Positions 1 to 64,000 of a stretch of DNA of 64,000 nt are shown piece by piece (position 1 is the first letter of the stretch; each line of letters opens with the position of its first letter). Source of the stretch: Aliiglaciecola lipolytica (GTDB lineage: Bacteria; Pseudomonadota; Gammaproteobacteria; Enterobacterales; Alteromonadaceae); assembly GCF_018860635.1 (NCBI RefSeq), contig NZ_JAHKPT010000022.1, forward strand, positions 62,001 to 126,000, in the 5' to 3' direction. Position numbers and translations under genes: made by a program. The notes beneath the pieces were generated by a model. The model saw only the letters and a program-made list of their open reading frames with translations, ran no database searches and had not been told where the DNA came from.

Positions 1-734
1 GAATGAAAAAATATAAGGAAAATACACAGAAACAGTGGCGTTGGAGACAAAGGATTCAAAAAATCACTATCATTGCGTTGGGTTTGACAAAGTTAGATTC
101 TTCATACGTTGAATAATCAAACTGCTAATAACGGCTTAATACCTTGAATTTGGAAAAGCACAATAATCATTTATATGTATAGGGAGATTTAAGTTTGAGC
201 AATTGTGTGATTCATTGCTCAGCGTGAATTTTTATTAACGACAAGGCGGGGCTATTCTCTTTTATGATAGAGATTTAGGCCGATTAACTAGGCGTAATAC
301 ATTATCAGTTGAATCACTACCATTACCACTAATAAGGGTAATATCCAGCGACTCATTTTAGACATTTGTTCACTAGACAATCTAAAGTTGGAACGTTCAA
401 GTAACGGAATGACAACCAAAAGACTAATAAACAAAACACCCAATATAATTAAAACTGTCAATTTTCACTCCTGTTTGTGCCAACTTAAATTGCAATGCAT
501 AAGCAATTTTCAAGCGACTGTTGTTGACTTTAGCTCAAGGCGTCAATTCATACATACAAATATGGGGGGAGCGCTGCTAAATTCAAGCTAAATGAAACCG
601 CAGGCTACAGCTTCTTCAGTCAACCGTCATTGGCAATCTACATTAACAACTTTTGGATTAGCTAATTTACTTTTTTTTCTTTGGGGCATACGACATACTT
701 GCGCCAACTTAATTTTAGGTACAACAACGATGTC
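1..734. other. Left-edge region without a convincing gene
   Basis: A short frame on the plus strand (3-116, 37 codons, Lys/Gln/Trp-rich) begins two bases from the window edge, so it could be the tail of a gene starting upstream or chance. A frame at 388-591 has no visible ribosome-binding site and no protein-like pattern. A small inverted repeat (TGAGCAAT at 196-203 with ATTGCTCA at 214-221) is followed by an AT-rich stretch and could be a weak terminator. Nothing else is supported. Confidence 0.4.
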
Positions 735-1673
735 ATGGTAAAACGAAGTATTTTGACACTGGTTAGCGTCTCGATAGTCATTGCAGCAATATTAATTGGC
801 TCATCTATTCATACTCTTTACAGTAAAAAACACATTAATATTGACCCAAAGTTGCATGAAATTTCAGGGATAGAAATTGATAAAAGAAATCGTTTGTGGG
901 CGATCAATGATAGTGGCGACGATCCTAAGCTCTATCAAATAAACACAGACGGTTCTATTGCCAAAGAAATATTAGTGACTAACGCTAAAAATATAGATTG
1001 GGAAGACATGACTCAAAATAGTTTTGGGCATTTTTTTCTTGGTGATTTTGGTAATAACGACAATTCACGCAGATGGCTAACTATCTATAAAATAGAAAAT
1101 CCCATTGATATTAAAGGCAATACCACTGAAGCGGAAATTATTAAGTTTACCTATCCTGAGTTAGATGAAAATCCTGTCACGCCAGATAAGAGGAACTACG
1201 ATTTAGAAGCTTTTGTTGAATTTGATAGGCATCTGTATTTGTTCACTAAGAATAGAACCGAACCTTTTGATGGTATTACAAATGTTTACAAGGTCGGTGA
1301 TCATGCAGCTAACTTTGATGCTGAATTAATTGGTTCATTTAAAACCTGTACCACAATGGGCAAGTTATGTTGGATTACATCTGCCGCGTTAAGCCCTAAC
1401 CGCAAACAGTTAGCCCTATTAGATTCAACTAGCATTTGGCTATTTGAAAACTTCGAGGGTGATAAGTTTTTTGACGGTGATGTGTCGCGCATCGACTTAG
1501 GTATTGTGACCCAAAAAGAAGCTATCACATTCTTGGATGACAATAGCATAGTGTTCACAGATGAATCATTTCGTGGTATCGGCGGAAATGCTTACGTTAT
1601 TAAATTGGATGAAGTCTCAAAAATATCAATTCGTCACCGCATTAAAAAAGTCGCTAGTGACGTAAACGATTAA
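735..1673 (+). CDS. Membrane-anchored beta-propeller-like hypothetical protein
   Basis: A 312-residue protein with an N-terminal hydrophobic anchor or uncleaved signal (about residues 5-24), followed by a soluble, repeat-like region presumably in the periplasm. Motifs such as SGIEID..RLWAINDSGD near the start and DWEDM and GDFGNND further on resemble the blades of phytase-like or SdiA-regulated propeller proteins, which often bind metals or esters; no catalytic role can be assigned. The frame opens at a TTG at 681, but the ATG at 735 puts the hydrophobic segment directly at the N terminus and is preferred. It converges with the chemoreceptor gene on the other strand and has no operon partner. 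Confidence 0.75.
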   Translation: MVKRSILTLVSVSIVIAAILIGSSIHTLYSKKHINIDPKLHEISGIEIDKRNRLWAINDSGDDPKLYQINTDGSIAKEILVTNAKNIDWEDMTQNSFGHFFLGDFGNNDNSRRWLTIYKIENPIDIKGNTTEAEIIKFTYPELDENPVTPDKRNYDLEAFVEFDRHLYLFTKNRTEPFDGITNVYKVGDHAANFDAELIGSFKTCTTMGKLCWITSAALSPNRKQLALLDSTSIWLFENFEGDKFFDGDVSRIDLGIVTQKEAITFLDDNSIVFTDESFRGIGGNAYVIKLDEVSKISIRHRIKKVASDVND

Positions 1674-1692
1674 ATTGCTTAGCAATATAAAA

Positions 1693-1730
1693 CCTAGCCA
1701 AGCCAAACTATCAAAGTTGGTTTAGCTAGG
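1693..1730. terminator. Imperfect inverted repeat between convergent genes
   Basis: CCTAGC..AAGCCAAAC pairs with GTTGGTTTAGCTAGG across a short loop, between the convergent propeller gene and the chemoreceptor gene. It probably serves as a bidirectional terminator, although no long T run follows on either strand. Confidence 0.5.
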
Positions 1731-1751
1731 CTCGCAATTACTATTTGGTCA

Positions 1752-3401
1752 CTAACTTGTTTTAAAGAAACCGACTTCTTTATTTAGTTTTTCCGCGAGT
1801 TTATCTAAAGCAATGGTTGCTGCGTTATTCTGCTCTAACGAATAAACGGTTTTTTTGTTGATTTCATCAATTTGAGCGACAACCTCATTTATTGTGCCAA
1901 TTATGACAACTTGGTCAGAAGCCGTATCTGCCACTATGGTCGCATTATTAAATGAATTGTTCGCATTTTCTTCAATTTCTTGCAGTAAATCCATGGCATT
2001 GTGCGTCTTGGTTTGACCATCTTGTACCTTGGGCAACGTATTTTGCATGACAGTTACTGCTGTGGACGTTTCTTGTTGCACTTCTTCAATGGTCGATTGA
2101 ATTTCACTGGTTGCTTCTCCTGTGCGCAAGGCTAACTGTCTTACTTCATCTGCAACCACTGCGAAACCGCGTCCAGATTCACCAGCTCGAGCCGCTTCTA
2201 TGGCTGCGTTGAGCGCTAAAAGGTTAGTCTGATCTGAAATACTGTTAATCACATTGGTAATGCCACCAATCTGATTGGTTAACGCCTCTAATTTACTAAT
2301 TTGTTCCACCGCTTGGGCGACTGTGGTTGCGACGTTTTGCATGGCATCGACACTCAATGCCATGGAATCGATTCCATTGCTCGCACGTTCCACCATACGT
2401 TTCGCATTAACTTTGTTTTTAGATGCGGTTTCAGACACAAAAACGATATTTTCTTTAATGTCACTCAAACGAGTACGAGTGCTCACGGTGAGTTGATCTT
2501 GTTCTTGGGCGAGTAACACTATCTCTTTCGAGCCTTGGGTAACCAATGTGGATTGTTGTTTTAAATCGTGAGATGCCTCCGCAATTTCAAGTACTGTATT
2601 GCGCAGTCTTTCCTGCATTTTTGACATCGTTGCCAACATGCTATGGTCATGATTAGTACTGAATGATTGAGCCAAATTCCCTTGCGCAATTTGAGACAGG
2701 GATTCTGCTGCAACCGCAGGTTCTGCGCCAAGTGACGCTTTAAAGCTATTGGCGATAACATAGGCGACTAAAATGGAAAGTATTAACGCACTAAAGGTTA
2801 ACACCAACATGGTAGTTTTAAAGCTAGCGGCGTTTTCTAAAATCTGATTGGTAGCAGCAACGTTTTTGCTTTCTTGCAAATCGATAAACGAATTAATCGT
2901 ATCGAGCCATTGAACGAAGAGTTGGCTACCACCATTTCTTAGCAGCGACAAACCATCGTCGCTCGACTGACCTGTTTTGGCCTTTATCACTTGTTGTATC
3001 AGGCGTTCTGTTTGTTGTTGGAGATTATCGAGTTGTTGCAAAATCGATGTTTCTTGGCTGCTAAAAATAGTTCCCGCTGCTTGCATTGCTTGCATTTTAT
3101 CACTGGATGAGCGGTAAAATTCGGTTAACCTATTAATATCGTCTATATGAACCTTAACATTCGCAGGGCTTTGAGCTGTGGCTAAATCGCGAATCGCAAT
3201 GGCACGATCATGGACACTTCCGCGAAAGTTAATTGCGTGCCTTTGTTTTACCACATTAATGTTTGTCATTGTGGTGAGCGTGCTACCGATCATATTGACT
3301 CGATAAATGCCTACCATGGTAAGTATCACCATAAGTAAAGTGACAATACTAAAACCAATAAGCAAACGTTTATTTATACTAAAGTTATTCAACATATCCA
3401 T
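1752..3401 (-). CDS. Methyl-accepting chemotaxis protein
   Basis: A 549-residue chemoreceptor. The first membrane helix lies at about residues 13-33, a four-helix-bundle type sensor domain follows in the periplasm (about 35-190), and the second helix is at about 195-215. A short HAMP-like linker then leads into a long cytoplasmic coiled coil with the highly conserved hairpin tip ([19 protein letters not shown], then [12 protein letters not shown]). It would pass ligand binding to CheA/CheW. The start has a GGAAAG ribosome-binding site a few bases upstream. An NrtS-like membrane protein gene lies 27 bp upstream on the same strand, so the two are probably cotranscribed. The ligand cannot be read from the sequence. 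Confidence 0.93.
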
Positions 3402-3428
3402 TATCTTTCCAGTTCAAAGTTGGGCGAC

Positions 3429-3701
3429 TTAGCCATCCAAAGGTTTTGTTTTTTCTATTGGCTTTGTATCTAATCGTGCCACGCTACTTGAGTACATCGA
3501 TACACAAAATGGCACAATATAAGTAAGGATTACCTTGAACCAAATTATTTCTGCTTCGCCTAAAAACGCCTCTCCTTGATTGATTAACGTTAGTATTGTT
3601 CCTACCACTATACTAATAAAAATTGCTGTCTTAAGTTGTTTTGCCGTAAACACCGTTGTCACCTTCTGTAGTAAACTGTGTTGTAGAGTTGCCGCCTTCA
3701 A
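3429..3701 (-). CDS. NrtS-like small membrane protein (putative nitrate/nitrite transport)
   Basis: A small protein with two hydrophobic segments. The core (KTAIFISIVVGTILTLINQG, then KVILTYIVPFCVSMYSS) matches my memory of the NrtS family, linked to nitrate/nitrite movement in cyanobacteria and marine bacteria. The open frame extends to 3809 (TTG) with an internal ATG at 3791, but neither has a ribosome-binding site and the extra N terminus looks unrelated. A TTG at 3701 lies 11 bases after AGGAG and gives about 90 residues, the usual family size. The gene ends 27 bp before the chemoreceptor, which suggests an operon. Family assignment is moderate; the start is uncertain. Confidence 0.6.
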   Translation of the reverse strand: MKAATLQHSLLQKVTTVFTAKQLKTAIFISIVVGTILTLINQGEAFLGEAEIIWFKVILTYIVPFCVSMYSSSVARLDTKPIEKTKPLDG

Positions 3702-4099
3702 TTTTTTGAAAACTCCTATGCAATGGGTTCTTAAAAACCAAGTGTATAGGGCGATATCGATGATATTGTTAAACAACTTGTTGAATCGCATCTCGTTGTG
3801 TTTTATCAATCGCTAGTTTAAGAACAATGTTATCGGCGAAAACTTTCACTTTGTTATGTTTAAAATTTTCCGCAACTCGGGAATTTAAGCCTGACAAATA
3901 CTCATTGTAGTTTAAATCAGGCGTTATTCTATTAGACTAAAGCAGTGAGTATTGCTCAACACAGTTCGAATTGAACAAGTAAGGATGATTAAAAGCCATA
4001 ATCATAAGCAATTTAGAAAGTTATATTTGCTTGGAACCTATGGTTGAGGTTTAGGTCAGAATCTGCGGTTATTAAAATCTGTTACTTGGAAATCGTCTT
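3702..4099. other. Intergenic region, divergent promoters
   Basis: Lies between the NrtS-like gene and the Gly-rich lipoprotein gene, which point away from each other. No recognisable operator, hairpin or gene was seen apart from the disfavoured N-terminal extension of the NrtS-like frame. Confidence 0.4.
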
Positions 4100-4588
4100 A
4101 TGTCTTACCGTTTAAGTTTTGTGATTCTACTTTTTTCGTTTGCTTTGTCAGCCTGTGCAGGCAAACCTGAGCGCCATCAAGAAGCAGAAGAAATATTCAC
4201 TACCAAAATTCACGCTGATGGCTCGAAGCGCTTTGTTCTGGCGATATTGTATGAACAGGGTAAAGGCGAAGGTCGTGGCGGCGAAGGTAAGCCTGAGGGC
4301 AAAAGAGGGGGCGGCGAAGGTGGCCGTTCACGGCAAGGTAGAGGTGGCCGAGGTCAATCTGAGTCAACCCAAGATACTTCGCAAGTCAGTTCGATTCAGC
4401 GCAGTGAAGGCGGTTCTGATGAAGATAAACGAGAGGCCATCTTGGAATTGTTAGACGAAAAATTAACCGAAACAGGTTATTGTCGACATGGTTTCATTGA
4501 ACTGGACTTTTCACAAATGCGCAGCAAAACTGAAATAGTCGGTGAGTGTCAGGAAAGTGCCTCACAGGAAGATAAACAACGTTGGTAA
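4100..4588 (+). CDS. Gly/Arg-rich lipoprotein of unknown function
   Basis: A 162-residue predicted lipoprotein. A signal peptide ends in the lipobox LSAC, with the lipidated cysteine near residue 19. A short conserved-looking segment follows, then a low-complexity Gly/Arg/Glu/Lys tract (about residues 52-90, repeats such as GKGEGRGGEG and GRGGRGQ), then an acidic C-terminal segment with two cysteines (GYCRHG and GECQE) that could form a disulfide. No family is recognised. The charged Gly-rich tract could bind polyanions or peptidoglycan, but that is a guess. It is followed by a hairpin (about 4597-4622) and another exported orphan. Confidence 0.65.
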   Translation: MSYRLSFVILLFSFALSACAGKPERHQEAEEIFTTKIHADGSKRFVLAILYEQGKGEGRGGEGKPEGKRGGGEGGRSRQGRGGRGQSESTQDTSQVSSIQRSEGGSDEDKREAILELLDEKLTETGYCRHGFIELDFSQMRSKTEIVGECQESASQEDKQRW

Positions 4589-4596
4589 TAGTGCCC

Positions 4597-4622
4597 TGAT
4601 ATGCCTGTCATTGGGCATATCA
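4597..4622. repeat. Short inverted repeat downstream of the lipoprotein gene
   Basis: TGATATGCC and GGCATATCA are separated by about 8 bases just after the lipoprotein stop. It may act as a weak terminator or mRNA 3' end; no T run follows. Confidence 0.4.
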
Positions 4623-4731
4623 ACGTTTATCGATTTGCTTGTATGCTAAGTTAATATGCCTGATAGTATGAAACTTATTATATGCAACCAATTACATACA
4701 ACCAAGCAGTTGACTAAGCCTAGGAGGCATT

Positions 4732-5115
4732 ATGAAGTATTTGCTCGTGACCCTTATTGTGATGTTTAGTGGTATTGTGAATGCAGAAGATACCAGCATC
4801 GACAGTGATAGCATCTTAGTTACGGTGATCTTAAAACATCAACAAGACAAGAGTTTGACTGAACTGCAGGCCATCCAAGATAAAAACGAGTTTTGGCAAT
4901 CATTTCCGCCCGAAGGTATGCAGATTGAATCTTGGTATGTGGCTATGGGCTTAGGCCAGGTTATTACTTTGCGCGTGTCGCCCAAAGATTTGAGAACTTT
5001 AAATTTAGCAGTAGAAAAATCTGCGTGGGGCTCGTTTACCACTGAGTTTTATCCGACCTACGAGTTTCAAGGGATAGCGAAAAAAATAAAAGCGAGTAAA
5101 GCCGAGCCGAAATGA
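4732..5115 (+). CDS. Small secreted hypothetical protein
   Basis: A 127-residue protein with a cleavable signal peptide (MKYLLVTLIVMFSGIVNA), so exported to the periplasm. The mature part has ILVTVILKHQQDKSLTELQ and a Trp-containing middle (FWQSFPPEG, ESWYVAMGLGQVITL), a pattern suggesting a small alpha/beta domain such as a ferredoxin-like or dimeric barrel fold. No family is recognised. An AGGAGG-like site lies shortly before the ATG. It converges with the hybrid kinase gene 20 bp away. Confidence 0.7.
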   Translation: MKYLLVTLIVMFSGIVNAEDTSIDSDSILVTVILKHQQDKSLTELQAIQDKNEFWQSFPPEGMQIESWYVAMGLGQVITLRVSPKDLRTLNLAVEKSAWGSFTTEFYPTYEFQGIAKKIKASKAEPK

Positions 5116-5135
5116 TGCATTAACTTTTTACATCG

Positions 5136-7187
5136 TTAAGCAAACTTTTCTATCATGCTAAACAGCTTTGCCTGCTCTATTGGTTTGGATAAATATTCAT
5201 TCATTCCAGATGCAAAACACTTTTCACGTTCATCAGACATTGCGTTAGCAGTAAGCGCAATGATTGGAATTGAATTAACCGGTGCTGGTAGTTGTCGAAT
5301 ATGCTGTGTGGCTTGGTAGCCATCCATATTGGGCATCTGACAATCCATTAAAATGATTGAATACTCGTGCCCAAATTTGATGCCATGTTTGAGAATAGCA
5401 AGTGCTTCGATACCATCTTTCACAATGTCGAAAACGATGTGTCGTTGTTTTAACATTTCGCCGATCACCACTTGATTAATTTCGTTGTCTTCAACGATGA
5501 GTATTCGTAAGTGGCTTAGATCCATTTCTGTGGTCTGAACAGCAGAAGTGGTTGAGGTTAATTCACTGGCTTCAACTATCCCAAGGTTAATGCTTGCTTT
5601 GAATTTGCTACCTGCATCAGGGGTGCTTTCTACGCTAACGTCCCCTCCCATTAGTTGACATAATTTTCGGGTAATAGAAAGCCCTAAACCCGTCCCCCCA
5701 AACTTACGCGTGGTTGATGCATCCGCTTGATTAAAAGGTGAGAACAATTGCGCTAACTGTTCTTCATTTATACCCACACCTGAGTCTTCCACAAGAATCG
5801 TCAACATAGCGCGATTGTTGTCTTTCCGTGTTATTTGGGTCGTTATATCAACCTGCCCTTGATGAGTAAATTTTATAGCATTCGAGAGCAAATTAGAGCA
5901 AATTTGACGTAATCGCGTCGGGTCAGATACGGCAAAAACTTTATCGGTTAATTCAAACTTTCTTACTAACTTGATGGATTTGTCTTGCGCCCGTGGATTA
6001 AAGATTTCGACGCAATTATTGAGCAATTGATTGAGATCTATTGGCACTTCTTCGAGGGTTAACTTATCTGAGTCAATCTTGGTGAAATCCAAAATATCAC
6101 TGATAATCCCCAGTAAAGAGGTTGCGCTATCCTTGGCCAATCCTAGAAATCGTTGTTGTTGAGAGTTAAGCGGAGAGCTCTCCAATATTTGTAACATGCC
6201 TAGAACACCATTAATCGGTGTGCGAATTTCGTGGCTCATATTGGCTAAAAATAAACTACGAGCTTCAAGTGCTAGTGAGAGTTCTTTATGCCTACTTTCC
6301 AATTCAACCCTATTGTTAACTTGCGCAGTAATATCTTGAAAAGCGCCGACTAATCTTACGCATTTGCCATTATCTAACTCTGCTTTACCCTTTACTGCTA
6401 CCCATTTTTCAGTGCCTCTTTGGGTAATAATCTCAAACTCGCCAGAAAAGTGGCCACCCTTTTCTACGATGCCGTTGAGCAAAGAAGTTATTCGTCGCTG
6501 ATTTTCACCAGGTTTATAAAAATCTAATCCGGATTCAATAGTTGGTTCAAAACCATCGTCTACTTCATGAATTTTTTTCGTTTCTGTAGACCAAAAAAGT
6601 TTTTCGCTTGCTAAATCCAGTTCCCACGCGCCGACATTTGCTACTTGGCCCATTTGCTCTAAGATATCTTGTTGACGCGCCATGGCTTTTTGCTGTGCTT
6701 GTAACAATTCGATCTTCTCATGACGAGCAATTTCATTCCCTATCCAATGTGAAAGTAATTCGATAAAGTCATGTTCTTCGTCGCTAAAAGGTTTTGAGCG
6801 AGGTGCGCTTGCTGAAAAATTAATGGTACCGAAACGTCTGCCTTCCACTATCAAAGGTGCACCTATATAACTTTCCAAACCAAAATTTGTATAACAAGGG
6901 TGCTGAGCAATACGGCTTTTTCCTGCATGATAGAATGACAGTGCTTGATTGGTTGCTAAAGTGTGCAAACAATAAGTTTCAGCTACATTGAAAGTGGTAC
7001 CCTCAAGGAGTGAGTTATCTGGGGAAATCGCATATCGAACCGTATAAATATCATCGTTTATTTCACTGATAATACCTAGTTCCAACTGAAAATAATCGGC
7101 ACCCATTTTCAGCAGGGAAACCATTTTTTCAGAATCTGACAGCCTGTTATCTGAGGTGATTTGATACAACTGTTTTAGATTATGCAC
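5136..7187 (-). CDS. GAF-PAS hybrid sensor histidine kinase with receiver domain
   Basis: A 683-residue cytoplasmic hybrid kinase with no membrane segments. Order: GAF domain (about 20-155), PAS/PAC domain (about 180-290), dimerisation/phosphoacceptor domain with the phosphorylated His at about 319 (NMSHEIRTP), ATPase domain with N box ([10 protein letters not shown]), G1 (DSGVGI) and G2 (GTGLGL), then a receiver domain (about 560-683) with acceptor Asp near 615 (ILMDCQMP) and the conserved Lys in LSKP. There is no output domain, so it must signal through a separate Hpt or regulator not seen nearby. The start is a GTG about 11 bases after AAGGA. The ligand is unknown. Confidence 0.92.
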
Positions 7188-7613
7188 CGCAATTTGTTTC
7201 CTTCTAAATTTAAACCAATAGTAGGCTTAAATTGAGCATTTAGCACTATGGAGTTTAGCTGAATTGAAAATCAATTTTCCTGATTTCCTGCACCCTACCG
7301 TTTTGATAAATAAGTTTCAAACTTTAATATACTCTAAACGGATTTTGTCCGGTTTTAGACCACTTTAAGTTTCAACCAGTTTAAAAAAGGGGGAGGAGTC
7401 TAGGATTCCAAAACAAGTTATAAAATTGGTTAATATAACAATCGTAAGTGTTGGTGTGCCAATAAATAACGGATGTATTTAAGACCCATCACTTATTGGC
7501 ATTAAATTGGCACTTTTGCGGCTTTCTCACAGGATTGGCGGAATTACGCCAATTAGGCGTGTTGACTATCTTTCTACTTATTTAAATCAGCTATTAATAG
7601 CCGTTATTAAACT
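7188..7613. other. Intergenic region without a supported gene
   Basis: Lies between the hybrid kinase start and the stop of a secreted orphan. A frame at 7507-7698 starts at TTG, lacks a ribosome-binding site and overlaps the orphan in antisense, so I do not call it. No clear operator or terminator was seen. Confidence 0.4.
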
Positions 7614-8075
7614 CTATGTAGACGAAAGATTGAGTCGTTTTTCAACTATGATGGGCATATCTTTGCGCACAGCAGAAATACGAACTCGGACCTTTTGAGT
7701 ATCATCAGATAGAGCTTGATATTTAAACGATTGATTCCCTTTAATACGAGTCAAATACATCGTTGAGTTATCTAATAATTTAACGCCTTTACTGCTTACC
7801 ACTTCTGCTTTCACATTGTGGTAATCAGGATGGATATCATAACTAATAGTGAATACTCCGCCTTTAGCTGAGGCTTGGCTATCAGTTGAAAGGGTTACGT
7901 TCAGCGGCGCGTTTTGTGGCGGCCTAAAATGCTGCAACATCACAGGGTGCAATTCTGGTGACAAAGGCGGAAATTGGGGGATCTTACTTGTTCCATAATC
8001 GTGGTACTGACAGCTAAAGCTATATGCTGAGAATAGTACGCAACAGTACCCAAGAAAAAGCGATAATTTTTTCAT
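7614..8075 (-). CDS. Secreted hypothetical protein
   Basis: A 153-residue protein with a signal peptide (MKKLSLFLGYCCVLFSAYS), probably periplasmic or lipid-linked. The mature part has a Pro-rich stretch (PQFPPLSPELHP) and a C-terminal region with alternating beta-strand character that could be an Ig-like or fibronectin-like sandwich. An AGGCAT-type site precedes the ATG. No family is recognised. It sits just outside the zinc island, facing away from the DUF3299 genes; membership in that regulon cannot be shown, since I see no Zur-box-like sequence upstream. Confidence 0.65.
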   Translation of the reverse strand: MKKLSLFLGYCCVLFSAYSFSCQYHDYGTSKIPQFPPLSPELHPVMLQHFRPPQNAPLNVTLSTDSQASAKGGVFTISYDIHPDYHNVKAEVVSSKGVKLLDNSTMYLTRIKGNQSFKYQALSDDTQKVRVRISAVRKDMPIIVEKRLNLSST

Positions 8076-8536
8076 CTTTATGCCTATATTGTTAGTTAAG
8101 TGAGGTTTTTACAATAATTTGTCTGGCAAAAACGCGATGACTGTCTATTAGTTAGAAAAAACGACAGTGTTTCAACGTTTGTATTGGAAAAAACTGGCTA
8201 AATATCAACCCGTACTCCCATGCTGGTTGAATAATAAACTAGCAAGATGTTCGCTTATCGGTCAAGTTATATCGACGAAGTGACCAACAACAGAGACTGT
8301 TGGACAAAATATCCCGCCCAATCATTTATCCTCAAGTTGGTAATCTAGTCTTTGATAAAAACCCTAAAACACATCATCGGCTATGTTAGTTATCGTTCTT
8401 TTGAGCTAAAGCAACGCTTCCAAATTTACAACTAAGGTGTTGATAGGCACTATCTTAGAAAACTGGTATTACGATATGACAAAATTTATATTTGGGTTGT
8501 AAATTCTGCTAACTATAATTTTAGAGTGATAAAAAA
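8076..8536. other. Intergenic region upstream of the DUF3299 pair
   Basis: Divergent promoter region of a secreted orphan and the first DUF3299 gene. I looked for the TATAAC-type Zur half sites found elsewhere in this cluster and did not find a convincing one. A reverse-strand frame (8469-8813) is an antisense shadow of the DUF3299 gene. Confidence 0.4.
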
Positions 8537-9118
8537 TTGAACAGAAAAATTGCTTTGGGTCGTTGCTACAGTATTGGATTCCTTTCATTAATATTACTCT
8601 TATGCACTTCTGCACAGGCGGAAAGTAATCCGATTTATGATGAAATTGAATGGATAGAGTTAATGCCACAGAGCGATCTCGACGCATTACTTGATCCACC
8701 TGACTTTCTGAACGAAATAAAAGACGGTAGTGAGCTAGACTCTGTTCAAGCTCTATCTGGTATGAGCGAAAAGAGTGAAAATGTAGAACGCTTTCAACAA
8801 GCGTTAACGTCAACTCGTATTATTCAGAGTTTCGACAAAAAATCGATAAGAATTCCTGGGTTTATTGTTCCTCTGAGCTCTGATGATCAGAAACGTGTAG
8901 TGGAGTTTTTCATCGTTCCGTATTTTGGTGCATGTTTGCATATGCCGCCACCGCCACCAAATCAAATCATTTACGGTAAATTTAGTAAGGGAATTAAGCT
9001 TACTCAGTTAGATGTGGCGTTTTGGTTTGAAGGTGTCATTAATATTGAAACCAATAGCAACGAAACAGGGACATCTGCTTATGCAATGACCTTGGATAAT
9101 ATTGAAATATATGACTGA
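8537..9118 (+). CDS. DUF3299 family exported protein, first copy
   Basis: A 193-residue protein with a signal peptide (cleavage near TSAQA) and a C-terminal DUF3299 domain. The family signature is clear: an IRIPGFIVPLS strand, then VPYFGACLHMPPPPPNQII, with a conserved Cys and His that could bind metal, then a closing GTSAYAMTLDNIEIY strand. The biochemical function is unknown; such proteins recur in gammaproteobacterial zinc-uptake loci. The start is a TTG preceded by a weak GAGTG. A second paralogue follows 78 bp later. Placement beside ZrgA, Zur and ZnuD genes points to a role in periplasmic zinc handling, by inference. Confidence 0.82.
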   Translation: MNRKIALGRCYSIGFLSLILLLCTSAQAESNPIYDEIEWIELMPQSDLDALLDPPDFLNEIKDGSELDSVQALSGMSEKSENVERFQQALTSTRIIQSFDKKSIRIPGFIVPLSSDDQKRVVEFFIVPYFGACLHMPPPPPNQIIYGKFSKGIKLTQLDVAFWFEGVINIETNSNETGTSAYAMTLDNIEIYD

Positions 9119-9196
9119 TAATTCAATCGCCAAAATAACTCTGGTTGAAAACTAAAGTATCTTGTATGTGATATCGCAGTTAAAACAGTCTTGAAA

Positions 9197-9871
9197 ATGT
9201 CAGTATTTGCACATCGTAAATTTGCAATTAGCATATTGTTTTGTGCCGGTTTGGGACTATTGGTTGGGCGTTTGGGTGCTGATTCTTGGCCATCCGTGAA
9301 GAATGTATTTTTTACAACGCCCCAACTGTATTTCACATCTAATAAACTGCTTCAAGAACATTACCAAAAAGCTAAGGTGATGCCCTTAGATTGGGTATCA
9401 CTTTTGCCTGAAAATGAACTGGATGTGATTGCCCGGTATCAGGCAAATAAACTAGATAAAAATATTGATATGAAGTCGCAAATATTACTTTCAATCGAAG
9501 CTGCGACGGATCCTGAATACAAAGCAGCTCTGCAATCGATTAACACGGTAAATACTTTCGAAAATCACATGGTCGCTATATCGGGTTTCATCGTTCCGAT
9601 CGATTTTCATCCTGACAAAACGGTGAAGAACATGTTTCTAGTTCCATACTTTGGGGCTTGTTTGCATTACCCCGCACCACCACCAAACCAGATTATTTTT
9701 GCCCGATTAGATGCAGGCTTTGCGCACTTAGAACTGAATCGAGCTTATACCTTGACGGGGCAAATTAAAATTGGATTATTTGAGGATCCTATGGGAACTT
9801 CAGCATACACACTAAATGTCATTTCTATTGTCGCTTTTAACGGTCAACCTGATGATTTTCGTAATCACTAA
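9197..9871 (+). CDS. DUF3299 family membrane-anchored protein, second copy
   Basis: A 224-residue paralogue of the preceding gene with an N-terminal hydrophobic anchor (about residues 9-25) and a longer linker. The DUF3299 core is repeated: AISGFIVPID, then VPYFGACLHYPAPPPNQII with the same Cys and His, then GTSAYTLNVISIV. The frame opens at a TTG at 9191, but the ATG two codons later is the likely start. Its closeness to the first copy suggests tandem duplication within one transcript, one form soluble or cleaved and the other membrane-bound. It converges with the DUF1826 gene. Exact function unknown. Confidence 0.82.
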   Translation: MSVFAHRKFAISILFCAGLGLLVGRLGADSWPSVKNVFFTTPQLYFTSNKLLQEHYQKAKVMPLDWVSLLPENELDVIARYQANKLDKNIDMKSQILLSIEAATDPEYKAALQSINTVNTFENHMVAISGFIVPIDFHPDKTVKNMFLVPYFGACLHYPAPPPNQIIFARLDAGFAHLELNRAYTLTGQIKIGLFEDPMGTSAYTLNVISIVAFNGQPDDFRNH

Positions 9872-9885
9872 TTTGCTAAGTTGAG

Positions 9886-10560
9886 TCAAGGTAAAAAATC
9901 TAAAGTCATAAGTAAACGTTTTTGGCCTCCGTTATACGGCGGGGAGCGATGGACTATTCCCGCTGACTGATTGCCAATCCATGCTTCACCTTTGAGAAGG
10001 GCAACATCACCAGTTTCGATGGTTTGTATATCTGCTTGATGACGGAAAAGACCTGAAACTTCATCCTCTAAGCCTTTACTACCATGGCCTAATTTATCCC
10101 TTTCTACCTTGTTATGCTCTAACCATTGAGTGCCAGGCCCTGCAAAGGTGGTTACTAATCTGCAAGGAACGCGATCAACGTGAAAGCGAGGGCACATAGG
10201 CGAATCAATTAAACGTAAACGCAAACCTACTTCATCAAGTTCAAATAATGTGCAGAATATATCTACTAATTCAGTTGTACAGTCTAAAAATGCATTGCCA
10301 ATTTCTGTAGATTTTAATCCGTCACAAATATCGCCTTTAATATCTTTAGCTCGGATGAATGCAGATGTATTTAAGGATGTCGCTGTATCTAATAGATTTT
10401 CCACATCTGTGATTACCGCCTCGGATAAACACCGTTTCCAGATTGCAATGTTGACATCTTGAGCATAAATGTCGGTCAAAGTGTTGATGTCTTGTGAGGA
10501 CACTGAACGCCGAATTAAGGGATTTATTAGTTCTGGTTCTAAGGCTCTCGCTGTTGACAT
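9886..10560 (-). CDS. DUF1826 domain protein
   Basis: A 224-residue cytoplasmic protein matching the DUF1826 family as I recall it. The C-terminal half has CPRFHVDRVPCRLVTTFAGPGTQWLEH and later AWIGNQSAGIVHRSPP, with conserved His, Asp and Cys residues in a pattern reminiscent of metal-dependent jelly-roll (2-oxoglutarate oxygenase-like) enzymes. Activity is not established. Genes of this family are often found in Zur-controlled clusters. Here it is the last gene of the zrgA-merC-DUF1826 set, 53 bp after the MerC gene, so it is probably induced by zinc limitation. No signal peptide. Confidence 0.78.
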   Translation of the reverse strand: MSTARALEPELINPLIRRSVSSQDINTLTDIYAQDVNIAIWKRCLSEAVITDVENLLDTATSLNTSAFIRAKDIKGDICDGLKSTEIGNAFLDCTTELVDIFCTLFELDEVGLRLRLIDSPMCPRFHVDRVPCRLVTTFAGPGTQWLEHNKVERDKLGHGSKGLEDEVSGLFRHQADIQTIETGDVALLKGEAWIGNQSAGIVHRSPPYNGGQKRLLMTLDFLP

Positions 10561-10613
10561 AGAAAGTTCTACCTTTACTTATTTTAGGATAATCAATCGA
10601 GTTGATAATTCAT

Positions 10614-11027
10614 TTAAGAGGTTGCGTGGTAAGGTTGATAATTCGACCTCCTAAGGCGTAAATTCTTAATGTGACCAAAACCGATTAACGCTGCGCCAGT
10701 AACAGAAGCAATCACTTCGCCGGTTTCACCGAAAACATCGTGTCCAAACACAGCTGCAAGGACTAATATGATTATTCCTATTAATGCTGTGACTAGAACA
10801 GACAAACTACGTTGGTGCACATAACCAAATGCAATGGCAAATACACTGATGGGAACCACTGCATAAAGTAGCCAAATGTGAAAGTGTTCATCATCAACAA
10901 TCGCGAAACTCGTCAAAGTCGGTAGCGCAATTAAAATTATCGGTGACAGTAGGCAATGAACAACACATAAAGTCGATATTGTAATTGCAGAGCGGTCAGC
11001 AAAAGTTAACAGTTTTTTTAACATCAT
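10614..11027 (-). CDS. MerC-family inner membrane protein, first copy
   Basis: A 137-residue protein with four hydrophobic segments (about 15-37, 46-66, 72-92 and 96-115), the MerC domain layout. The first helix carries LCVVHCLLSP, a C-x-x-H-C arrangement able to bind soft or transition metals, and the loops hold HFH and GHD. MerC proteins carry Hg(II) in mercury operons, but no mer genes are present and its neighbours are ZrgA and DUF1826, so zinc is the more likely substrate (inference). It is 105 bp downstream of zrgA. A paralogue sits beside zur at 14350-14772. Confidence 0.85.
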   Translation of the reverse strand: MMLKKLLTFADRSAITISTLCVVHCLLSPIILIALPTLTSFAIVDDEHFHIWLLYAVVPISVFAIAFGYVHQRSLSVLVTALIGIIILVLAAVFGHDVFGETGEVIASVTGAALIGFGHIKNLRLRRSNYQPYHATS

Positions 11028-11132
11028 ATTAGTACCTGATTTTATTTTTAAAGGTGTTTGTTATCGAACTCTAATACTAAGTAAAAATAGATGTATTCGA
11101 GTTTAAGCTGGATGGCTTTAAAAGGTTCATGT

Positions 11133-11633
11133 TTAACGCCATTGCAATTGAGGTGCACTTGCAGTTATCAGCTTCGAACCCTGACCCAATTGCGTGCTCC
11201 ATTGAACGTGTAAACTTTTTAGATTGTGGTATTGCTGTAGAATCGGAAAAGTCATTTCTGATATGGCTTGCTCGCATTCGAGTAAGTAAATAAATTCTAG
11301 ATCGTGATGTTGCTTAGTTGGACTCTCATCCTGTCCAGTGGATGCCAAAGCGCTTTGTGAATCGTTACGCTGAACACACGTTGAATCAAACTGAACAAGA
11401 TTGTTAAAGTCTGTTCGTTTTTTCTCAAACTGGTCAACTAAATACTGCTGATGTTTATTTTCAGGGCTATGTTCAAAACCCAATATGTCTGAGGCGGGTA
11501 GTAAAAACTGTACTTGCCAGAGCTCATTTTCCTGAACAATAAAAACGCTGCCTTGTCCATGGACATGGTGTTGAGATTGCACATTACAAGCCCAGCTAGC
11601 TAGTATAAGGACTCCTAAAATGGATAATTTCAT
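11133..11633 (-). CDS. zrgA: ZrgA-family (DUF2796) periplasmic zinc-uptake protein
   Basis: A 166-residue exported protein of the DUF2796/ZrgA family. The signal peptide is followed at once by HHVHGQGSV, a His cluster at the mature N terminus, then the family motif LPASDILGFEHSPEN and more His/Asp/Glu residues. In Vibrio, ZrgA belongs to a Zur-regulated zinc-uptake system. The frame opens four codons earlier, but the intervening GGGGGAGAG is an ideal ribosome-binding site for the ATG at 11633. It heads the minus-strand set zrgA-merC-DUF1826, divergent from the PhoX-like gene, with two Zur-box-like palindromes upstream. Confidence 0.85.
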   Translation of the reverse strand: MKLSILGVLILASWACNVQSQHHVHGQGSVFIVQENELWQVQFLLPASDILGFEHSPENKHQQYLVDQFEKKRTDFNNLVQFDSTCVQRNDSQSALASTGQDESPTKQHHDLEFIYLLECEQAISEMTFPILQQYHNLKSLHVQWSTQLGQGSKLITASAPQLQWR

Positions 11634-11672
11634 CTCTCCCCCCATCTCGATTAAAGGTTGTTAGTTTGGTTA

Positions 11673-11695
11673 TTGTTGAGATAATATAACATCAC
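11673..11695. promoter_or_regulatory. Zur-box-like operator, zrgA-proximal
   Basis: On the minus strand this reads with the core ATGTTATATTAT, close to the gammaproteobacterial Zur consensus core ATGTTATANTATAACAT. It lies about 40 bp upstream of the zrgA start in the divergent zrgA/phoX-like region, where a repressor could cover the promoter. A second similar box is centred about 31 bp away. Confidence 0.65.
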
Positions 11696-11703
11696 TTTAT
11701 TAA

Positions 11704-11725
11704 TTGATATAGTATAACGTATCAA
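11704..11725. promoter_or_regulatory. Zur-box-like operator, second of the pair
   Basis: A palindrome beginning TTGATA and ending TATCAA around GTATAAC. It matches the Zur consensus core on the reverse strand (ACGTTATACTATAT). With its neighbour it forms a tandem pair between the divergent zrgA and PhoX-like genes. The PhoX-like start is over 200 bp away, so it may have its own promoter further down. Confidence 0.65.
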
Positions 11726-11940
11726 CATTTTGCTTTGTTGTTTAGTGCTCTTCGGGGCTTTTTGTCAATAAATATTATGACTGATGCTGAGATAACAATC
11801 TGTCAGCAAAGTGAAACACACTTTATGCTGCACAATAGCTAGACTTAGCACAATTAAGGTTGTGTACATGTTTATGCAATATTTTGGTGTTTGAATAAAC
11901 CCAATACAGAATAATACTCACCAATATAATAGGAATTTTT

Positions 11941-13299
11941 ATGCTTACCCGAAGACAGTTTAATCAAGGTTTTGTAGCCATGGCATTTGGTGGTCTTGCT
12001 ACTCATTTACACGGTGGTGAGTTAACTCGTTATTTAACTGATGTGGCTAGCTGTAGCAATTCTCTAGGCGGTTTGGTTCCAGATCCTAAAGGCATAATTG
12101 ATTTGCCGCCGGGATTTAGTTATCGAGCGATTTCACAATTGGGCGAGGTTATGAATGACGGCTTAACTGTGCCTGATCGTGCCGATGGCATGGGGTGTTT
12201 TATGGTGGATGAGGAACGTGTAGTGTTAGTTCGCAATCATGAACTCTCTCCTTCTAACGGCACAACCGGGCAGGCTCGTACAAGCGTAGATTCGGCAGCC
12301 GTTTATGATACCGATTCATCGGGCAATCCGTTGCCAGGTGGCACCAGTAATATTGTATACAACCTTAAAACACACCAAGTTGAATACCAGTGTATGTCGT
12401 TGCTTGGAACTATCCGAAATTGTTCTGGTGGTATTACTCCTTGGGGAAGCTGGTTAACCTGTGAAGAATCCGTTGCCACTGCATCTGCTAAAATTAACAA
12501 AAATCATGGTTACGTGTTTGAAGTGCCGTCTCAAGCAAGACAATTGGTTAAACCAGATCCGATAAAAGCCATGGGGAGGTTTAATCATGAAGCAGCATGT
12601 GTGGATCCTATAAGTGGAATTGTTTATTTAACAGAAGACCGCCCAGATAGTCTTTTCTATCGATATATACCAAATCAAAAAGGAGATTTAAAAGCGGGAG
12701 GTCAATTACAAGCTTTGGTAGTTCGAGGAGAGTCTAAATTTGATACCCGTAACTGGCAAGAATCGCGCATGCAGGTTAATCAACCTTATGCTTGTGAATG
12801 GATAGATCTGGATAATGTGGATAGCCCAGATGATGATTTACGGATACGCGGGTTTGCAAAAGGCGCTGCTCTATTTGCTCGCGGTGAAGGTATTCATTTT
12901 GGAACAGATGAAATGTACTTTTGTTGCACCAGTGGCGGCAAGGCAAAGCTTGGACAAATTATGCGTTATAAACCTTCACCTAAACAAGACCAGCAAACAG
13001 GCACTTTGACATTGTTTGTGGAAAGTTTAGACAAAGTCACTTTTAATTTTGGAGACAATATAACAGTCGCACCTAGCGGCCATTTAATTGTGTGTGAAGA
13101 TCAATACTCAGACACGGTTAATAATCATCTAAAAGGGGTTACTCCCTCAGGTAAAGTCTACGACGTTGCTAAGGTGCGTTGGCAGACCGAGCCCGCTGGA
13201 GCTTGTTTTTCAGATGATGGTTCAGTGTTATTTGTAAATTTATATTCTCCTACTACCACGTTGGCTATAAGTGGTCCTTGGGCGTCACTTAATGCATAA
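11941..13299 (+). CDS. PhoX-like (DUF839) phosphatase
   Basis: A 452-residue protein of the PhoX/DUF839 family, six-bladed propeller enzymes that in studied cases use calcium and iron to release phosphate from esters. A twin-arginine-like leader (TRRQFNQGF then a hydrophobic run) indicates folded export to the periplasm. Family features include RNHE near residue 101, WGSWLTCEES, GRFNHEAACVDP, YLTEDR and a C-terminal CEDQYSD. It is shorter than classical PhoX, so it is a compact relative. A GGA-type site precedes the ATG. It overlaps the CobW-type GTPase gene by 8 bp, so translation is probably coupled. In a Zur-linked cluster it would be a zinc-independent substitute for PhoA (inference). Confidence 0.82.
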   Translation: MLTRRQFNQGFVAMAFGGLATHLHGGELTRYLTDVASCSNSLGGLVPDPKGIIDLPPGFSYRAISQLGEVMNDGLTVPDRADGMGCFMVDEERVVLVRNHELSPSNGTTGQARTSVDSAAVYDTDSSGNPLPGGTSNIVYNLKTHQVEYQCMSLLGTIRNCSGGITPWGSWLTCEESVATASAKINKNHGYVFEVPSQARQLVKPDPIKAMGRFNHEAACVDPISGIVYLTEDRPDSLFYRYIPNQKGDLKAGGQLQALVVRGESKFDTRNWQESRMQVNQPYACEWIDLDNVDSPDDDLRIRGFAKGAALFARGEGIHFGTDEMYFCCTSGGKAKLGQIMRYKPSPKQDQQTGTLTLFVESLDKVTFNFGDNITVAPSGHLIVCEDQYSDTVNNHLKGVTPSGKVYDVAKVRWQTEPAGACFSDDGSVLFVNLYSPTTTLAISGPWASLNA

Positions 13300-14311
13300 A
13301 ATCGAATACCTACCCACTAACATAATAACAGGCGCTTTAGGTGTTGGAAAAACCACACTTATTCAGTCTTTACTAAAACAAAAACCTAAAGAGCAACGAT
13401 GGGCGGTGTTAGTTAATGAATTTGGTGAAGTGGGTGTCGACGGGGCACTTTTAACCAGTCCTGAAAAAAATGGTGTATTTATCAAAGAAGTACCTGGTGG
13501 CTGCATGTGTTGCACGTCAGGAGTGCCGATGAAAATAGCGTTGAATGTATTGCTGGCCAAAGCCAAACCACATCGTTTACTGATTGAGCCTACGGGCCTC
13601 GGTCATCCAAAAGAAGTGTTAGCCACGCTTACTTGTGCAGATTATCGAGACGTGCTGGACGTACATGCAACTCTAGGTTTAATCGATGCGCGCCGAATTC
13701 TGGATCAGCGTTGGCGTGCACACAAGACGTTCCAAGAGCAACTACAGACTGCTGATTATATAGTGGCAACCAAGTCGGATCTTTATGATCACGAATCTCA
13801 ATCTTTATTGGCTAGTTATTTATCAGAAATTGGTGTTTCCACCACTCCAATTGTATATTCTGACAATGGCATTATTGACCCTATACTACTGCACAATAGG
13901 TCTCGAAATGTAGAGAACATCTACGTTCATCAGCATAATCATCCTGCACATTCTATTTTGACTCCCTCGTTTGACACACCTAAAGTAGGCTCAATTAAAG
14001 TTGAAAATAGTGGTGAAGGATATTTTTCGTGTGGTTGGATTTGTGCCCATTCAGTCGTCTTCGATTATCAACAAATTATGGATACGTTAAGCGGCTTAGA
14101 CGTGGAACGTTTAAAAGCCGTTTTTATTACCCAACAAGGTGCTTTGGGGTGTAACTATAGTGACGGTGTTTTACGGATCACCGAAATCGACAGTGCCAAA
14201 GATTCGCGCATTGAATTTTTAACCCAAGATAAGCAACTCGCCGAGCAAACTAGCAAAATATTAGAAACCTCGTTAGGTTTAAATTCGGTTTGTTCTAACA
14301 CTTTTAGTTAA
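13292..14311 (+). CDS. CobW/ZNG-type GTPase (COG0523), putative zinc metallochaperone
   Basis: A 339-residue G3E GTPase of the COG0523 family. N-terminal motifs: Walker A GALGVGKTT, NEFGEVGVDG, the metal-binding GGCMCC (CxCC), then EPTGLGHP (Walker B region) and TKSDLYD as the guanine-recognition loop. A His-containing linker (HQHNHPAH) leads to a CobW_C-like C-terminal domain. Members under Zur control deliver zinc to client enzymes when zinc is scarce. The open frame extends upstream, but the ATG at 13292, overlapping the PhoX-like stop, is preferred. The gene shares a transcript with the PhoX-like phosphatase and converges with merC copy 2. Confidence 0.88.
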   Translation: MHKIEYLPTNIITGALGVGKTTLIQSLLKQKPKEQRWAVLVNEFGEVGVDGALLTSPEKNGVFIKEVPGGCMCCTSGVPMKIALNVLLAKAKPHRLLIEPTGLGHPKEVLATLTCADYRDVLDVHATLGLIDARRILDQRWRAHKTFQEQLQTADYIVATKSDLYDHESQSLLASYLSEIGVSTTPIVYSDNGIIDPILLHNRSRNVENIYVHQHNHPAHSILTPSFDTPKVGSIKVENSGEGYFSCGWICAHSVVFDYQQIMDTLSGLDVERLKAVFITQQGALGCNYSDGVLRITEIDSAKDSRIEFLTQDKQLAEQTSKILETSLGLNSVCSNTFS

Positions 14312-14349
14312 TGCTGTATCTTAAGTTTCACTGTTTGATTGCTTTTTAA

Positions 14350-14772
14350 TTAATTCGCCTTGTCTTCCGATGTATGAGGTTCTGGTTGTTTATTCATTCT
14401 CTGCAACTGATAGTTTCTTATATGGGCAAAGGCGATAATGCTCGAACCCAATACGGTTAAAGCAACTTCAGCATAGTTACCGAGTAAGTCATGGCCCAGC
14501 AGTGCTGTCACAATTAATAGTGTTAGCCCTAATGAAGCGAGCAAAAAGACTCTTCCGCTGCGATGATGGAAATAACCCATAATCAAAGCGATGACACTAA
14601 TTGGCACTACCGCAAAGAGCAACCAACGGTGGAATAGCGCGTCATTGATGGCAAATAAGCCAGAAAGCGGAGGCATGATAATGAGTAAAATAGGGAAAAA
14701 AAGACAGTGAACTACACATAGGAGAGATAACCCCACCGCTACTTTATCGCTTATTTGTTGAATCTTAGTCAT
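14350..14772 (-). CDS. MerC-family inner membrane protein, second copy
   Basis: A 140-residue, four-helix MerC protein clearly paralogous to the one at 10614-11027: both have SxLCVVHCL in helix 1, FHxWLLxAVVPISV, a GHD motif and an Arg-rich C-terminal tail after HIxN. The open frame is 19 residues longer, but the ATG at 14772 overlaps the zur stop (ATGA), which marks translational coupling. The transcript zur-merC places metal movement directly under its sensor. The substrate is inferred to be zinc; mercury resistance is unlikely, because no MerR, MerA or MerT genes occur nearby. Confidence 0.85.
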   Translation of the reverse strand: MTKIQQISDKVAVGLSLLCVVHCLFFPILLIIMPPLSGLFAINDALFHRWLLFAVVPISVIALIMGYFHHRSGRVFLLASLGLTLLIVTALLGHDLLGNYAEVALTVLGSSIIAFAHIRNYQLQRMNKQPEPHTSEDKAN

Positions 14773-15266
14773 ATAGATAGACCCCCAGATGAATTCTTTT
14801 TGTGCTTCTGTGAAGAGCAATCGTTGCAAATGCTATTTAGTTCAATTTGTGAACCTAAAATCGGAAAGCCAGCACTTTTCGCTTGTTCAGACAATGTTTT
14901 AATCAGGTCATTCGCCAATTCGATTTTTTTTATGCTCTGACAAGATTTACAAATCAAAAAAAGTGGAGGTTGGTGCTTCCACGGACCAAAAGTAGGGGCA
15001 CAAATGATGTATTTGTTAATCGAATTAAGGCGATGAACTAGCTTCGCAGCTTCTAAAAATTCCAATATACGATAAACCGACATTGCGGTAATCGGTGCGC
15101 CGATTATAGAGTTATAGTGATCTGTTAATTCGTAAGCTGATACCGGCGTGTTTAGTTGGAATAACACTTCTAATACATGCTGGCGTTTTTCCGTTAGCTT
15201 ACTACCAGATTCTTCACAAATTAACCTAGCTATTGAAATCAAATTTTTTGTTTCACTAGACTTCAT
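14769..15266 (-). CDS. zur: Zur, zinc-responsive Fur-family repressor
   Basis: A 165-residue Fur-family regulator. The N-terminal winged helix (about residues 15-85: LTEKRQHVLEVLF, then AYELTDHYN and TAMSVYRILEFL) binds DNA. The C-terminal part has two Cys pairs (CKSCQ and CNDC) for the structural zinc and a His-containing stretch before them. Length, Cys pairs and gene context fit Zur rather than Fur. The frame extends 19 codons upstream to a GTG, but the ATG at 15266 follows a TAGGGA site about 9 bases away. It is divergent from the ZnuD-like receptor with two Zur-box-like sites between, so autoregulation is likely. Confidence 0.9.
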   Translation of the reverse strand: MKSSETKNLISIARLICEESGSKLTEKRQHVLEVLFQLNTPVSAYELTDHYNSIIGAPITAMSVYRILEFLEAAKLVHRLNSINKYIICAPTFGPWKHQPPLFLICKSCQSIKKIELANDLIKTLSEQAKSAGFPILGSQIELNSICNDCSSQKHKKNSSGGLSI

Positions 15267-15418
15267 AGTCTTTTTCCCTACCGACTTTTCGCAGTTTGAG
15301 ACAGTTATTTCTAAATTAGCCACAAGGGCAGGTTTAGTTGAAATACGCTCGTTTGCGTCTGTCTATGCAAATTTCCGCACTAATATTTTTTCCAATTTAT
15401 AGGATTGCCTTTGCTTTT

Positions 15419-15441
15419 GATACATTATAACATAACCGAAT
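15419..15441. promoter_or_regulatory. Zur-box-like operator between zur and znuD-like genes
   Basis: Core ATTATAACATAAC matches the Zur consensus core with few changes. It is the first of two boxes in the divergent region, about 28 bp centre to centre from the second, as in the zrgA region. Confidence 0.65.
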
Positions 15442-15446
15442 TGATT

Positions 15447-15469
15447 GAAACAGTATAACATAACATTGG
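15447..15469. promoter_or_regulatory. Zur-box-like operator at the znuD-like start
   Basis: Begins GAAAC and continues AGTATAACATAACATT, one of the best matches to the Zur consensus in this window. It lies directly upstream of the GGAGAGTGAG ribosome-binding region of the receptor, where binding would block transcription. Confidence 0.7.
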
Positions 15470-15477
15470 AGAGTGAG

Positions 15478-17865
15478 ATGTATAAAATATCGAGAATTGT
15501 GGCACTTGTTAGTGCGCTCATACCTGCGAGCGTCATGGCGCAATCTATCGAAGGGGTGGTTAAAAATAGTGATGGGAAGGCCGTTTCTGGTGCCCTTGTT
15601 AAGGTTGAAGGAACAAACGCCAAAACCCATACCGATAGCGACGGATATTTTGTAATTAACGATTTGAGAGCAGGAGTTAATGAATTTCATATCTCAGCTT
15701 CCGGTTTTGCTCACCTTCATCAAGACATCGTTTTGAATGCAGATGAAGTTACAGAATTGGCGTTAACTTTAATTCGTTCACCTATTGAGGTTATTGACGT
15801 AGTTGCGACTCCCATCCATATGTCGGTGATGGAATCAGCCTCTCCGATAAGCGTGCTTTCAGGTGAAACATTGCGTCGTCAACAAGCTTCCACCTTAGGT
15901 GATACCTTAGAGAAACTGCCAGGTGTTCAATCGAACTTTCACGGCAATGTTGCCAGTACCCCGATTATTCGAGGCTTGAGTGGGCCTCGGGTACTAATTG
16001 CACAAAATGGTTTAGACGTAAGTGATGTATCCAGAGTGGGTCCTGACCATTCAGTGGCCACTGAAGCTTCTACTTCGCAACAAATTGAAGTCCTGCGTGG
16101 ACCTGCCACCTTATTTTACGGTAGTGGTGCAATTGGAGGTGTCGTCAATGTGGTTGATGGACGTGTTCCCACTGACAATTCCACGCAGGGTGAATGGTTG
16201 CTTGAAAGCAATTCCGCTGATGATAAAAAGCTCGCGAGCTTTAATCTCACCACAGGGTATGAGTCGTTTGGTTTTTACGCCGATGGTTATTGGCATGAAT
16301 CTAATGATTACGAAGTGCCTGTAGAAGCTGAGATCGAAGAAGATGATCATGAAGAAGAAGAGGGTGGTGATTATGTTGTGGAAAACAGCGCTGAAAAATC
16401 AAATGGTTTCACTCTAGGCGCGAGTTATCTCTTAGATGATGGTTATGTAGGCGTTGCGGTTGAGCAATTTAACCGTGAATACGGTGTGCCCGGCCATTCA
16501 CATGATGGTGACGTCAGTGTGTTTGCCGATCTAGAACAAACACGGGTGCAATTGCTCGGCGAATTAAATGTGCAATCACAGTGGATCAATAAAGTTAACC
16601 TTAGAGGTGCATTTACTGACTACGAGCATGCCGAGATAGAAAATGGCGAGGTGGGTACCTTATTCGAAAATGATACACATGAGCTCAAAGTAGACGTGAT
16701 GCATAACCCATTCGTTGATTGGAATGGTGGTATCAGCTTTCATTATAAAAATAGCGAAGTTTCAGCTGTCGGTGAAGAGGCTTTCACTCCCCCTTCGAAG
16801 TCTGAGACCATTGCATTAGCTGTTATGGAAGAAAAACACTTCGCAGATGTGTTATTACAATTTGGTGCTCGAATAGAGCGTGTCACCATTGATGCCGATA
16901 ACGTTTTACTTCCTGTTCTTGAAGCTCACGGGCACGACGAAGAAGAAGATGAACATGATCACGATCATGGCGATGAAGAAACCGCCACACGGGTTTTCGA
17001 TGTTGCTCATAAGTTTACGCCAGTTAGTGTGTCTGCTGGTTTAGTTTGGGACTTCACCCCTGGTTATAATATTGGCCTTTCTGTTTCACGTTCAGAGCGT
17101 GCACCTTCAGCTGCAGAGCTGCTGTCTTTTGGCGCACATATAGGCACCAATAGCTATGAAGTGGGCGCTTTATTTGCGCTAGACGATGAAGAAATTGGGC
17201 TCTCTGGTGAAACCATTGACCTTGAAACTGCCAATAACATTGATTTGACACTGCGTAAGACTCAAGGTGATGTGGCATTCGTATTCAATGCTTTTTATAA
17301 CCAAGTAGACAATTACTATTATCAAACCAATACCGGTCTTTATGTTGAAAGTAGTCATGACCATGATGAAGAAGAACACGATCATGATGCGGAAGAAGAA
17401 GAGCATACTGACGAGTTACCAGTGTATATATTTGAAACCGATGACGTAGTCTTAAATGGTTTTGAAGTGCAAATAGCATGGCAGGCAACCGATACGTTTA
17501 AAGCCACTGTGTTCTCTGACTTTGTTCGCGCGCGATTAAAAGACGGTGGCAATTTACCCCGTACTTCCCCACTTCGTTACGGCACGCAATTCGCCTACGT
17601 CGATGACAGCCTAACTGCCCACTTAGATGTGACCCGCTATCAAAGCCAAAACCATGTTTCAACGGATGAAACCACTACCGATGGTTACACCATGGTTGAT
17701 GCAAGTGTTGCTTACGATATACCTGTGTCGAATCAAGACGTCACTGTGTATCTGAAAGGCACAAATTTGACCGATACCGAAGCGCGAGTACATACCTCAT
17801 TTATTAAAGATATCGCCCCTCGCCCAGGACGTAGTTTCGCCGTGGGCATAAAAGGCAATTTCTAA
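15478..17865 (+). CDS. znuD: ZnuD-like TonB-dependent outer membrane zinc receptor
   Basis: A 795-residue receptor. A signal peptide (ending ASVMAQ) is followed by a carboxypeptidase-regulatory-like beta-sandwich (about 20-95), a TonB box region (EVIDVVATP), the plug (GVQSNF, RGLSGPRVLI, RVGPDHS) and a 22-strand barrel ending in an aromatic residue. Three extracellular-loop-type stretches are rich in His, Asp and Glu (EEDDHEEEEGG, DEHDHDHGDEE, DHDEEEHDHDAEEEEH), typical of zinc-capturing ZnuD proteins. The ATG at 15478 follows GGAGAGTGAG and overlapping Zur boxes. The AztD-like gene follows after 36 bp. Confidence 0.9.
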   Translation: MYKISRIVALVSALIPASVMAQSIEGVVKNSDGKAVSGALVKVEGTNAKTHTDSDGYFVINDLRAGVNEFHISASGFAHLHQDIVLNADEVTELALTLIRSPIEVIDVVATPIHMSVMESASPISVLSGETLRRQQASTLGDTLEKLPGVQSNFHGNVASTPIIRGLSGPRVLIAQNGLDVSDVSRVGPDHSVATEASTSQQIEVLRGPATLFYGSGAIGGVVNVVDGRVPTDNSTQGEWLLESNSADDKKLASFNLTTGYESFGFYADGYWHESNDYEVPVEAEIEEDDHEEEEGGDYVVENSAEKSNGFTLGASYLLDDGYVGVAVEQFNREYGVPGHSHDGDVSVFADLEQTRVQLLGELNVQSQWINKVNLRGAFTDYEHAEIENGEVGTLFENDTHELKVDVMHNPFVDWNGGISFHYKNSEVSAVGEEAFTPPSKSETIALAVMEEKHFADVLLQFGARIERVTIDADNVLLPVLEAHGHDEEEDEHDHDHGDEETATRVFDVAHKFTPVSVSAGLVWDFTPGYNIGLSVSRSERAPSAAELLSFGAHIGTNSYEVGALFALDDEEIGLSGETIDLETANNIDLTLRKTQGDVAFVFNAFYNQVDNYYYQTNTGLYVESSHDHDEEEHDHDAEEEEHTDELPVYIFETDDVVLNGFEVQIAWQATDTFKATVFSDFVRARLKDGGNLPRTSPLRYGTQFAYVDDSLTAHLDVTRYQSQNHVSTDETTTDGYTMVDASVAYDIPVSNQDVTVYLKGTNLTDTEARVHTSFIKDIAPRPGRSFAVGIKGNF

Positions 17866-17901
17866 TTCGATAATCACTTTTCACACAATAAGGAATAAAC
17901 A

Positions 17902-19281
17902 ATGACAACCACACGCAAACTTTCTTTACTCGCTGCGACAATCAGCGCGCTACTGTTAACCGGCTGCGGTGATGCAGAAACGACCATTATTGAAAAAGAG
18001 TCGATTGAAGAAGTTGATGATTCAACGGAAGATGAGCATGATCACAGTGATGACGAATACCTAATTGAATCAATGGGCCGATTGGCAGTGTTATCTTCTG
18101 ATAGCAATGCTGCCATATACGATTTAGATGATGGGGATGAGTTAGATTCGTTTTCATTAACCTATTCGTCGAGCACTCTAACTTCCTCTGCTGACTATCG
18201 TTATGCCGTAATTGCTAGTCGTTCTGATGATTATGTCGGTTTTATCGATAGCGGTATGTGGCGTGAGGATCATGGCGAGCATTTACATGATTACCAACAA
18301 GGTCCGGCGATGAGTGACTATCAAATCATTGGCAGTCGACCTACCCATATTATTAATCATGATGGCCAGATGGCAATTTTCTTTGATGGCGATGCAGACT
18401 CCAATACACCAGCTTCTATACAGGTTGCAACGGATACCGATATCAGTGGTGAGACAAGCCTACTGCCGACTCTGAGCTATGATATAAACATGCATGGTGC
18501 AGTTGAACCTAAAGGAGAGTATTTATTGGCAACTGTGCGTCGTGATGACGCAGAAAGTACCTCGGCGGCTAAAATATTACCTGACCAAGTTGCTTTGTAT
18601 CATTTGCATGATGATGAATATGAACAAGAGCAGGTGCTTGATGTACTTTGTCCAGATTTGCATGGCAGCGCTATAAATGAAAGCTACGCTGTGTTTGGAT
18701 GCAGTGACGGTATATTGGCCGCGCACGCACATGATGATGAATACGAAGCTGAAAAAATTGCCAATATTGATGTGTTGGACGGTTTGAGAATCGGCACTAT
18801 TTATGGTCATGAAGAGAATGATACTTTTATCGGTATCGCTTCAGGCCACGATGCTGGTGAGGCAATTTTAATTAAAATTGCCCCTGCAGACAGTGAAATG
18901 GAAGCCCTTGAATGGCAACCAGAAAGCGATGCCAGTCCGGTTGCTTACGGGTTTTCCTATGAAGGGGATATGTTTTTGGTGTTGGACAGCCAAGGTTATT
19001 TGAATATCCTTAGTGCTCACGACCATGATGGCGAAACCCATTGGGAGCTTGAGCAAAGCCTTGATATCTCGGATGAAGATATTGCCGATATGCCTGATGG
19101 CATCAATTTCAGTATGACAATGGCACAAAATGGAAACTATGTGTATGTATCTGACCCCATTGCTCAACACGTTTTGCAAATTGATTTGGAAACTATCGAA
19201 GTTGTGAGTGATATTGAACTAGGCTTTGCCGCTTCCAGTATTGAATGGTTGGGTATCGCCGAAGAAGCGCACGATCACTAG
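17902..19281 (+). CDS. AztD-like His-rich beta-propeller lipoprotein (putative zinc metallochaperone)
   Basis: A 459-residue lipoprotein with lipobox LTGC near residue 22, so anchored in the envelope. After an acidic His-containing tail (EDEHDHSDDEY) comes a repeat structure consistent with a propeller. His/Asp clusters recur blade by blade: EDHGEHLHDY, YHLHDDEYE, AHAHDDEYEAE, SAHDHDGETH and a terminal EAHDH. AztD proteins, periplasmic zinc chaperones in alphaproteobacteria, share this plan; the assignment is from general resemblance. It follows the ZnuD-like gene by 36 bp and precedes a strong terminator, so the two form an operon passing zinc from receptor to periplasm (inference). Confidence 0.78.
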   Translation: MTTTRKLSLLAATISALLLTGCGDAETTIIEKESIEEVDDSTEDEHDHSDDEYLIESMGRLAVLSSDSNAAIYDLDDGDELDSFSLTYSSSTLTSSADYRYAVIASRSDDYVGFIDSGMWREDHGEHLHDYQQGPAMSDYQIIGSRPTHIINHDGQMAIFFDGDADSNTPASIQVATDTDISGETSLLPTLSYDINMHGAVEPKGEYLLATVRRDDAESTSAAKILPDQVALYHLHDDEYEQEQVLDVLCPDLHGSAINESYAVFGCSDGILAAHAHDDEYEAEKIANIDVLDGLRIGTIYGHEENDTFIGIASGHDAGEAILIKIAPADSEMEALEWQPESDASPVAYGFSYEGDMFLVLDSQGYLNILSAHDHDGETHWELEQSLDISDEDIADMPDGINFSMTMAQNGNYVYVSDPIAQHVLQIDLETIEVVSDIELGFAASSIEWLGIAEEAHDH

Positions 19282-19304
19282 TTATTGATTGTTGTCGACT
19301 TAGT

Positions 19305-19339
19305 TAGCCATGGAGAGGACTTTGATCCTCCCATGGCTA
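19305..19339. terminator. Bidirectional terminator after the zinc operon
   Basis: TAGCCATGG.GAGGA pairs with TCCTC.CATGGCTA around a six-base loop, followed by TGTTTATT. It separates the AztD-like gene from the convergent PAP2 gene. Confidence 0.75.
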
Positions 19340-19386
19340 TGTTTATTGGCTAAAAATCATTCGTATTATATCCACAGTTCGAGCTA

Positions 19387-20079
19387 TTACTGATTCGATG
19401 ATAAGTGTCCTTTCATTCTTAAAAAGCGTGTTACCACTAGTGTCAACAGCGCCCAGCCAACCCCCATCAACCAACCCGCGACTACATCAGTAGGCCAATG
19501 CACGCCTAGGTAAACTCGGCTCACACCAATTGATAAGGTTAATATAATCGCGATCACATAGAAGTAGGTTTTGACCCGTTTGCGCACCGGCAAATACGAC
19601 AGCATTCCGGCTAAGGTAAAATAAACTAAGGCTGATAGCATGGCATGCCCGCTAGGAAAACTGCTGGTATACACATAACTGCCATGAGGGACTAAATCTG
19701 GGCGAGGGCGAGTAATGCCAAACTTCAATGAAAAGCTAACCAACATTCCTGAAACAATGGTTAACACTAATAGCGCTGCAATTTTGGGTTTATTTTCGAT
19801 GAGTAAGAAAAGAGTGACAAACAAGGTGAAACTGGTTAGCACTGCTACCCCACCTAAGGCAGTAATGTCCCTCATCATCTCTTCTACCCACTTAGGACCA
19901 ATGGGGTCTGAAAGGTCATTAGCATCACGAAATGCTAGAATAATATTCTGATCTATCTGCGGTGTACCACCTAACACCGCAAACCCAGCTAATTCGTAAA
20001 ACGCCCAAATAATCACGGCAAATAAAAAAAGCAACATAAACTGCTTAATATAGGGTTTTTCTACCACTGTTTTTAGCAC
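19387..20079 (-). CDS. PAP2-family membrane phosphatase
   Basis: A 230-residue integral membrane protein with about six hydrophobic segments. The three acid-phosphatase motifs are present in order: KFGITRPRPD, SFPSGH and SRVYLGVHWPTDV, holding the Lys/Arg, nucleophilic-pair His and Asp of the family. Such enzymes remove phosphate from lipid phosphates, for example phosphatidate or undecaprenyl pyrophosphate, at the periplasmic face. It has no operon partners and converges with the zinc operon. The exact lipid substrate cannot be told. Confidence 0.9.
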   Translation of the reverse strand: MLKTVVEKPYIKQFMLLFLFAVIIWAFYELAGFAVLGGTPQIDQNIILAFRDANDLSDPIGPKWVEEMMRDITALGGVAVLTSFTLFVTLFLLIENKPKIAALLVLTIVSGMLVSFSLKFGITRPRPDLVPHGSYVYTSSFPSGHAMLSALVYFTLAGMLSYLPVRKRVKTYFYVIAIILTLSIGVSRVYLGVHWPTDVVAGWLMGVGWALLTLVVTRFLRMKGHLSSNQ

Positions 20080-20422
20080 TAATTGTCTCCCTAAATAGCG
20101 TAATTTTTATCATTCTATATTAGATGGCAATGAACAAACTCACCAGCCTAATCATCACTACAAACATCACGTTAACTTTTGGTTAACTTAAGTGGTGACA
20201 GTATTAACAAATTTATAAAAACGACTTTCGTATATAAACTTCACTAGGCTATTGCTCTGTTCATTTCAATTATATTAAGTTGTTGTTTTTATTTATCTTT
20301 TTTGTCCCGTAAGACTAAAGTCGTAGATCCGTTTTAATCTCGGACGAGTTAATTTGAGGCGTTTTATTGGTATTCTGATATGCACATTAACCGATATAAT
20401 TTACTGCAAGAGAGAAGCAATA
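20080..20422. other. Intergenic region with divergent promoters
   Basis: Lies between the PAP2 gene and the CoA-transferase gene. AT-rich; no operator, hairpin or small gene could be supported. The coding frame of the CoA-transferase is open back to 20354, but the N-terminal extension is unlike the family. Confidence 0.4.
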
Positions 20423-21937
20423 ATGTCAGCAACTTCTAGAATTCTTTGTCCGACACTTAAAGAGCGAGTTATGAGTGCAGAACAAGCCGCTGAATTGATA
20501 CCCGCAGGTGCTAATATCGGCATGAGTGGGTTTACAGGGGCAGGTTATCCAAAAGCAGTACCGAAGGCGTTAGCCGAACGTATCAAACGCTTAAATGCAG
20601 AGGGCAATGATCCATTCCGTATTAGCCTTTGGACAGGCGCATCGACAGCTCCTGAGCTTGATGGTGTTTTAGCCGAAGTCGATGGTATCGAAATGAGACT
20701 GCCATTCCAAAGTGATCCTATTTGTCGCGATAGAATTAACAACGGCACTATGGACTATGTCGATTTGCATCTTTCAGAAGTGTCACAATATGCTTGGTCT
20801 GGCTTTTTAGGCAAAATGAATATTGCCCTTATTGAAGTTGCTGGAATACGCGAAGACGGTAAGCTAATTCCATCCTCGTCCATTGGTAACAATAAAACCT
20901 GGATAGAACAGGCCGATAAAATCATTCTGGAAGTGAATAGCAAACAAAATATTAAGCTTGAGGGCATGCATGATATTTATTATGGCACGGCATTACCGCC
21001 TAACCGCAAACCTATTATGCTTACCGATCCTGCTGACCGTATTGGCGAGTTCTACTTTGAATGCCCTCCTGATAAAGTGATTGCGGTAGTTGAAACCCAT
21101 GCGGAAGATCGAAATTCTCCGTTTAAACAACCTGATGAGGTTTCGCAGAAAATTGCTCAGCATATTCTTGATTTTTTCCAACGGGAAATTGAAGTAGGTC
21201 GTTTGCCAAAAGAACTGTTACCTATTCAATCTGGTGTAGGAAACATCCCTAATGCTGTTTTAGAAGGTTTAGATGCGGGTCCGTTTAAAAACCTATCGGC
21301 ATTCACTGAAGTGATTCAAGATGGTATGTTGAAAATGCTCAAATCCGGCACTTTGAGTGTTGCCTCAGCAACGGCATTCTCGTTGAGTCCAGAGGGCCTT
21401 AAAGAGTTTGATGACAATATCGATTTGTACCACGACAAGATTATTCTGCGTCAACAGGATATTAGTAACAATCCAGAATTGGCGCGACGTTTAGGTATAA
21501 TTGCAATGAACGGCATGATCGAAGCGGATATTTACGGTAACGTGAATTCTACCCACATCATGGGCACTCGAATGATGAACGGTATCGGTGGCTCCGGAGA
21601 TTTTGCTCGTAACGGTTATCTATCTATTTTCGTGTCTCCATCTATTGCAAAAGATGGTGCTATTTCATCTATCGTGCCTATGGTATCTCATGTGGATCAC
21701 ACTGAACATGATGTGAAAGTAATAGTGACAGAGCACGGTTTAGCAGATTTACGTGGGCTATCGCCGCGTCAACGGGCCAGAGAGATAATCAACAATTGTG
21801 CTGATCCTAGTTATCGTCCTGCGCTGCAAGATTATTATGAAAGAGCATTACATTCAGGCAGAGGCATGCATACTCCGCATTTACTAAGCGAAGCCCTTAG
21901 CTGGCACGAACGTTTTGAAAATGAAGGTCACATGTAA
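20423..21937 (+). CDS. Succinate/acetate CoA-transferase (acetyl-CoA hydrolase family)
   Basis: A 504-residue class I CoA-transferase of the acetyl-CoA hydrolase/AarC/YgfH type. It carries GMSGFTGAGYPKAVP near the N terminus, QSGVGNIPNAVL and then FTEVIQDGML, where the Glu is the expected catalytic residue that forms the CoA thioester, plus GNVNSTHIMGTRMMNGIGGSGDF. It moves CoA between acetate and succinyl-CoA or similar acids. The ATG at 20423 with GAGAGAAG upstream matches the normal N terminus; the longer frame is disregarded. It is single, with a strong terminator after it. Confidence 0.92.
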   Translation: MSATSRILCPTLKERVMSAEQAAELIPAGANIGMSGFTGAGYPKAVPKALAERIKRLNAEGNDPFRISLWTGASTAPELDGVLAEVDGIEMRLPFQSDPICRDRINNGTMDYVDLHLSEVSQYAWSGFLGKMNIALIEVAGIREDGKLIPSSSIGNNKTWIEQADKIILEVNSKQNIKLEGMHDIYYGTALPPNRKPIMLTDPADRIGEFYFECPPDKVIAVVETHAEDRNSPFKQPDEVSQKIAQHILDFFQREIEVGRLPKELLPIQSGVGNIPNAVLEGLDAGPFKNLSAFTEVIQDGMLKMLKSGTLSVASATAFSLSPEGLKEFDDNIDLYHDKIILRQQDISNNPELARRLGIIAMNGMIEADIYGNVNSTHIMGTRMMNGIGGSGDFARNGYLSIFVSPSIAKDGAISSIVPMVSHVDHTEHDVKVIVTEHGLADLRGLSPRQRAREIINNCADPSYRPALQDYYERALHSGRGMHTPHLLSEALSWHERFENEGHM

Positions 21938-21957
21938 CAACTAGTTTGTGACGTTAA

Positions 21958-21988
21958 CCTAAAAACCTCTTTATTGAGGTTTTTTAGG
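21958..21988. terminator. Terminator shared by convergent genes
   Basis: CCTAAAAACCTC and GAGGTTTTTTAGG flank a TTTATT loop with U runs in both directions. It overlaps the stop codon of the CPBP protease gene on the other strand. Confidence 0.8.
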
Positions 21989-22877
21989 TTTTAGCTCGGC
22001 GTAATCTCAGCCATTGAAAAACACCTATTCCAATGGCTAATATTATAAGGTTAATAATGCCGTTTTCAGGCCCGCCAGCGCCACCATTTAACCACACTTC
22101 AGAGGTTGGAATTAAGCGAATAATTAACGCTGCAGCATCCACATCTACGCCTGTAATTGGGATCTCAAAACCACATCCGAAAAACCAATTCCAACCAGCA
22201 TGCCAACCCATTGCCGACCATATATTGTTTGTATAGAGGACCAATGAGCAGGCAAATACGGAAAACAGGAAGGAGCCCACCGCGACATACCAAGCAACAC
22301 TTGAATCAAAGTGCAGTAAGGTAAATAGCAATGATGACAATGTAATGCCGATCAGAAGGTTAGACTTGCGGGTAATAGCAGAGAGTAACCAGCCCCTAAA
22401 TAACAGCTCTTCAGCACTTGATTGTATACAAAAGCCAATCAGCAATAGGAATATCATCCCTAGTTCGGATGTTGAAGACCACGCCGGGAAAATCGCATCT
22501 AACTGATAACCGCCTGCCAGCGCGATTAAAAAAACGATTATGCCGCTCATGGCAATCCCAAAAAATAGGTATCGAGGGAAGGTAGTGGTTGCCTCTTGGA
22601 TAGATAAGCCAATACTAACTAGCGGACGTTTCTCAACATAACACGTCCACAGGCTAACAATCGCGATCATAAGGGCGAAGGGTAAAAGTAGAAAAAGTAA
22701 CAGTCCATATGTGCCAGCGAAGTCACCTTCATCGGTCATAAAGCCCAAGCTGGTAAGAAGTAGGTGGAAAGGCAATACTGAGCCAATCACAAATACTGCA
22801 CCAATAATTGGACAAAGTGCTGCCCATGGGATCCATCCGTTGGCCTCGACATCAGAATAAAGCTTGTTTGTGTGCAA
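21984..22877 (-). CDS. CPBP-family intramembrane metalloprotease
   Basis: A 297-residue protein with seven or eight hydrophobic segments. The Abi/CPBP motifs are in order: SSAEELLFRGWL (EExxxR, metal-binding glutamates), FTLLHFD (His-containing motif 2) and GWHAGWNW (motif 3). These are membrane-embedded proteases related to CAAX endopeptidase; bacterial members mature peptides or have unknown roles. No peptide substrate gene is evident nearby, and the enzyme stands alone, converging with the CoA-transferase. Confidence 0.88.
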   Translation of the reverse strand: MHTNKLYSDVEANGWIPWAALCPIIGAVFVIGSVLPFHLLLTSLGFMTDEGDFAGTYGLLLFLLLPFALMIAIVSLWTCYVEKRPLVSIGLSIQEATTTFPRYLFFGIAMSGIIVFLIALAGGYQLDAIFPAWSSTSELGMIFLLLIGFCIQSSAEELLFRGWLLSAITRKSNLLIGITLSSLLFTLLHFDSSVAWYVAVGSFLFSVFACSLVLYTNNIWSAMGWHAGWNWFFGCGFEIPITGVDVDAAALIIRLIPTSEVWLNGGAGGPENGIINLIILAIGIGVFQWLRLRRAKT

Positions 22878-23021
22878 TTTAAATCCCTTCAGAGTATATG
22901 GAGCTAGGTTAAGTTGAAACTAACGAATAAAACTCTTTTATCTCTTTTACGGTAACTGTGACGAGTTCCATCTCGTCCTACTTTATTCTAAAATTGCCGG
23001 CAATATCGTTTTATTATTTAG

Positions 23022-24485
23022 TTATCCTTTAACAGCTTTGTATTTATTGTGCATAAACACCAATAGAACAAAGCCAACTAGCACCACTCCAGCGCCTATT
23101 GGGCGTCCCAAATCAGCAGACAAATTAAACCCAATTGCAGCTGTCATGATGTAAGAAATAGTGACTCCGGTGGTGATCACAGCAGGAATACTGGCGATCC
23201 AATGAAATGTGCCTCTGTCGAACAAATATTTCGTGGCCAGCCACAACACGCTGGTAGACAACAACATATTTGAGAACGCAAAATAACGCCAAATTACGGT
23301 GAAATCGAGTTTCGTCATAAAGTAAGCAATAGCCAAAATAGGCACAGCAAGTAACAGACGATTGCGAATGCTCTGAGGAATATTAAACGCATCAACAATA
23401 GTTAGGCGCAACGAGCGAAACGCTGTATCACCCGATGTGATCGGGAACACCGCTACTGCAACAATGGCCATAATACCGCCAAATACGCCTAAGTAGCTAT
23501 TTGCAATGTGGTTAACCACCAATCCTGGACCACCCGCATCCAGCATAGCTTTGAGACCCGCATAGCCTTCCGGGAAAGCGGCAATACCTGCTAACGCCCA
23601 TACACAAGCAACAATGCCTTCACACATCATAGCGCCGTAATAGACAGGTCTTACGTATTTTTCATTGGTTAAACAGCGGGCCATAATGGGTGCTTGTGTC
23701 GAGTGAAAGCCACTGATAGCACCACAAGTTATAGTCACAAACAATAATGGCCAAGTGGGCAAACCTTCGGGGTTAGGGGCTAAAAAGTCGTGAGCATGGT
23801 CAGCTTCAAAATAAGCTAAGAAGTCGCCAGCGATAGGTAGATGGGGAGCATCGATTAACAACGCAATGGCAATCATAGACGTCATAACGATCATTAATAA
23901 TCCAAATATGGGGTAAAACTTGGTAATGATCTTATCAATAGGCAAAAGTGTGGCGAGAAAGTAATAGCCTAGGATTACTAGTACCCAAAAGGTATTATTG
24001 GCCAAAAAGGTATCTTGGAAAGCGTCTAGGTTACTCAATAAACCTGCTGGGCTCATGATAAAAACCACGCCAACAAAAAACAGTAACATAGCGGTGAAAA
24101 TAAGCATTAAACCTTTAAATACTATGTTGAAGTAGTGCCCCGCGATTTCCGGTAAGCTTTTGCCATCTTCCTTTATGCTCATCACTCCAGAGAAATAGTC
24201 GTGAACGGCACCACCTAAAACATTACCTAACACAATCCAAACCAGTGCGACTGGACCGTATAGCGCACCAAGGATGGGGCCAAAAATTGGACCTACACCG
24301 GCAATATTCAAAAACTGAATTAAAAACGCCCGAACAGGGTGAACAGGAACATAGTCGACCCCTTCGCTAAAACGCGTTTGCGGAGTGGCAATATTGGGAT
24401 CTATGCCGGCCTGTTTTTCAACAAATGGGCTATAGAATTTGTAGCCGAGGAGCAATATAGAAATACAAATAAAAAAGATGATCAT
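23022..24485 (-). CDS. CstA-family transporter (short form)
   Basis: A 487-residue transporter with about 13 to 15 membrane segments. The CstA signatures are visible: YVPVHPVRAFLIQFLNIAG, GPILGALYGP, GGAVHDYFSGVMS and GFHSTQAP. The family takes up peptides or pyruvate during carbon limitation. This is the shorter type lacking the C-terminal domain of E. coli CstA. There is no LytTR-type regulator gene next to it. It stands alone between a protease and a FecA-like receptor. Confidence 0.88.
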   Translation of the reverse strand: MIIFFICISILLLGYKFYSPFVEKQAGIDPNIATPQTRFSEGVDYVPVHPVRAFLIQFLNIAGVGPIFGPILGALYGPVALVWIVLGNVLGGAVHDYFSGVMSIKEDGKSLPEIAGHYFNIVFKGLMLIFTAMLLFFVGVVFIMSPAGLLSNLDAFQDTFLANNTFWVLVILGYYFLATLLPIDKIITKFYPIFGLLMIVMTSMIAIALLIDAPHLPIAGDFLAYFEADHAHDFLAPNPEGLPTWPLLFVTITCGAISGFHSTQAPIMARCLTNEKYVRPVYYGAMMCEGIVACVWALAGIAAFPEGYAGLKAMLDAGGPGLVVNHIANSYLGVFGGIMAIVAVAVFPITSGDTAFRSLRLTIVDAFNIPQSIRNRLLLAVPILAIAYFMTKLDFTVIWRYFAFSNMLLSTSVLWLATKYLFDRGTFHWIASIPAVITTGVTISYIMTAAIGFNLSADLGRPIGAGVVLVGFVLLVFMHNKYKAVKG

Positions 24486-24645
24486 TGCTGTGAATATCTC
24501 AGTTTAGGTTTTTTGAAAAAGAGCACAGTGATCGCACTCCGCCTTCATTTTTTAATAATTTATAATAGGTTGAATGTAGTGGGAGATAATAACAAAGTCG
24601 AACATAACAGAAAACGGAAAACACGCTTAATAGAATTTAATCAAC

Positions 24646-24669
24646 AAAAAAAGGCTAACCATGTTAGCC
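24646..24669 (-). terminator. Rho-independent terminator of the FecA-like receptor
   Basis: On the minus strand, GGCTAAC and GTTAGCC form a stem with a three-base loop followed by seven T residues, 27 bp past the receptor stop. Confidence 0.85.
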
Positions 24670-24695
24670 CTTACAATGCATAACTTACAACGAAA

Positions 24696-26879
24696 TTAGA
24701 AGGTGTAAGTATAACCAAGGGTTGCTGATTGAGGTTTGCCTGCAAATACAGAGCCATGCACTCGTGTGGTTATGTACGTTTCGTCGAGTAGGTTATCCAC
24801 GGTTAAGTAAAGTTCAGATGCATCATTAATAAAGTAACGAGCCGATAAATCAATAATAGTTCTAGCGTCAATTAACTCATTTGCAGGAATAGCACCTTGT
24901 CCTGCTTTAGTACGCATTTTTGACGTGTAGCGACCCGCTAGTGTTACTTGCCAAGAATCGGCTAGTACACCAACAGAAAGATATAACTGATCATCAGGTA
25001 AGTAGGTTAACGAGTCACCCTTTTGAACGTCATCCCAACTTTCAAAGTCTGATGAGAAGTCTGAACCAAACTCTGCACTGGTGTAGGTATAAGCTAGTCT
25101 TACCGGGAAGCTTATACTGTTATTTTGGTTAAACTCATAACCTAAACTCAACTCTAAACCACTAACTTCAACTTCCCCGGCATTGTACTGGCTACCTATG
25201 TTGTCATCGTCACAACCCTGAGCTGCAGTGCAGTTACCGTGCATGTTGCTGTAATCTCCAATAAATACAATCGCCTCAGAGTTAAATGCATTTTGGTTGT
25301 AACGAAAACCCGCTTCGTAGTTCCAACTTTCTTCTTCTTGACCATCGGCATTTCCAGGTGCCGCGGGTGAAAACCCTTTTTGCATGCCCGCCAATGCAAT
25401 CAGAGAGGGGGTTACTTGATAAGTTGCCGATAAAGAAGGCAATATCGAGCTAAAGCTGTTTTCTATATCTGTATCAGCCATCCCGCTGCGACCCGGATTA
25501 GTTTTTCCCCAATCTAAGCGTTTAGTGGTGACATCTTCAAAGCGAAGACCAGCGGTTATTGCAAAATCACCTAAAGTGATACGGTCTTGTATAAATATTG
25601 CCCACGCTTCAGCACTGTCAATACGGTTTGAATCTGTTCCTGGTACGCCACTAGAAATACGAGTCATGATTTGGGTTGTATCTAATTGGTATGTGTCAGC
25701 CCACTGGTAACGATCCATCTCATCTTCATGGTAGCGCACGCCAAACGCAAGCTCATGATTTTCAGTGTAATAATTGAGTTCAGACTGAATGCCTTGTGAT
25801 AAATAATCACGATTGTTAGCTTTGACGCCAACTTCAATTGGTGCGGTATTGAGACCCTGATCAAAATCAGCGGCAGCTTGAATGCCACCACTGCTTAGAC
25901 TTTTACCATCAATACTATACGCTTTGTACCAATTACGGTGAAAATCATTGAAGTAAGCGGTTGTACTTAATACTGCATCTGGATTGAATTCAATCATGTG
26001 ACTCAACTGAATCTGTTTGTGCTCAGTGTTCATCTGATCTTTTTGTGATGCTGAATAACGCACAAATGGTGTAGTTGCATAGTCTTCGTCAGTTAATCCC
26101 ATGTAGGTTTCATCTGATACTTCATCTGCATATTTCAGTTTTAGCTCAAAAATTTGTTGATACTTAGCCGACTTGTTGGATTTGAAACGAATTTTTGTCA
26201 TAACATCGTTTTTTACAAAACCGGTGTCGCCGCCAACACCATTGATATCGCGGAAACCGTCCGCTTGGTAACGGTAAACTTCGCCTACTGCATCAACACG
26301 TTCACCTTGACCACCTGCATACGCATGTATTTTACCGAAGCCATCTTGACCGGCGGCAATATCAACTTTACCGGCTAAAGCTGCCTCAGGAATTTCACGA
26401 GAGAGCATATTGATTACACCACCAGTGGTACGTGGGCCATATTTAACCGTAGAACTACCTTTTAATATTTCAACACTTTGCATACGACCGGAAGTCGGGA
26501 AGTAATAAGCCGCCGGAGATGCATAAGGTGCGGGGGCAGCTAATATGCCGTCTTCCATGATAGTGATTTTTTCAGAACGGTTTTGGCCGGTGCCACGCAT
26601 TCCTAAATTAGGACGTAGGCCATAACCATCTTCTTCTTGAACATACACTCCAGGGACTGTGGCTAAAGACCGCATAATATCTGTGTACTTAAACTTATCG
26701 ATTTCAATTTGGCTAATTACGTGAGCGCTACCTGGTACCGTGTTAATGGGATTCTTACTACCAAAAATATGCATTTGCTCGATTTCGGTGTCTACAGCGT
26801 TATCGTCTGCAACCGAATCAAATGTAATTAATAAAGCACTTGCGATTATGCTTAAGCACAAAGTGTTTGGCTGGTTCAT
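24696..26879 (-). CDS. FecA-like TonB-dependent receptor (iron uptake)
   Basis: A 727-residue outer membrane receptor with signal peptide (ends FDSVADD), a TonB-box-like EQMHIFG, a plug domain and a barrel ending in YTF. The plug has the FecA pattern: VPGVYVQEEDGYGLRPNLGMRGTG, EDGILAAPAPYASPAAYYFP and VEILKGSSTVKYGPRTTGG, typical of ferric citrate and related receptors. No FecI/FecR genes are beside it and no N-terminal signalling domain is present, so it should be controlled directly by Fur. A Fur-like palindrome lies about 30 to 60 bp upstream. Confidence 0.9.
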   Translation of the reverse strand: MNQPNTLCLSIIASALLITFDSVADDNAVDTEIEQMHIFGSKNPINTVPGSAHVISQIEIDKFKYTDIMRSLATVPGVYVQEEDGYGLRPNLGMRGTGQNRSEKITIMEDGILAAPAPYASPAAYYFPTSGRMQSVEILKGSSTVKYGPRTTGGVINMLSREIPEAALAGKVDIAAGQDGFGKIHAYAGGQGERVDAVGEVYRYQADGFRDINGVGGDTGFVKNDVMTKIRFKSNKSAKYQQIFELKLKYADEVSDETYMGLTDEDYATTPFVRYSASQKDQMNTEHKQIQLSHMIEFNPDAVLSTTAYFNDFHRNWYKAYSIDGKSLSSGGIQAAADFDQGLNTAPIEVGVKANNRDYLSQGIQSELNYYTENHELAFGVRYHEDEMDRYQWADTYQLDTTQIMTRISSGVPGTDSNRIDSAEAWAIFIQDRITLGDFAITAGLRFEDVTTKRLDWGKTNPGRSGMADTDIENSFSSILPSLSATYQVTPSLIALAGMQKGFSPAAPGNADGQEEESWNYEAGFRYNQNAFNSEAIVFIGDYSNMHGNCTAAQGCDDDNIGSQYNAGEVEVSGLELSLGYEFNQNNSISFPVRLAYTYTSAEFGSDFSSDFESWDDVQKGDSLTYLPDDQLYLSVGVLADSWQVTLAGRYTSKMRTKAGQGAIPANELIDARTIIDLSARYFINDASELYLTVDNLLDETYITTRVHGSVFAGKPQSATLGYTYTF

Positions 26880-26906
26880 TAAAAGCTCCGAGACAATGAA
26901 TATATT

Positions 26907-26937
26907 AATGTAAATAGAAATTATTCTTATTTACATT
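26907..26937. promoter_or_regulatory. Fur-box-like palindrome upstream of the FecA-like receptor
   Basis: An almost perfect inverted repeat, AATGTAAATA on the left and TATTTACATT on the right around GAAATTATTC. The AT-rich core resembles a Fur box on the reverse strand (AAGAATAATTT). Distance from the receptor start fits a promoter operator. Confidence 0.6.
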
Positions 26938-27137
26938 GTAGTGGCGAGCATTTTACTTAAGCAAATCTCAAAAGCAAGATTACGCAAAGAGCTATTTGTA
27001 ATTTAATATTCTAATGATTGTAATTAATAATAGGATTGAGTGAAAAGTAGGGCTTGCATCAATTTTAATGATGATTTTTAGTGTTTTTTCAACGACTCAC
27101 GAATAGTGATTCGCGGCATTATTGTTTAGCTCAGTGG

Positions 27138-28058
27138 TTATTTTCCAAAGACAGACCAGCCGGTTTTATTGGCCAGCAGTTCCAATGCCATAGTACCGAG
27201 TTTACTATTACCGATATCATCGAGTCCGGGTGACCAAACGGCAATCGAGGCATTTCCAGGGGCAACAGCAAGAATACCACCGCCTACACCACTCTTGCCT
27301 GGTAGTCCGACTCGAAAAGCAAATTCACCTGAGCCATCATAATGGCCGCACATCAGCATCAAAGCGTTGATACGTTTGGCTCGTTGTGCAGAAACCACCG
27401 TGTAGCCGGTTATTGGATTAATGCCATTGTTGGCTAAAAATAAGCCGGATTTTGCCAGCTGAGTGGTGTTCATAGCAATTGAACAGTGATGGAAATAGGT
27501 GCCTAGCACTTGTTCAACAGGGTTTTCAAAGTGCCCAAATGAAGCCATGAAATAGGCCAGAGATGCATTTCTGGCTCCTGTTTCTAATTCAGATTTTGCC
27601 ACTTTTTCATCAATAGCGATGCTGTCATCATCTGCAACATAGCGCATAAAATGTAAAATTTCGGCTAACACTTCCTTAGGTTCATGGCCTTGCATAATCA
27701 GATCTGCAATAGTGATTGCACCGGCATTGATAAAAGGGTTTCGGGGTTTACCGTGTTCATGTTCAAGTTGTACGATTGAATTAAAGGGATCACCTGAGGG
27801 TTCTCTACCCACTCTATGCCAAATATTATCCCCTAACTTACCTAGTGCCAGTGTTAAGGTGAAAACTTTGGATACGCTTTGAATCGAAAATAACGTATCG
27901 GCGCAGCCTGCTCGGTAAATTTCACCGTTGGTTAAGGCCACGCTGATGGCAAATTGATTAGGGTCGACTTTAGCTAATTGAGGAATGTAGCTGGCGACTT
28001 TACCTTTATCTTCAATGGCCATCATTTGTTCGGCAATTTCGTCGACAATACTTTGCAA
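27138..28058 (-). CDS. glsA: Glutaminase A
   Basis: A 306-residue serine-dependent glutaminase converting glutamine to glutamate and ammonia. Motifs: [20 protein letters not shown] with the catalytic Ser-x-x-Lys, [20 protein letters not shown] and [12 protein letters not shown]. The open frame begins at a TTG at 28070, but a GGAG six bases before a second TTG (28058) gives the usual N terminus, [12 protein letters not shown]. The LLM oxidoreductase gene lies about 40 bp upstream on the same strand, so the two may share a transcript. Gamma-glutamyltransferase elsewhere in the window also feeds glutamate. Confidence 0.92.
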
Positions 28059-28099
28059 AGATATCTCCAATTATTTGCGGTTGGCGTTTTCTGCTTGCT

Positions 28100-29077
28100 T
28101 TACATACTATCTCGCAATTCTGCCATTAACCTAAGGCTTTTTAACCGAGCGTCGGAATCATGAATCGGAAATGACACTATCAATTCGTCGATGCCTGTTT
28201 TTTCAATAAAGTCAGTCAACTTTGCTTTTATCGATTCTTTTGTTCCAACTAATGCGTATTGTAGAACGTGCTCGACATTGTACATGTCAGCAATACTCCA
28301 ATGAATTTTGTCTACAGGTTTAGGGAACGGAGTGTTGGCACTTGTACGCATCTGCAGAAATTTTTGTTGGACCGAAGTATATAAATAAGTTGCTTCTTCT
28401 TCTGTATCCGCCAGCACAGCCATTACCCCTGCCATTGCATAGGGTTTAGGGTTGTCAGTGGTTGCTTTGAAGTTACCTCGGTAGCTCTCTAAAGCTTGAA
28501 TTAACTGATCAGGAGCAAAATGAGAGGCGAATGCGTAAGGCAATCCAAACTCTGCGGCTAGCTGTGCACTGTATAAGCTGGATCCCAGCAACCATAAAGG
28601 AATATTGGTATCTTGGCCTGGTACTGCCAATACAGGTTGAGCTTGCGGACCTAAATAGCTTTGTAACTCACGAATATTTTGTGGGTACTGATCAGCTCCA
28701 GAACCACCTTGGCGTCGCAATGCCATAAGGGTTTGCATGTCGGTTCCCGGCGCACGTCCTAAACCTAAATCAATACGATCGCCATAGAGCTCTGCCAAAG
28801 TACCAAATTGTTCCGCAATGATTAACGGTGCATGGTTAGGGAGCATAACTCCGCCACTTCCAATTCGAATTGATTTTGTGGCTGCACCAATATTGGCAAG
28901 TAATACTGCAGTAGCCGAGCTGGCAACACTTTTCATTCCGTGGTGCTCTGCTAACCAATATCGTTTGTAGTTATGCTTTTCTGCTTCTACCGCCGTTGTA
29001 CGAGCCATATTTAATGCGTCAGAAACGGTTCTGTCTTCGCCGATGGTGGCCAAATCTAATATCGAAATCGGAATCAT
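28100..29077 (-). CDS. LLM-class flavin-dependent oxidoreductase (MsnO8 type)
   Basis: A 325-residue luciferase-like monooxygenase with a single TIM barrel. Signatures include [38 protein letters not shown] and [11 protein letters not shown]. These are the YhbW/MsnO8 group, flavin-dependent enzymes of unknown substrate. No flavin reductase is nearby. It lies upstream of glsA in the same orientation. The substrate cannot be inferred. Confidence 0.9.
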
Positions 29078-29382
29078 GTTAATTATCTAGTCATTGAATC
29101 GGTACTAGGATTATTGCGGCGCAAGAAGACGTTTACAAGGGGGCGAATGGTAATATCAGCGCAGAACTAAGCCGTTGTCTATAATATTCAAAATAAGCAA
29201 AATCAATAGAGCTAGATGGAAGCCTGTGGCGTTGATAAAATTAGCAAGTAATCTGTTGGGAGGAATCGCTATCGTTTCGTTGGCTTTCAGTCGTTTTCAC
29301 AGTTGATCCATATTTGAATGGTGATATTGTGGTTGTTTAGAGGGCGAATAACCCGTAACCAAATATACATGAGAAGAAACTA
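29078..29382. other. Intergenic region
   Basis: Divergent promoter region between the LLM oxidoreductase and the AsmA-like protein. No distinct operator, hairpin or small gene is seen. An AGAAGAAAC stretch precedes the downstream start. Confidence 0.4.
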
Positions 29383-30159
29383 ATGAAAAAAGGACTAATC
29401 GTTTTTGCAATTATTATCCTGCTTATAGCAGGCGGCGCTTGGTATTTGTTAAGTGGTGCGGGGGACTTTATACGTGTTCAGATTGAACAGCAAGGCTCCA
29501 AATATCTTGGCACACCGGTATCGGTTTTCAAAGTCGATTTAGCCTTGGGCGAAGGTCGTTTGACGATTAGCGATATAGATGTTGAAAATCCAGACGGTTT
29601 TAGTGATGAGGATGCGTTTAGTGTTGAGAACATTACTTTAGATTTAGGCGAAGTGCTAAGTGAACCTTATGTCGTTCAAACTGTAAGCATAAACGCACCA
29701 GAAGTACTGTACGAAGTAGATGAAAAAGGCCAAGGAAATTTACTGGTCATTAAAAATAATTTGACTGCCAACCTACCTAAATCAGAAGGTCAAGCGTCTA
29801 CTGAACCAGGTGCCAATCCGTTAATAATTGTGGAAAATGTGACGGTTAGCAATGTGCGTTTAAAACTCGATTTTGAAAAACTCTCCACGGGAGATTTTAA
29901 AATTGAGCAAAAAACTTATGAGATTACTTTACCTACCTTTAACGCGGGTCCTATTGGTCAACCCAATGGCATACCTGCCGACCAAGCTGGTGTTGCGATA
30001 GTAAATGCAATGCTTGATAACATCATTGCTAAAGCGAAATCTGAAGCAAAGAATAAGTTAGCAGAAGAAGCCAAAAAACTAGCGCAAGAAAAACTTGATG
30101 AAGAGAAAGACAAACTTACCGAGAAAGCCAAAGATAAACTTAAAGGTTTGTTTAATTAA
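29383..30159 (+). CDS. AsmA-like envelope protein of unknown function
   Basis: A 258-residue protein with one N-terminal membrane segment (about residues 4-22), so most of it is periplasmic. The middle (LGTPVSVFKVDLALGEGRLTISDIDVENP, later IIVENVTVSNVRLKL) has the beta-strand repeats seen in AsmA/DUF748 lipid-transfer-like proteins. The last 45 residues are a charged amphipathic coil (AKSEAKNKLAEEAKKLAQEK). It is much shorter than AsmA. Function is not known; a role in envelope lipid traffic would be a guess. It is followed by a strong terminator. Confidence 0.72.
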   Translation: MKKGLIVFAIIILLIAGGAWYLLSGAGDFIRVQIEQQGSKYLGTPVSVFKVDLALGEGRLTISDIDVENPDGFSDEDAFSVENITLDLGEVLSEPYVVQTVSINAPEVLYEVDEKGQGNLLVIKNNLTANLPKSEGQASTEPGANPLIIVENVTVSNVRLKLDFEKLSTGDFKIEQKTYEITLPTFNAGPIGQPNGIPADQAGVAIVNAMLDNIIAKAKSEAKNKLAEEAKKLAQEKLDEEKDKLTEKAKDKLKGLFN

Positions 30160-30187
30160 GCTTGGTAAAACACTCTTTAAATAGTCT

Positions 30188-30224
30188 AAAAGGGTCAGAT
30201 TGAATTTAAATCTGACCCTTTTTT
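30188..30224 (+). terminator. Strong terminator/REP-like inverted repeat
   Basis: AAAAGGGTCAGATT and AATCTGACCCTTTT form a long stem with a short AT loop and a T run, so it is an efficient intrinsic terminator. The GGGTCAGA/TCTGACCC arms also resemble dispersed REP-like elements of gammaproteobacteria; only one copy is seen here. Confidence 0.85.
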
Positions 30225-30529
30225 TATCGCTATAAATCGATATTTGATTATGTGACAACCCCTCACTTTTAGCCATTTACTGATGCAGCTAAATACCAAT
30301 TTTCAGTCTCAAATAACTAGAGGAAGTGAATGCTAACTTCGGTATAAGTATCAGAAAAAAAAGAAGATTATATAAAACCTAGATGTAAATAGTTGGTGAA
30401 TGCCTTATAGTGACGCTCGCATTTTCAACGATTCTTAAAATCAGGCATCCAACAAAAATGCATTCGTTGTTAGATTATTAGTGTCAATTTTTGTCACTTA
30501 CCACAGGCACTCTTTTTATAAGGATCGTT

Positions 30530-31465
30530 ATGCAATTCGCATGTATTGGACTAGGTAATGTTGGTCGTTCATGGGCTGTTACTTTTGCACGGGCAGGTTA
30601 TCAAGTTCGTTTATGGGATAAAGATCCAGAATCTTTAGCAAAAGCCTATTCGCTTATACGCAAAGCACTAGAAGACTTAACCACAGTGGATCCAGATTTT
30701 GATGTGCAAAAGGCTTTTGCTAATGTGCACCTTGCTGAAACTATGGCGTTGGCGGTTGAAGATGCCGATTATGTACAAGAAAGTACGGCTGAAAACGTTA
30801 ACGTGAAGGTGCAAGTGTTTAATGCGTTGGGGGATTTGGCTCCGGAAAAATGCCTATTAGCTAGCTCCACATCAGCGATTCCGGCCTCTGAATTTTTAGC
30901 ATCGGTAAGTTATCCGCAACGCTGCCTTATTGTTCATCCTGTTAACCCTCCACATATTATTCCCTTGGTGGAGTTATGCGCATCGCCTTGGACCAGTCCT
31001 GAAGTTGTCCAGCAAGCTAAGTCTATGATGGAGCAATTGGGCCAATCGCCGATTGTATTAAACAAAGAAATCGATGGTTTTGTGCTTAATCGACTGCAGT
31101 GGGCCTTACTTGGTGAAGCAATGCATTTGGTTGGTGAAGGATACTGTTCAGTTGAAGATATCGATAAAGTGTTAACTAAAGGTCTGGCTTTACGCTGGGC
31201 ACTTATGGGACCTTTTGAAGTGGGGCATCTTAACGCGACTAAGGGTTTAGAAGGTTACTTTGATGTACTCCAAGACGCGCTAAAACGTGTGCAAGGTAGT
31301 CTTAAAACAGATTATCCACCGAATAGTGACTTAGTCTCACAGGCCCATGATGTTATGGCTAAACGAATACCGGTAAACGAAATCGAAAACTATCAATCAG
31401 CAAGAGACCAACGTTTATTGAAACTGCGCCAGCATATTGATGGGACGGGTTGCAAAAATACCTAA
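30530..31465 (+). CDS. 3-hydroxyacyl-CoA dehydrogenase family protein (CRYL1/gulonate dehydrogenase-like)
   Basis: A 311-residue NAD-dependent dehydrogenase. A Rossmann fold starts at the N terminus (CIGLGNVGRSWAVTFARAGYQVRLWDKD), with an acidic residue after strand 2 suggesting NAD. The motif STSAIPASEF and the catalytic IVHPVNPPHIIPLVEL follow, then the helical C-terminal domain (KEIDGFVLNRLQWALLGEA). Members act on hydroxyacyl-CoAs, L-gulonate or carnitine. The open frame starts upstream, but the ATG at 30530 has an AAGGA site and matches the Rossmann start. It stands alone, so the substrate is open. Confidence 0.88.
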   Translation: MQFACIGLGNVGRSWAVTFARAGYQVRLWDKDPESLAKAYSLIRKALEDLTTVDPDFDVQKAFANVHLAETMALAVEDADYVQESTAENVNVKVQVFNALGDLAPEKCLLASSTSAIPASEFLASVSYPQRCLIVHPVNPPHIIPLVELCASPWTSPEVVQQAKSMMEQLGQSPIVLNKEIDGFVLNRLQWALLGEAMHLVGEGYCSVEDIDKVLTKGLALRWALMGPFEVGHLNATKGLEGYFDVLQDALKRVQGSLKTDYPPNSDLVSQAHDVMAKRIPVNEIENYQSARDQRLLKLRQHIDGTGCKNT

Positions 31466-31481
31466 ATGAACCTAACAGCAA

Positions 31482-31518
31482 GCATTGAATACATGGTCTT
31501 CACGACTGTATTCAATGC
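31482..31518. terminator. Inverted repeat between convergent genes
   Basis: A perfect 12-bp stem (GCATTGAATACA with TGTATTCAATGC) around a 13-base loop, between two convergent genes. A probable bidirectional terminator. Confidence 0.65.
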
Positions 31519-31551
31519 GACTTATTGAGCTTAATCACTACTTGGGTTTAA

Positions 31552-32220
31552 CTACGCGAGGTTCTTAGACAAAAAGTCGACCGTTCTGGTAAATGCTAAC
31601 TCCGCACTTTTTTGATGATAACTAGCGCGGTCAACACAGGAAAATCCATGATTGGCTTCGGCATAAACATAAATAGGTTGTTGTGGATTAGCTGCACGAA
31701 TCAATTCAATATCTTGTTGGCAAACATAAGGGTCAACTTCCCCAAAATGAAACAGCATAGGACAGCTAGGTTGCTTGCTTAAATGATCTGTAATTGCCGT
31801 TCCGTAATAACTCACCGCGCAGGTTGGTGATAATTCGTTAGCACTTACGTACGCCAAAGTACCTCCCATGCAATATCCTAGCACCGCAATTTTACCATCT
31901 ACTTTAACGGCTTCCATCGCAGACTTAATATCAATTAGCATATCTTGTTGTTTGGATTTGCTCATCAGCTCGACACCTTTTTCGACATTAGCATAATCGA
32001 GAACAATGCCTGGCTCTAGTCTGTCAAACAATGAAGGCACTATGGTTTTATAGCCCAATTCAGCAAATTCCCGTGCTACCGATTTTAGATGTTCAGTGAT
32101 GCCGAAAATTTCCTGAATGATTACCAAACCCGCTTTCGGATTTTCAGGCTCGGCAAGATAGGCGGTAAATTTATGGCCATCTTCAGCGGTTAAATTTATA
32201 TTTTTGTTCACAGCGTTCAC
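31552..32220 (-). CDS. Dienelactone hydrolase family protein
   Basis: A 222-residue alpha/beta hydrolase. The catalytic triad is visible: nucleophilic Cys in GYCMGG (about residue 117), Asp in GEVDPYV and His in ANHGFSC. A Glu in IIQEIFG interacts with the nucleophile in the family. It hydrolyses dienelactones or similar esters in aromatic breakdown or general detoxification; no ring-cleavage genes are nearby, so the physiological substrate is unknown. It faces away from the leuD gene's 3' end. Confidence 0.9.
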   Translation of the reverse strand: MNAVNKNINLTAEDGHKFTAYLAEPENPKAGLVIIQEIFGITEHLKSVAREFAELGYKTIVPSLFDRLEPGIVLDYANVEKGVELMSKSKQQDMLIDIKSAMEAVKVDGKIAVLGYCMGGTLAYVSANELSPTCAVSYYGTAITDHLSKQPSCPMLFHFGEVDPYVCQQDIELIRAANPQQPIYVYAEANHGFSCVDRASYHQKSAELAFTRTVDFLSKNLA

Positions 32221-32322
32221 CTTTTATAACGTTAGATACTTTTAGCTCAATTTATCCAATGTGCATACTATTAAGCCGCATTGAAAAGCGGCGCAATTAT
32301 GGATTTCAGTTAAGCAAAATCC

Positions 32323-32931
32323 TTAGTTCCATAACCAAGGTTGCGTTTGGCTTTGTTTATTCTCGAATGCGCTTATATCGTCTATGTCCATTGTCAGTTG
32401 TCTGGATATTTCATCTAAACCTGAGATCAACATTTGCTTATGTGCAGCTCCGATTTCAAAGGTTATGTTACTCTTCCCCTCAACTTCGATGCTCTGGGTC
32501 GCAAGGTCGATAGTGATAGGTTTTGTTTGGGCTGCGTTATCTAACAATATTTTAATCTGTGATTCTGATAACACTATGGGTAATAACATATTGTTAAAAC
32601 AATTCGAATAAAAAATCTCACCGAAACTTTGTGCGATAACGCACTTTATTCCATAGTCTGTAAGCGCCCAAACAGCGGTTTCTCTGCTTGAGCCACAACC
32701 AAAATTATTGCCGGCAATGAGAATCTTTGTTTTAGCAAATTTTTGCTGATTTAATACGAAGTCGGCTTTTGGTTGGCCCTGACTATCAAATCTTCGATCA
32801 TAAAATAAACATTCATGCATCCCTTGTTTGCTCAGACGAGTTAAGAAGCGTCCAGGGTAAATAACGTCAGTGTCTATGTTGTCTTCAGGCAACGCCGCAG
32901 CGATTCCCGATATTTGTTTAAAGCCTGTCAT
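32323..32931 (-). CDS. leuD: 3-isopropylmalate dehydratase small subunit
   Basis: A 202-residue LeuD: IDTDVIYPGRFL near the N terminus and the swivelling-domain signature GNNFGCGSSRETAVWAL, then VIAQSFGEIFYSNCFNN. With LeuC it forms the isomerase converting 2- to 3-isopropylmalate in leucine synthesis. It lies 20 bp after the leuC C-terminal part in the same orientation. leuA and leuB are absent, so this leuCD could be a second, non-leucine copy acting on another hydroxyacid, or part of a scattered pathway. Confidence 0.88.
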   Translation of the reverse strand: MTGFKQISGIAAALPEDNIDTDVIYPGRFLTRLSKQGMHECLFYDRRFDSQGQPKADFVLNQQKFAKTKILIAGNNFGCGSSRETAVWALTDYGIKCVIAQSFGEIFYSNCFNNMLLPIVLSESQIKILLDNAAQTKPITIDLATQSIEVEGKSNITFEIGAAHKQMLISGLDEISRQLTMDIDDISAFENKQSQTQPWLWN

Positions 32932-32951
32932 ATTTGAGTTCTACTATGCTA

Positions 32952-34367
32952 TTAAATAAGTTCACGGACGTCTGTTATTTCACCCGTAATTGCCGCGGCT
33001 GCTGCCATGGCTGGGCTCATTAAATGGGTACGTCCGCCGACGCCTTGGCGTCCTTCAAAATTTCTATTTGAGGTTGAAGCGCATCGCTCGCCCGGCTTTA
33101 GTCGGTCATTGTTCATCGCCACGCACATGGAACAGCCTGCAGCTCTCCATTCAAAACCTGCGCCCATGAAAATTTGGTCGAGGCCTTCAGCTTCCGCGTG
33201 AGCTTTTACTTCACCTGAGCCTGGGACTACAATTGCCAACACATTTTCGGCAACGCTTTTTCCGATGATAACCTTGGCCGCTGCGCGCAAGTCTTCAATC
33301 CGACTATTAGTACAAGAACCAATAAAGACTTTGTTTATCTTCAATCCTTTAATTTCAGCATTGGCTTTGATATCCATATAATCTAGGGCTTTTCTCCAAT
33401 TTGCCTCAGTGGAGTCGTCTTAAGCATCAGCAAGTTGTGGAATTTTATGGCTAATTGAGATGGTGTGTTCAGGGCTGGTCCCCCAACTGACATAAGGTTC
33501 AAGGTTATCAATGTCGATCTCAATTTCAGCGTCGAATATTGCATCGCTATCACTTGGTAAGGTGCGCCAATAGTTAACTGCTTGATCCCACAAGTCGTCT
33601 TTGGGGGCCATAGGACGATTTTGCAAATAGTTAAAAGTCACTTCATCAGGTGCGACCATACCAACACGTGCGCCGGCTTCGATTGTCATATTGCAAAGCG
33701 TCATGCGCGCTTCCATGCTCATTTTTCGGATCACATCACCAGCGTATTCAATGGCATAACCTGTTCCACCGGAAACTCCTAACTTAGCGATAGTCGCAAG
33801 CGCCATATCCTTAGCGGTAACATGCAATGGTAATTCACCGCTGAAGGTAATACGCATGGTCTTTGCTTTCACTTGGTTTAGGCATTGAGTAGCGAACACT
33901 TTTTCACATTCACTTGCGCCTATTCCAAATGCTAGGCTACCAAATGCACCATGAGTTGCGGTATGAGAGTCACCGCATACCAAAGTAGTGCCAGGCAATG
34001 TAAAGCCTTGCTCAGGACCCACGATATGCAAAATCCCCTGACGCTTATCGTTTACTGAAATGTAGGGCATTCCTGTATCTTCGACGTTATTTTCCAACGC
34101 AATTAACATCGCTTTTGCTTGTGGATCTGCTATGTGCTGTCTGTTGTTGCTGCTGGGTATTGTGGTTGGTAAAACGTGATCTACCATCGCCAATGCTTTT
34201 GCTGGTTGGCGTAATTTAGCACCTCGTTGCTTTAATGATGCAAAAGAAACTGGCGTGCTAACTTCTTGAACAAGATGACGATCGATGTAAATTAGGCAAG
34301 TATCATCCTCATTTTGCTTAACGACGTGGCTATCCCAAATTTTGTCATACAGTGTTTTACTACTCAC
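32952..34367 (-). pseudogene. leuC: LeuC, 3-isopropylmalate dehydratase large subunit, interrupted by an in-frame TAA
   Basis: The two reading frames (34367-33420 and the piece ending at 32952) are in the same frame and together give about 470 residues, the full LeuC length. A TAA at 33420-33422 lies at the inter-domain region: the first part ends PQLADA and the next residues, [19 protein letters not shown], continue the protein without a gap. The N-terminal part holds CGDSHTATHGAFG; the second holds the iron-sulfur ligands (FIGSCTNSR and GCSMC). A start at 33377 lacks a well-placed ribosome-binding site. Readings: nonsense mutation, assembly error or a two-part enzyme. Confidence 0.8.
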
Positions 34368-34429
34368 TTTTAATCACCGGTTAAAGAATGTACTGAGGTT
34401 AAGGAACTATGCAAACTGGCGACATTCGA

Positions 34430-34684
34430 CTAGAGACCCTGTTTAATTTGCAGAGCGGGTCGTTGAGCTATGTCTATGGTTAATTGCTGACTTTTTATTG
34501 CTTCTTTTATCGATTTATCTGGATTGAGTACATCACCGTAACTTGGCAAGATTGCGCTAAATTGGTGTTCATTAGTACGGCTGAAAATAGGCAAATGGAG
34601 CTGTAGATGATCGCCCTAGTTATCGGAAACCGTTGTTATGTAAACAATTTTGTGGATGGAGTCTACCTGAAACTTAGCGCTTTA
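34430..34684 (-). pseudogene. Possible decayed coding remnant upstream of leuC
   Basis: On the minus strand, one frame reads as protein-like sequence with TAA (34682-34684) and TAG (34616-34618) inside, ending at TAG (34430-34432). The last 61 codons contain LQLHLPIFSRTNEHQFSAIL and SYGDVLNPDKSIKEAI, and before the internal TAG is FQVDSIHKIVYITTVSDN. All three parts share one frame, which suggests a gene lost to point mutations. I do not recognise the family. It lies 62 bp before leuC in the same orientation, so it may have belonged to the same operon. Confidence 0.35.
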
Positions 34685-34937
34685 AGTAGCAATGCGTACC
34701 ATCTGGCTATGTCCATTTCGTATAATATATTTAATTCACGTTAAGCTGAGTAGAGTAGCAGTTACTTTCATTGGCGTGCTGGCATGTATGCCAAATCAAC
34801 CAATTTGAATTTTGAAATGGCATACAATGAAGTTGCTAAAGCACTTTATAACGCTAAAATTAATGGACTGCACAAATTAGAGGTTTGTCATTCATCGGGT
34901 ACTTTTTCGATGTCCATTTTTGCCAAGGAGAATCGCG

Positions 34938-36422
34938 GTGCAAAACTATATTCTGGCTATCGATCAGGGAACTACCAGTTCAAGGGCGATTTTATTTTCA
35001 TTGGATGGCAAACCTTGCTTTATTGCGCAACAGGAGTTTAGTCAATCCTATCCTGATGATGGATGGGTAGAGCATGATCCTGAAGAAATTTGGCAAAGCG
35101 TCCTGAAAACCTGTAAAGACGTTATTGTTGAAGCACAGATTGACGTTTCTCAAGTCGTTTCTATTGGTATAACCAATCAACGAGAAACGACAATAGTGTG
35201 GGATAAAAAAACCGGAAAAACCCTGTATCCTGCAATAGTGTGGCAAGACCGGCGAACTTCCTCGATCTGCAAGCAGTTCAGTGAAGATTCCCAGCTAGTA
35301 GAGCATATCACCGACACTACGGGATTATTATTAGACCCTTATTTCTGCGCAACTAAAATTAAATGGATATTGGACAATGTAGAAGGAGCGCGCGAAAAAG
35401 CTGAATCTGGTTTACTTGCTTTTGGCACCGTTGATACATTCTTAATTTGGCGGTTGACCAAAGGACGCTGCCACTACACAGACGCAACCAATGCCTCTCG
35501 CACTATGTTGTTCGATATTCATAAGCAACAATGGGATCCACAACTTTTAAAAACATTCGATATCCCGCAATCAATCTTGCCAACAGTATTAGACAGCGCT
35601 GACGAGTTTGGTAAAACGAATCCTACATTGCTGGGCAAAGCTATCCCTATTCAAGGAGTTGCAGGGGATCAACAGGCAGCGCTGTTTGGACAAACTTGTT
35701 TTAAAAAGGGCATGGCAAAAACAACCTATGGCACTGGTTGTTTCATGGTGTTGAATACCGGTTTAACACCGCTTAAATCTCATAATCGACTATTAACAAC
35801 GGTCGCTTATCGGTTAAACGGTGAAACAACTTACGCTTTAGAAGGCAGTATCTTCATGGCTGGCGCTACGATTCAGTGGTTGCGCGATGGCTTGCAACTA
35901 ATCAAAGAGGCGTCTGAAACTGAATCGCTGGCGAAGATGGCCAGTCCGAACAATAGTGTATTTTTGGTGCCGGCGTTTACTGGCTTGGGTGCGCCTTATT
36001 GGGACCCTGATGCGCGCGGAGCTATTTTAGGTTTAACCCGTGATACAGGTATTAATGAAATAGTCGCAGCAGGTTTACAGTCAGTGTGTTATCAATCAAA
36101 AGATCTGCAAAAAGCCATGGAAAGTGATGGTGCCCGCGCAACCAACCTTCGAGTTGACGGCGGAATGGTTAAGAATGATTGGTTGATGGGTTTTTTAGCT
36201 GACATCTTAGGAGCAGAGGTGGATAGACCTGAAATTACTGAAACCACTGCGTTAGGAGCAGCCTATTTGGCCGGATTACAAGCGGGTATCTACAAATCTT
36301 TAGATGAACTGAGTGCACAGTGGCGATGCGAACACACATTTACGCCAAGGTTCTCTAAACAAGAAAGGGACCATGCTTATTCTTTATGGCAACAAGCGGT
36401 GAATCGAATTCGCTGTGATTGA
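34938..36422 (+). CDS. glpK: Glycerol kinase
   Basis: A 494-residue FGGY-family kinase that phosphorylates glycerol to glycerol 3-phosphate. Motifs: [14 protein letters not shown] (phosphate loop), [36 protein letters not shown] and [13 protein letters not shown]. The start is a GTG at 34938 with AAGGAGA 8 bases upstream; the open frame begins earlier (34920), but the extra residues are unlike the family. No glpF, glpD or glpR gene is adjacent. A short frame (34784-35041) overlapping the start is not supported. Confidence 0.95.
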
Positions 36423-36555
36423 ATGCTAAACCCTTGCACACAGATCCATCTTAATGCTGTTAGACAGGCAATAAATTGCCCATGCTCATCGCTTTTTATC
36501 CTTAAGTGGGCGTGATTTTGCCACTTAATTTCATGTGTTTTTGGCCTATTACCTA

Positions 36556-37335
36556 CTAATAGTTTCTAGAAACAAAGCTATACGCTTTATTCGCTTGTTC
36601 AATTGTATTGGTCACCTGAGAAACCGTTGATTCTATCGTTTCCTTGTCGGCATCTTCAAACATGTAGTCTGTTACATTGTTATAGATGGATTTGCCGGAG
36701 AATGATTCAATCGCCATATCGGCAGCGGCAAAAGCCATTCCTATCGGTCCCCCATAAACAAATCCACCCAATAATTCAGATACCGGATCCACACTGGTAT
36801 GGGATGTATTTTGGTAAATATCAGAGACAATAGGAATGTGATTTAGAATGTTAATAGTGTCAAAAAAATCATCCATGCCTAAGCCATCTTCACCTATTAC
36901 ATAATTTGAAATATCTTGAATTGAACCCAACAAGGTAGTGTCAGAATTTAACGCGCTTAAGTCAGTGGTGCTTACTTCCGGCTCGGCAGAAATAGCGGCA
37001 GTCGCACTACTGAAAAGGTTGGCGCTGAGACTACTCAATAAAGAGGTTTGTAGGTTCGCAATTGAATCTAGTGACGTCAGTTGAGATAAAGAGTCTTCAG
37101 TAAATTGATCTAACCCAATAGCTGAAAAAAGACTTTTCTGAATGCTGTCAATTGCTGAATCCATGTTGGCGTTTTCTTCAGCGGAGTTATCACTGTCGTT
37201 TTGCTGCATCAGTGACATTAAACCACCAAACACCTGATTGATTCCTTCTGAGCTTGCTGAGGATTCACTTGCAGAAGGTGTTTCAACGGCGGTGCCTAAA
37301 CCTAAGTTATTTTGTAATGTATCTATGACATTCAT
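36556..37335 (-). CDS. Ser-rich hypothetical protein divergent from flgH
   Basis: A 259-residue protein with no signal peptide. The first half is rich in Ser, Ala, Asn and Asp (TPSASESSASSEG, then ANLQTSLLSSLSANLFSSAT), and the second half has a conserved-looking block (ILNHIPIVSDIYQNTSH, then GGFVYGGPIGMAFAAADMAIESF). This resembles glycine-zipper stretches that insert in membranes, but no family is recognised. It diverges from the flgH-like gene across about 270 bp. Its length and composition would fit a secreted or surface protein exported without a leader, which is a guess. Confidence 0.65.
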   Translation of the reverse strand: MNVIDTLQNNLGLGTAVETPSASESSASSEGINQVFGGLMSLMQQNDSDNSAEENANMDSAIDSIQKSLFSAIGLDQFTEDSLSQLTSLDSIANLQTSLLSSLSANLFSSATAAISAEPEVSTTDLSALNSDTTLLGSIQDISNYVIGEDGLGMDDFFDTINILNHIPIVSDIYQNTSHTSVDPVSELLGGFVYGGPIGMAFAAADMAIESFSGKSIYNNVTDYMFEDADKETIESTVSQVTNTIEQANKAYSFVSRNY

Positions 37336-37607
37336 GGGTAATGACTACTCTTAATTTACGCATTTTGGATGGAGTTGTGTAGATGCTGATAGGCTAAAAT
37401 CGTGCCAAAAATTTAGCCAAGTATCATATACTTAAACAACTTGGCTGAAATTCTATTTACATTAAAAGCGCTAGTGTAAAGTTTTAGTAAAGGTCCTAAA
37501 GTGATTTATTTTTTCGGTAAAATAACCTCAGAATTTGGCATGTGAGAGGCAATTCTAATCATAAATATGTTGTTATCTTTAGATAGCAATTGAGGTTATA
37601 TTTGAGT

Positions 37608-38351
37608 ATGAAAAAGTATCACTTTATCTCTTTTTTCTGTTTTGTTGTTTGCTCATGTTCACAAACACCTAGCGTAGAAGAAGAAGTTGTCGAAAACCTG
37701 CCAACCAATCCAAAAGTTAGTCAAAGAGCCATTAGTCAAAAAGACAAAGAGATCATGCCCAATGATCCCAGTTACAGACCTATCCGCATGGAAGGGGTCG
37801 AATCTATAGCAGTCCCCACAGGATCACTTTTTCAACTAGACGATGACGCTAGCCTGTATCAGTTGCACCGCAAATACCAAGTGGGTGACATGATTTTAGT
37901 TCGACTAAGTGAGTCAACTACGTCAAAAAAATCCATCGATTTTCAAAGGGATAAAAGTAGTCGATTTGAGTTAGGACCTGTGAATGTTACTGCTGGACCT
38001 ATCCAGATTGATGAAACAGACTTAAATATAGAACACAATGAAGAAAATGAGTTCGATACATCATCAGAAGCCAATCAATCTAATTCTTTGAAAGGTGATA
38101 TTACCGTATATGTAAAAGAAGTCTTACCCAATAATAATCTTGTGGTTGCCGGCGAGAAGTGGATTACGCTGAACACTGGGCAAGAATACGTCAGATTTTC
38201 CGGTGAAATACGAACCGCCGATATTGATGCTTCAAATACTATTATTTCCTCTAAAGTGGGGAATTCACGCATTGAGTACAGTGGCAAAGGCGAATTGCAC
38301 TCCAATCAAGAAGAGTCAGTAATCAATAAATTATTTGGCATTTTCAATTAA
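37608..38351 (+). CDS. flgH: FlgH-like flagellar L-ring lipoprotein, isolated copy
   Basis: A 247-residue FlgH-family protein. The N terminus has a hydrophobic leader with a cysteine (VVCSC) fitting lipid attachment. The C-terminal half has the L-ring signature: GEKWITLNTGQEYVRFSG, RTADIDASNTIISSKVGNS and RIEYSGKGEL. FlgH forms the outer membrane ring around the flagellar rod. It is not in a flagellar cluster: its only partner is a flgT-like gene 7 bp downstream. The ATG at 37608 gives the leader; the open frame starts at a TTG slightly upstream. It may be a paralogue for another envelope machine. Confidence 0.85.
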   Translation: MKKYHFISFFCFVVCSCSQTPSVEEEVVENLPTNPKVSQRAISQKDKEIMPNDPSYRPIRMEGVESIAVPTGSLFQLDDDASLYQLHRKYQVGDMILVRLSESTTSKKSIDFQRDKSSRFELGPVNVTAGPIQIDETDLNIEHNEENEFDTSSEANQSNSLKGDITVYVKEVLPNNNLVVAGEKWITLNTGQEYVRFSGEIRTADIDASNTIISSKVGNSRIEYSGKGELHSNQEESVINKLFGIFN

Positions 38352-38358
38352 CTGAAAA

Positions 38359-39540
38359 ATGAATATAACTATGATGAAAATGTTGAATTGCACAACCTTG
38401 TTGGTGCTTTTGCTGCTCTGTCCTAGGGCCTTTGCTGTTTGGCAACAAGGTGAGGCGACGGTCAAATTAGACGGTGCTGACGTTAGCGACGTAAGAGTGA
38501 CAGCTATCAAAAATGCAGTTGCAGACGCATCTTTTAAAAACGGCAGTTTTGTTTCTGCAGAAGATGTGGTGTTAGATGGACTACTAGTGAGCAGTAAATC
38601 GGTGATTACCACCCAAGGCCAAATTCAGCGAGTAGAAGTGCTTAGTGAATCTGTGAATGAAGATGTATTTAATGTTATCGTCAGAGTCGAATTCTCACCT
38701 ATGTTCAATTGTCCCCATGATGGATACAACCGCTCGGTGTTGCTTACCCAGTTTCAAGTGTTAAAACCCCAGCAAGCTAGCCATGGTGGTATTTTTGATA
38801 TCGGTAAGCAAATAAGTAAACGCATTGAGCAACAATTGCGTGCTGAACAAACCAGTCCTAAGGTACGACTGATTGACAAGGCGTTCACTGGGGTTAACTC
38901 CTATGACCAAATCCATCTTAACGAATTAACCAACAAAGCCATTTATATGTCCAAAGAATATGGACGGCAGTTTGTCATGTTTGGGTTTATTCGCGATATC
39001 AGTTTATTTGAACAAGTCAAAGAAGAATTGCTTTCAGACGATGTATCTTTAAGACGCAATTTCACGATTCAAGTATATGTACTGGATGTTTATCGGCATA
39101 CGATTATATTCCAAGAGTCTTACCATAGTGAAGCGGATTGGGAGTACAGTGATGACTACAATGTAGATACCAATAACAGTTTGTTTTGGCGCAGTGACTA
39201 TGGCCGTACAGTACTTAACACTGTCAATGGCGCGGTGTCGGATGTTGCTAATAAACTTCAGTGTGAGCAGAGCTTTGCGCAAATTGTAGGAACAAATAAC
39301 CATAAATTGATCATCAATATGGGCTTAGACAATGGACTAAAGTTAGGCGATAAATTCCTACTCTATAAAAAACGCTTACCTGTTAGCGCAAATGGATTGA
39401 GTCATGCGGCATTGACTGCGGTTAACCAAGGTGTATATAAAGTCGTGCAATTAGACAGTTTGACCGCTGAATTGAGTAATGATGATCCTGCCCAAGTGAT
39501 AAACGGCGACTTACTCGATCTGGTCAGCCCAACTCGCTAA
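38359..39540 (+). CDS. flgT: FlgT-like flagellar H-ring protein
   Basis: A 393-residue exported protein with a signal peptide (ends CPRAFA). It matches FlgT, which forms the H ring of sodium-driven flagella in Vibrio and relatives: an N-terminal domain (WQQGEATVKLDGADV, VTAIKNAVADA), a middle domain with SPMFNCPHDGYNRSVLLTQFQ, and a C-terminal SH3-like domain (INMGLDNGLKLGDKFLLYK). Four possible ATG starts lie within 22 bases; the first gives a normal leader. It follows the flgH-like gene by 7 bp, forming a two-gene unit outside the main flagellar locus. Confidence 0.82.
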   Translation: MNITMMKMLNCTTLLVLLLLCPRAFAVWQQGEATVKLDGADVSDVRVTAIKNAVADASFKNGSFVSAEDVVLDGLLVSSKSVITTQGQIQRVEVLSESVNEDVFNVIVRVEFSPMFNCPHDGYNRSVLLTQFQVLKPQQASHGGIFDIGKQISKRIEQQLRAEQTSPKVRLIDKAFTGVNSYDQIHLNELTNKAIYMSKEYGRQFVMFGFIRDISLFEQVKEELLSDDVSLRRNFTIQVYVLDVYRHTIIFQESYHSEADWEYSDDYNVDTNNSLFWRSDYGRTVLNTVNGAVSDVANKLQCEQSFAQIVGTNNHKLIINMGLDNGLKLGDKFLLYKKRLPVSANGLSHAALTAVNQGVYKVVQLDSLTAELSNDDPAQVINGDLLDLVSPTR

Positions 39541-39964
39541 GATCAAAGCATAAAGTCACTTAGTGTTGGCGCGGTAATATTCAAAGACGCATATCTATTC
39601 TTACCACTGGGCTAGTTGCCCTTAACGAACACAGATACGCCAGTCATAGCTATACCTGAAACTACTCGTTTTGCATTATTAGGAATTGGTTTTGCGGCGA
39701 AATTCAACACTTCCCCCCGACTATCAAATTAGCAAGTGCATTTTTATTCCAGCTTATAGCGCATCATTTTAGTGCAATCATTTATGCTTGGGATAAGTCC
39801 AATTAGCCTAATCTGGCTGCTAGGCCTTTAAAATTAACAATCCTTAAAACTTGACCTTTTGGTCATTTTCTTGCATCGCAACCCCATTCGTTTTGGCTAT
39901 GACAAATCAAACTCAATGACATCGAGTTCTAACTCTCATTTACGGGCAGACCTAAGGCAAATTA
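39541..39964. other. Intergenic region with a small palindrome
   Basis: Upstream region of the xanthine/uracil permease. Inside is the palindrome TGACCTTTTGGTCA (39852-39865), of the kind bound by TetR- or GntR-family repressors. No riboswitch-like structure was recognised and no gene is supported. Confidence 0.4.
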
Positions 39965-41323
39965 ATGAAATCCAATTCTGAACTGCTCTATGGGCTTAAC
40001 GATATTCCCTCTAAAAAGCAAAGTATCACCGCTGCAACCCAGCATATTCTGGCCTGTTTTGTGGGGATCATCACGCCAACCTTAATAATAGGTGGAACTC
40101 TAGGGTTGCAGGCTGAGTTGCCATATTTATTGAGTATGGCGTTATTTGTATCAGGAGTGGCTACCTTTATCCAAGCTAAAACTATAGGCCCTATTGGTAG
40201 TGGCTTGATTGCTGTACAAGGTACAAGCTTTTCCTTTGTTAGTGCCATTTTAGTAGCCGGCTTTGCAATCAAAGCCAAAGGGGGAAGCAACGAGGAGGTA
40301 TTATCGACTATTTTTGGGGTGTGTTTGCTCGGAGCCTTTATCGAAGTTGTTATTAGTCAATTTATTACCAAAGTGAGGCGTATTGTTACCCCTCTCACCA
40401 CCGGTATTGTGATCACAACCATTGGCTTTAGTTTAATTAAAGTCGGCATGACAGACCTTGCAGGTGGTTTTGGTAGTGACACTTTTGGCGATACGCAAAA
40501 TTTATATATTGGAATTTTTGTGCTGGTGACTATCATTGTACTCAATGTCTCGTCAAACCCATGGGTTAGGTTATCAGCCATCATGGTTGGTATGGGATTA
40601 GGAACATTGCTGGCCTACTGGTTAGGTATCGTTTCGGTGGAACATATTGGTGAACAACCTTTGTTTAGCATACCCGTGCCTTTCAAATACGGTTTAAATT
40701 TTGATTGGGAGGTGTTTTTACCCGTTGCGCTGATTTATCTGATGACGGCGCTGGAAAGCTCTGGTGACTTGACGGCTAACAGCTTGTTTTGTGGTTTGCC
40801 CATCAAAGGTGAACAATACTTAAAGCGCATTAAAGGCGGTATTCTGGCCGATGGGGTTAATTCTGCATTGGCATCGGTGTTCAATACCTTTCCAAATACC
40901 ACTTTTGGGCAAAACAATGCGGTAATCCAACTAACCGGAGTGGCGAGTCGACACGTCGGGTTTTATATCGCCGGTATTTTGGTGTTGTTAGGTTTGTTTC
41001 CGGTAATTGGAGGTGTATTGCAATCAATTCCTAAACCTGTTTTGGGCGGCGCGACTTTAGTGATGTTTGCCACTATTGCGGTGGCCGGTATTAAAATTCT
41101 GGCAAGTGAACCTATCGACAGACGCAAAACACTGATTATGGCCACTTCATTTGGCGCTGGCTTTGGGGTGTTAATGGAGCCAAATGCGCTTCAAGGACTA
41201 CCTGAAGCGCTGCGAAATATATTTTCTTCTGCGATTACCACAGCCGGCGTTATCGCCATTGTGATGAGTTTATTGATCCCAGATCCTGTTCACGAGGAGG
41301 AGAGAGTCTCCTCGCAATCTTAA
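39965..41323 (+). CDS. NCS2-family xanthine/uracil permease (XanP-like)
   Basis: A 452-residue nucleobase:cation symporter with about 12 to 14 membrane segments. Motifs: ATQHILACFVGIITPTLIIGG, GSGLIAVQGTSFSF, LESSGDLTAN (substrate-binding acidic residue) and FGQNNAVIQLTGVASRHVG, the NCS2 signature of the xanthine/urate branch. It imports xanthine, urate or a similar purine. It stands alone, with its own promoter region carrying a small palindrome, and is followed by the convergent ggt gene. Confidence 0.9.
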   Translation: MKSNSELLYGLNDIPSKKQSITAATQHILACFVGIITPTLIIGGTLGLQAELPYLLSMALFVSGVATFIQAKTIGPIGSGLIAVQGTSFSFVSAILVAGFAIKAKGGSNEEVLSTIFGVCLLGAFIEVVISQFITKVRRIVTPLTTGIVITTIGFSLIKVGMTDLAGGFGSDTFGDTQNLYIGIFVLVTIIVLNVSSNPWVRLSAIMVGMGLGTLLAYWLGIVSVEHIGEQPLFSIPVPFKYGLNFDWEVFLPVALIYLMTALESSGDLTANSLFCGLPIKGEQYLKRIKGGILADGVNSALASVFNTFPNTTFGQNNAVIQLTGVASRHVGFYIAGILVLLGLFPVIGGVLQSIPKPVLGGATLVMFATIAVAGIKILASEPIDRRKTLIMATSFGAGFGVLMEPNALQGLPEALRNIFSSAITTAGVIAIVMSLLIPDPVHEEERVSSQS

Positions 41324-41353
41324 CCGCTCTGTACAAGTGCGGTTCAATACGCA

Positions 41354-43027
41354 TCAGTTTGCAGATACCACTTTGGCTTTTCCTCTGCCACTTTTTTCTG
41401 AGGCAGCACTAAGTTCGCCGTCTTTTTGCAAAATCAAATGTACATCGCCAAAGCGACCTTCGCTTATGATGTAACCCATTTCTTGCAGCGAGTTTAACGT
41501 AGCATCACTGATACCTGGATGCACTCTGATGGTGTCCTTGGGCCATAATTGGTGATGAAAACGCGGGCTATTTGCAGCTTCTTCGGCGCTCATATTAAAT
41601 AACAATGTGTTGAGTATTGATTGGGTAACTGAGGATATGATGGTGGTACCGCCAGGTGAGCCTGTTACCAGTTTCACCGTTTCGTCCTCAAGCACAATAG
41701 TCGGAGACATTGACGATAACATACGTTTGAAAGGGGCAATTGCATTGGCTTCACCGCCAATTGCGCCAAAGAAGTTTGGAACGCCTGGCTTAGCACTGAA
41801 ATCATCCATTTCATCATTTAATAAAAAGCCTGCACCTTCCGCTACTACACCCGCCCCAAAACTCAAATTGATAGTGGTTGTATTGGCAACGGCATTACCC
41901 CAACCATCAACAATGGAAAAGTGTGTGGTGTCCTCACTCTCATGTAAGCCTGGTTTGATGTCGCTGGTGGCTGAGATAGCGGTTAAGTTAATGTCGTTTG
42001 CACGGGATTGAATATATTCAGGGAGCATTAACTCAGTTTGCGGAACATCGATAAAATCTGGATCACCTAAGTATTCGGCGCGATCGGCAAAAACTCGTTT
42101 ACCTGCCTCTGAGACTAAGTGCAAATAGGCCGTAGAGTTTTGTTTAGGCAATGGATTGGTTTGAATAACAGCATCAATCATGCCTAACCACTGAGCAACG
42201 GCAATACCACCTGAACTCGGTGGTGGAGCGGTGATCAAAGTATAACCACGCCATGGAAAGCTTATCGGTGTGCGCCACTTAGCTTGATAAGAAGCTAAGT
42301 CTTCCAATGTAATTAAACCGCCATCTTTTTGCATAAAGGAAACAATGTGTTCGGCAGTTTCACCTTTATAAAATCCATCTACACCAAGATCGCGGATACG
42401 CTCAAGGGTTGCAGCTAACTCGGGCTGTTTGAACAACATACCTGACTTAGTGGCATCCGCGAAGTAGTCTTCAAAATTACTTTCAATGCCATTTTCCTTT
42501 TTACGAGCGATATAACGAGTCACTTTTTCAGCCAATTTCTCAGGCACAATAAAACCGTCTTTGGCCAGGCTAACAGCTGGCTGAACTAAACGAGTCCAAG
42601 GTAACTTGCCATACTTTTTATGCGCTTCCCACATGCCCGCTACTGTACCAGGAATTCCGGATGCTTTTGCACCAAATAATGACTGGACCGAGACCACATT
42701 GCCTTGTTCATCAAGGTACATATCTCGAGACGCTGCAGCAGGAGCCATTTCACGATAATCTAAAAAGTCAGTTTGACGATTAAAATAGATTGTCATAAAT
42801 CCACCACCGCCAATATTTCCAGCTTCTGGAAAGGTAACTGCTAGGGCAAACTGGGCAGCAATAGCAGCATCTATCGCGTTACCGCCTTCGTCTAAAACGG
42901 CCAGCGCAACATCAGCACCAAATTTATCAGGCATTGCCACAGCATAGTCGCCCTTGGCTTTGTCGATACCTGTCTGAGTACAGGCACTGAGGAAAATAAC
43001 AAAAGATAAAACAAATAATGTACGCAT
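41354..43027 (-). CDS. ggt: Gamma-glutamyltransferase
   Basis: A 557-residue N-terminal-nucleophile hydrolase that cleaves gamma-glutamyl bonds such as those of glutathione and moves the glutamyl group. Lipobox LSAC (about residues 13-16) indicates a lipoprotein on the periplasmic side. Autocleavage should occur before Thr367 in DTTHFSIVDG, giving a large and a small subunit. Other family features: GNIGGGGFMTIY, KASGIPGTV and GSPGGTTIISSV. It lies 6 bp after the NhaC-type antiporter in the same operon, so ion exchange and glutamyl metabolism may be linked. Confidence 0.93.
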   Translation of the reverse strand: MRTLFVLSFVIFLSACTQTGIDKAKGDYAVAMPDKFGADVALAVLDEGGNAIDAAIAAQFALAVTFPEAGNIGGGGFMTIYFNRQTDFLDYREMAPAAASRDMYLDEQGNVVSVQSLFGAKASGIPGTVAGMWEAHKKYGKLPWTRLVQPAVSLAKDGFIVPEKLAEKVTRYIARKKENGIESNFEDYFADATKSGMLFKQPELAATLERIRDLGVDGFYKGETAEHIVSFMQKDGGLITLEDLASYQAKWRTPISFPWRGYTLITAPPPSSGGIAVAQWLGMIDAVIQTNPLPKQNSTAYLHLVSEAGKRVFADRAEYLGDPDFIDVPQTELMLPEYIQSRANDINLTAISATSDIKPGLHESEDTTHFSIVDGWGNAVANTTTINLSFGAGVVAEGAGFLLNDEMDDFSAKPGVPNFFGAIGGEANAIAPFKRMLSSMSPTIVLEDETVKLVTGSPGGTTIISSVTQSILNTLLFNMSAEEAANSPRFHHQLWPKDTIRVHPGISDATLNSLQEMGYIISEGRFGDVHLILQKDGELSAASEKSGRGKAKVVSAN

Positions 43028-43033
43028 AAGTAT

Positions 43034-44410
43034 CTATCCAATCATAAGTAAACTAGCAATAAAATAAGCAACCAGAGTTAATCCACCGGCAACCAGCGCG
43101 TAGGGTAATTGAGTGCGAACGTGCTCGAGTAAATCACACCCCGAAGCTAATGAAGACACCGCTGTACTGTCTGATATTGGTGAACAGTGATCACCAAATA
43201 TTCCACCACCCAAAATCGCAGCGATGACCAACGAAGGAGGTAAACCCAGTTGTTGAATCAGTGGCACGCCTATGGGGATTAGAATAGCGAATGTGCCCCA
43301 CGATGTCCCTGTAGTAAATGACATAATCGCCCCAGCAATAAACAACATTGGTACAACAAATACTAATGGTAAGTACTCACCAACCATGCCTGCTACAAAT
43401 GTGCCCGTGCCTAATATTTTTAAGCTAGCGCCTAAGGTCAGAGAAAGCAGTACTATGGTTACCAAGGGTAAGAGTTCTCCCATGCCTTTAAAACCAATCT
43501 CCACCGCTTGATGATGATTAAATTGTTTGCCAGTCAACAATAAGAAATAAGCAACAACAGTAGCTAAGACCGTGGCATACAATACGGATTTACTGCCACT
43601 GCCGTCAGATAAAACGCCGTTGCCAGTCCAAAACATAAAACCTACCATGCTTAGTACCATGGTTAATATAGGGACTACCATGTAACGGGCTTTGGTGGCT
43701 GGCGCGGCAGAAAGTTTACTTTTAGTGGCATCGAGTTGCTGCTCAGCCTTTGCCATTGGACCGTGAACTTTATCCGCAAACACAGTGTAAGCAGCAATGA
43801 CCAAGGTAATAATTGCATAGAAGTTGAATGCAACTGTGCCCCACAAAATACTGGCTGAAGATTCTTCTAATTCATAACCATCGAGTAAACCAAGTACAAA
43901 GGCGCCCCAACCATTCAGTAAAATTAAAATACAAACGGGCGCGCTGGTGCTGTCAATAAGGTAGGCAAGTCGCGCCCGGCTCATACCAAATTTATCAAAC
44001 AAACCGCGAGCAAATATTCCAGCAGTAAGCACACTTAGATTCGATTCAATGAAGATCACTATGCCGGTTAACATCGTCAAGCCGCCTACTTGTCGGCGAT
44101 TGTTGGCAATACCACGATGGGTTAACCAGTTTACGGTGGCTGTAACACCGCCTGAATCTCTGATATAGGCTAATAATGCACCCACTAGTATACTGAACAA
44201 TAGAATGCGCGTATTTCCTGCGCTGGTGGCTACCGCTACCACTCGTTCAACCGAAGATATTGGTGCTAAAATCACACTTTCAGAAGCTGAAGTGAGTAAT
44301 ATAAGTGTCTCGGAACTTAGTACAGCCATCAATAATGCCATGATGACTTCTTTCTTCCAAAACACGATAAATATCGCAATCAATGGCGGTATGATGGAAA
44401 CCCAGTCCAT
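43034..44410 (-). CDS. NhaC-family Na+/H+ antiporter
   Basis: A 458-residue antiporter with about 11 to 12 membrane segments. It carries the NhaC-type motif FGDHCSPISDSTAVSSLASGCDLLEHV and earlier SSTSAPVCILI. Proteins of this group exchange sodium for protons, or for organic acids or amino acids (the YuiF, MleN types). The ggt gene follows 6 bp later on the same transcript, hinting that the transported solute may be a glutamyl compound or amino acid (inference). Confidence 0.88.
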   Translation of the reverse strand: MDWVSIIPPLIAIFIVFWKKEVIMALLMAVLSSETLILLTSASESVILAPISSVERVVAVATSAGNTRILLFSILVGALLAYIRDSGGVTATVNWLTHRGIANNRRQVGGLTMLTGIVIFIESNLSVLTAGIFARGLFDKFGMSRARLAYLIDSTSAPVCILILLNGWGAFVLGLLDGYELEESSASILWGTVAFNFYAIITLVIAAYTVFADKVHGPMAKAEQQLDATKSKLSAAPATKARYMVVPILTMVLSMVGFMFWTGNGVLSDGSGSKSVLYATVLATVVAYFLLLTGKQFNHHQAVEIGFKGMGELLPLVTIVLLSLTLGASLKILGTGTFVAGMVGEYLPLVFVVPMLFIAGAIMSFTTGTSWGTFAILIPIGVPLIQQLGLPPSLVIAAILGGGIFGDHCSPISDSTAVSSLASGCDLLEHVRTQLPYALVAGGLTLVAYFIASLLMIG

Positions 44411-44775
44411 AAATTAGTCCCTACAGTCTTATTTTTATTAATTTGAGTACATGGAAGTATTCGTGATCTGAATGACGTTAAACCAATAGTGTATTCTTTT
44501 ACTGGTGGTAATTACATGCTCTTATTCAGTCGGTCACCTTAAACCAGACAGGTTTAAAAGGGAATATGTACAATTAAGCTAATAACATAAAAATATAAAA
44601 AACATGACGTTTGTCTAGTCCTAAGATGTGACATGGACTCTATTAGCAAACCAATTTTATATGGTTAAAAAGCTAACTAAAAAGCATCAAACCTAATTTA
44701 CGTACTGGGATTTTCCCTATTAGGTTTGATGACTTATGTGGGGAAGGGGTTGTTAACAATCAAAACATCCCTTAA
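44411..44775. other. Intergenic region with an inverted repeat
   Basis: Between the NhaC-type antiporter and the EF-hand protein. A perfect 13-bp inverted repeat lies at 44685-44731 (CATCAAACCTAAT with ATTAGGTTTGATG) around a 21-base loop, 45 bp past the EF-hand stop; it probably serves as its terminator, although no T run follows on the minus strand. Confidence 0.5.
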
Positions 44776-45285
44776 TTAGGCAGTCGTATTTATGGGGGGA
44801 GCGACCTTATTCATCAATTCCACCGATTTTTGGACGCCCTCTTTTGAATAACCTTCAGATTCTAATTCGGTTAGAAGATCTTTCAAGCGTGAAGCCGTAG
44901 TCTGGTCTTTTGTATCATCAGCAATCGAAGACAACATGCTTTTGAACGAGTCAAAATTTACCGCTTTTTCTGAGTCTTTTTCACCGTACAGACCAATTTC
45001 CCCGTCCATTTGGGCCATCATTTGCGTCATTTTTTGTTCACGCTCTTGAACGGCTTTGTCATGTTCTTGTTGGCTCAAATTACCATCGCTATTTGAGTCC
45101 ATGTTACTGAACATGTCAGCTGATTTGGTGCTCTCTACGCCTTCAGCTGTTAACGCTGCCATAAACTCAGTAGCGCTGACAACTCCGTCTTCATTAGTGT
45201 CAGCGATATCAAATTGTTGCTGAGCTTTTTCTTTCTCACGGGCAGCAGGATCTGGGCCACCTCCACCTATCGACATAATATTCAT
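44776..45285 (-). CDS. EF-hand calcium-binding protein
   Basis: A 169-residue protein with at least two EF-hand loops: DTNEDGVVSATE and DSNSDGNLSQQE, each with the acidic positions for calcium binding. A third degenerate region may follow (NFDSFKSM). There is no signal peptide, so it is cytosolic or exported by another route. The ATG has GGAG 9 bases upstream. It stands alone, and its neighbour on the far side is a TonB-dependent receptor with an acidic insertion. Its role is unknown; calcium buffering or signalling is likely. Confidence 0.8.
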   Translation of the reverse strand: MNIMSIGGGGPDPAAREKEKAQQQFDIADTNEDGVVSATEFMAALTAEGVESTKSADMFSNMDSNSDGNLSQQEHDKAVQEREQKMTQMMAQMDGEIGLYGEKDSEKAVNFDSFKSMLSSIADDTKDQTTASRLKDLLTELESEGYSKEGVQKSVELMNKVAPPINTTA

Positions 45286-45728
45286 ATTTTGCTCCGGTTG
45301 GTTAACTTCAACTAGCTACAAAGCAGATTTGATTCCAATTTGTGTAAAGATTATGTAAAGGTCAAAGGTTCAAGGTAAGTAATTGAATTTTAAAATATTA
45401 AAAGTTATTGGTGGTGCTTTTTGAGTCACCTGTTAAGCACTCATTTTTTTAATTTTATAGCTAACACGGCATGATTTTGCCTACTTACCAAATTTGTATA
45501 AATACAACAGGAAATGTGCTGCCAGCATTGGAGGTGCTGCAATTGCCGCGATAGTAACTTTAAAACTAAGGGAAATACGAAGATTGAGGGCTAATTAGTT
45601 TGTACCTCTCTTGGTGCCACTACTACTAAAGTACCCCTTTGGTTAACCCTTTAGCCAATAGGCGTTTGGCACTCTTCTGAATTAGGATTGTTAACCAAAA
45701 GTTAATAACAAATACAAGGTCAATAGAC
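45286..45728. other. Intergenic region upstream of the second receptor group
   Basis: AT-rich divergent region between the EF-hand gene and the TonB-dependent receptor at 45729. No Fur- or Zur-like palindrome is evident, so regulation of that receptor cannot be read here. Confidence 0.4.
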
Positions 45729-48113
45729 ATGAAGCGACGGAGCGTATCATTTTCGATGCTGATAATGAGTTTTTCTACGATGGCTCAGCATCCCGGACCT
45801 GAAATTATTGAAAAGCTAGTTATTACCGGAGTATCCCCACTTGGTGTGCAAAGTGTTGGGAGTATATATTCTGTCAATCAGGTACTAGACAGCTCTGATT
45901 TGGCGCCTCAATATGGTCCGTCTTTGGCTCGTTTACTCGATAGCCAGTTATTTAGTGTGTCGATCAATGATGTGACTAATAATCCATTTCAACCAGATGT
46001 ACAATATCGTGGTTTTACCGCATCGCCTTTATTAGGTCTTCCTCAAGGATTATCAGTATATTTAAACGGTACACGCTTCAACGAACCATTTGGTGACACC
46101 GTGAATTGGGATTTGTTGCCAACATCGGCATTAGAGCAAGTTTCCCTAGTCGCTGGCGCGAATCCATTGTTTGGTCAAAACACCCTTGGTGGCGCATTGG
46201 TTTTGCGTTCTAAAAACGGTTTTAACTTTGAACAGAATAAAATAAGTCTGCAAGCAGGAGATTTTGGTCAGCAGGGGATTAATTTTGAATCCGGTGGTAA
46301 CAATGAAGAGTGGGCTTACTATGTGAACGTCAACTCTTACCAAGAAGATGGCTGGCGAGATTATTCTGATAGCGAAATAAAACAGCTATTTTCAACAATT
46401 AGCTACCAAGGCGATAACCACTTTTCAGAGTTGACCCTAGCTGCGAGCGATAATAGGTTAATTGGTAATGGCGCTATTCCTGTTGAGTTAATTCCATTTG
46501 AAGGACGCGACGCAATCTTTACTCGGCCTGATCAAACTGAAACTGCGCTACGCTTTATTAGTTTGAAAAATCAATGGACGCTCTCTGAAGACACCAATTT
46601 AGTGGTAAACGCTTATTATCGGAAAAATGAAATTGTCACTTACAACGGTGACGATAGTGATTATGAAGAGTGTGATATTGGTTTTGGTGAAACCCTTTGT
46701 GTCGAAGATGAAGATGCCGAAATTGCAGAATTAGATGACGATTTAGAGGGCGATGATGAGGCGGAAGAAGATGACGAATTTGAAGCCGATGATGCTGTAC
46801 ACTTTGTGGATTATGCCGCGCTAACCCCCCTTGAAGATATCTCATCATTTGATGCCGACGACATAGATGGCACAGCCAATACAAGTTTAACGAAAAATCA
46901 ATCTTCAGGTATCAGCGCAGAGCTAAGCGGCAAGGTCGAAGCCGCCAGCCTAGTGCATCATTGGACTGCAGGACTAGGGATTGATGTGGCTTCAATTGAT
47001 TTCAGTAGTGATACTGAATTCGCCATACTAAATAACGATAGCGCCGAAGATAGTCGCGATGTGATGGGCATTGGAGTATATGACCTAGATTCTATGGTTA
47101 GATTAACAACTGATGTACGCCATCTGCATCTGTTTTTCAGTGATAACATCGTTTTAAACCAACAATGGTCGTTGCAACTATCGGGTCGCTACAATCGCTC
47201 AGATATTGACATGGTAGACGGTGTAGAGACTGGTCCAGGCTCGCTAAATGGAGAACATCAATTTAATCATTTCAATCCGTCGTTTGCTGTCCATTATCAG
47301 ACTGGTGATCTATCGGTTTATAGTAGTTATAGTCAATCCTCTCGAACGCCTAGCCCTGCTGAGTTAAGTTGCGCTGATGAGGATGATCCGTGTAAATTAC
47401 CCAATGGTTTTGTTGCCGATCCTCCGTTAGAGCAAGTGGTGACTAATACCATTGAATTGGGTGCTCAATGGCAATATCAGAATGGCCAACTTAGCGCTGC
47501 TATTTATAGCAGTGACAGTAAGGACGATATTATCTTCCAACAAGCCGGTGATCGTCCCTCAGTTGGCTACTTCGTGAATGTGGATAAAACCCGTCGCCAA
47601 GGTATCGAGTTGGGCTTAGCCCATAGTATCGACAAGTTGGATATAGACGCGCAATTTAGTTATCTACAGGCTACTTTTGAATCGTCATTTATGTCGTTTA
47701 GCCCGCAAAATCCTTTGGGGCCAAATCGACAAGTTAATCCGCGAGACAAAATTCCTGGTCAGCCAACCACTCAAGCAAGCATATCTTTTGATTACGCGGT
47801 TAGCGAAGCGTTCGCTCTTAACGCAGATATTAACTATTCTTCAAGCCAATATTTCCGCGGAGATGAAGCTAACGAGAACCGCCAACTATCTGGTTATACA
47901 ATTGTAAACCTAGCCGCGAGTTATGGGTTTGAAAATGGTATTAATTTAGCTATCCGCCTAGAAAATGCCTTCGATGAGGAGTTTGAGACCTTTGGAACCT
48001 ATGGTGAAGCTGACGAAGTATTAGGAGACCTATACCCTGATATAGAATCACCTGAATTTATTGGCCCTGGGCAGCCTCGAACATTACGTTTGTATGCCTC
48101 TTATGCCTTCTAG
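45729..48113 (+). CDS. TonB-dependent receptor with acidic insertion, substrate unknown
   Basis: A 794-residue receptor. Signal peptide ends near MAQH; TonB box EKLVITG; plug with NPFQPDVQYRGFTASPLLG, EPFGDTVNWDLLP and LVAGANPLFGQNTLGGALVL, a distinctive subfamily pattern. An acidic stretch (DEDAEIAELDDDLEGDDEAE and following) sits in a barrel loop and could bind cations. The barrel ends YASYAF. It is followed by a second receptor in the same direction with a hairpin between. The substrate cannot be told; metal uptake is possible from the acidic loop. Confidence 0.85.
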   Translation: MKRRSVSFSMLIMSFSTMAQHPGPEIIEKLVITGVSPLGVQSVGSIYSVNQVLDSSDLAPQYGPSLARLLDSQLFSVSINDVTNNPFQPDVQYRGFTASPLLGLPQGLSVYLNGTRFNEPFGDTVNWDLLPTSALEQVSLVAGANPLFGQNTLGGALVLRSKNGFNFEQNKISLQAGDFGQQGINFESGGNNEEWAYYVNVNSYQEDGWRDYSDSEIKQLFSTISYQGDNHFSELTLAASDNRLIGNGAIPVELIPFEGRDAIFTRPDQTETALRFISLKNQWTLSEDTNLVVNAYYRKNEIVTYNGDDSDYEECDIGFGETLCVEDEDAEIAELDDDLEGDDEAEEDDEFEADDAVHFVDYAALTPLEDISSFDADDIDGTANTSLTKNQSSGISAELSGKVEAASLVHHWTAGLGIDVASIDFSSDTEFAILNNDSAEDSRDVMGIGVYDLDSMVRLTTDVRHLHLFFSDNIVLNQQWSLQLSGRYNRSDIDMVDGVETGPGSLNGEHQFNHFNPSFAVHYQTGDLSVYSSYSQSSRTPSPAELSCADEDDPCKLPNGFVADPPLEQVVTNTIELGAQWQYQNGQLSAAIYSSDSKDDIIFQQAGDRPSVGYFVNVDKTRRQGIELGLAHSIDKLDIDAQFSYLQATFESSFMSFSPQNPLGPNRQVNPRDKIPGQPTTQASISFDYAVSEAFALNADINYSSSQYFRGDEANENRQLSGYTIVNLAASYGFENGINLAIRLENAFDEEFETFGTYGEADEVLGDLYPDIESPEFIGPGQPRTLRLYASYAF

Positions 48114-48180
48114 ATTAGTGTAAAGTCCTCAATAATCTTCAGTTTAGGGGATACTTAACTGAACGAACTATGGAATCGAA

Positions 48181-48220
48181 TTCACTTAATCGATTTGCGC
48201 ACAAAAATCGGTTAAGTGAA
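48181..48220. repeat. Long hairpin between two receptor genes
   Basis: TTCACTTAA.CGATTT pairs with AAATCG.TTAAGTGAA around an 8-base loop; only one mismatch in 16 pairs. There is no long T run, so it may be an attenuator, processing site or repressor target rather than a plain terminator. Confidence 0.55.
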
Positions 48221-48306
48221 TGAGATTACGTGTGATATTATTCTTTGTTCGAGCCCCGCATCAGGGACAATTTTCACACACTCTAGTTTAAAGGTATTTA
48301 ATCACT

Positions 48307-50391
48307 GTGCGTTGTTATTATTCCACCAGACCCTCTCTTATACTCATCCTTACCCTAAGTTTGCTCGGTTCATTTAAATCACAGGGTAACCCGCTCGAAT
48401 CTGAAAATGTCTCATCTAAGGTTCAGCAATCTTCGCAACAGGAAACAAATAGACAGTTTGCTGGAAATCAACTTAATGATGCTGACGAGCACGACGAGCA
48501 CGACGAGCACGACGAGCATGACGACGAGGTTGAAACTATCACTGTTTCCTCTACGCGAGTTGGTCGCAACGTTACCGATGAACCTGTTCGAATAGAAGTG
48601 ATTAACCAAGAAGAGCTCGAAGAAAAAGCCATGATGCGCCCGGGTAATATTTCTATGCTAGTGGCCGAAACAGGGGGCGTAAGAGTTCAAACCACATCTC
48701 CGGCATTAGGCAGTGCTAATATTCGTTTGCAGGGGCTTTATGGTCGTTATACGCAGTTGCTAAATGATGGTTTAGCCCTTTATGGTGGGCAAGCTGCTTC
48801 TATTGGTTTGTTACAAATTCCGCCAACTGATTTAGCCCGTGTTGAAATCATCAAAGGCTCAGCTTCTTCGCTTTATGGTGGTTCAGCAATGGGCGGCGTG
48901 ATCAATCTCGTCTCTCGCAGACCTTCAGATGAAGCCGAAGGAGAAGTGTTATTTAATTTTACTTCCCGAGATGGACAAGACGTCACCACTTATTTAGCTA
49001 CTCCGGTAAATGATTCTTTAGGCGTATCATTGACCGCTGGTGGCCATCATCAAAGCACACAAGATTTTGATGATGACGGTTGGATTGATATGGCTGGCTA
49101 TGAACGCTATACCGCTCGACCTCGCTTATTTTGGGAAGGAGAAAATGGCGCGACTGTTTATGCTACCGCAGGCTACATGACTGAAAATCGTCTAGGTGGC
49201 ACCCTCGAAGGTTATACCTTGCCCGATGGAAGTTTTTTCGAACAAACTCAAGACAGTGAGCGAATCGATAGTGGCATCATTGCTACCGGACCTTTAGGGG
49301 ATGTCTTAACCTGGAATGTGCGCGGTTCTGCGATGCTGCAGAAACACGATAAACAATTTGGTGAAGACCTAGATGAAGATAGCCATGAGAGTTATTTATT
49401 GGAAAGTACTCTGTCTGGTTATACCGATAAATCGCAATGGGTAGTTGGCCTAGCCATGCAGTCAGATAGTTTTGAGTCAGAATATTATCCTGAGTTTGAT
49501 TACACCTTTGATGTCCCAGGATTATTTGCCCAAGCTGATTATGAATTCAGCGAGCAGGTATCAACTTCATTAAGTATGCGTTTAGATGATCACAGCGAGT
49601 ATGGCAGCCAGTTGAGCCCTCGAGTATCAGTGTTATACCGTCCGCAAGATTGGACCGTTAGAGCATCTTATGGCCGTGGCTATTTTGCACCAACGCCCTT
49701 TGTGGAAGAAATCGAAGCTGCTGGCCTATCACGCTTGGCACCGCTTCAAAACATTCAAGAAGAAACGGCGGTTACCTCTTCATTGGATATTGGGCGTCAA
49801 TTTGATCAGTTAGAAGCAAACGTTACTTTTTTCGCATCAAATGTTGAGCATGTCACAGAATTAGAAGCTTATGCATCTGAAATCGATGGTCCCCTAGACC
49901 GCGTGCGTTTAGTAAATGCGCAAGGTGAATCAAGGATTTACGGTTCAGAATTAATGCTGCGTTATAAATGGCAGGATTTTAAAGTCACCGCCAGCTATCT
50001 CTTTTTAGATGCCACCGAGGTTGATCAAACAACTAAGCAGCGTCAACGTATCAAGCTCACTCCTAAACATTCTGCGGGTTTGGTAGCAATGTGGGAACAG
50101 CACGGGAAAGGCCGGATTGGTTTTGAAGCCTATTACACTGGAAAACAGCGATTAAGCGGTAATCCCTATCGTTCTGAAAGTAAACCTTATTGGCATCTTG
50201 GTTTGTTGGGCGAAATAACCTTAGGTCAATTTAGTTGGTTTGTGAATGCGGAAAACCTTCTGGGTATCCGCCAGACCAAAGAAGATCCATTGGTATTACT
50301 AATCAGAGCGCCTGATGGTCAATGGACTACCGATATATGGTCGCGTAATGACGGTTTCATTGTGAATGCCGGCCTAAGAATGCGTTTTTAA
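48307..50391 (+). CDS. TonB-dependent receptor with DEH-repeat N terminus (putative metal receptor)
   Basis: A 694-residue receptor. A signal peptide is followed by a short linker and a DEHDEHDEHDEHDDE stretch directly before the TonB box region (ETITVSSTRVG). The plug has NIRLQGLYGRYTQLLNDG and VEIIKGSASSLYGGSAMGG, and the barrel ends RMRF. The DEH stretch is encoded by four copies of a 9-base repeat. Such His/Asp stretches bind zinc, nickel or copper, so it is a candidate metal receptor, though no Zur box is seen upstream. The start is GTG. It follows the other receptor by 193 bp. Confidence 0.85.
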   Translation: MRCYYSTRPSLILILTLSLLGSFKSQGNPLESENVSSKVQQSSQQETNRQFAGNQLNDADEHDEHDEHDEHDDEVETITVSSTRVGRNVTDEPVRIEVINQEELEEKAMMRPGNISMLVAETGGVRVQTTSPALGSANIRLQGLYGRYTQLLNDGLALYGGQAASIGLLQIPPTDLARVEIIKGSASSLYGGSAMGGVINLVSRRPSDEAEGEVLFNFTSRDGQDVTTYLATPVNDSLGVSLTAGGHHQSTQDFDDDGWIDMAGYERYTARPRLFWEGENGATVYATAGYMTENRLGGTLEGYTLPDGSFFEQTQDSERIDSGIIATGPLGDVLTWNVRGSAMLQKHDKQFGEDLDEDSHESYLLESTLSGYTDKSQWVVGLAMQSDSFESEYYPEFDYTFDVPGLFAQADYEFSEQVSTSLSMRLDDHSEYGSQLSPRVSVLYRPQDWTVRASYGRGYFAPTPFVEEIEAAGLSRLAPLQNIQEETAVTSSLDIGRQFDQLEANVTFFASNVEHVTELEAYASEIDGPLDRVRLVNAQGESRIYGSELMLRYKWQDFKVTASYLFLDATEVDQTTKQRQRIKLTPKHSAGLVAMWEQHGKGRIGFEAYYTGKQRLSGNPYRSESKPYWHLGLLGEITLGQFSWFVNAENLLGIRQTKEDPLVLLIRAPDGQWTTDIWSRNDGFIVNAGLRMRF
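48484..48519 (+). repeat. Tandem 9-bp repeat encoding DEH
   Basis: Four near-identical copies of GACGAGCAC (the last ends CAT) encode Asp-Glu-His units before the TonB box of the receptor. Such arrays expand or shrink by slippage in whole codons. Confidence 0.9.
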
Positions 50392-50477
50392 TATATGCAT
50401 TCATATTGCTAATTGTTTTGGCAATTACTTAGTGCTGAGTAGAAATCTGAGGTGCCAAATAGGGATGCTAAATTTAA

Positions 50478-51050
50478 TTAGCATCCTGTGGTAACAGAAC
50501 CCGCCCGCGCAGTGTTGTCTGTTCTATCAAAAATATGATAGGCGAAGCAATCGTCTGCGACACTCTTCGATTTTGGATAGATGATACTTGCCACACCGGG
50601 AGAAAAAGATAAATCTAAAGTCGCTGGGGCTGAACTAGTGTTGAAATACATAAAACAAAAATCCCCACTGTACTCGCAGATTTCAGTATGTTCATTGTAA
50701 CCTTGGTCAAGTATATCAATGTCCATGAAATTGGTTAGCGCAGTACCAGAGTATATCCATGGAGTACCATAGACGGTAGCGATAAATACACCGTTCACAG
50801 TTACACCTGTTTCACCATCTTCAGGATCAGAATCTCTATCTTTGTTGTGTTGCTGCTTAATCACCGACTTTGCGTAGACTAAATCATTGGCTGATTGCAG
50901 TTGTCCACCAATATTCTTCAGCACAGATGCGTTTGCATCCGATGACAAATCAATGAATCGCGGGGCAGCCGTGACGGCCAAAATGCCGAGGATGACGATG
51001 ACTATTATTAGTTCTATTAGGGTAAACCCTTTACTACGCTGCACTAGCAT
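50478..51050 (-). CDS. Type IV pilin-like protein (MSHA-like)
   Basis: A 190-residue prepilin. The leader MLVQRSKG is cut before FTLIELIIVIVILGIL, with Glu at position 5 of the mature protein, the standard class for methylated type IV pilins and pseudopilins. The globular part has three or four cysteines including the pair near the end (VADDC and TTGC). APRFIDLSSDANASVL resembles MSHA-type pilins. It diverges from a second pilin-like gene at 51289; no assembly genes are near. Confidence 0.85.
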   Translation of the reverse strand: MLVQRSKGFTLIELIIVIVILGILAVTAAPRFIDLSSDANASVLKNIGGQLQSANDLVYAKSVIKQQHNKDRDSDPEDGETGVTVNGVFIATVYGTPWIYSGTALTNFMDIDILDQGYNEHTEICEYSGDFCFMYFNTSSAPATLDLSFSPGVASIIYPKSKSVADDCFAYHIFDRTDNTARAGSVTTGC

Positions 51051-51288
51051 TCCTTCAAAAATCGATTTTCATAATCCTAATAGATTTCCGAAATAATTAA
51101 AAGTGACCGTAAAATAAAGCGTAGTGGAACGCAGGCATTGGGAATCAAATATTATACGGATGTATTCTATGTTATTGATAAATATATAAGTAATCATTTC
51201 ACTTTGATCTTTTTTCAGCATAATATTATTTAACAGAAGATCGTTAATGAGTTAATTGGTTAAAAAGTTATTTACAAGGAGCATTGTT

Positions 51289-51756
51289 GTGCACAACAAA
51301 AATCATGGATTTACTCTTATTGAGCTAATAGTAGTCATCGTTATTCTTGGCATTTTAGCGGTTGTGGCTGCTCCTCGATTTATTGATCTGAGTACCGATG
51401 CTCGATTGGCCACATTAGATGGCTTGGAAGGAACATTGCGCTCAGCGTCTGATTTAGTCCACTTTAAAGCCACAATCGAGAAAAAAACCGATTGCGATAC
51501 TGACCCTACTATTGAGTTGGGCAGTGAATCTATTACTTTGCGATGTGGTTATGCCTGCCCTCATCCTAGCGGGATTGCCAATGCTGTTGAAATTGATGAC
51601 AGTTTTACTTGGGTCGGCGGAAATTGCAGCGGCCAGCTAGGTTCTATTGATGTGCAAATTAGCGATGCTCCTGACCCTAGTAACTGCAAGATTCGTTATG
51701 TGTCAGCACGATCGACTAGGGAGCCTACTTTCACGCAAACAATCACAGGTTGTTAA
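51289..51756 (+). CDS. Type IV pilin-like protein, second copy
   Basis: A 155-residue prepilin. With the GTG at 51289, which follows AAGGAG by 7 bases, the leader is MHNKNHG followed by FTLIELIVVIVILGIL with Glu5. The open frame extends upstream, but that would add an unlikely N terminus. The body shares APRFIDLSTDARLATLDGL with the divergent copy, and has several cysteines (CDTDP, LRCGYACPHP, GNCSG, SNCKI, TGC) likely forming disulfides. A terminator follows. The divergent pair suggests duplication of an accessory pilin. Confidence 0.85.
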   Translation: MHNKNHGFTLIELIVVIVILGILAVVAAPRFIDLSTDARLATLDGLEGTLRSASDLVHFKATIEKKTDCDTDPTIELGSESITLRCGYACPHPSGIANAVEIDDSFTWVGGNCSGQLGSIDVQISDAPDPSNCKIRYVSARSTREPTFTQTITGC

Positions 51757-51803
51757 TTTAAACAAACTCATACTTTGTTAGATACGACATTAAGCTGTGC
51801 TAG

Positions 51804-51830
51804 AAAAGCCCGACAAAATCGGGCTTTTTT
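51804..51830 (+). terminator. Rho-independent terminator of the pilin-like gene
   Basis: AAAAGCCCGA and TCGGGCTTTTTT form a GC-rich hairpin with a T run, 48 bp after the stop. Confidence 0.9.
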
Positions 51831-51849
51831 GTGTCGGCGCAAGTGGCGC

Positions 51850-53142
51850 TTAGTGAAGTTTCAACTTGGGACCCACAATGTTCCTGACTTTGCGGAAAAA
51901 CAAAATAAATATCCCTTTAAACCAGCCGTGAATAGCGAATAGGTGCATATTATAAAGGGAGACATAAACCAATTTGGCTAACCGCCCTTCTATAAACATA
52001 CTGCTATTTGACAGTGCACCCATCAAATTTCCCACGGTGCTGTATTTGCTCAAATGCACCAATGAGCCATAGTCTTTGTATTGATATTTTTGTGCCGGTT
52101 TATGCTTAAATTCATTGATTATATTGGTTGCTGCAGTACTGGCCATTTGGTGAGCTGATTGCGCCCGTGGAGGCACCCAGCGGCCATCTTCTTGTTGGAA
52201 CCCACAGCAATCACCAATGGCATATATATTTTCATCTAAGGTGCTTTTTAAATAAGGCGTGACCAAAATTTGATTCGCGCGATTGGTTTCAAAGATCCCC
52301 AGTTGAGTAATAAAATCAGGTGCTTTTACACCCGCTGACCAGACCATTAAATCGGCTTCAATCAACTCATTATCGCTTGTCATGAACCCCTCTTTTTGCG
52401 CCGAAATAACTTTTGTACCTTCTAAAACCTTAATCCCCAACTTGGTTAAAGCCTGGCGAGCTGAGTTGGTGATTTTTTCGGGTAATGCTGGAAGAATGCG
52501 CTCCCCAGCTTCAATAATAGTTACCGTTAATTTAGCGGCAGACATTTCCGGCATGCCATAGGCTCTGGCGAGATTGGCGACGTGGTGCAGTTGAGCGGCT
52601 AATTCCGTACCGGTAGCGCCACCACCTACTATTGCGACATGTAATGGTTTACTTTCTACACCTTTTTGGTTAATCCGCAGAAGTTGATTAAGCAAAGCTT
52701 TATGGAAGCTTTCTGCTTGCGCGAGTGAATCGAGGAAATAGCAGTGTTCGGCTACTCCTGGTGTACCAAAGTCATTGCAAACACTGCCAATAGCAAGAAC
52801 TAGGGTGTCATACTGTAAAGTGCGTTTAGGTAAGATTAACTGCGCATTTTCATCATACAAAGGCGCAAGTTCTATTTGTTGATTTTGTTTGTCGATGTGG
52901 CACATATTGCCCAGTTGAAATTGATATTTGTTGGCAACTGCATGAATTCGATAGTTGATGCCATCTGAATTTTTATCAATAACACCTGCCGCGACTTCAT
53001 GTAAAAGCGGTTTCCAGACATGATTCTGGCTTTTATCAACCAAAATGATTTCTGCTTTGTTTTTTTTCCCTAGCTTTTGACTAAGGCGTTTGACTATTTC
53101 AAGGCCGCCAGCGCCTCCTCCTACAACTATAATTTTCTTCAT
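51850..53142 (-). CDS. ndh: Type II NADH dehydrogenase
   Basis: A 430-residue single-subunit NADH:quinone oxidoreductase. The FAD-binding fold starts at residue 4 (IIVVGGGAGGLEIVKRL) and the NAD-binding fold is at about 168 (VAIVGGGATGTELAAQL). Later motifs are IYAIGDCCGF and PPRAQSAHQMA; a C-terminal amphipathic region anchors it to the inner face of the membrane. It passes electrons to quinone without pumping protons. The gene stands alone, upstream of a convergent pilin-like gene and downstream of a receptor terminator. Confidence 0.93.
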   Translation of the reverse strand: MKKIIVVGGGAGGLEIVKRLSQKLGKKNKAEIILVDKSQNHVWKPLLHEVAAGVIDKNSDGINYRIHAVANKYQFQLGNMCHIDKQNQQIELAPLYDENAQLILPKRTLQYDTLVLAIGSVCNDFGTPGVAEHCYFLDSLAQAESFHKALLNQLLRINQKGVESKPLHVAIVGGGATGTELAAQLHHVANLARAYGMPEMSAAKLTVTIIEAGERILPALPEKITNSARQALTKLGIKVLEGTKVISAQKEGFMTSDNELIEADLMVWSAGVKAPDFITQLGIFETNRANQILVTPYLKSTLDENIYAIGDCCGFQQEDGRWVPPRAQSAHQMASTAATNIINEFKHKPAQKYQYKDYGSLVHLSKYSTVGNLMGALSNSSMFIEGRLAKLVYVSLYNMHLFAIHGWFKGIFILFFRKVRNIVGPKLKLH

Positions 53143-53221
53143 ATATGTTCTCCAATCATTCCAGATAGGACATTTATGTTGTAAAAGGCTTATCTTGAAA
53201 GACTAGTTCGGGTTAAATAAA

Positions 53222-53244
53222 TGCGGCAGTGAAACACTGCCGCA
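53222..53244 (-). terminator. Rho-independent terminator of the TonB-dependent receptor
   Basis: TGCGGCAGTG and CACTGCCGCA form a perfect 10-bp stem with a three-base loop, with TTTATTT following on the minus strand, 55 bp after the receptor stop. Confidence 0.85.
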
Positions 53245-53298
53245 AAAATGATGATATTGAGCATTAACAATTCATTGTCACTGCTCTTATTTCTATGT

Positions 53299-55419
53299 CT
53301 ACCATTTGTAATCTAGTGACATCATCAGGTTTCTAGGTCTACCAGGGAAATAACGATCTCCACCAAAACTGGTGTAATCCGCTCTTTCTGCATAACTGGT
53401 ATCGGTTAAATTGTTGATTCTGGCAAATAACGTGAGCGCGTCAGTAACTTGCATTGAGGCTCTTAAATTTAATACATCATGGCCATCATAACGGTGAAGG
53501 TTCTCAGGATCAGTGTAATAGTTGCCCATGTGCTCCCATTCTAATTCGGCTCTGGCTGATGCATTAATATCCCACCCTAGGCGCGTATTAGCGATGGTTT
53601 TTGGCGCGGTATCAATGTAGTTGCCATTGATATCAATGTCACTGAGAATTTGGCTATAGGAGTAGGTATGTTTAGCGTAGCTTGCAGCTACCATCAAATC
53701 CCAGTTTTCGGCTAATTGATATTGTAACTCTAACTCAATTCCCCGGTGTCTTGATTCACCATCGTTCACATTGTAGTAGTCACTATCCCTAAAGATGAAG
53801 TTGTCTTTATTCATGTTATAGATGGATACTACATAACTCAGTCCATCAAATTGTCCTTTTACCCCAACTTCGGCATTTGTCACTGTTTCAGAGTCTAAAT
53901 CGGCGACTTCTTGTTCCCGTTGCAGGCGATAGAGTTCTGTTGCTTGTGGTGCGCGATAGCCTCGGGATAAGTTGGCGTAAAATTGTGTGTGCTGAGAAAA
54001 CTGATAACGGATACCGAGCTTTGGGGAAGTATTGCTATAGCTGTTTTCAGAAGAAGGTGGACGACTGTAGCGGCAACCACCGAAACTACATTCAGTACCA
54101 TCGTCTTTTGTGCGGCCACTTAACATATTATTGGTGTAGTCGTAATTCATATTTTCGTAGCGTAAACCGAATGACACTAACCAATTATCTTGCTGCCAAT
54201 CCACTGATATAAAAGGTGCATATAAGGTGGCTTCGACATCATAATCATAATGCATTCCAATGGGTACCGTTGCTGTTAAAAACGCAGAACCTTCGGTTTC
54301 AGCATCTTGATATTGGCGCATACTTCCATCGGTTTGTTCTGCATCTAAACCTAGGCTAACGGTGAGGTTGTCAGAAGCGCTGTGTTTCCACATTGACTGC
54401 ACACCAAAGCCGTCTTGTTCATTTTCTTCCATCGGTGTGCCAGGTAAAAAATGCATTAAGAACGACATGTTTTGGTTACGCATATAAGGTGTTATGGAGA
54501 GCACATCTTGGTCGCTTAAATTCCAAAGTGCGTTTGACCATAATCTAAAAGACTTGGCTTTTCTAAAGGCTTCTGGGTTTTCGTTGGCCTGTGCTAAGTC
54601 TTCGTCTTTGTAACTTTCGAAACCAGTAATATAGCCGGCGGTTTCTTGGTCTAAATTGGTATAAGTGAGTCCAGTGGTGAGGGTCAAGTTATCTGCTTCA
54701 AAACGATGGCGTAGGTTAACTTTTTCTTGGTCGACACTTTCTTCATCTCGATATCCTGAATCGCGGGTGACACTGGCATTGATACCGATCCCCGAGTTAC
54801 CGAAGTCTGCACCTTGTCGAAATTTGTATCGATTATATCCGTAAGAACCGTAATCTATACCGAATAACCCTGCATCTACTGTGGTGTCCGGTGTGATTAC
54901 GTTTATGACTCCGTGTACGGCATTTGAACCGTAAAATGCAGAGCCCGGCCCTTTGATAACATCTATGCTTTGAGCCATTTCACTGTGGGCTTCAAAAAGC
55001 TCGTTGATATTACAAAATCCCGCGGCCCGCAAAGGTATGCCATCTTCTGCGGTGAGAATGCCACCACAAGCACCTGAACCAGCCATTACTTGCGAACGCA
55101 GGGCGGGTAGATATTCTTGGCCATTTCCTCGTTGCACCCCAGCGCCGGCAATGAAGCTAAGGGCTTCTTCGATATGAGTGGGAGCTAGCAACCCTAATGT
55201 TTGCTCGTCTACTGTACTTACTACATATGGCAAGTTGGAAGTGTTGGTTGCAACTCTAGTGGCTGTAGTTGTAATTCTTTCTATTCCATCGGGCGATTCC
55301 TGCGCGATCCCGGAGAATGGCAATAAACAGGCGACTAAACCTAAGTGTGAAAGTCGAATTGATTCACTTAAGCGAGTAAGTGGTGATACTTGCTGAAGGG
55401 TTTTAGTTAGAAAAATCAT
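53299..55419 (-). CDS. TonB-dependent receptor, substrate unknown
   Basis: A 706-residue receptor with signal peptide (ends SGIAQE), TonB-box-like ERITTTATRV, a plug with AEDGIPLRAAGFCNINELFEA and VIKGPGSAFYGSNAVHGVINV and a C-terminal SLDYKW. Two Cys in the plug (GACGG and GFCN) and CSFGGCRYS in a loop stand out. No riboswitch was found upstream, so a cobalamin link is not supported. It stands alone with its own terminator. Confidence 0.85.
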   Translation of the reverse strand: MIFLTKTLQQVSPLTRLSESIRLSHLGLVACLLPFSGIAQESPDGIERITTTATRVATNTSNLPYVVSTVDEQTLGLLAPTHIEEALSFIAGAGVQRGNGQEYLPALRSQVMAGSGACGGILTAEDGIPLRAAGFCNINELFEAHSEMAQSIDVIKGPGSAFYGSNAVHGVINVITPDTTVDAGLFGIDYGSYGYNRYKFRQGADFGNSGIGINASVTRDSGYRDEESVDQEKVNLRHRFEADNLTLTTGLTYTNLDQETAGYITGFESYKDEDLAQANENPEAFRKAKSFRLWSNALWNLSDQDVLSITPYMRNQNMSFLMHFLPGTPMEENEQDGFGVQSMWKHSASDNLTVSLGLDAEQTDGSMRQYQDAETEGSAFLTATVPIGMHYDYDVEATLYAPFISVDWQQDNWLVSFGLRYENMNYDYTNNMLSGRTKDDGTECSFGGCRYSRPPSSENSYSNTSPKLGIRYQFSQHTQFYANLSRGYRAPQATELYRLQREQEVADLDSETVTNAEVGVKGQFDGLSYVVSIYNMNKDNFIFRDSDYYNVNDGESRHRGIELELQYQLAENWDLMVAASYAKHTYSYSQILSDIDINGNYIDTAPKTIANTRLGWDINASARAELEWEHMGNYYTDPENLHRYDGHDVLNLRASMQVTDALTLFARINNLTDTSYAERADYTSFGGDRYFPGRPRNLMMSLDYKW

Positions 55420-55820
55420 ATGAATACAGCCTTCTTAAACATAATTTGGGAGCGCAGTTTGACACTTACGATGCCACAATTCTAGGGTGACATTAGTTAC
55501 TGAATCATATGTTTATTTTGTGTTAATTAGTAGTTAACAAGCCTGCACTTTACGCACTGTTTTTCTAATACTTTCCAGCCCTAATCGAACTACTTCCATT
55601 GGCTACTACTTTAGAACTAGATCTTTAGTCGCTTTCTTTTTGAGGACTAAAGTGCAACACAAAGAGCCCAATCGACGAGTTTCTAATTTGCCGTTAGCAA
55701 ACAATACTAAATCAACAAAAAAAGTGCGTCGGCAACGTATCGATGCATAGGGTTGGAGTAACCCGGGATAGATAGTTCATGTTGCTCAACCAATAATACT
55801 AACAATCAAACAGGGTACAC
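55420..55820. other. Intergenic region upstream of the porin gene
   Basis: Divergent region between a TonB-dependent receptor and the porin. No clear operator or riboswitch was seen, and the B12 box is absent. Confidence 0.4.
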
Positions 55821-56993
55821 ATGAACATGAATAAATTTACATTTACTAAAGTTAGTTTGGCAGTTTTAGGCTTAGTTAGCGGCGCAGCTTCTGCAGCAAT
55901 AACAATCTATGACGATCCAGAGGTGGCAAGTGTCACAGTTGATGCGTCTTTCAATACATTTTACGTGTCTAGCAGCACAGACAACGACATATCAGGAATA
56001 GATCGCGACCAGTCTAGAGTCAAAATGGGCTTTCTACCTAACTATGTGGGTATGAATTTTAGCAAAGAAATTGACGGCGTTAAGGTTGGTGGGCGCTCTT
56101 CTTTTTGGGTCACAATAAATGACAGTAATTCAGGCGTAACCTCAACAGGAATCGATGTCCGTCAGTTTTATGCCACTTTGGATTTTGATTGGGGGCAGGT
56201 ATTAATAGGCAAAGATTTTACCTTATTTAACCGTTCTAATATTTTTCTAGACGAAATATTACAAGGTTACGGCAACGTTAACGACACCCTCGGTTTGATT
56301 GATGGACAAGGTGTTTCCTTTGGAAATATTGGTACAGGTTACACATATCCAATGCCAACGGCTCAAATTACGTATCGTTCACCTGAATTTGCCGGCGGTT
56401 TTAAATTAGCCATTGGTTTGATCGACCCTGCTAATACTTCTACTGACACAGGCCCTGGTCGATCGAGTGAAGAGAGCACGCCAAGAATTGAGGGAGAATT
56501 AACTTACACCAGCAAGTTTGAAGACGGAATGTTCAATGCCTTTGTCGGTTTTCTTTCGCAAAGCACTGAGAGCGACATTCAAGGTGACGTTGATTCCACA
56601 GGCTATTCTTATGGTGCAAAACTCAATATGGGTGGCTTCGCGCTAAACGCCTCTGGTTTTACTGGGGAAGCCATCGGTTTGTTGCTCGGTCCCACAGATA
56701 ACGCATTAGGTTTACAAAACTTGTTATATGAAGACGGAAATGAAGTGGATAGCAGTGGCTATCTAGTGCAAGGCTCGTATAAAACTGGCGCTAATCGATT
56801 TGTCTTGTCGTATGGCAATACTGAAGTTGAAACTCAAACCCCTTGGGAAATGGATGGCGCTCAAGTCGCGTGGTTCCATAGTTATAACAGCGCAGTGACC
56901 TTTGTTGTCGAATACGACATGAATGAAATATCCATTGGTGATGCGAGCGAAGAGGTTAAGTCCATCGCCCTTGGAGCCATTGTGAACTTTTAA
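55821..56993 (+). CDS. Outer membrane porin
   Basis: A 390-residue beta-barrel porin of the gram-negative porin class. The signal peptide ends AASAA; strands alternate, with FYVSSSTDND, RVKMGFLPNYVGMNF, WVTIND, RQFYATLDFDWGQVLIGKDFTLF and a C-terminal GAIVNF with terminal Phe. It likely gives diffusion for small solutes. It is followed by an aldehyde dehydrogenase and an ABC importer, suggesting a role with alcohol or organic-acid use. A hairpin after its stop limits read-through. Confidence 0.85.
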   Translation: MNMNKFTFTKVSLAVLGLVSGAASAAITIYDDPEVASVTVDASFNTFYVSSSTDNDISGIDRDQSRVKMGFLPNYVGMNFSKEIDGVKVGGRSSFWVTINDSNSGVTSTGIDVRQFYATLDFDWGQVLIGKDFTLFNRSNIFLDEILQGYGNVNDTLGLIDGQGVSFGNIGTGYTYPMPTAQITYRSPEFAGGFKLAIGLIDPANTSTDTGPGRSSEESTPRIEGELTYTSKFEDGMFNAFVGFLSQSTESDIQGDVDSTGYSYGAKLNMGGFALNASGFTGEAIGLLLGPTDNALGLQNLLYEDGNEVDSSGYLVQGSYKTGANRFVLSYGNTEVETQTPWEMDGAQVAWFHSYNSAVTFVVEYDMNEISIGDASEEVKSIALGAIVNF

Positions 56994-57005
56994 CCAATAG
57001 CTTTC

Positions 57006-57035
57006 AATTTTTGCCCCTAGGTAGGGGCAAAAATT
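57006..57035. terminator. Inverted repeat after the porin gene
   Basis: AATTTTTGCCCCTA and TAGGGGCAAAAATT form a long stem, with TATTTT after it on the plus strand, about 12 bp past the stop. Confidence 0.75.
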
Positions 57036-57146
57036 ATTTTCCGGCAGCCGGTGCCGGTGTGACTGCCAACTCAATTCTGAGTTGAAGGTGCAAAGTCCGG
57101 CAAACTGGTAACGCTTTTACTAAATATGAACACCGGAGTTAACAAA

Positions 57147-58664
57147 ATGATATATGCACAACCTGGACAAGAAAATTCACTCGTAACTTTTAAACAACAG
57201 TATGGCAACTACATTGGTGGCGAATGGGTCGCACCGGTCAAAGGACAATACTTTGATAACGTATCGCCTGTTAACAATGAGGTCTTTTGTTCAATTCCTC
57301 GTTCAACTGAGGAAGACATTAACTTAGCCCTAGATGCAGCACATAGAGCAAAAGATGCTTGGGGCAAAACGTCTGCAACTGACCGCTCTAATACGCTTTT
57401 GAAAATTGCTGACCGTATTGAGCAAAATCTTGAAATGCTGGCGGTTGCTGAAACTTGGGATAACGGTAAAGCTGTGCGTGAAACTTTAAACGCAGATATT
57501 CCGTTATGTGTCGACCACTTTCGCTATTTTGCAGGATGTTTGCGTGCTCAAGAAGGCAATATGAGTGAAATTGATGAGAACACCATCGCTTATCACTTCC
57601 ATGAACCGCTAGGCGTTGTTGGCCAAATTATCCCTTGGAACTTCCCACTTCTGATGGCTGCTTGGAAATTGAGCCCAGCATTGGCGGCGGGTAACTGTGT
57701 GGTCATGAAACCAGCAGAACAAACTCCAGCGTCGATTCTGGTACTGATGGAACTGATTGGTGATTTATTGCCACCAGGGGTGCTAAATATTGTAAATGGT
57801 TTTGGTAAAGAAGCGGGTGAAGCTTTAGCAACCAGCAAACGTATTGCAAAAATTGCATTCACCGGTTCTACACCAATTGGTTCTCATATTCTTAAATGTG
57901 CGGCTGAAAACATCATACCTTCTACCGTTGAGTTAGGTGGTAAGTCTCCAAATATCTACTTTGAAGACGTAATGAATCATGAAGATGAATATCTAAGCAA
58001 ATGTGTTGAAGGAACTGTGTTGGCATTCTTCAACCAAGGTGAAGTATGTACCTGTCCTTCTAGAGCATTGATTCAAGAATCCATTTACGATGATTTCATT
58101 TCACTGGTAGTTGCGCGTACGCAGCAAATTAAACGTGGCAACCCATTGGATACAGAAACCCAAGTGGGTGCGCAGGCTTCAGAACAGCAATATGACAAAA
58201 TTCTAAGTTACCTAGATATTGGTAAAAAAGAGGGTGCTGAAGTACTTATCGGCGGTGGCCCTGCTATGATTGAAGGTTTCAGCAAAGGTTTTTATGTTGA
58301 ACCTACTTTGCTAAAAGGTCGCAATGATATGCGCGTGTTCCAAGAAGAAATTTTTGGTCCAGTGGTCGGTGTGACTACCTTTAAAGACGAAGCAGAAGCT
58401 TTGGCAATTGCTAACCATTCTGAATTTGGTCTAGGCGCAGGTTTATGGACTCGTGACATGAACCGTTCATACAGAATGGGACGCGCAATTCAAGCGGGTC
58501 GAGTATGGACTAACTGCTACCACGCTTACCCTGCCCACGCTGCATTTGGTGGCTATAAAAAATCAGGCGTAGGCCGTGAAAATCATAAGATGGCGTTAGG
58601 TCATTATCAACAAACCAAGAACTTATTGGTTAGCTATGACATTAACCCATTGGGCTTTTTCTAA
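57147..58664 (+). CDS. exaC: NAD-dependent aldehyde dehydrogenase (ExaC type)
   Basis: A 505-residue aldehyde dehydrogenase oxidising acetaldehyde or similar to the acid. Motifs: [23 protein letters not shown] (cofactor site), [18 protein letters not shown] with the catalytic Glu, and [13 protein letters not shown] with the catalytic Cys near residue 301. Sequence and length match ExaC/AldA of alcohol oxidation clusters. The open frame begins seven codons earlier at an ATG, but the ATG at 57147 has GGAG upstream. A terminator follows. No PQQ alcohol dehydrogenase lies in the window. Confidence 0.92.
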
Positions 58665-58694
58665 AAGCGTTGCCTTGAAAAAGGCGTAAGTGGG

Positions 58695-58724
58695 GGTTTC
58701 CGCACCCAGTGCGGAAACCTTTTT
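58695..58724 (+). terminator. Rho-independent terminator of the aldehyde dehydrogenase
   Basis: GGTTTCCGCAC and GTGCGGAAACC pair around a three-base loop followed by five T residues, 30 bp after the stop. Confidence 0.92.
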
Positions 58725-58790
58725 CGCTTAGCGAATAACAACTTAGGTTGATGATTAACACTCATCCCGTTTAAAACAACCGGAGTATAT

Positions 58791-59768
58791 ATGCGAGTTC
58801 CAACCGCTTTAGTTTTGTTCTTGGTGTTGTTGCTTAGTGCAACGGCTCAGGCTAGTAACACTATCCGTGTTGGGGTTTTAAAATATGGCACCCTTAATTG
58901 GGAAATGGATGTTTTAGAAAAATTACAATTAGCAAAACAATATAACCTTGAGGTTGAACGAATTCCGTTAGGTTCACCGCAAGCGCTGTTAGTTGCCTTA
59001 CAAGGCGGTTCAATCGATGTCATTCTTAATGATTGGTTATGGGTGGCACGGCAAAAAGAAGCAAACCGCGACTTTTATTTTTACCCCTATTCCACCGCGG
59101 CTGGTGCGCTTGTTACTCATCCCCAATCAAATATTCATGAACTTGCTGATTTACGTGGTAAAACCATTGGCATTGCGGGGGGCAATACCAATAAAAATTG
59201 GGTGCTGTACCGAGCATTCTTAAAGCAGCAAGCCAATTTAGATCTCGCTCGCGATGTGACGGTAAAGTTCGCCGCCCCGCCTATGCTCAACGCGCTAATC
59301 GCGAAAGGCGATTTAGATGCGGTTATTAATTTCTGGCATTACGCTGCGCAATTGAACGCACAGGGGATGCCGTCTTTAGTGACCATGCCCGAAGTATTGA
59401 ATGCCCTAAACGTTGAAGGTCAAGTGCCTGTTTTAGGTTGGGTATTCAAACAACAATGGGCGGATAAAAATAGTGAAACCATCAATCTTTTTTTGAGCAT
59501 GTCCGCGCAAGCTCGCCAACTTATGAAACATGACGACGATATTTGGCGGCAAATCCCCACGTTTAGCAAAAAGTACTCCGCGCAAGTGCAACCCTTTTTA
59601 ATGGATGGATATCGACAAGGTATTCCCGATACATTTGTGCAATCGCAAAAAGTACAAATAGACGCTCTATTTCAACTCATCAAGGCAAATGACAGTCAAC
59701 ATGCTTTGACGGGCAACTTGGGAGGGCTTCCAGATGATATCTTCTGGCGTCACACCAGTGTTAGATAA
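58791..59768 (+). CDS. ABC transporter substrate-binding protein (NMT1/SsuA-like)
   Basis: A 325-residue periplasmic binding protein. Signal peptide ends TAQAS; the fold shows IRVGVLKYGTLNWEMDVL, VALQGGSIDVILNDWLWVARQ and LRGKTIGIAGG, typical of the nitrate/sulfonate/taurine and thiamine-precursor binding group. The permease start overlaps its end by 35 bases, and the ATPase follows, so the three form one importer. The ligand is not readable; the ExaC/NosP context suggests an organic or redox-related solute, but this is a guess. Confidence 0.88.
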   Translation: MRVPTALVLFLVLLLSATAQASNTIRVGVLKYGTLNWEMDVLEKLQLAKQYNLEVERIPLGSPQALLVALQGGSIDVILNDWLWVARQKEANRDFYFYPYSTAAGALVTHPQSNIHELADLRGKTIGIAGGNTNKNWVLYRAFLKQQANLDLARDVTVKFAAPPMLNALIAKGDLDAVINFWHYAAQLNAQGMPSLVTMPEVLNALNVEGQVPVLGWVFKQQWADKNSETINLFLSMSAQARQLMKHDDDIWRQIPTFSKKYSAQVQPFLMDGYRQGIPDTFVQSQKVQIDALFQLIKANDSQHALTGNLGGLPDDIFWRHTSVR

Positions 59769-60549
59769 AGCTACAAAGCCAATTCAAGTTAAATCTAAGG
59801 GTTTCCAAGGAAATACGTTTATTCGTATTGCCTCGTTATTACTATTGTTGGGTCTTTGGCAATTAAGTGTATGGTTTTTTGCAGTACAAATGTTGCCGTC
59901 GCCAACAGCGGTCTTTAACGCGCTTATTGAACATATTGCATCAAATGAACTGCCCTATCATTTGGGAGTAACTCTACAACGAGTGATGTTCAGTTTCGTC
60001 ATTGCTATGTTGCTGGGTTCGATTATTGGTCTGCTCATGGGCTATTTCAAAAAGGTTGATATTTGGCTGGATAGCCTACTCACTTTGGCCCTAAATATAC
60101 CTGCACTGGTCACCATCATTTTGTGCTTTATGTGGTTCGGGCTAAATGAATTTTCTGCAGTGTTAGCAGTTATTTTGAACAAAGCGCCCAATGTTGCTGT
60201 CACTTTACGTGAGGGAGCAAAAGCCATCGATAAAAGTCTGATGGAGGTAGCGAAAGTCTATCAATTACCCTGGCAGCGAACGTTAACAAAAGTATATCTA
60301 CCACAGCTCTATCCATATTTTTTAGCAGCAGCGAGAACGGGGCTAGCGTTAGTTTGGAAAATTGTATTAGTTGTGGAGTTGGTTGGCTGCAGTAACGGTG
60401 TTGGTTTTCAACTGGGTAACTTTTTTCAGTTTTTCGATATCACCAGTATTTTGGCATATACCTTTGCTTTTGCTGCAATTATTTACACCGTTGAAGGGCT
60501 GATTTTAAGACCCTGGGAACGCAAAGTAACGAGGTGGCGAAAATGTTAA
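59734..60549 (+). CDS. ABC transporter permease (SsuC/TauC-like)
   Basis: A 271-residue inner membrane permease with about six hydrophobic segments and the EAA loop (EVAKVYQLPWQRTLTKVYLP) that contacts the ATPase. The ATG at 59734 has GGAGGG upstream and lies within the end of the binding-protein gene. It belongs to the same subfamily as nitrate and sulfonate importers and is coupled by overlap to the ATPase gene. Confidence 0.88.
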   Translation: MISSGVTPVLDKATKPIQVKSKGFQGNTFIRIASLLLLLGLWQLSVWFFAVQMLPSPTAVFNALIEHIASNELPYHLGVTLQRVMFSFVIAMLLGSIIGLLMGYFKKVDIWLDSLLTLALNIPALVTIILCFMWFGLNEFSAVLAVILNKAPNVAVTLREGAKAIDKSLMEVAKVYQLPWQRTLTKVYLPQLYPYFLAAARTGLALVWKIVLVVELVGCSNGVGFQLGNFFQFFDITSILAYTFAFAAIIYTVEGLILRPWERKVTRWRKC

Positions 60550-61292
60550 CTGTAGATATTCATAACAAAGTTTTTGAAGCTGATGTCAGCATAATTAAAA
60601 ACCTGAATTTTTCGGTGGACGAAAACGAAATTGTAGCCTTAATTGGTCCATCGGGTGCGGGTAAAAGTACCTTGCTCAATCTTATTGCTGGTCTTGATGA
60701 GCAATTTGAAGGCACTATCACTAGTCCAAATTGTGCAATGCATAATATCGGTTTAATGTTTCAAGAGGCGCGATTGATGCCTTGGTTGACCGTATTGGAA
60801 AATGTCGTATTGGTTGCTGAAGGCCGAAAGGATAAACAAAGGGTTGAGCAAGATGCGTTGGAAATCCTTAAACTGGTTGGTATGGAAGGTCATGAGAATG
60901 CCTATCCGAAACAATTATCCGGTGGCATGACCAAGCGGGTCGCCTTAGCCAGAGCATTTATGTTTAACCCAGAGGTGTTACTCATGGATGAACCCTTTGC
61001 GTCTTTAGATGCACCTTCGGCAGAGCAGTTACGCCAGAAGTTGTTGATTCTTCAACAACAAATGCATTCAAGCATATTATATGTTACCCATGACTTAACT
61101 GAAGCTGTCGCTATTGCAGATAGAATCATATTTTTAAGTGAAAAACCGATGACAGTGATCGAAGAAAGAAAAGTGACGCTTCCTCGACCGCGATATTTAC
61201 ATGATCCTGAGGTAGGTGACATTTGCCAATTTTTTTACCGTCAATTTCCAGATTTACTTTGCACACATGAAAATAGTGCTAAATGTATGTGA
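60543..61292 (+). CDS. ABC transporter ATP-binding protein (SsuB/TauB-like)
   Basis: A 249-residue ATPase with Walker A GPSGAGKST, Q loop FQEARLMPWLTV, signature LSGGMTKRVALARA, Walker B VLLMDEPFASLD and H loop THDLTEA. The frame opens at a GTG at 60534, but the ATG at 60543 is preferred: GAGG lies 8 bases before it and it overlaps the permease stop by 7 bases. It energises the preceding permease. Confidence 0.92.
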   Translation: MLTVDIHNKVFEADVSIIKNLNFSVDENEIVALIGPSGAGKSTLLNLIAGLDEQFEGTITSPNCAMHNIGLMFQEARLMPWLTVLENVVLVAEGRKDKQRVEQDALEILKLVGMEGHENAYPKQLSGGMTKRVALARAFMFNPEVLLMDEPFASLDAPSAEQLRQKLLILQQQMHSSILYVTHDLTEAVAIADRIIFLSEKPMTVIEERKVTLPRPRYLHDPEVGDICQFFYRQFPDLLCTHENSAKCM

Positions 61293-61360
61293 AACATGAT
61301 GGCTTTTGTTGTTAAGCAATTGTGAAAGAGATAGTATTCCTCCATACATCAGGAGGAAAC

Positions 61361-62572
61361 ATGGGCAATCAAAATCTGCATTTAAATGTGGTGGAAAAAT
61401 CTATCCCAGGCGTGGCGATGGCTGGTTCGGAGCATACTGACCCTGTGCTTGCTGCCGAAGAAATTTATGCTGCGATTGCGCCTTGTCAGCCAACATGTGT
61501 AGTGTTTTATTGTGGGGTTAATTATCCTCAAGCAGAACTATCAAAAGAGTTGACTAAGTATTTTTCAGATACGGTGGTAATAGGTTGTACTTCTGCTGGT
61601 GAAATTACCCCGTTGGGCTATCGTAAACACAGCATTAGCGCATTTGCATTAAGTAGCAGTGAATTTGCTGTTGAGTCTATATTAATTGAAGATTTAGCCA
61701 CCTTTAATGTAGCTGAATCTGATGTTTTAGTCGGTGGAATGATGGATAAATTGCGTGAAAAAGCAGTGTCTCCTCATCCCATTGAAAAGCAGTGTTTTGC
61801 TTTGTCGTTATTAGATGGTTTGTCTGTACGTGAAGAGTTGGTGATAAATGCACTAAGTTTGAGTCTGCAAGATATCCCCATCGTTGGTGGTTCTGCAGGC
61901 GATGACCAGAACTTCCTCAACACACAAGTTTATTACGATGGCCAATTTTACACTAATGCTGCGGTTATCATGTTAGTGAATACAATTTGTGAGTTCGAAG
62001 TGTTTAGCCAGCATCACTTATCACCAGAAGACGAAAAGCTAGTGGTAACACAGGTAGCACCTAATTCCCGTGTGGTGCATGAATTTAATGCCGAACCTGC
62101 GGCGCTTGAGTACTGTAGAATTAATGGTTTGAAGTTAGAGGATTTGAACTCTAAAACTTTTGCAATGTACCCACTGGCGGTACAATTTGGTGAACAATTG
62201 TATATTCGCAGTATTCAAAAAGTGAATGACGATCTGAGTTTAACTTTTTTCTGTGCCATCGACTCAGGCGTGGTGTTAACTAAAATGATTTCGCCCGGAT
62301 TGTTGCCACATACATCGCTTATTTTTAATTTATTGAAAGAATCCGTGGGTGAGATGCAGTTGGTTATTGGATTTGATTGTATTCACCGACGAATAGAAAT
62401 AGAACACCATGATATTGCCGAAGAAATGTCTGTAATGTATCGAAAGAACAATGTAATCGGCTTTAGTACCTATGGCGAACAAATTAACGGATTGCACCTG
62501 AATCATACCTTTACGGGTGTTGCTATTGGATATCCATATGACCCAAACCAACGTTCCCTTACCAGAAAGTAG
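61361..62572 (+). CDS. nosP: FIST-domain protein (NosP-like nitric oxide sensor)
   Basis: A 403-residue FIST protein: an N-terminal FIST domain (VVFYCGVNYPQAELSKEL, IGCTSAGEITPLGY) and a FIST_C domain (ALEYCRINGL, later VIGFSTYGEQINGLHLNHTF). In pseudomonads the FIST protein NosP binds haem, senses nitric oxide and controls the kinase NahK encoded next to it, as here. The frame opens at a GTG at 61322, but the AGGAGG 5 bases before the ATG at 61361 fixes the start. Its end overlaps the kinase gene by 35 bases. Haem binding is by analogy. Confidence 0.85.
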   Translation: MGNQNLHLNVVEKSIPGVAMAGSEHTDPVLAAEEIYAAIAPCQPTCVVFYCGVNYPQAELSKELTKYFSDTVVIGCTSAGEITPLGYRKHSISAFALSSSEFAVESILIEDLATFNVAESDVLVGGMMDKLREKAVSPHPIEKQCFALSLLDGLSVREELVINALSLSLQDIPIVGGSAGDDQNFLNTQVYYDGQFYTNAAVIMLVNTICEFEVFSQHHLSPEDEKLVVTQVAPNSRVVHEFNAEPAALEYCRINGLKLEDLNSKTFAMYPLAVQFGEQLYIRSIQKVNDDLSLTFFCAIDSGVVLTKMISPGLLPHTSLIFNLLKESVGEMQLVIGFDCIHRRIEIEHHDIAEEMSVMYRKNNVIGFSTYGEQINGLHLNHTFTGVAIGYPYDPNQRSLTRK

Positions 62573-64000
62573 TGAGCTAACTGTCAAAGTAGATCATGAG
62601 AGAACTGAACTAGAACAACTGCGCTATGAAAATCAAAAACTTAGCAAAATAAACAATGTTTTGATGCGTCGCGTTGAAATGGGGTGGGGAAATCACAGTG
62701 ACGCATATCAATCCTTCGAAGATGCAGCGCTACTGGCTGATAAAGTAAAAGAACGAACTCAAAAACTGCAGCAAACCCTTCATCGACTTGAAGAGTCGAA
62801 CCAAAAATTAGAACAAGCACGTTTGGATGCTGAACGTAACCGGCAGGCATCAGATCAGGCACGACAAAGACTCAATGATGCAATTGAAAGTATCTCTGAA
62901 TCCTTTGCTTTATTTGATGATGAACGAAAAATGGTGATGGTAAATAGCCGTTGCAGCGAGTTCTGGCGCAAACACAATATTGATTTTGAAATTGGCAAAA
63001 CAACCTTTCAGGAAATCACTGCCGCGTCTTTACCTTATGTTGATAAGCAGGCAAAAGCACAAAAGACGGTGGGAATGTATCCTGATCCTATCACCCATAC
63101 TATTTTTAAACTCAAAGATGGTACCTGGATTCAAATGTCCGAAAGAAAGTCCTCTGAAGGGGACTTAGTTGTAGTTTATACCGACATTACTAACATTAAA
63201 CAAAGTGATGAGCTGCGCTATGAAAAAGCCATGGCTGAACAAGCTCAGGTACTAAAGTCGACCTTAGAAAACATGTCTCAGGGAATTGCCTTAGTGAATG
63301 CAAATGGCAATATTGAAACGTGGAATCAACGGTTTTTACAATTAGCAGGTATTCGCAAAAACAAAGTTCATCGTGGTGATAACTATCTTGGACTACTGCG
63401 AGGTAGTGAGTTAGATGAGTCACTTACCGAGAACCAATTGTCAGGTATTCTAACTCAAAAGGATGATTTTGAGACTGAAAAAACCTTACAAAGCGGCAAG
63501 GTTATTCTTATCAAACGGCATTCAATAAGTGGCGGTGGATATCTGAATAGTTACACTGATATAACCGAACGCAGCCTAAACCAACAGGCTCTGCAAGAAA
63601 GTGAGCAGCGTATTCGATTAATAACCGATGCGATGCCTGCGTTGATTTCATATGTAAACAAAGATATGTGTTATGAATTCGTCAACCGCGAATTCGAAAA
63701 ATGGTTCCAGCGGTCTCGCTCAGAAATCATTAGCCACCATTTGAATGATGTACTAGGTGAAGAAGAATTCAACAAACTTTATCTGTACATTGAAAGGGCG
63801 ATGCAAGGGCAATCAGTCAACTTTGAGGTTGAGCACAGGCACGATGGTGGTAATCCGCGTATCTCCAACAAGACTTTCATTCCTCACTTTGACCAAGATC
63901 GTAATGTCATTGGATTTTTCACGTTAGAACAAGACGTAACTGAGCAGCGCAGAACGGCCAAAGCGTTACGCCATGCCTATGACTACATGGAGCAGCGAGT
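62538..64000 (+). CDS. nahK: NahK/ErcS'-type PAS sensor histidine kinase (5' part)
   Basis: The frame starts at ATG 62538, inside the end of the nosP-like gene, and runs without a stop to the window edge (487 codons). An N-terminal coiled coil with a short conserved head (ENQKLSKINNVLMRRVEMGW, then QSFEDAALLADKVKERTQKLQ) matches NahK/ErcS' as I recall it. PAS domains follow at about 115-215 (SISESFALFDDERKMVMVNS), 235-345 (NMSQGIALVNANGNIETWNQ) and 355-475 (ITDAMPALISYVNKDMCYEF). The kinase and any receiver domain lie beyond the window. Likely a cytosolic sensor answering to the FIST partner. Confidence 0.88.
   Translation, partial: MTQTNVPLPESSELTVKVDHERTELEQLRYENQKLSKINNVLMRRVEMGWGNHSDAYQSFEDAALLADKVKERTQKLQQTLHRLEESNQKLEQARLDAERNRQASDQARQRLNDAIESISESFALFDDERKMVMVNSRCSEFWRKHNIDFEIGKTTFQEITAASLPYVDKQAKAQKTVGMYPDPITHTIFKLKDGTWIQMSERKSSEGDLVVVYTDITNIKQSDELRYEKAMAEQAQVLKSTLENMSQGIALVNANGNIETWNQRFLQLAGIRKNKVHRGDNYLGLLRGSELDESLTENQLSGILTQKDDFETEKTLQSGKVILIKRHSISGGGYLNSYTDITERSLNQQALQESEQRIRLITDAMPALISYVNKDMCYEFVNREFEKWFQRSRSEIISHHLNDVLGEEEFNKLYLYIERAMQGQSVNFEVEHRHDGGNPRISNKTFIPHFDQDRNVIGFFTLEQDVTEQRRTAKALRHAYDYMEQR

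Follow-up and report, generated by a model that had tools for sequence, protein, structure and literature searches.

The window, the whole stretch of 64,000 nucleotides that was analysed, comes from a marine gammaproteobacterium (genus Aliiglaciecola) and carries an island that we consider somewhat more probably than otherwise to be a Zur-controlled zinc-acquisition locus, with MerC proteins importing zinc through the inner membrane in place of ZnuABC, as they would in most Alteromonadaceae. When zinc is scarce, Zur would leave its boxes, zinc would pass the outer membrane through the ZnuD-like receptor and be held in the periplasm or handed on by the AztD-like protein and ZrgA, the MerC proteins would carry it over the inner membrane, which is the new claim, and the COG0523 GTPase would distribute it inside the cell. 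All transport steps are inferred, as are their direction and the metal transported.

Families, boxes, gene order and genome distributions were established by computation. The first-pass annotation had claimed eleven genes for the island; each open reading frame was found in the window at its place and each family named was backed by a Pfam or PDB sequence match (Table 1), with Pfam families called over the curated cut-off. A twelfth gene encodes the unassigned small protein; members of its cluster (c2) occur close to DUF3299 genes in 8 of the 61 loci compared, the window among them.

Table 1. Genes and Zur-box-like sites of the island, numbered within the window.
Feature	Position	Strand	Basis
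Unassigned small protein	7614-8075	-	recurs beside or between DUF3299 genes; only a weak TonB_C match (0.0044)
DUF3299 protein a (ZrgE-like)	8537-9118	+	PF11736 E 1.2e-41; PDB 4hsp E 4.8e-25
DUF3299 protein b	9191-9871	+	PF11736 E 1e-31
DUF1826 protein	9886-10560	-	PF08856 E 3.9e-59; HxD...H...R pattern (alignment A4)
MerC1, predicted membrane protein, CxxHC motif	10614-11027	-	PF03203 E 2.1e-24; alignment A1
ZrgA-family zinc-binding protein	11133-11645	-	PF10986 E 8.6e-27; PDB 8ezw E 2.2e-4
Two Zur-box-like sites	11677-11691, 11705-11719	.	2 mismatches each, zrgA/phoX gap
PhoX-like phosphatase	11941-13299	+	PF05787 E 1.8e-75; two stretches aligned to 3zwu/4amf
COG0523 / CobW-type GTPase	ORF 13271-14311, ATG start about 13292	+	PF02492 E 8.5e-43
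MerC2	ORF 14350-14829, gene 14350-14772	-	PF03203; directly downstream of zur
Island Zur (second Zur of the genome), FUR family	14769-15323	-	PF01475 E 4.4e-10; NF008646 74.9 bits
Zur-box-like sites, zur/ZnuD gap	15418-15432 (2 mismatches), 15446-15460 (3 mismatches)	.	pattern scan
ZnuD-like TonB-dependent receptor	15445-17865, ATG start about 15478	+	PF00593, PF07715; NF038289 351 bits
AztD-like protein	17902-19281	+	solved AztD chains 6ck1 E 5.7e-14, 6cmk E 3.3e-11

The two island MerC proteins score 86.6 and 100.5 bits against PF03203 (cut-off 27.6). Among NCBIfam models, NF008646 (Zur) is the best for the island Zur, at a score under the cut-off of 167, and the core Zur, a separate gene on contig C17, reaches 146.9 bits to the same model; NF038289 (ZnuD) is the best for the receptor, under a cut-off of 950, and the island ZrgA, at 56.3 bits, falls under the cut-off of 185 of the ZrgA equivalog. 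The receptor contains His/acidic-rich stretches. The AztD-like protein, for which the Pfam search gave no family above cut-off, is a putative periplasmic zinc chaperone by its similarity to the solved chains, and zrgA, merC1 and the DUF1826 gene probably share one transcript. Cys179 and Glu273 of 3zwu, which we take to be metal ligands of PhoX, are aligned in the PhoX-like phosphatase, and this enzyme would be zinc-independent. The HxD...H...R pattern of DUF1826 is invariant in 16 of 16 sequences and the protein is a possible Fe(II)/2-oxoglutarate oxygenase; profile searches gave no match supporting the double-stranded beta-helix fold of such oxygenases and a single-sequence structure model (pLDDT 31.6) was unusable for fold. 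The names BtuD/BtuF-like, GDPD, DMT, deacetylase, PyrC2-like, gamma-CA-like and ThiF-like come from visual inspection or from Pfam domains of a general kind.

Sites were ranked by their mismatches to the box pattern TGTTATANTATAACA, whose core is contained in a Zur site predicted for V. parahaemolyticus and cited in the available part of PMC9817125. Zur-box-like palindromes are found in both divergent promoter regions of the island, zrgA/phoX and zur/ZnuD, with at best 2 mismatches, and upstream of the DUF3299 pair no box was found at up to 3 mismatches; the equivalent zrgA/phoX gap of locus L064 holds a 1-mismatch site. Across 61 loci the pattern gave 46 sites at up to 1 mismatch and its reversed form 1, overlapping palindromes being counted each, which is far above chance, and the genes that the pattern faces are those of ZnuD, ZrgA, Zur and DUF1826. 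In the genome of the island itself, sites at 3 mismatches are more numerous for the control than for the pattern (512 versus 230); these counts were dropped as evidence, and weight is given to the best sites alone. A ZnuB stretch of another genome (G222) was discarded as a positive control, its 4 kb holding no site at up to 2 mismatches, and three core-zur stretches (L268-L270) gave none at that threshold.

The strongest site lies at a third merC outside the island: the sole box with up to 1 mismatch in the 5.03-Mb genome is located just upstream of it. Of 71 testable loci with its counterparts in relatives, 68 have a box of this quality; the loci came from a genome scan, belong mostly to Alteromonadaceae and were searched up to 220 bp upstream (one more locus had too short an upstream stretch); both controls, the reversed pattern and a downstream stretch, gave 0 of 71. 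Among 116 distinct MerC reading frames of the fetched loci, 49 are boxed and none carries the reversed pattern, a count for which start codons were set by rule and which misses at least one boxed gene (L051) detected in other scans; the MerC loci were partly picked for best scores. Mapping the boxed label onto the MerC tree takes about 16 changes, and 6 are forced by starred branches, so boxed MerC proteins do not form one clade. The predicted membership of MerC proteins in the Zur regulon is well supported.

In MerC2 the residues D9, C19, H22, C23, E102, H117 and N120 are invariant (alignment A3). A predicted model (47-row alignment, pLDDT 78.5) has four helices, and it places the CxxHC motif in helix 1 and the conserved Glu, His and Asn in helix 4. 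Foldseek found nothing in the PDB that resembles the model at E 0.001 or better, and no solved relative of MerC was found by sequence and structure search.

The proposal of a zinc-limitation island linked to Zur and devoid of ZnuABC was borne out, and a profile search detected no ZnuB-type permease anywhere in the 5.03-Mb genome; the single ABC-3 (PF00950) match is BtuC/FecCD-like and lies between BtuD-like and BtuF-like genes. Distribution was counted in related genomes, and the combined presence/absence counts at family and order level were compiled by hand from the search tables. MerC is present in 140 of 147 family genomes and a ZnuB-type ABC-3 permease, by our own sorting, in 16; weak ABC-3 matches, which occur in most family genomes, were classed as FecCD/BtuC-like on the basis of frame length and coverage and left out of the evidence; of these, the one in the genome of the island was read individually. 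MerC and ZnuB-type permeases are not mutually exclusive inside the family, as 14 of the 16 genomes carry both. Neither ZnuB-type nor ZIP proteins were detected in 80 of the 147 genomes; 75 of these have MerC, which is absent as well from the remaining five (G199, G211, G215, G250, G290). At order level, ABC-3 matches at E<1e-30 were found in 15/50 genomes with and 106/147 without MerC (Fisher 2e-7), or 15/36 with MerC once the own family is left out (8e-4), a cut chosen after the table had been seen; a laxer count, which adds weak split matches (E 1e-6 to 1e-30) of the sort that were ZnuB-type at family level, weakens the contrast to 24/36 versus 123/147 (own family excluded, p 0.03).

These distributions have to be weighed against the best of the alternatives, which we nevertheless rate as unlikely: that MerC is Zur-regulated yet accessory, as a metal relay, sensor or insertase that passes zinc, for instance, to the COG0523 GTPase, with entry through ZIP, NRAMP or an unrecognised permease. 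The genome encodes a ZIP protein and, downstream of a second ZnuD-like gene that is double-boxed, an NRAMP protein, so that zinc may have other entry routes than MerC. Of 20 NRAMP loci fetched, 7 likewise show the ZnuD-NRAMP pair together with one or more boxes at up to 2 mismatches, and COG0523 adjoins MerC on the same strand in 11 of 40 Zur-centred loci. Against an accessory role, the other 13 NRAMP loci have neither ZnuD nor a box, and MerC is found in 25 of the 27 family genomes that lack ZnuB-type ABC-3, ZIP and NRAMP matches altogether. Metal import is, furthermore, the role described for the MerC of mer operons, which moves Hg(II) inward (PMC12193353, available part).

As a conserved set the eleven genes did not hold up: all nine families occur together in only 2 of the 40 Zur-centred loci, namely the window and L064 of the same genus, and the fixed unit was rejected, the remaining loci being a mosaic in which zur even occurs with none of the other eight (5/40). 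Such variable content would fit a reading in which the island consists of independent Zur targets travelling together with no joint route, ZrgA and DUF3299 serving in MacB-type export as proposed in Pseudomonas; for PA4063-PA4066 the accessible text of PMC11481552 argues that a MacB-type exporter linked to pyochelin-cobalt is included, and in 11 of the 40 loci, in relatives, the DUF3299 gene and the ATPase gene of such a pair are divergently arranged, a pair that is missing locally in the window. We hold this reading to be improbable: zur and merC are direct neighbours on one strand in 25 of the 40 loci, zrgA recurs with zur in 13 and znuD with the AztD-like gene in 12, and these pairs, together with the shared boxes, suggest something beyond random travel, though not a single machine. 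The full zinc route that had been suggested for the island retains its zinc-limitation genes and its Zur link and lacks a ZrgB/ZrgC pair; homologues of the latter lie on contig C34, where no box at up to 2 mismatches was found in the 19 kb fetched. The suggested sparing response shrinks to a single candidate: islands of relatives carry zinc-sparing folE2, pyrC2-like and gamma-carbonic-anhydrase-like genes, none of which was found in the window, so that only PhoX could be sparing here.

That MerC is here a mercury or cadmium defence protein, with the palindrome read by another regulator, is suggested by the family name and by the one Tolypothrix plasmid examined, where MerC sits in an apparent detoxification setting with a ZntA-like ATPase and an ArsR-type repressor (nearest named model CmtR), and is highly improbable given that the MerC neighbours in the window are zinc-type genes and no mer operon, that the scanned window proteins include no mer gene, and that the pattern matches the core of the published predicted Zur site and faces zinc-related and zur genes as described above.

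Zinc uptake by MerC remains our preferred reading. A wider form of it, which we put forward tentatively and at slightly less than even confidence, is that MerC represents a further class of inner-membrane zinc importers beside ABC-3, ZIP and NRAMP, controlled by Zur and serving most Alteromonadaceae and some Sphingomonadales as their principal high-affinity route, and that the MerC of mercury resistance branched off, as a specialised form, from a family devoted to zinc nutrition. On Sphingomonadales plasmids two loci show the order receptor, MerC, repressor; Zur is the only NCBIfam match of the repressor and one of the two receptors matches ZnuD, both below cut-off. A third Sphingomonadales plasmid locus has MerC-COG0523-repressor beside COG0523-DUF1826. 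Zinc, cadmium and mercury belong to one group, and plants with MerC reportedly contain more cadmium, according to the title of a referenced paper.

In the sea zinc is scarce. If the reading is true, MerC fills the gap left in those 80 of 147 Alteromonadaceae genomes, the zinc uptake of a common marine group is explained, many genes whose present annotation derives from mercury resistance gain a function, and an assumed metal-detoxification family becomes one of nutrient uptake. The Zur boxes render the claim on MerC directly testable.

No paper connecting the MerC family with zinc was found in a literature search that excluded subscription papers, preprints and RegPrecise; matches to words like 'Merck' made the search on MerC, Zur and zinc uptake less sharp. 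A Xanthomonas response-regulator study came up for MerC domain-containing proteins, and a review for MerC together with zinc, Zur and Shewanella; the MerC passages of this review deal with mercury. Two Zur reviews do not contain MerC as a whole word. ZepA (PMC10957091) was set aside as a precedent, 'merc' and 'phox' being absent from its text.

DUF3299 corresponds to ZrgE in Vibrio and presumably to PA4066. With ZrgABCDE of Vibrio and PA4063-PA4066 of Pseudomonas aeruginosa the island has ZrgA (DUF2796), DUF3299 and, as predicted here, Zur control in common (available parts of PMC9817125 and PMC11481552). In contrast to ZrgABCDE, it is without the ZrgB/ZrgC pair, no DUF2607 (ZrgD) was found among the proteins scanned, and MerC, ZnuD-like and AztD-like genes are added. 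AztABCD of Paracoccus shares the AztD-like protein, whereas a genome search found no AztB-type ABC-3 permease here and the AztD-like protein is paired with a ZnuD-like receptor. In Zur-regulated COG0523 clusters (Haas et al., 2009, PMC2770081), a figure legend jointly names COG0523, DUF1826 and a receptor, and the accessible part of that text does not mention MerC, its matches to 'merc' being author names. Caulobacter zrpW-zrpX encodes, in the available text, a Zur-repressed putative non-ABC transporter beside COG0523, with six transmembrane domains in ZrpW as opposed to four helices in the MerC model (PMC4176598).

By family the island proteins, four-helical in the model, are classed with the mercury importer MerC (PF03203). 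Tn21 MerC presumably has its Cys motif in helix 1 as well. Unlike in mercury MerC, the motif here is CxxHC, and a Zur box or a zur operon replaces the mer operon.

An eleven-gene island at window positions 8537-19281 comprises two DUF3299 genes, DUF1826, merC1, zrgA, phoX, the COG0523 gene cobW, zur, merC2, a znuD-like and an AztD-like gene. All eleven lie where the first-pass annotation had placed them, and their family names were found to be correct by Pfam and NCBIfam profiles and PDB sequence matches. A small unnamed protein, whose only match is a weak one to TonB_C, is conserved beside or between DUF3299 genes and is counted as an island member by its recurrence in 8 of 61 loci. DUF1826 has a pattern, F-H-x-D ... 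H-R-S-P ... R-L, that is invariant in 16/16 aligned sequences and is of the kind known from Fe(II)/2-oxoglutarate oxygenases; neither profile searches nor the fold of a single-sequence model (pLDDT 31.6) supported such an enzyme.

Features of the island and of related loci; transcripts are likely ones, from strand and spacing, and L-numbers denote fetched DNA stretches
Feature	Location	Direction	Remark
Transcript zrgA-merC1-DUF1826		leftward	
Transcript phoX-cobW		rightward	
Transcript zur-merC2		leftward	ORFs overlap
Transcript znuD-AztD-like		rightward	
Transcript DUF3299a-b		rightward	
Small gene	window 7614-8075	-	
DUF1826	window 9886-10560	-	
Box-like palindromes	window 11677, 11705		zrgA/phoX gap
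Box-like palindromes	window 15418, 15446		zur/znuD gap; 15446 weaker
Island Zur	window 14769-15323		74.9 bits to NF008646; more diverged than core Zur
Core Zur	L268:4863-5294, contig C17		146.9 bits to NF008646
Second ZnuD-like receptor and NRAMP	L126:3283-7014, contig C22		
ZrgC-ZrgB-like pair	L127:7832-9789, contig C34		
Phosphatase fusion of a relative	L068:15437-17062		
Tolypothrix plasmid MerC locus	L293:3216-6387		

From genomes of the family and the order, 60 stretches of at most 20 kb were taken: 39 (L064-L102) centre on the best Zur matches, the other 21 (L103-L123) on MerC or DUF1826. Their ORFs were labelled with iterated profiles built from window proteins. Within the 40 Zur-centred loci, window included, MerC occurred in 27, DUF1826 in 20, CobW in 19, ZnuD in 17, DUF3299 in 16, ZrgA in 15, the AztD-like family in 14 and PhoX in 6, and zur stood without any of these eight in 5. 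The zur and merC genes were adjacent and codirectional in 25, a zrgA-zur pair was present in 13, a znuD-AztD-like pair in 12, and in 11 DUF3299 and the ATPase gene of a MacB-type pair were divergently oriented. The nine families were found together in 2/40 loci, the window and L064, both from one genus. Loci of relatives carry FolE2 (6), PyrC2-like (5) and gamma-CA-like (2) genes, all three of which are missing from the window. In eight loci of relatives the zinc island encodes a fusion protein that joins an endonuclease/exonuclease/phosphatase domain to a HAD acid phosphatase, the domains being read in L068.

Zur-box-like sites were scored by mismatches to TGTTATANTATAACA, which we take to be the gammaproteobacterial Zur consensus. 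In 61 loci (1,199,465 bases) 46 sites had at most one mismatch and 102 at most two, compared with 1 and 15 for the reversed pattern. The latter 102 face ZnuD, the ZrgC-like ATPase and DUF3299, DUF1826, ZrgA, zur, MerC, PhoX and CobW, except for 27 that face a gene outside this list. The promoter of the window's DUF3299 pair has no box at up to three mismatches. The core of TGTTATANTATAACA is contained in a predicted V. parahaemolyticus Zur site that PMC9817125 quotes.

Only one site in the genome has at most one mismatch, and it precedes a third merC, which is located on contig C4 outside the island. Two mismatches are found at 20 more sites; zinc loci account for 5 of these, with 3 in the window and 2 ahead of the second ZnuD. 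By eye, the neighbours of the third merC are GDPD-like, DMT-transporter-like and polysaccharide-deacetylase-like, and they recur in the relatives read. Titled records yielded 72 loci of this type from Aliiglaciecola, Paraglaciecola, Alteromonas, Glaciecola, Bowmanella and others, some uncultured; 68 of the 71 testable ones carry a box with at most one mismatch, compared with 0/71 for both the reversed pattern and the downstream stretch. Within 300 bp upstream of 116 distinct MerC ORFs, such a box was found for 49 and one with at most two mismatches for 57 (reversed pattern 0 and 2), and the 49 fall among the 85 ORFs lacking a codirectional ORF that ends at most 60 bp upstream. On a MerC tree with few columns and many unresolved forks, the boxed label requires about 16 changes, 6 of these being forced by starred branches. 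All 47 rows of a MerC alignment share D9, C19, H22, C23, E102, H117 and N120; across a more diverse alignment (33 rows) the Asp, the two Cys and the final His show no variation, and the His of the motif hardly any. The model predicts four helices, the first containing CxxHC and the last E102/H117/N120, and sequence and structure searches against the PDB returned no solved relative.

The genome itself (36 contigs, 5.03 Mb, rated 100% complete; the window belongs to contig C11) encodes three FUR-family proteins, Fur, core Zur and island Zur, and the island thus contributes a second Zur. No ZnuB-type permease was found in the whole genome, the sole ABC-3 match being a BtuC/FecCD-like permease flanked by BtuD-like and BtuF-like genes, as read. 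The ZrgC-ZrgB-like pair lies apart from the island and is followed by a ThiF/MoeB-looking gene, with no box at up to two mismatches within 19 kb. MerC may be accessory only, with ZIP or NRAMP as zinc importer in this genome. A ZIP protein is present (sole NCBIfam match ZupT, below cut-off), and an NRAMP gene follows 270 bp downstream of the second ZnuD-like receptor, which has two tandem box-like sites; of 20 NRAMP loci fetched, 7 contain such a pair together with one box or more. Among 147 family genomes, 140 have MerC, 71 any ABC-3 match, 16 of these a ZnuB-type permease (our sorting by frame length and profile coverage), 54 ZIP (42 over cut-off) and 106 NRAMP (96 over cut-off). ZIP or NRAMP import gives no answer for 25 of the 27 genomes without any match to ZnuB-type, ZIP or NRAMP, which do have MerC. 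Of the 80 genomes with neither a ZnuB-type permease nor any ZIP match, 75 have MerC; the 5 lacking it, and its presence in 14 of the 16 ZnuB-type genomes, speak against MerC as a stand-in for ZnuB. In the order MerC occurs in 50 of 197 genomes, with ABC-3 (E < 1e-30) in 15/50 MerC-positive versus 106/147 MerC-negative ones (Fisher 2e-7), in 15/36 versus 106/147 minus the window's own family (8e-4), and, likewise minus that family, in 24/36 versus 123/147 when weak split hits are counted as present (p 0.03); since the genomes are related, this distribution is indicative only.

A tblastn search with MerC2 against 72,556 plasmid records found 8, and six loci were read. Two Sphingomonadales loci have the order TonB receptor-MerC-repressor, their repressors matching only Zur in NCBIfam at the limit used, below cut-off, and one receptor matching ZnuD below cut-off. 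Another carries DUF1826-COG0523 beside MerC-COG0523-repressor, this repressor having no NCBIfam match at the same limit. On a Catenovulum plasmid, from the window's family, MerC is close to DUF3299 and to paired genes for an ABC ATPase and permease; in one Sphingomonas locus no zinc gene was seen. A Tolypothrix MerC adjoins a ZntA-like P-type ATPase and an ArsR-type repressor, for which CmtR is the nearest named model; this is a detoxification setting for the family.

Beyond the families, sites, gene order and distributions, which are observed, the following course is proposed. With sufficient zinc, Zur would repress the island and merC promoters; at low zinc, ZnuD would import zinc, the AztD-like protein and ZrgA would buffer it, MerC would carry it inward and COG0523 would deliver it. 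MerC as a zinc importer is suggested by the Zur-type boxes, the linkage, the missing ZnuB, and the transport and accumulation reported for other MerC proteins. The freely available journal articles searched yielded no zinc role for MerC. The component families of the island are already known, and PMC12193353 ascribes transport of Hg(II) to mer-operon MerC; cadmium accumulation in plants with MerC is stated in the title of a referenced paper. If transport is shown, MerC would constitute a new class of zinc importer.
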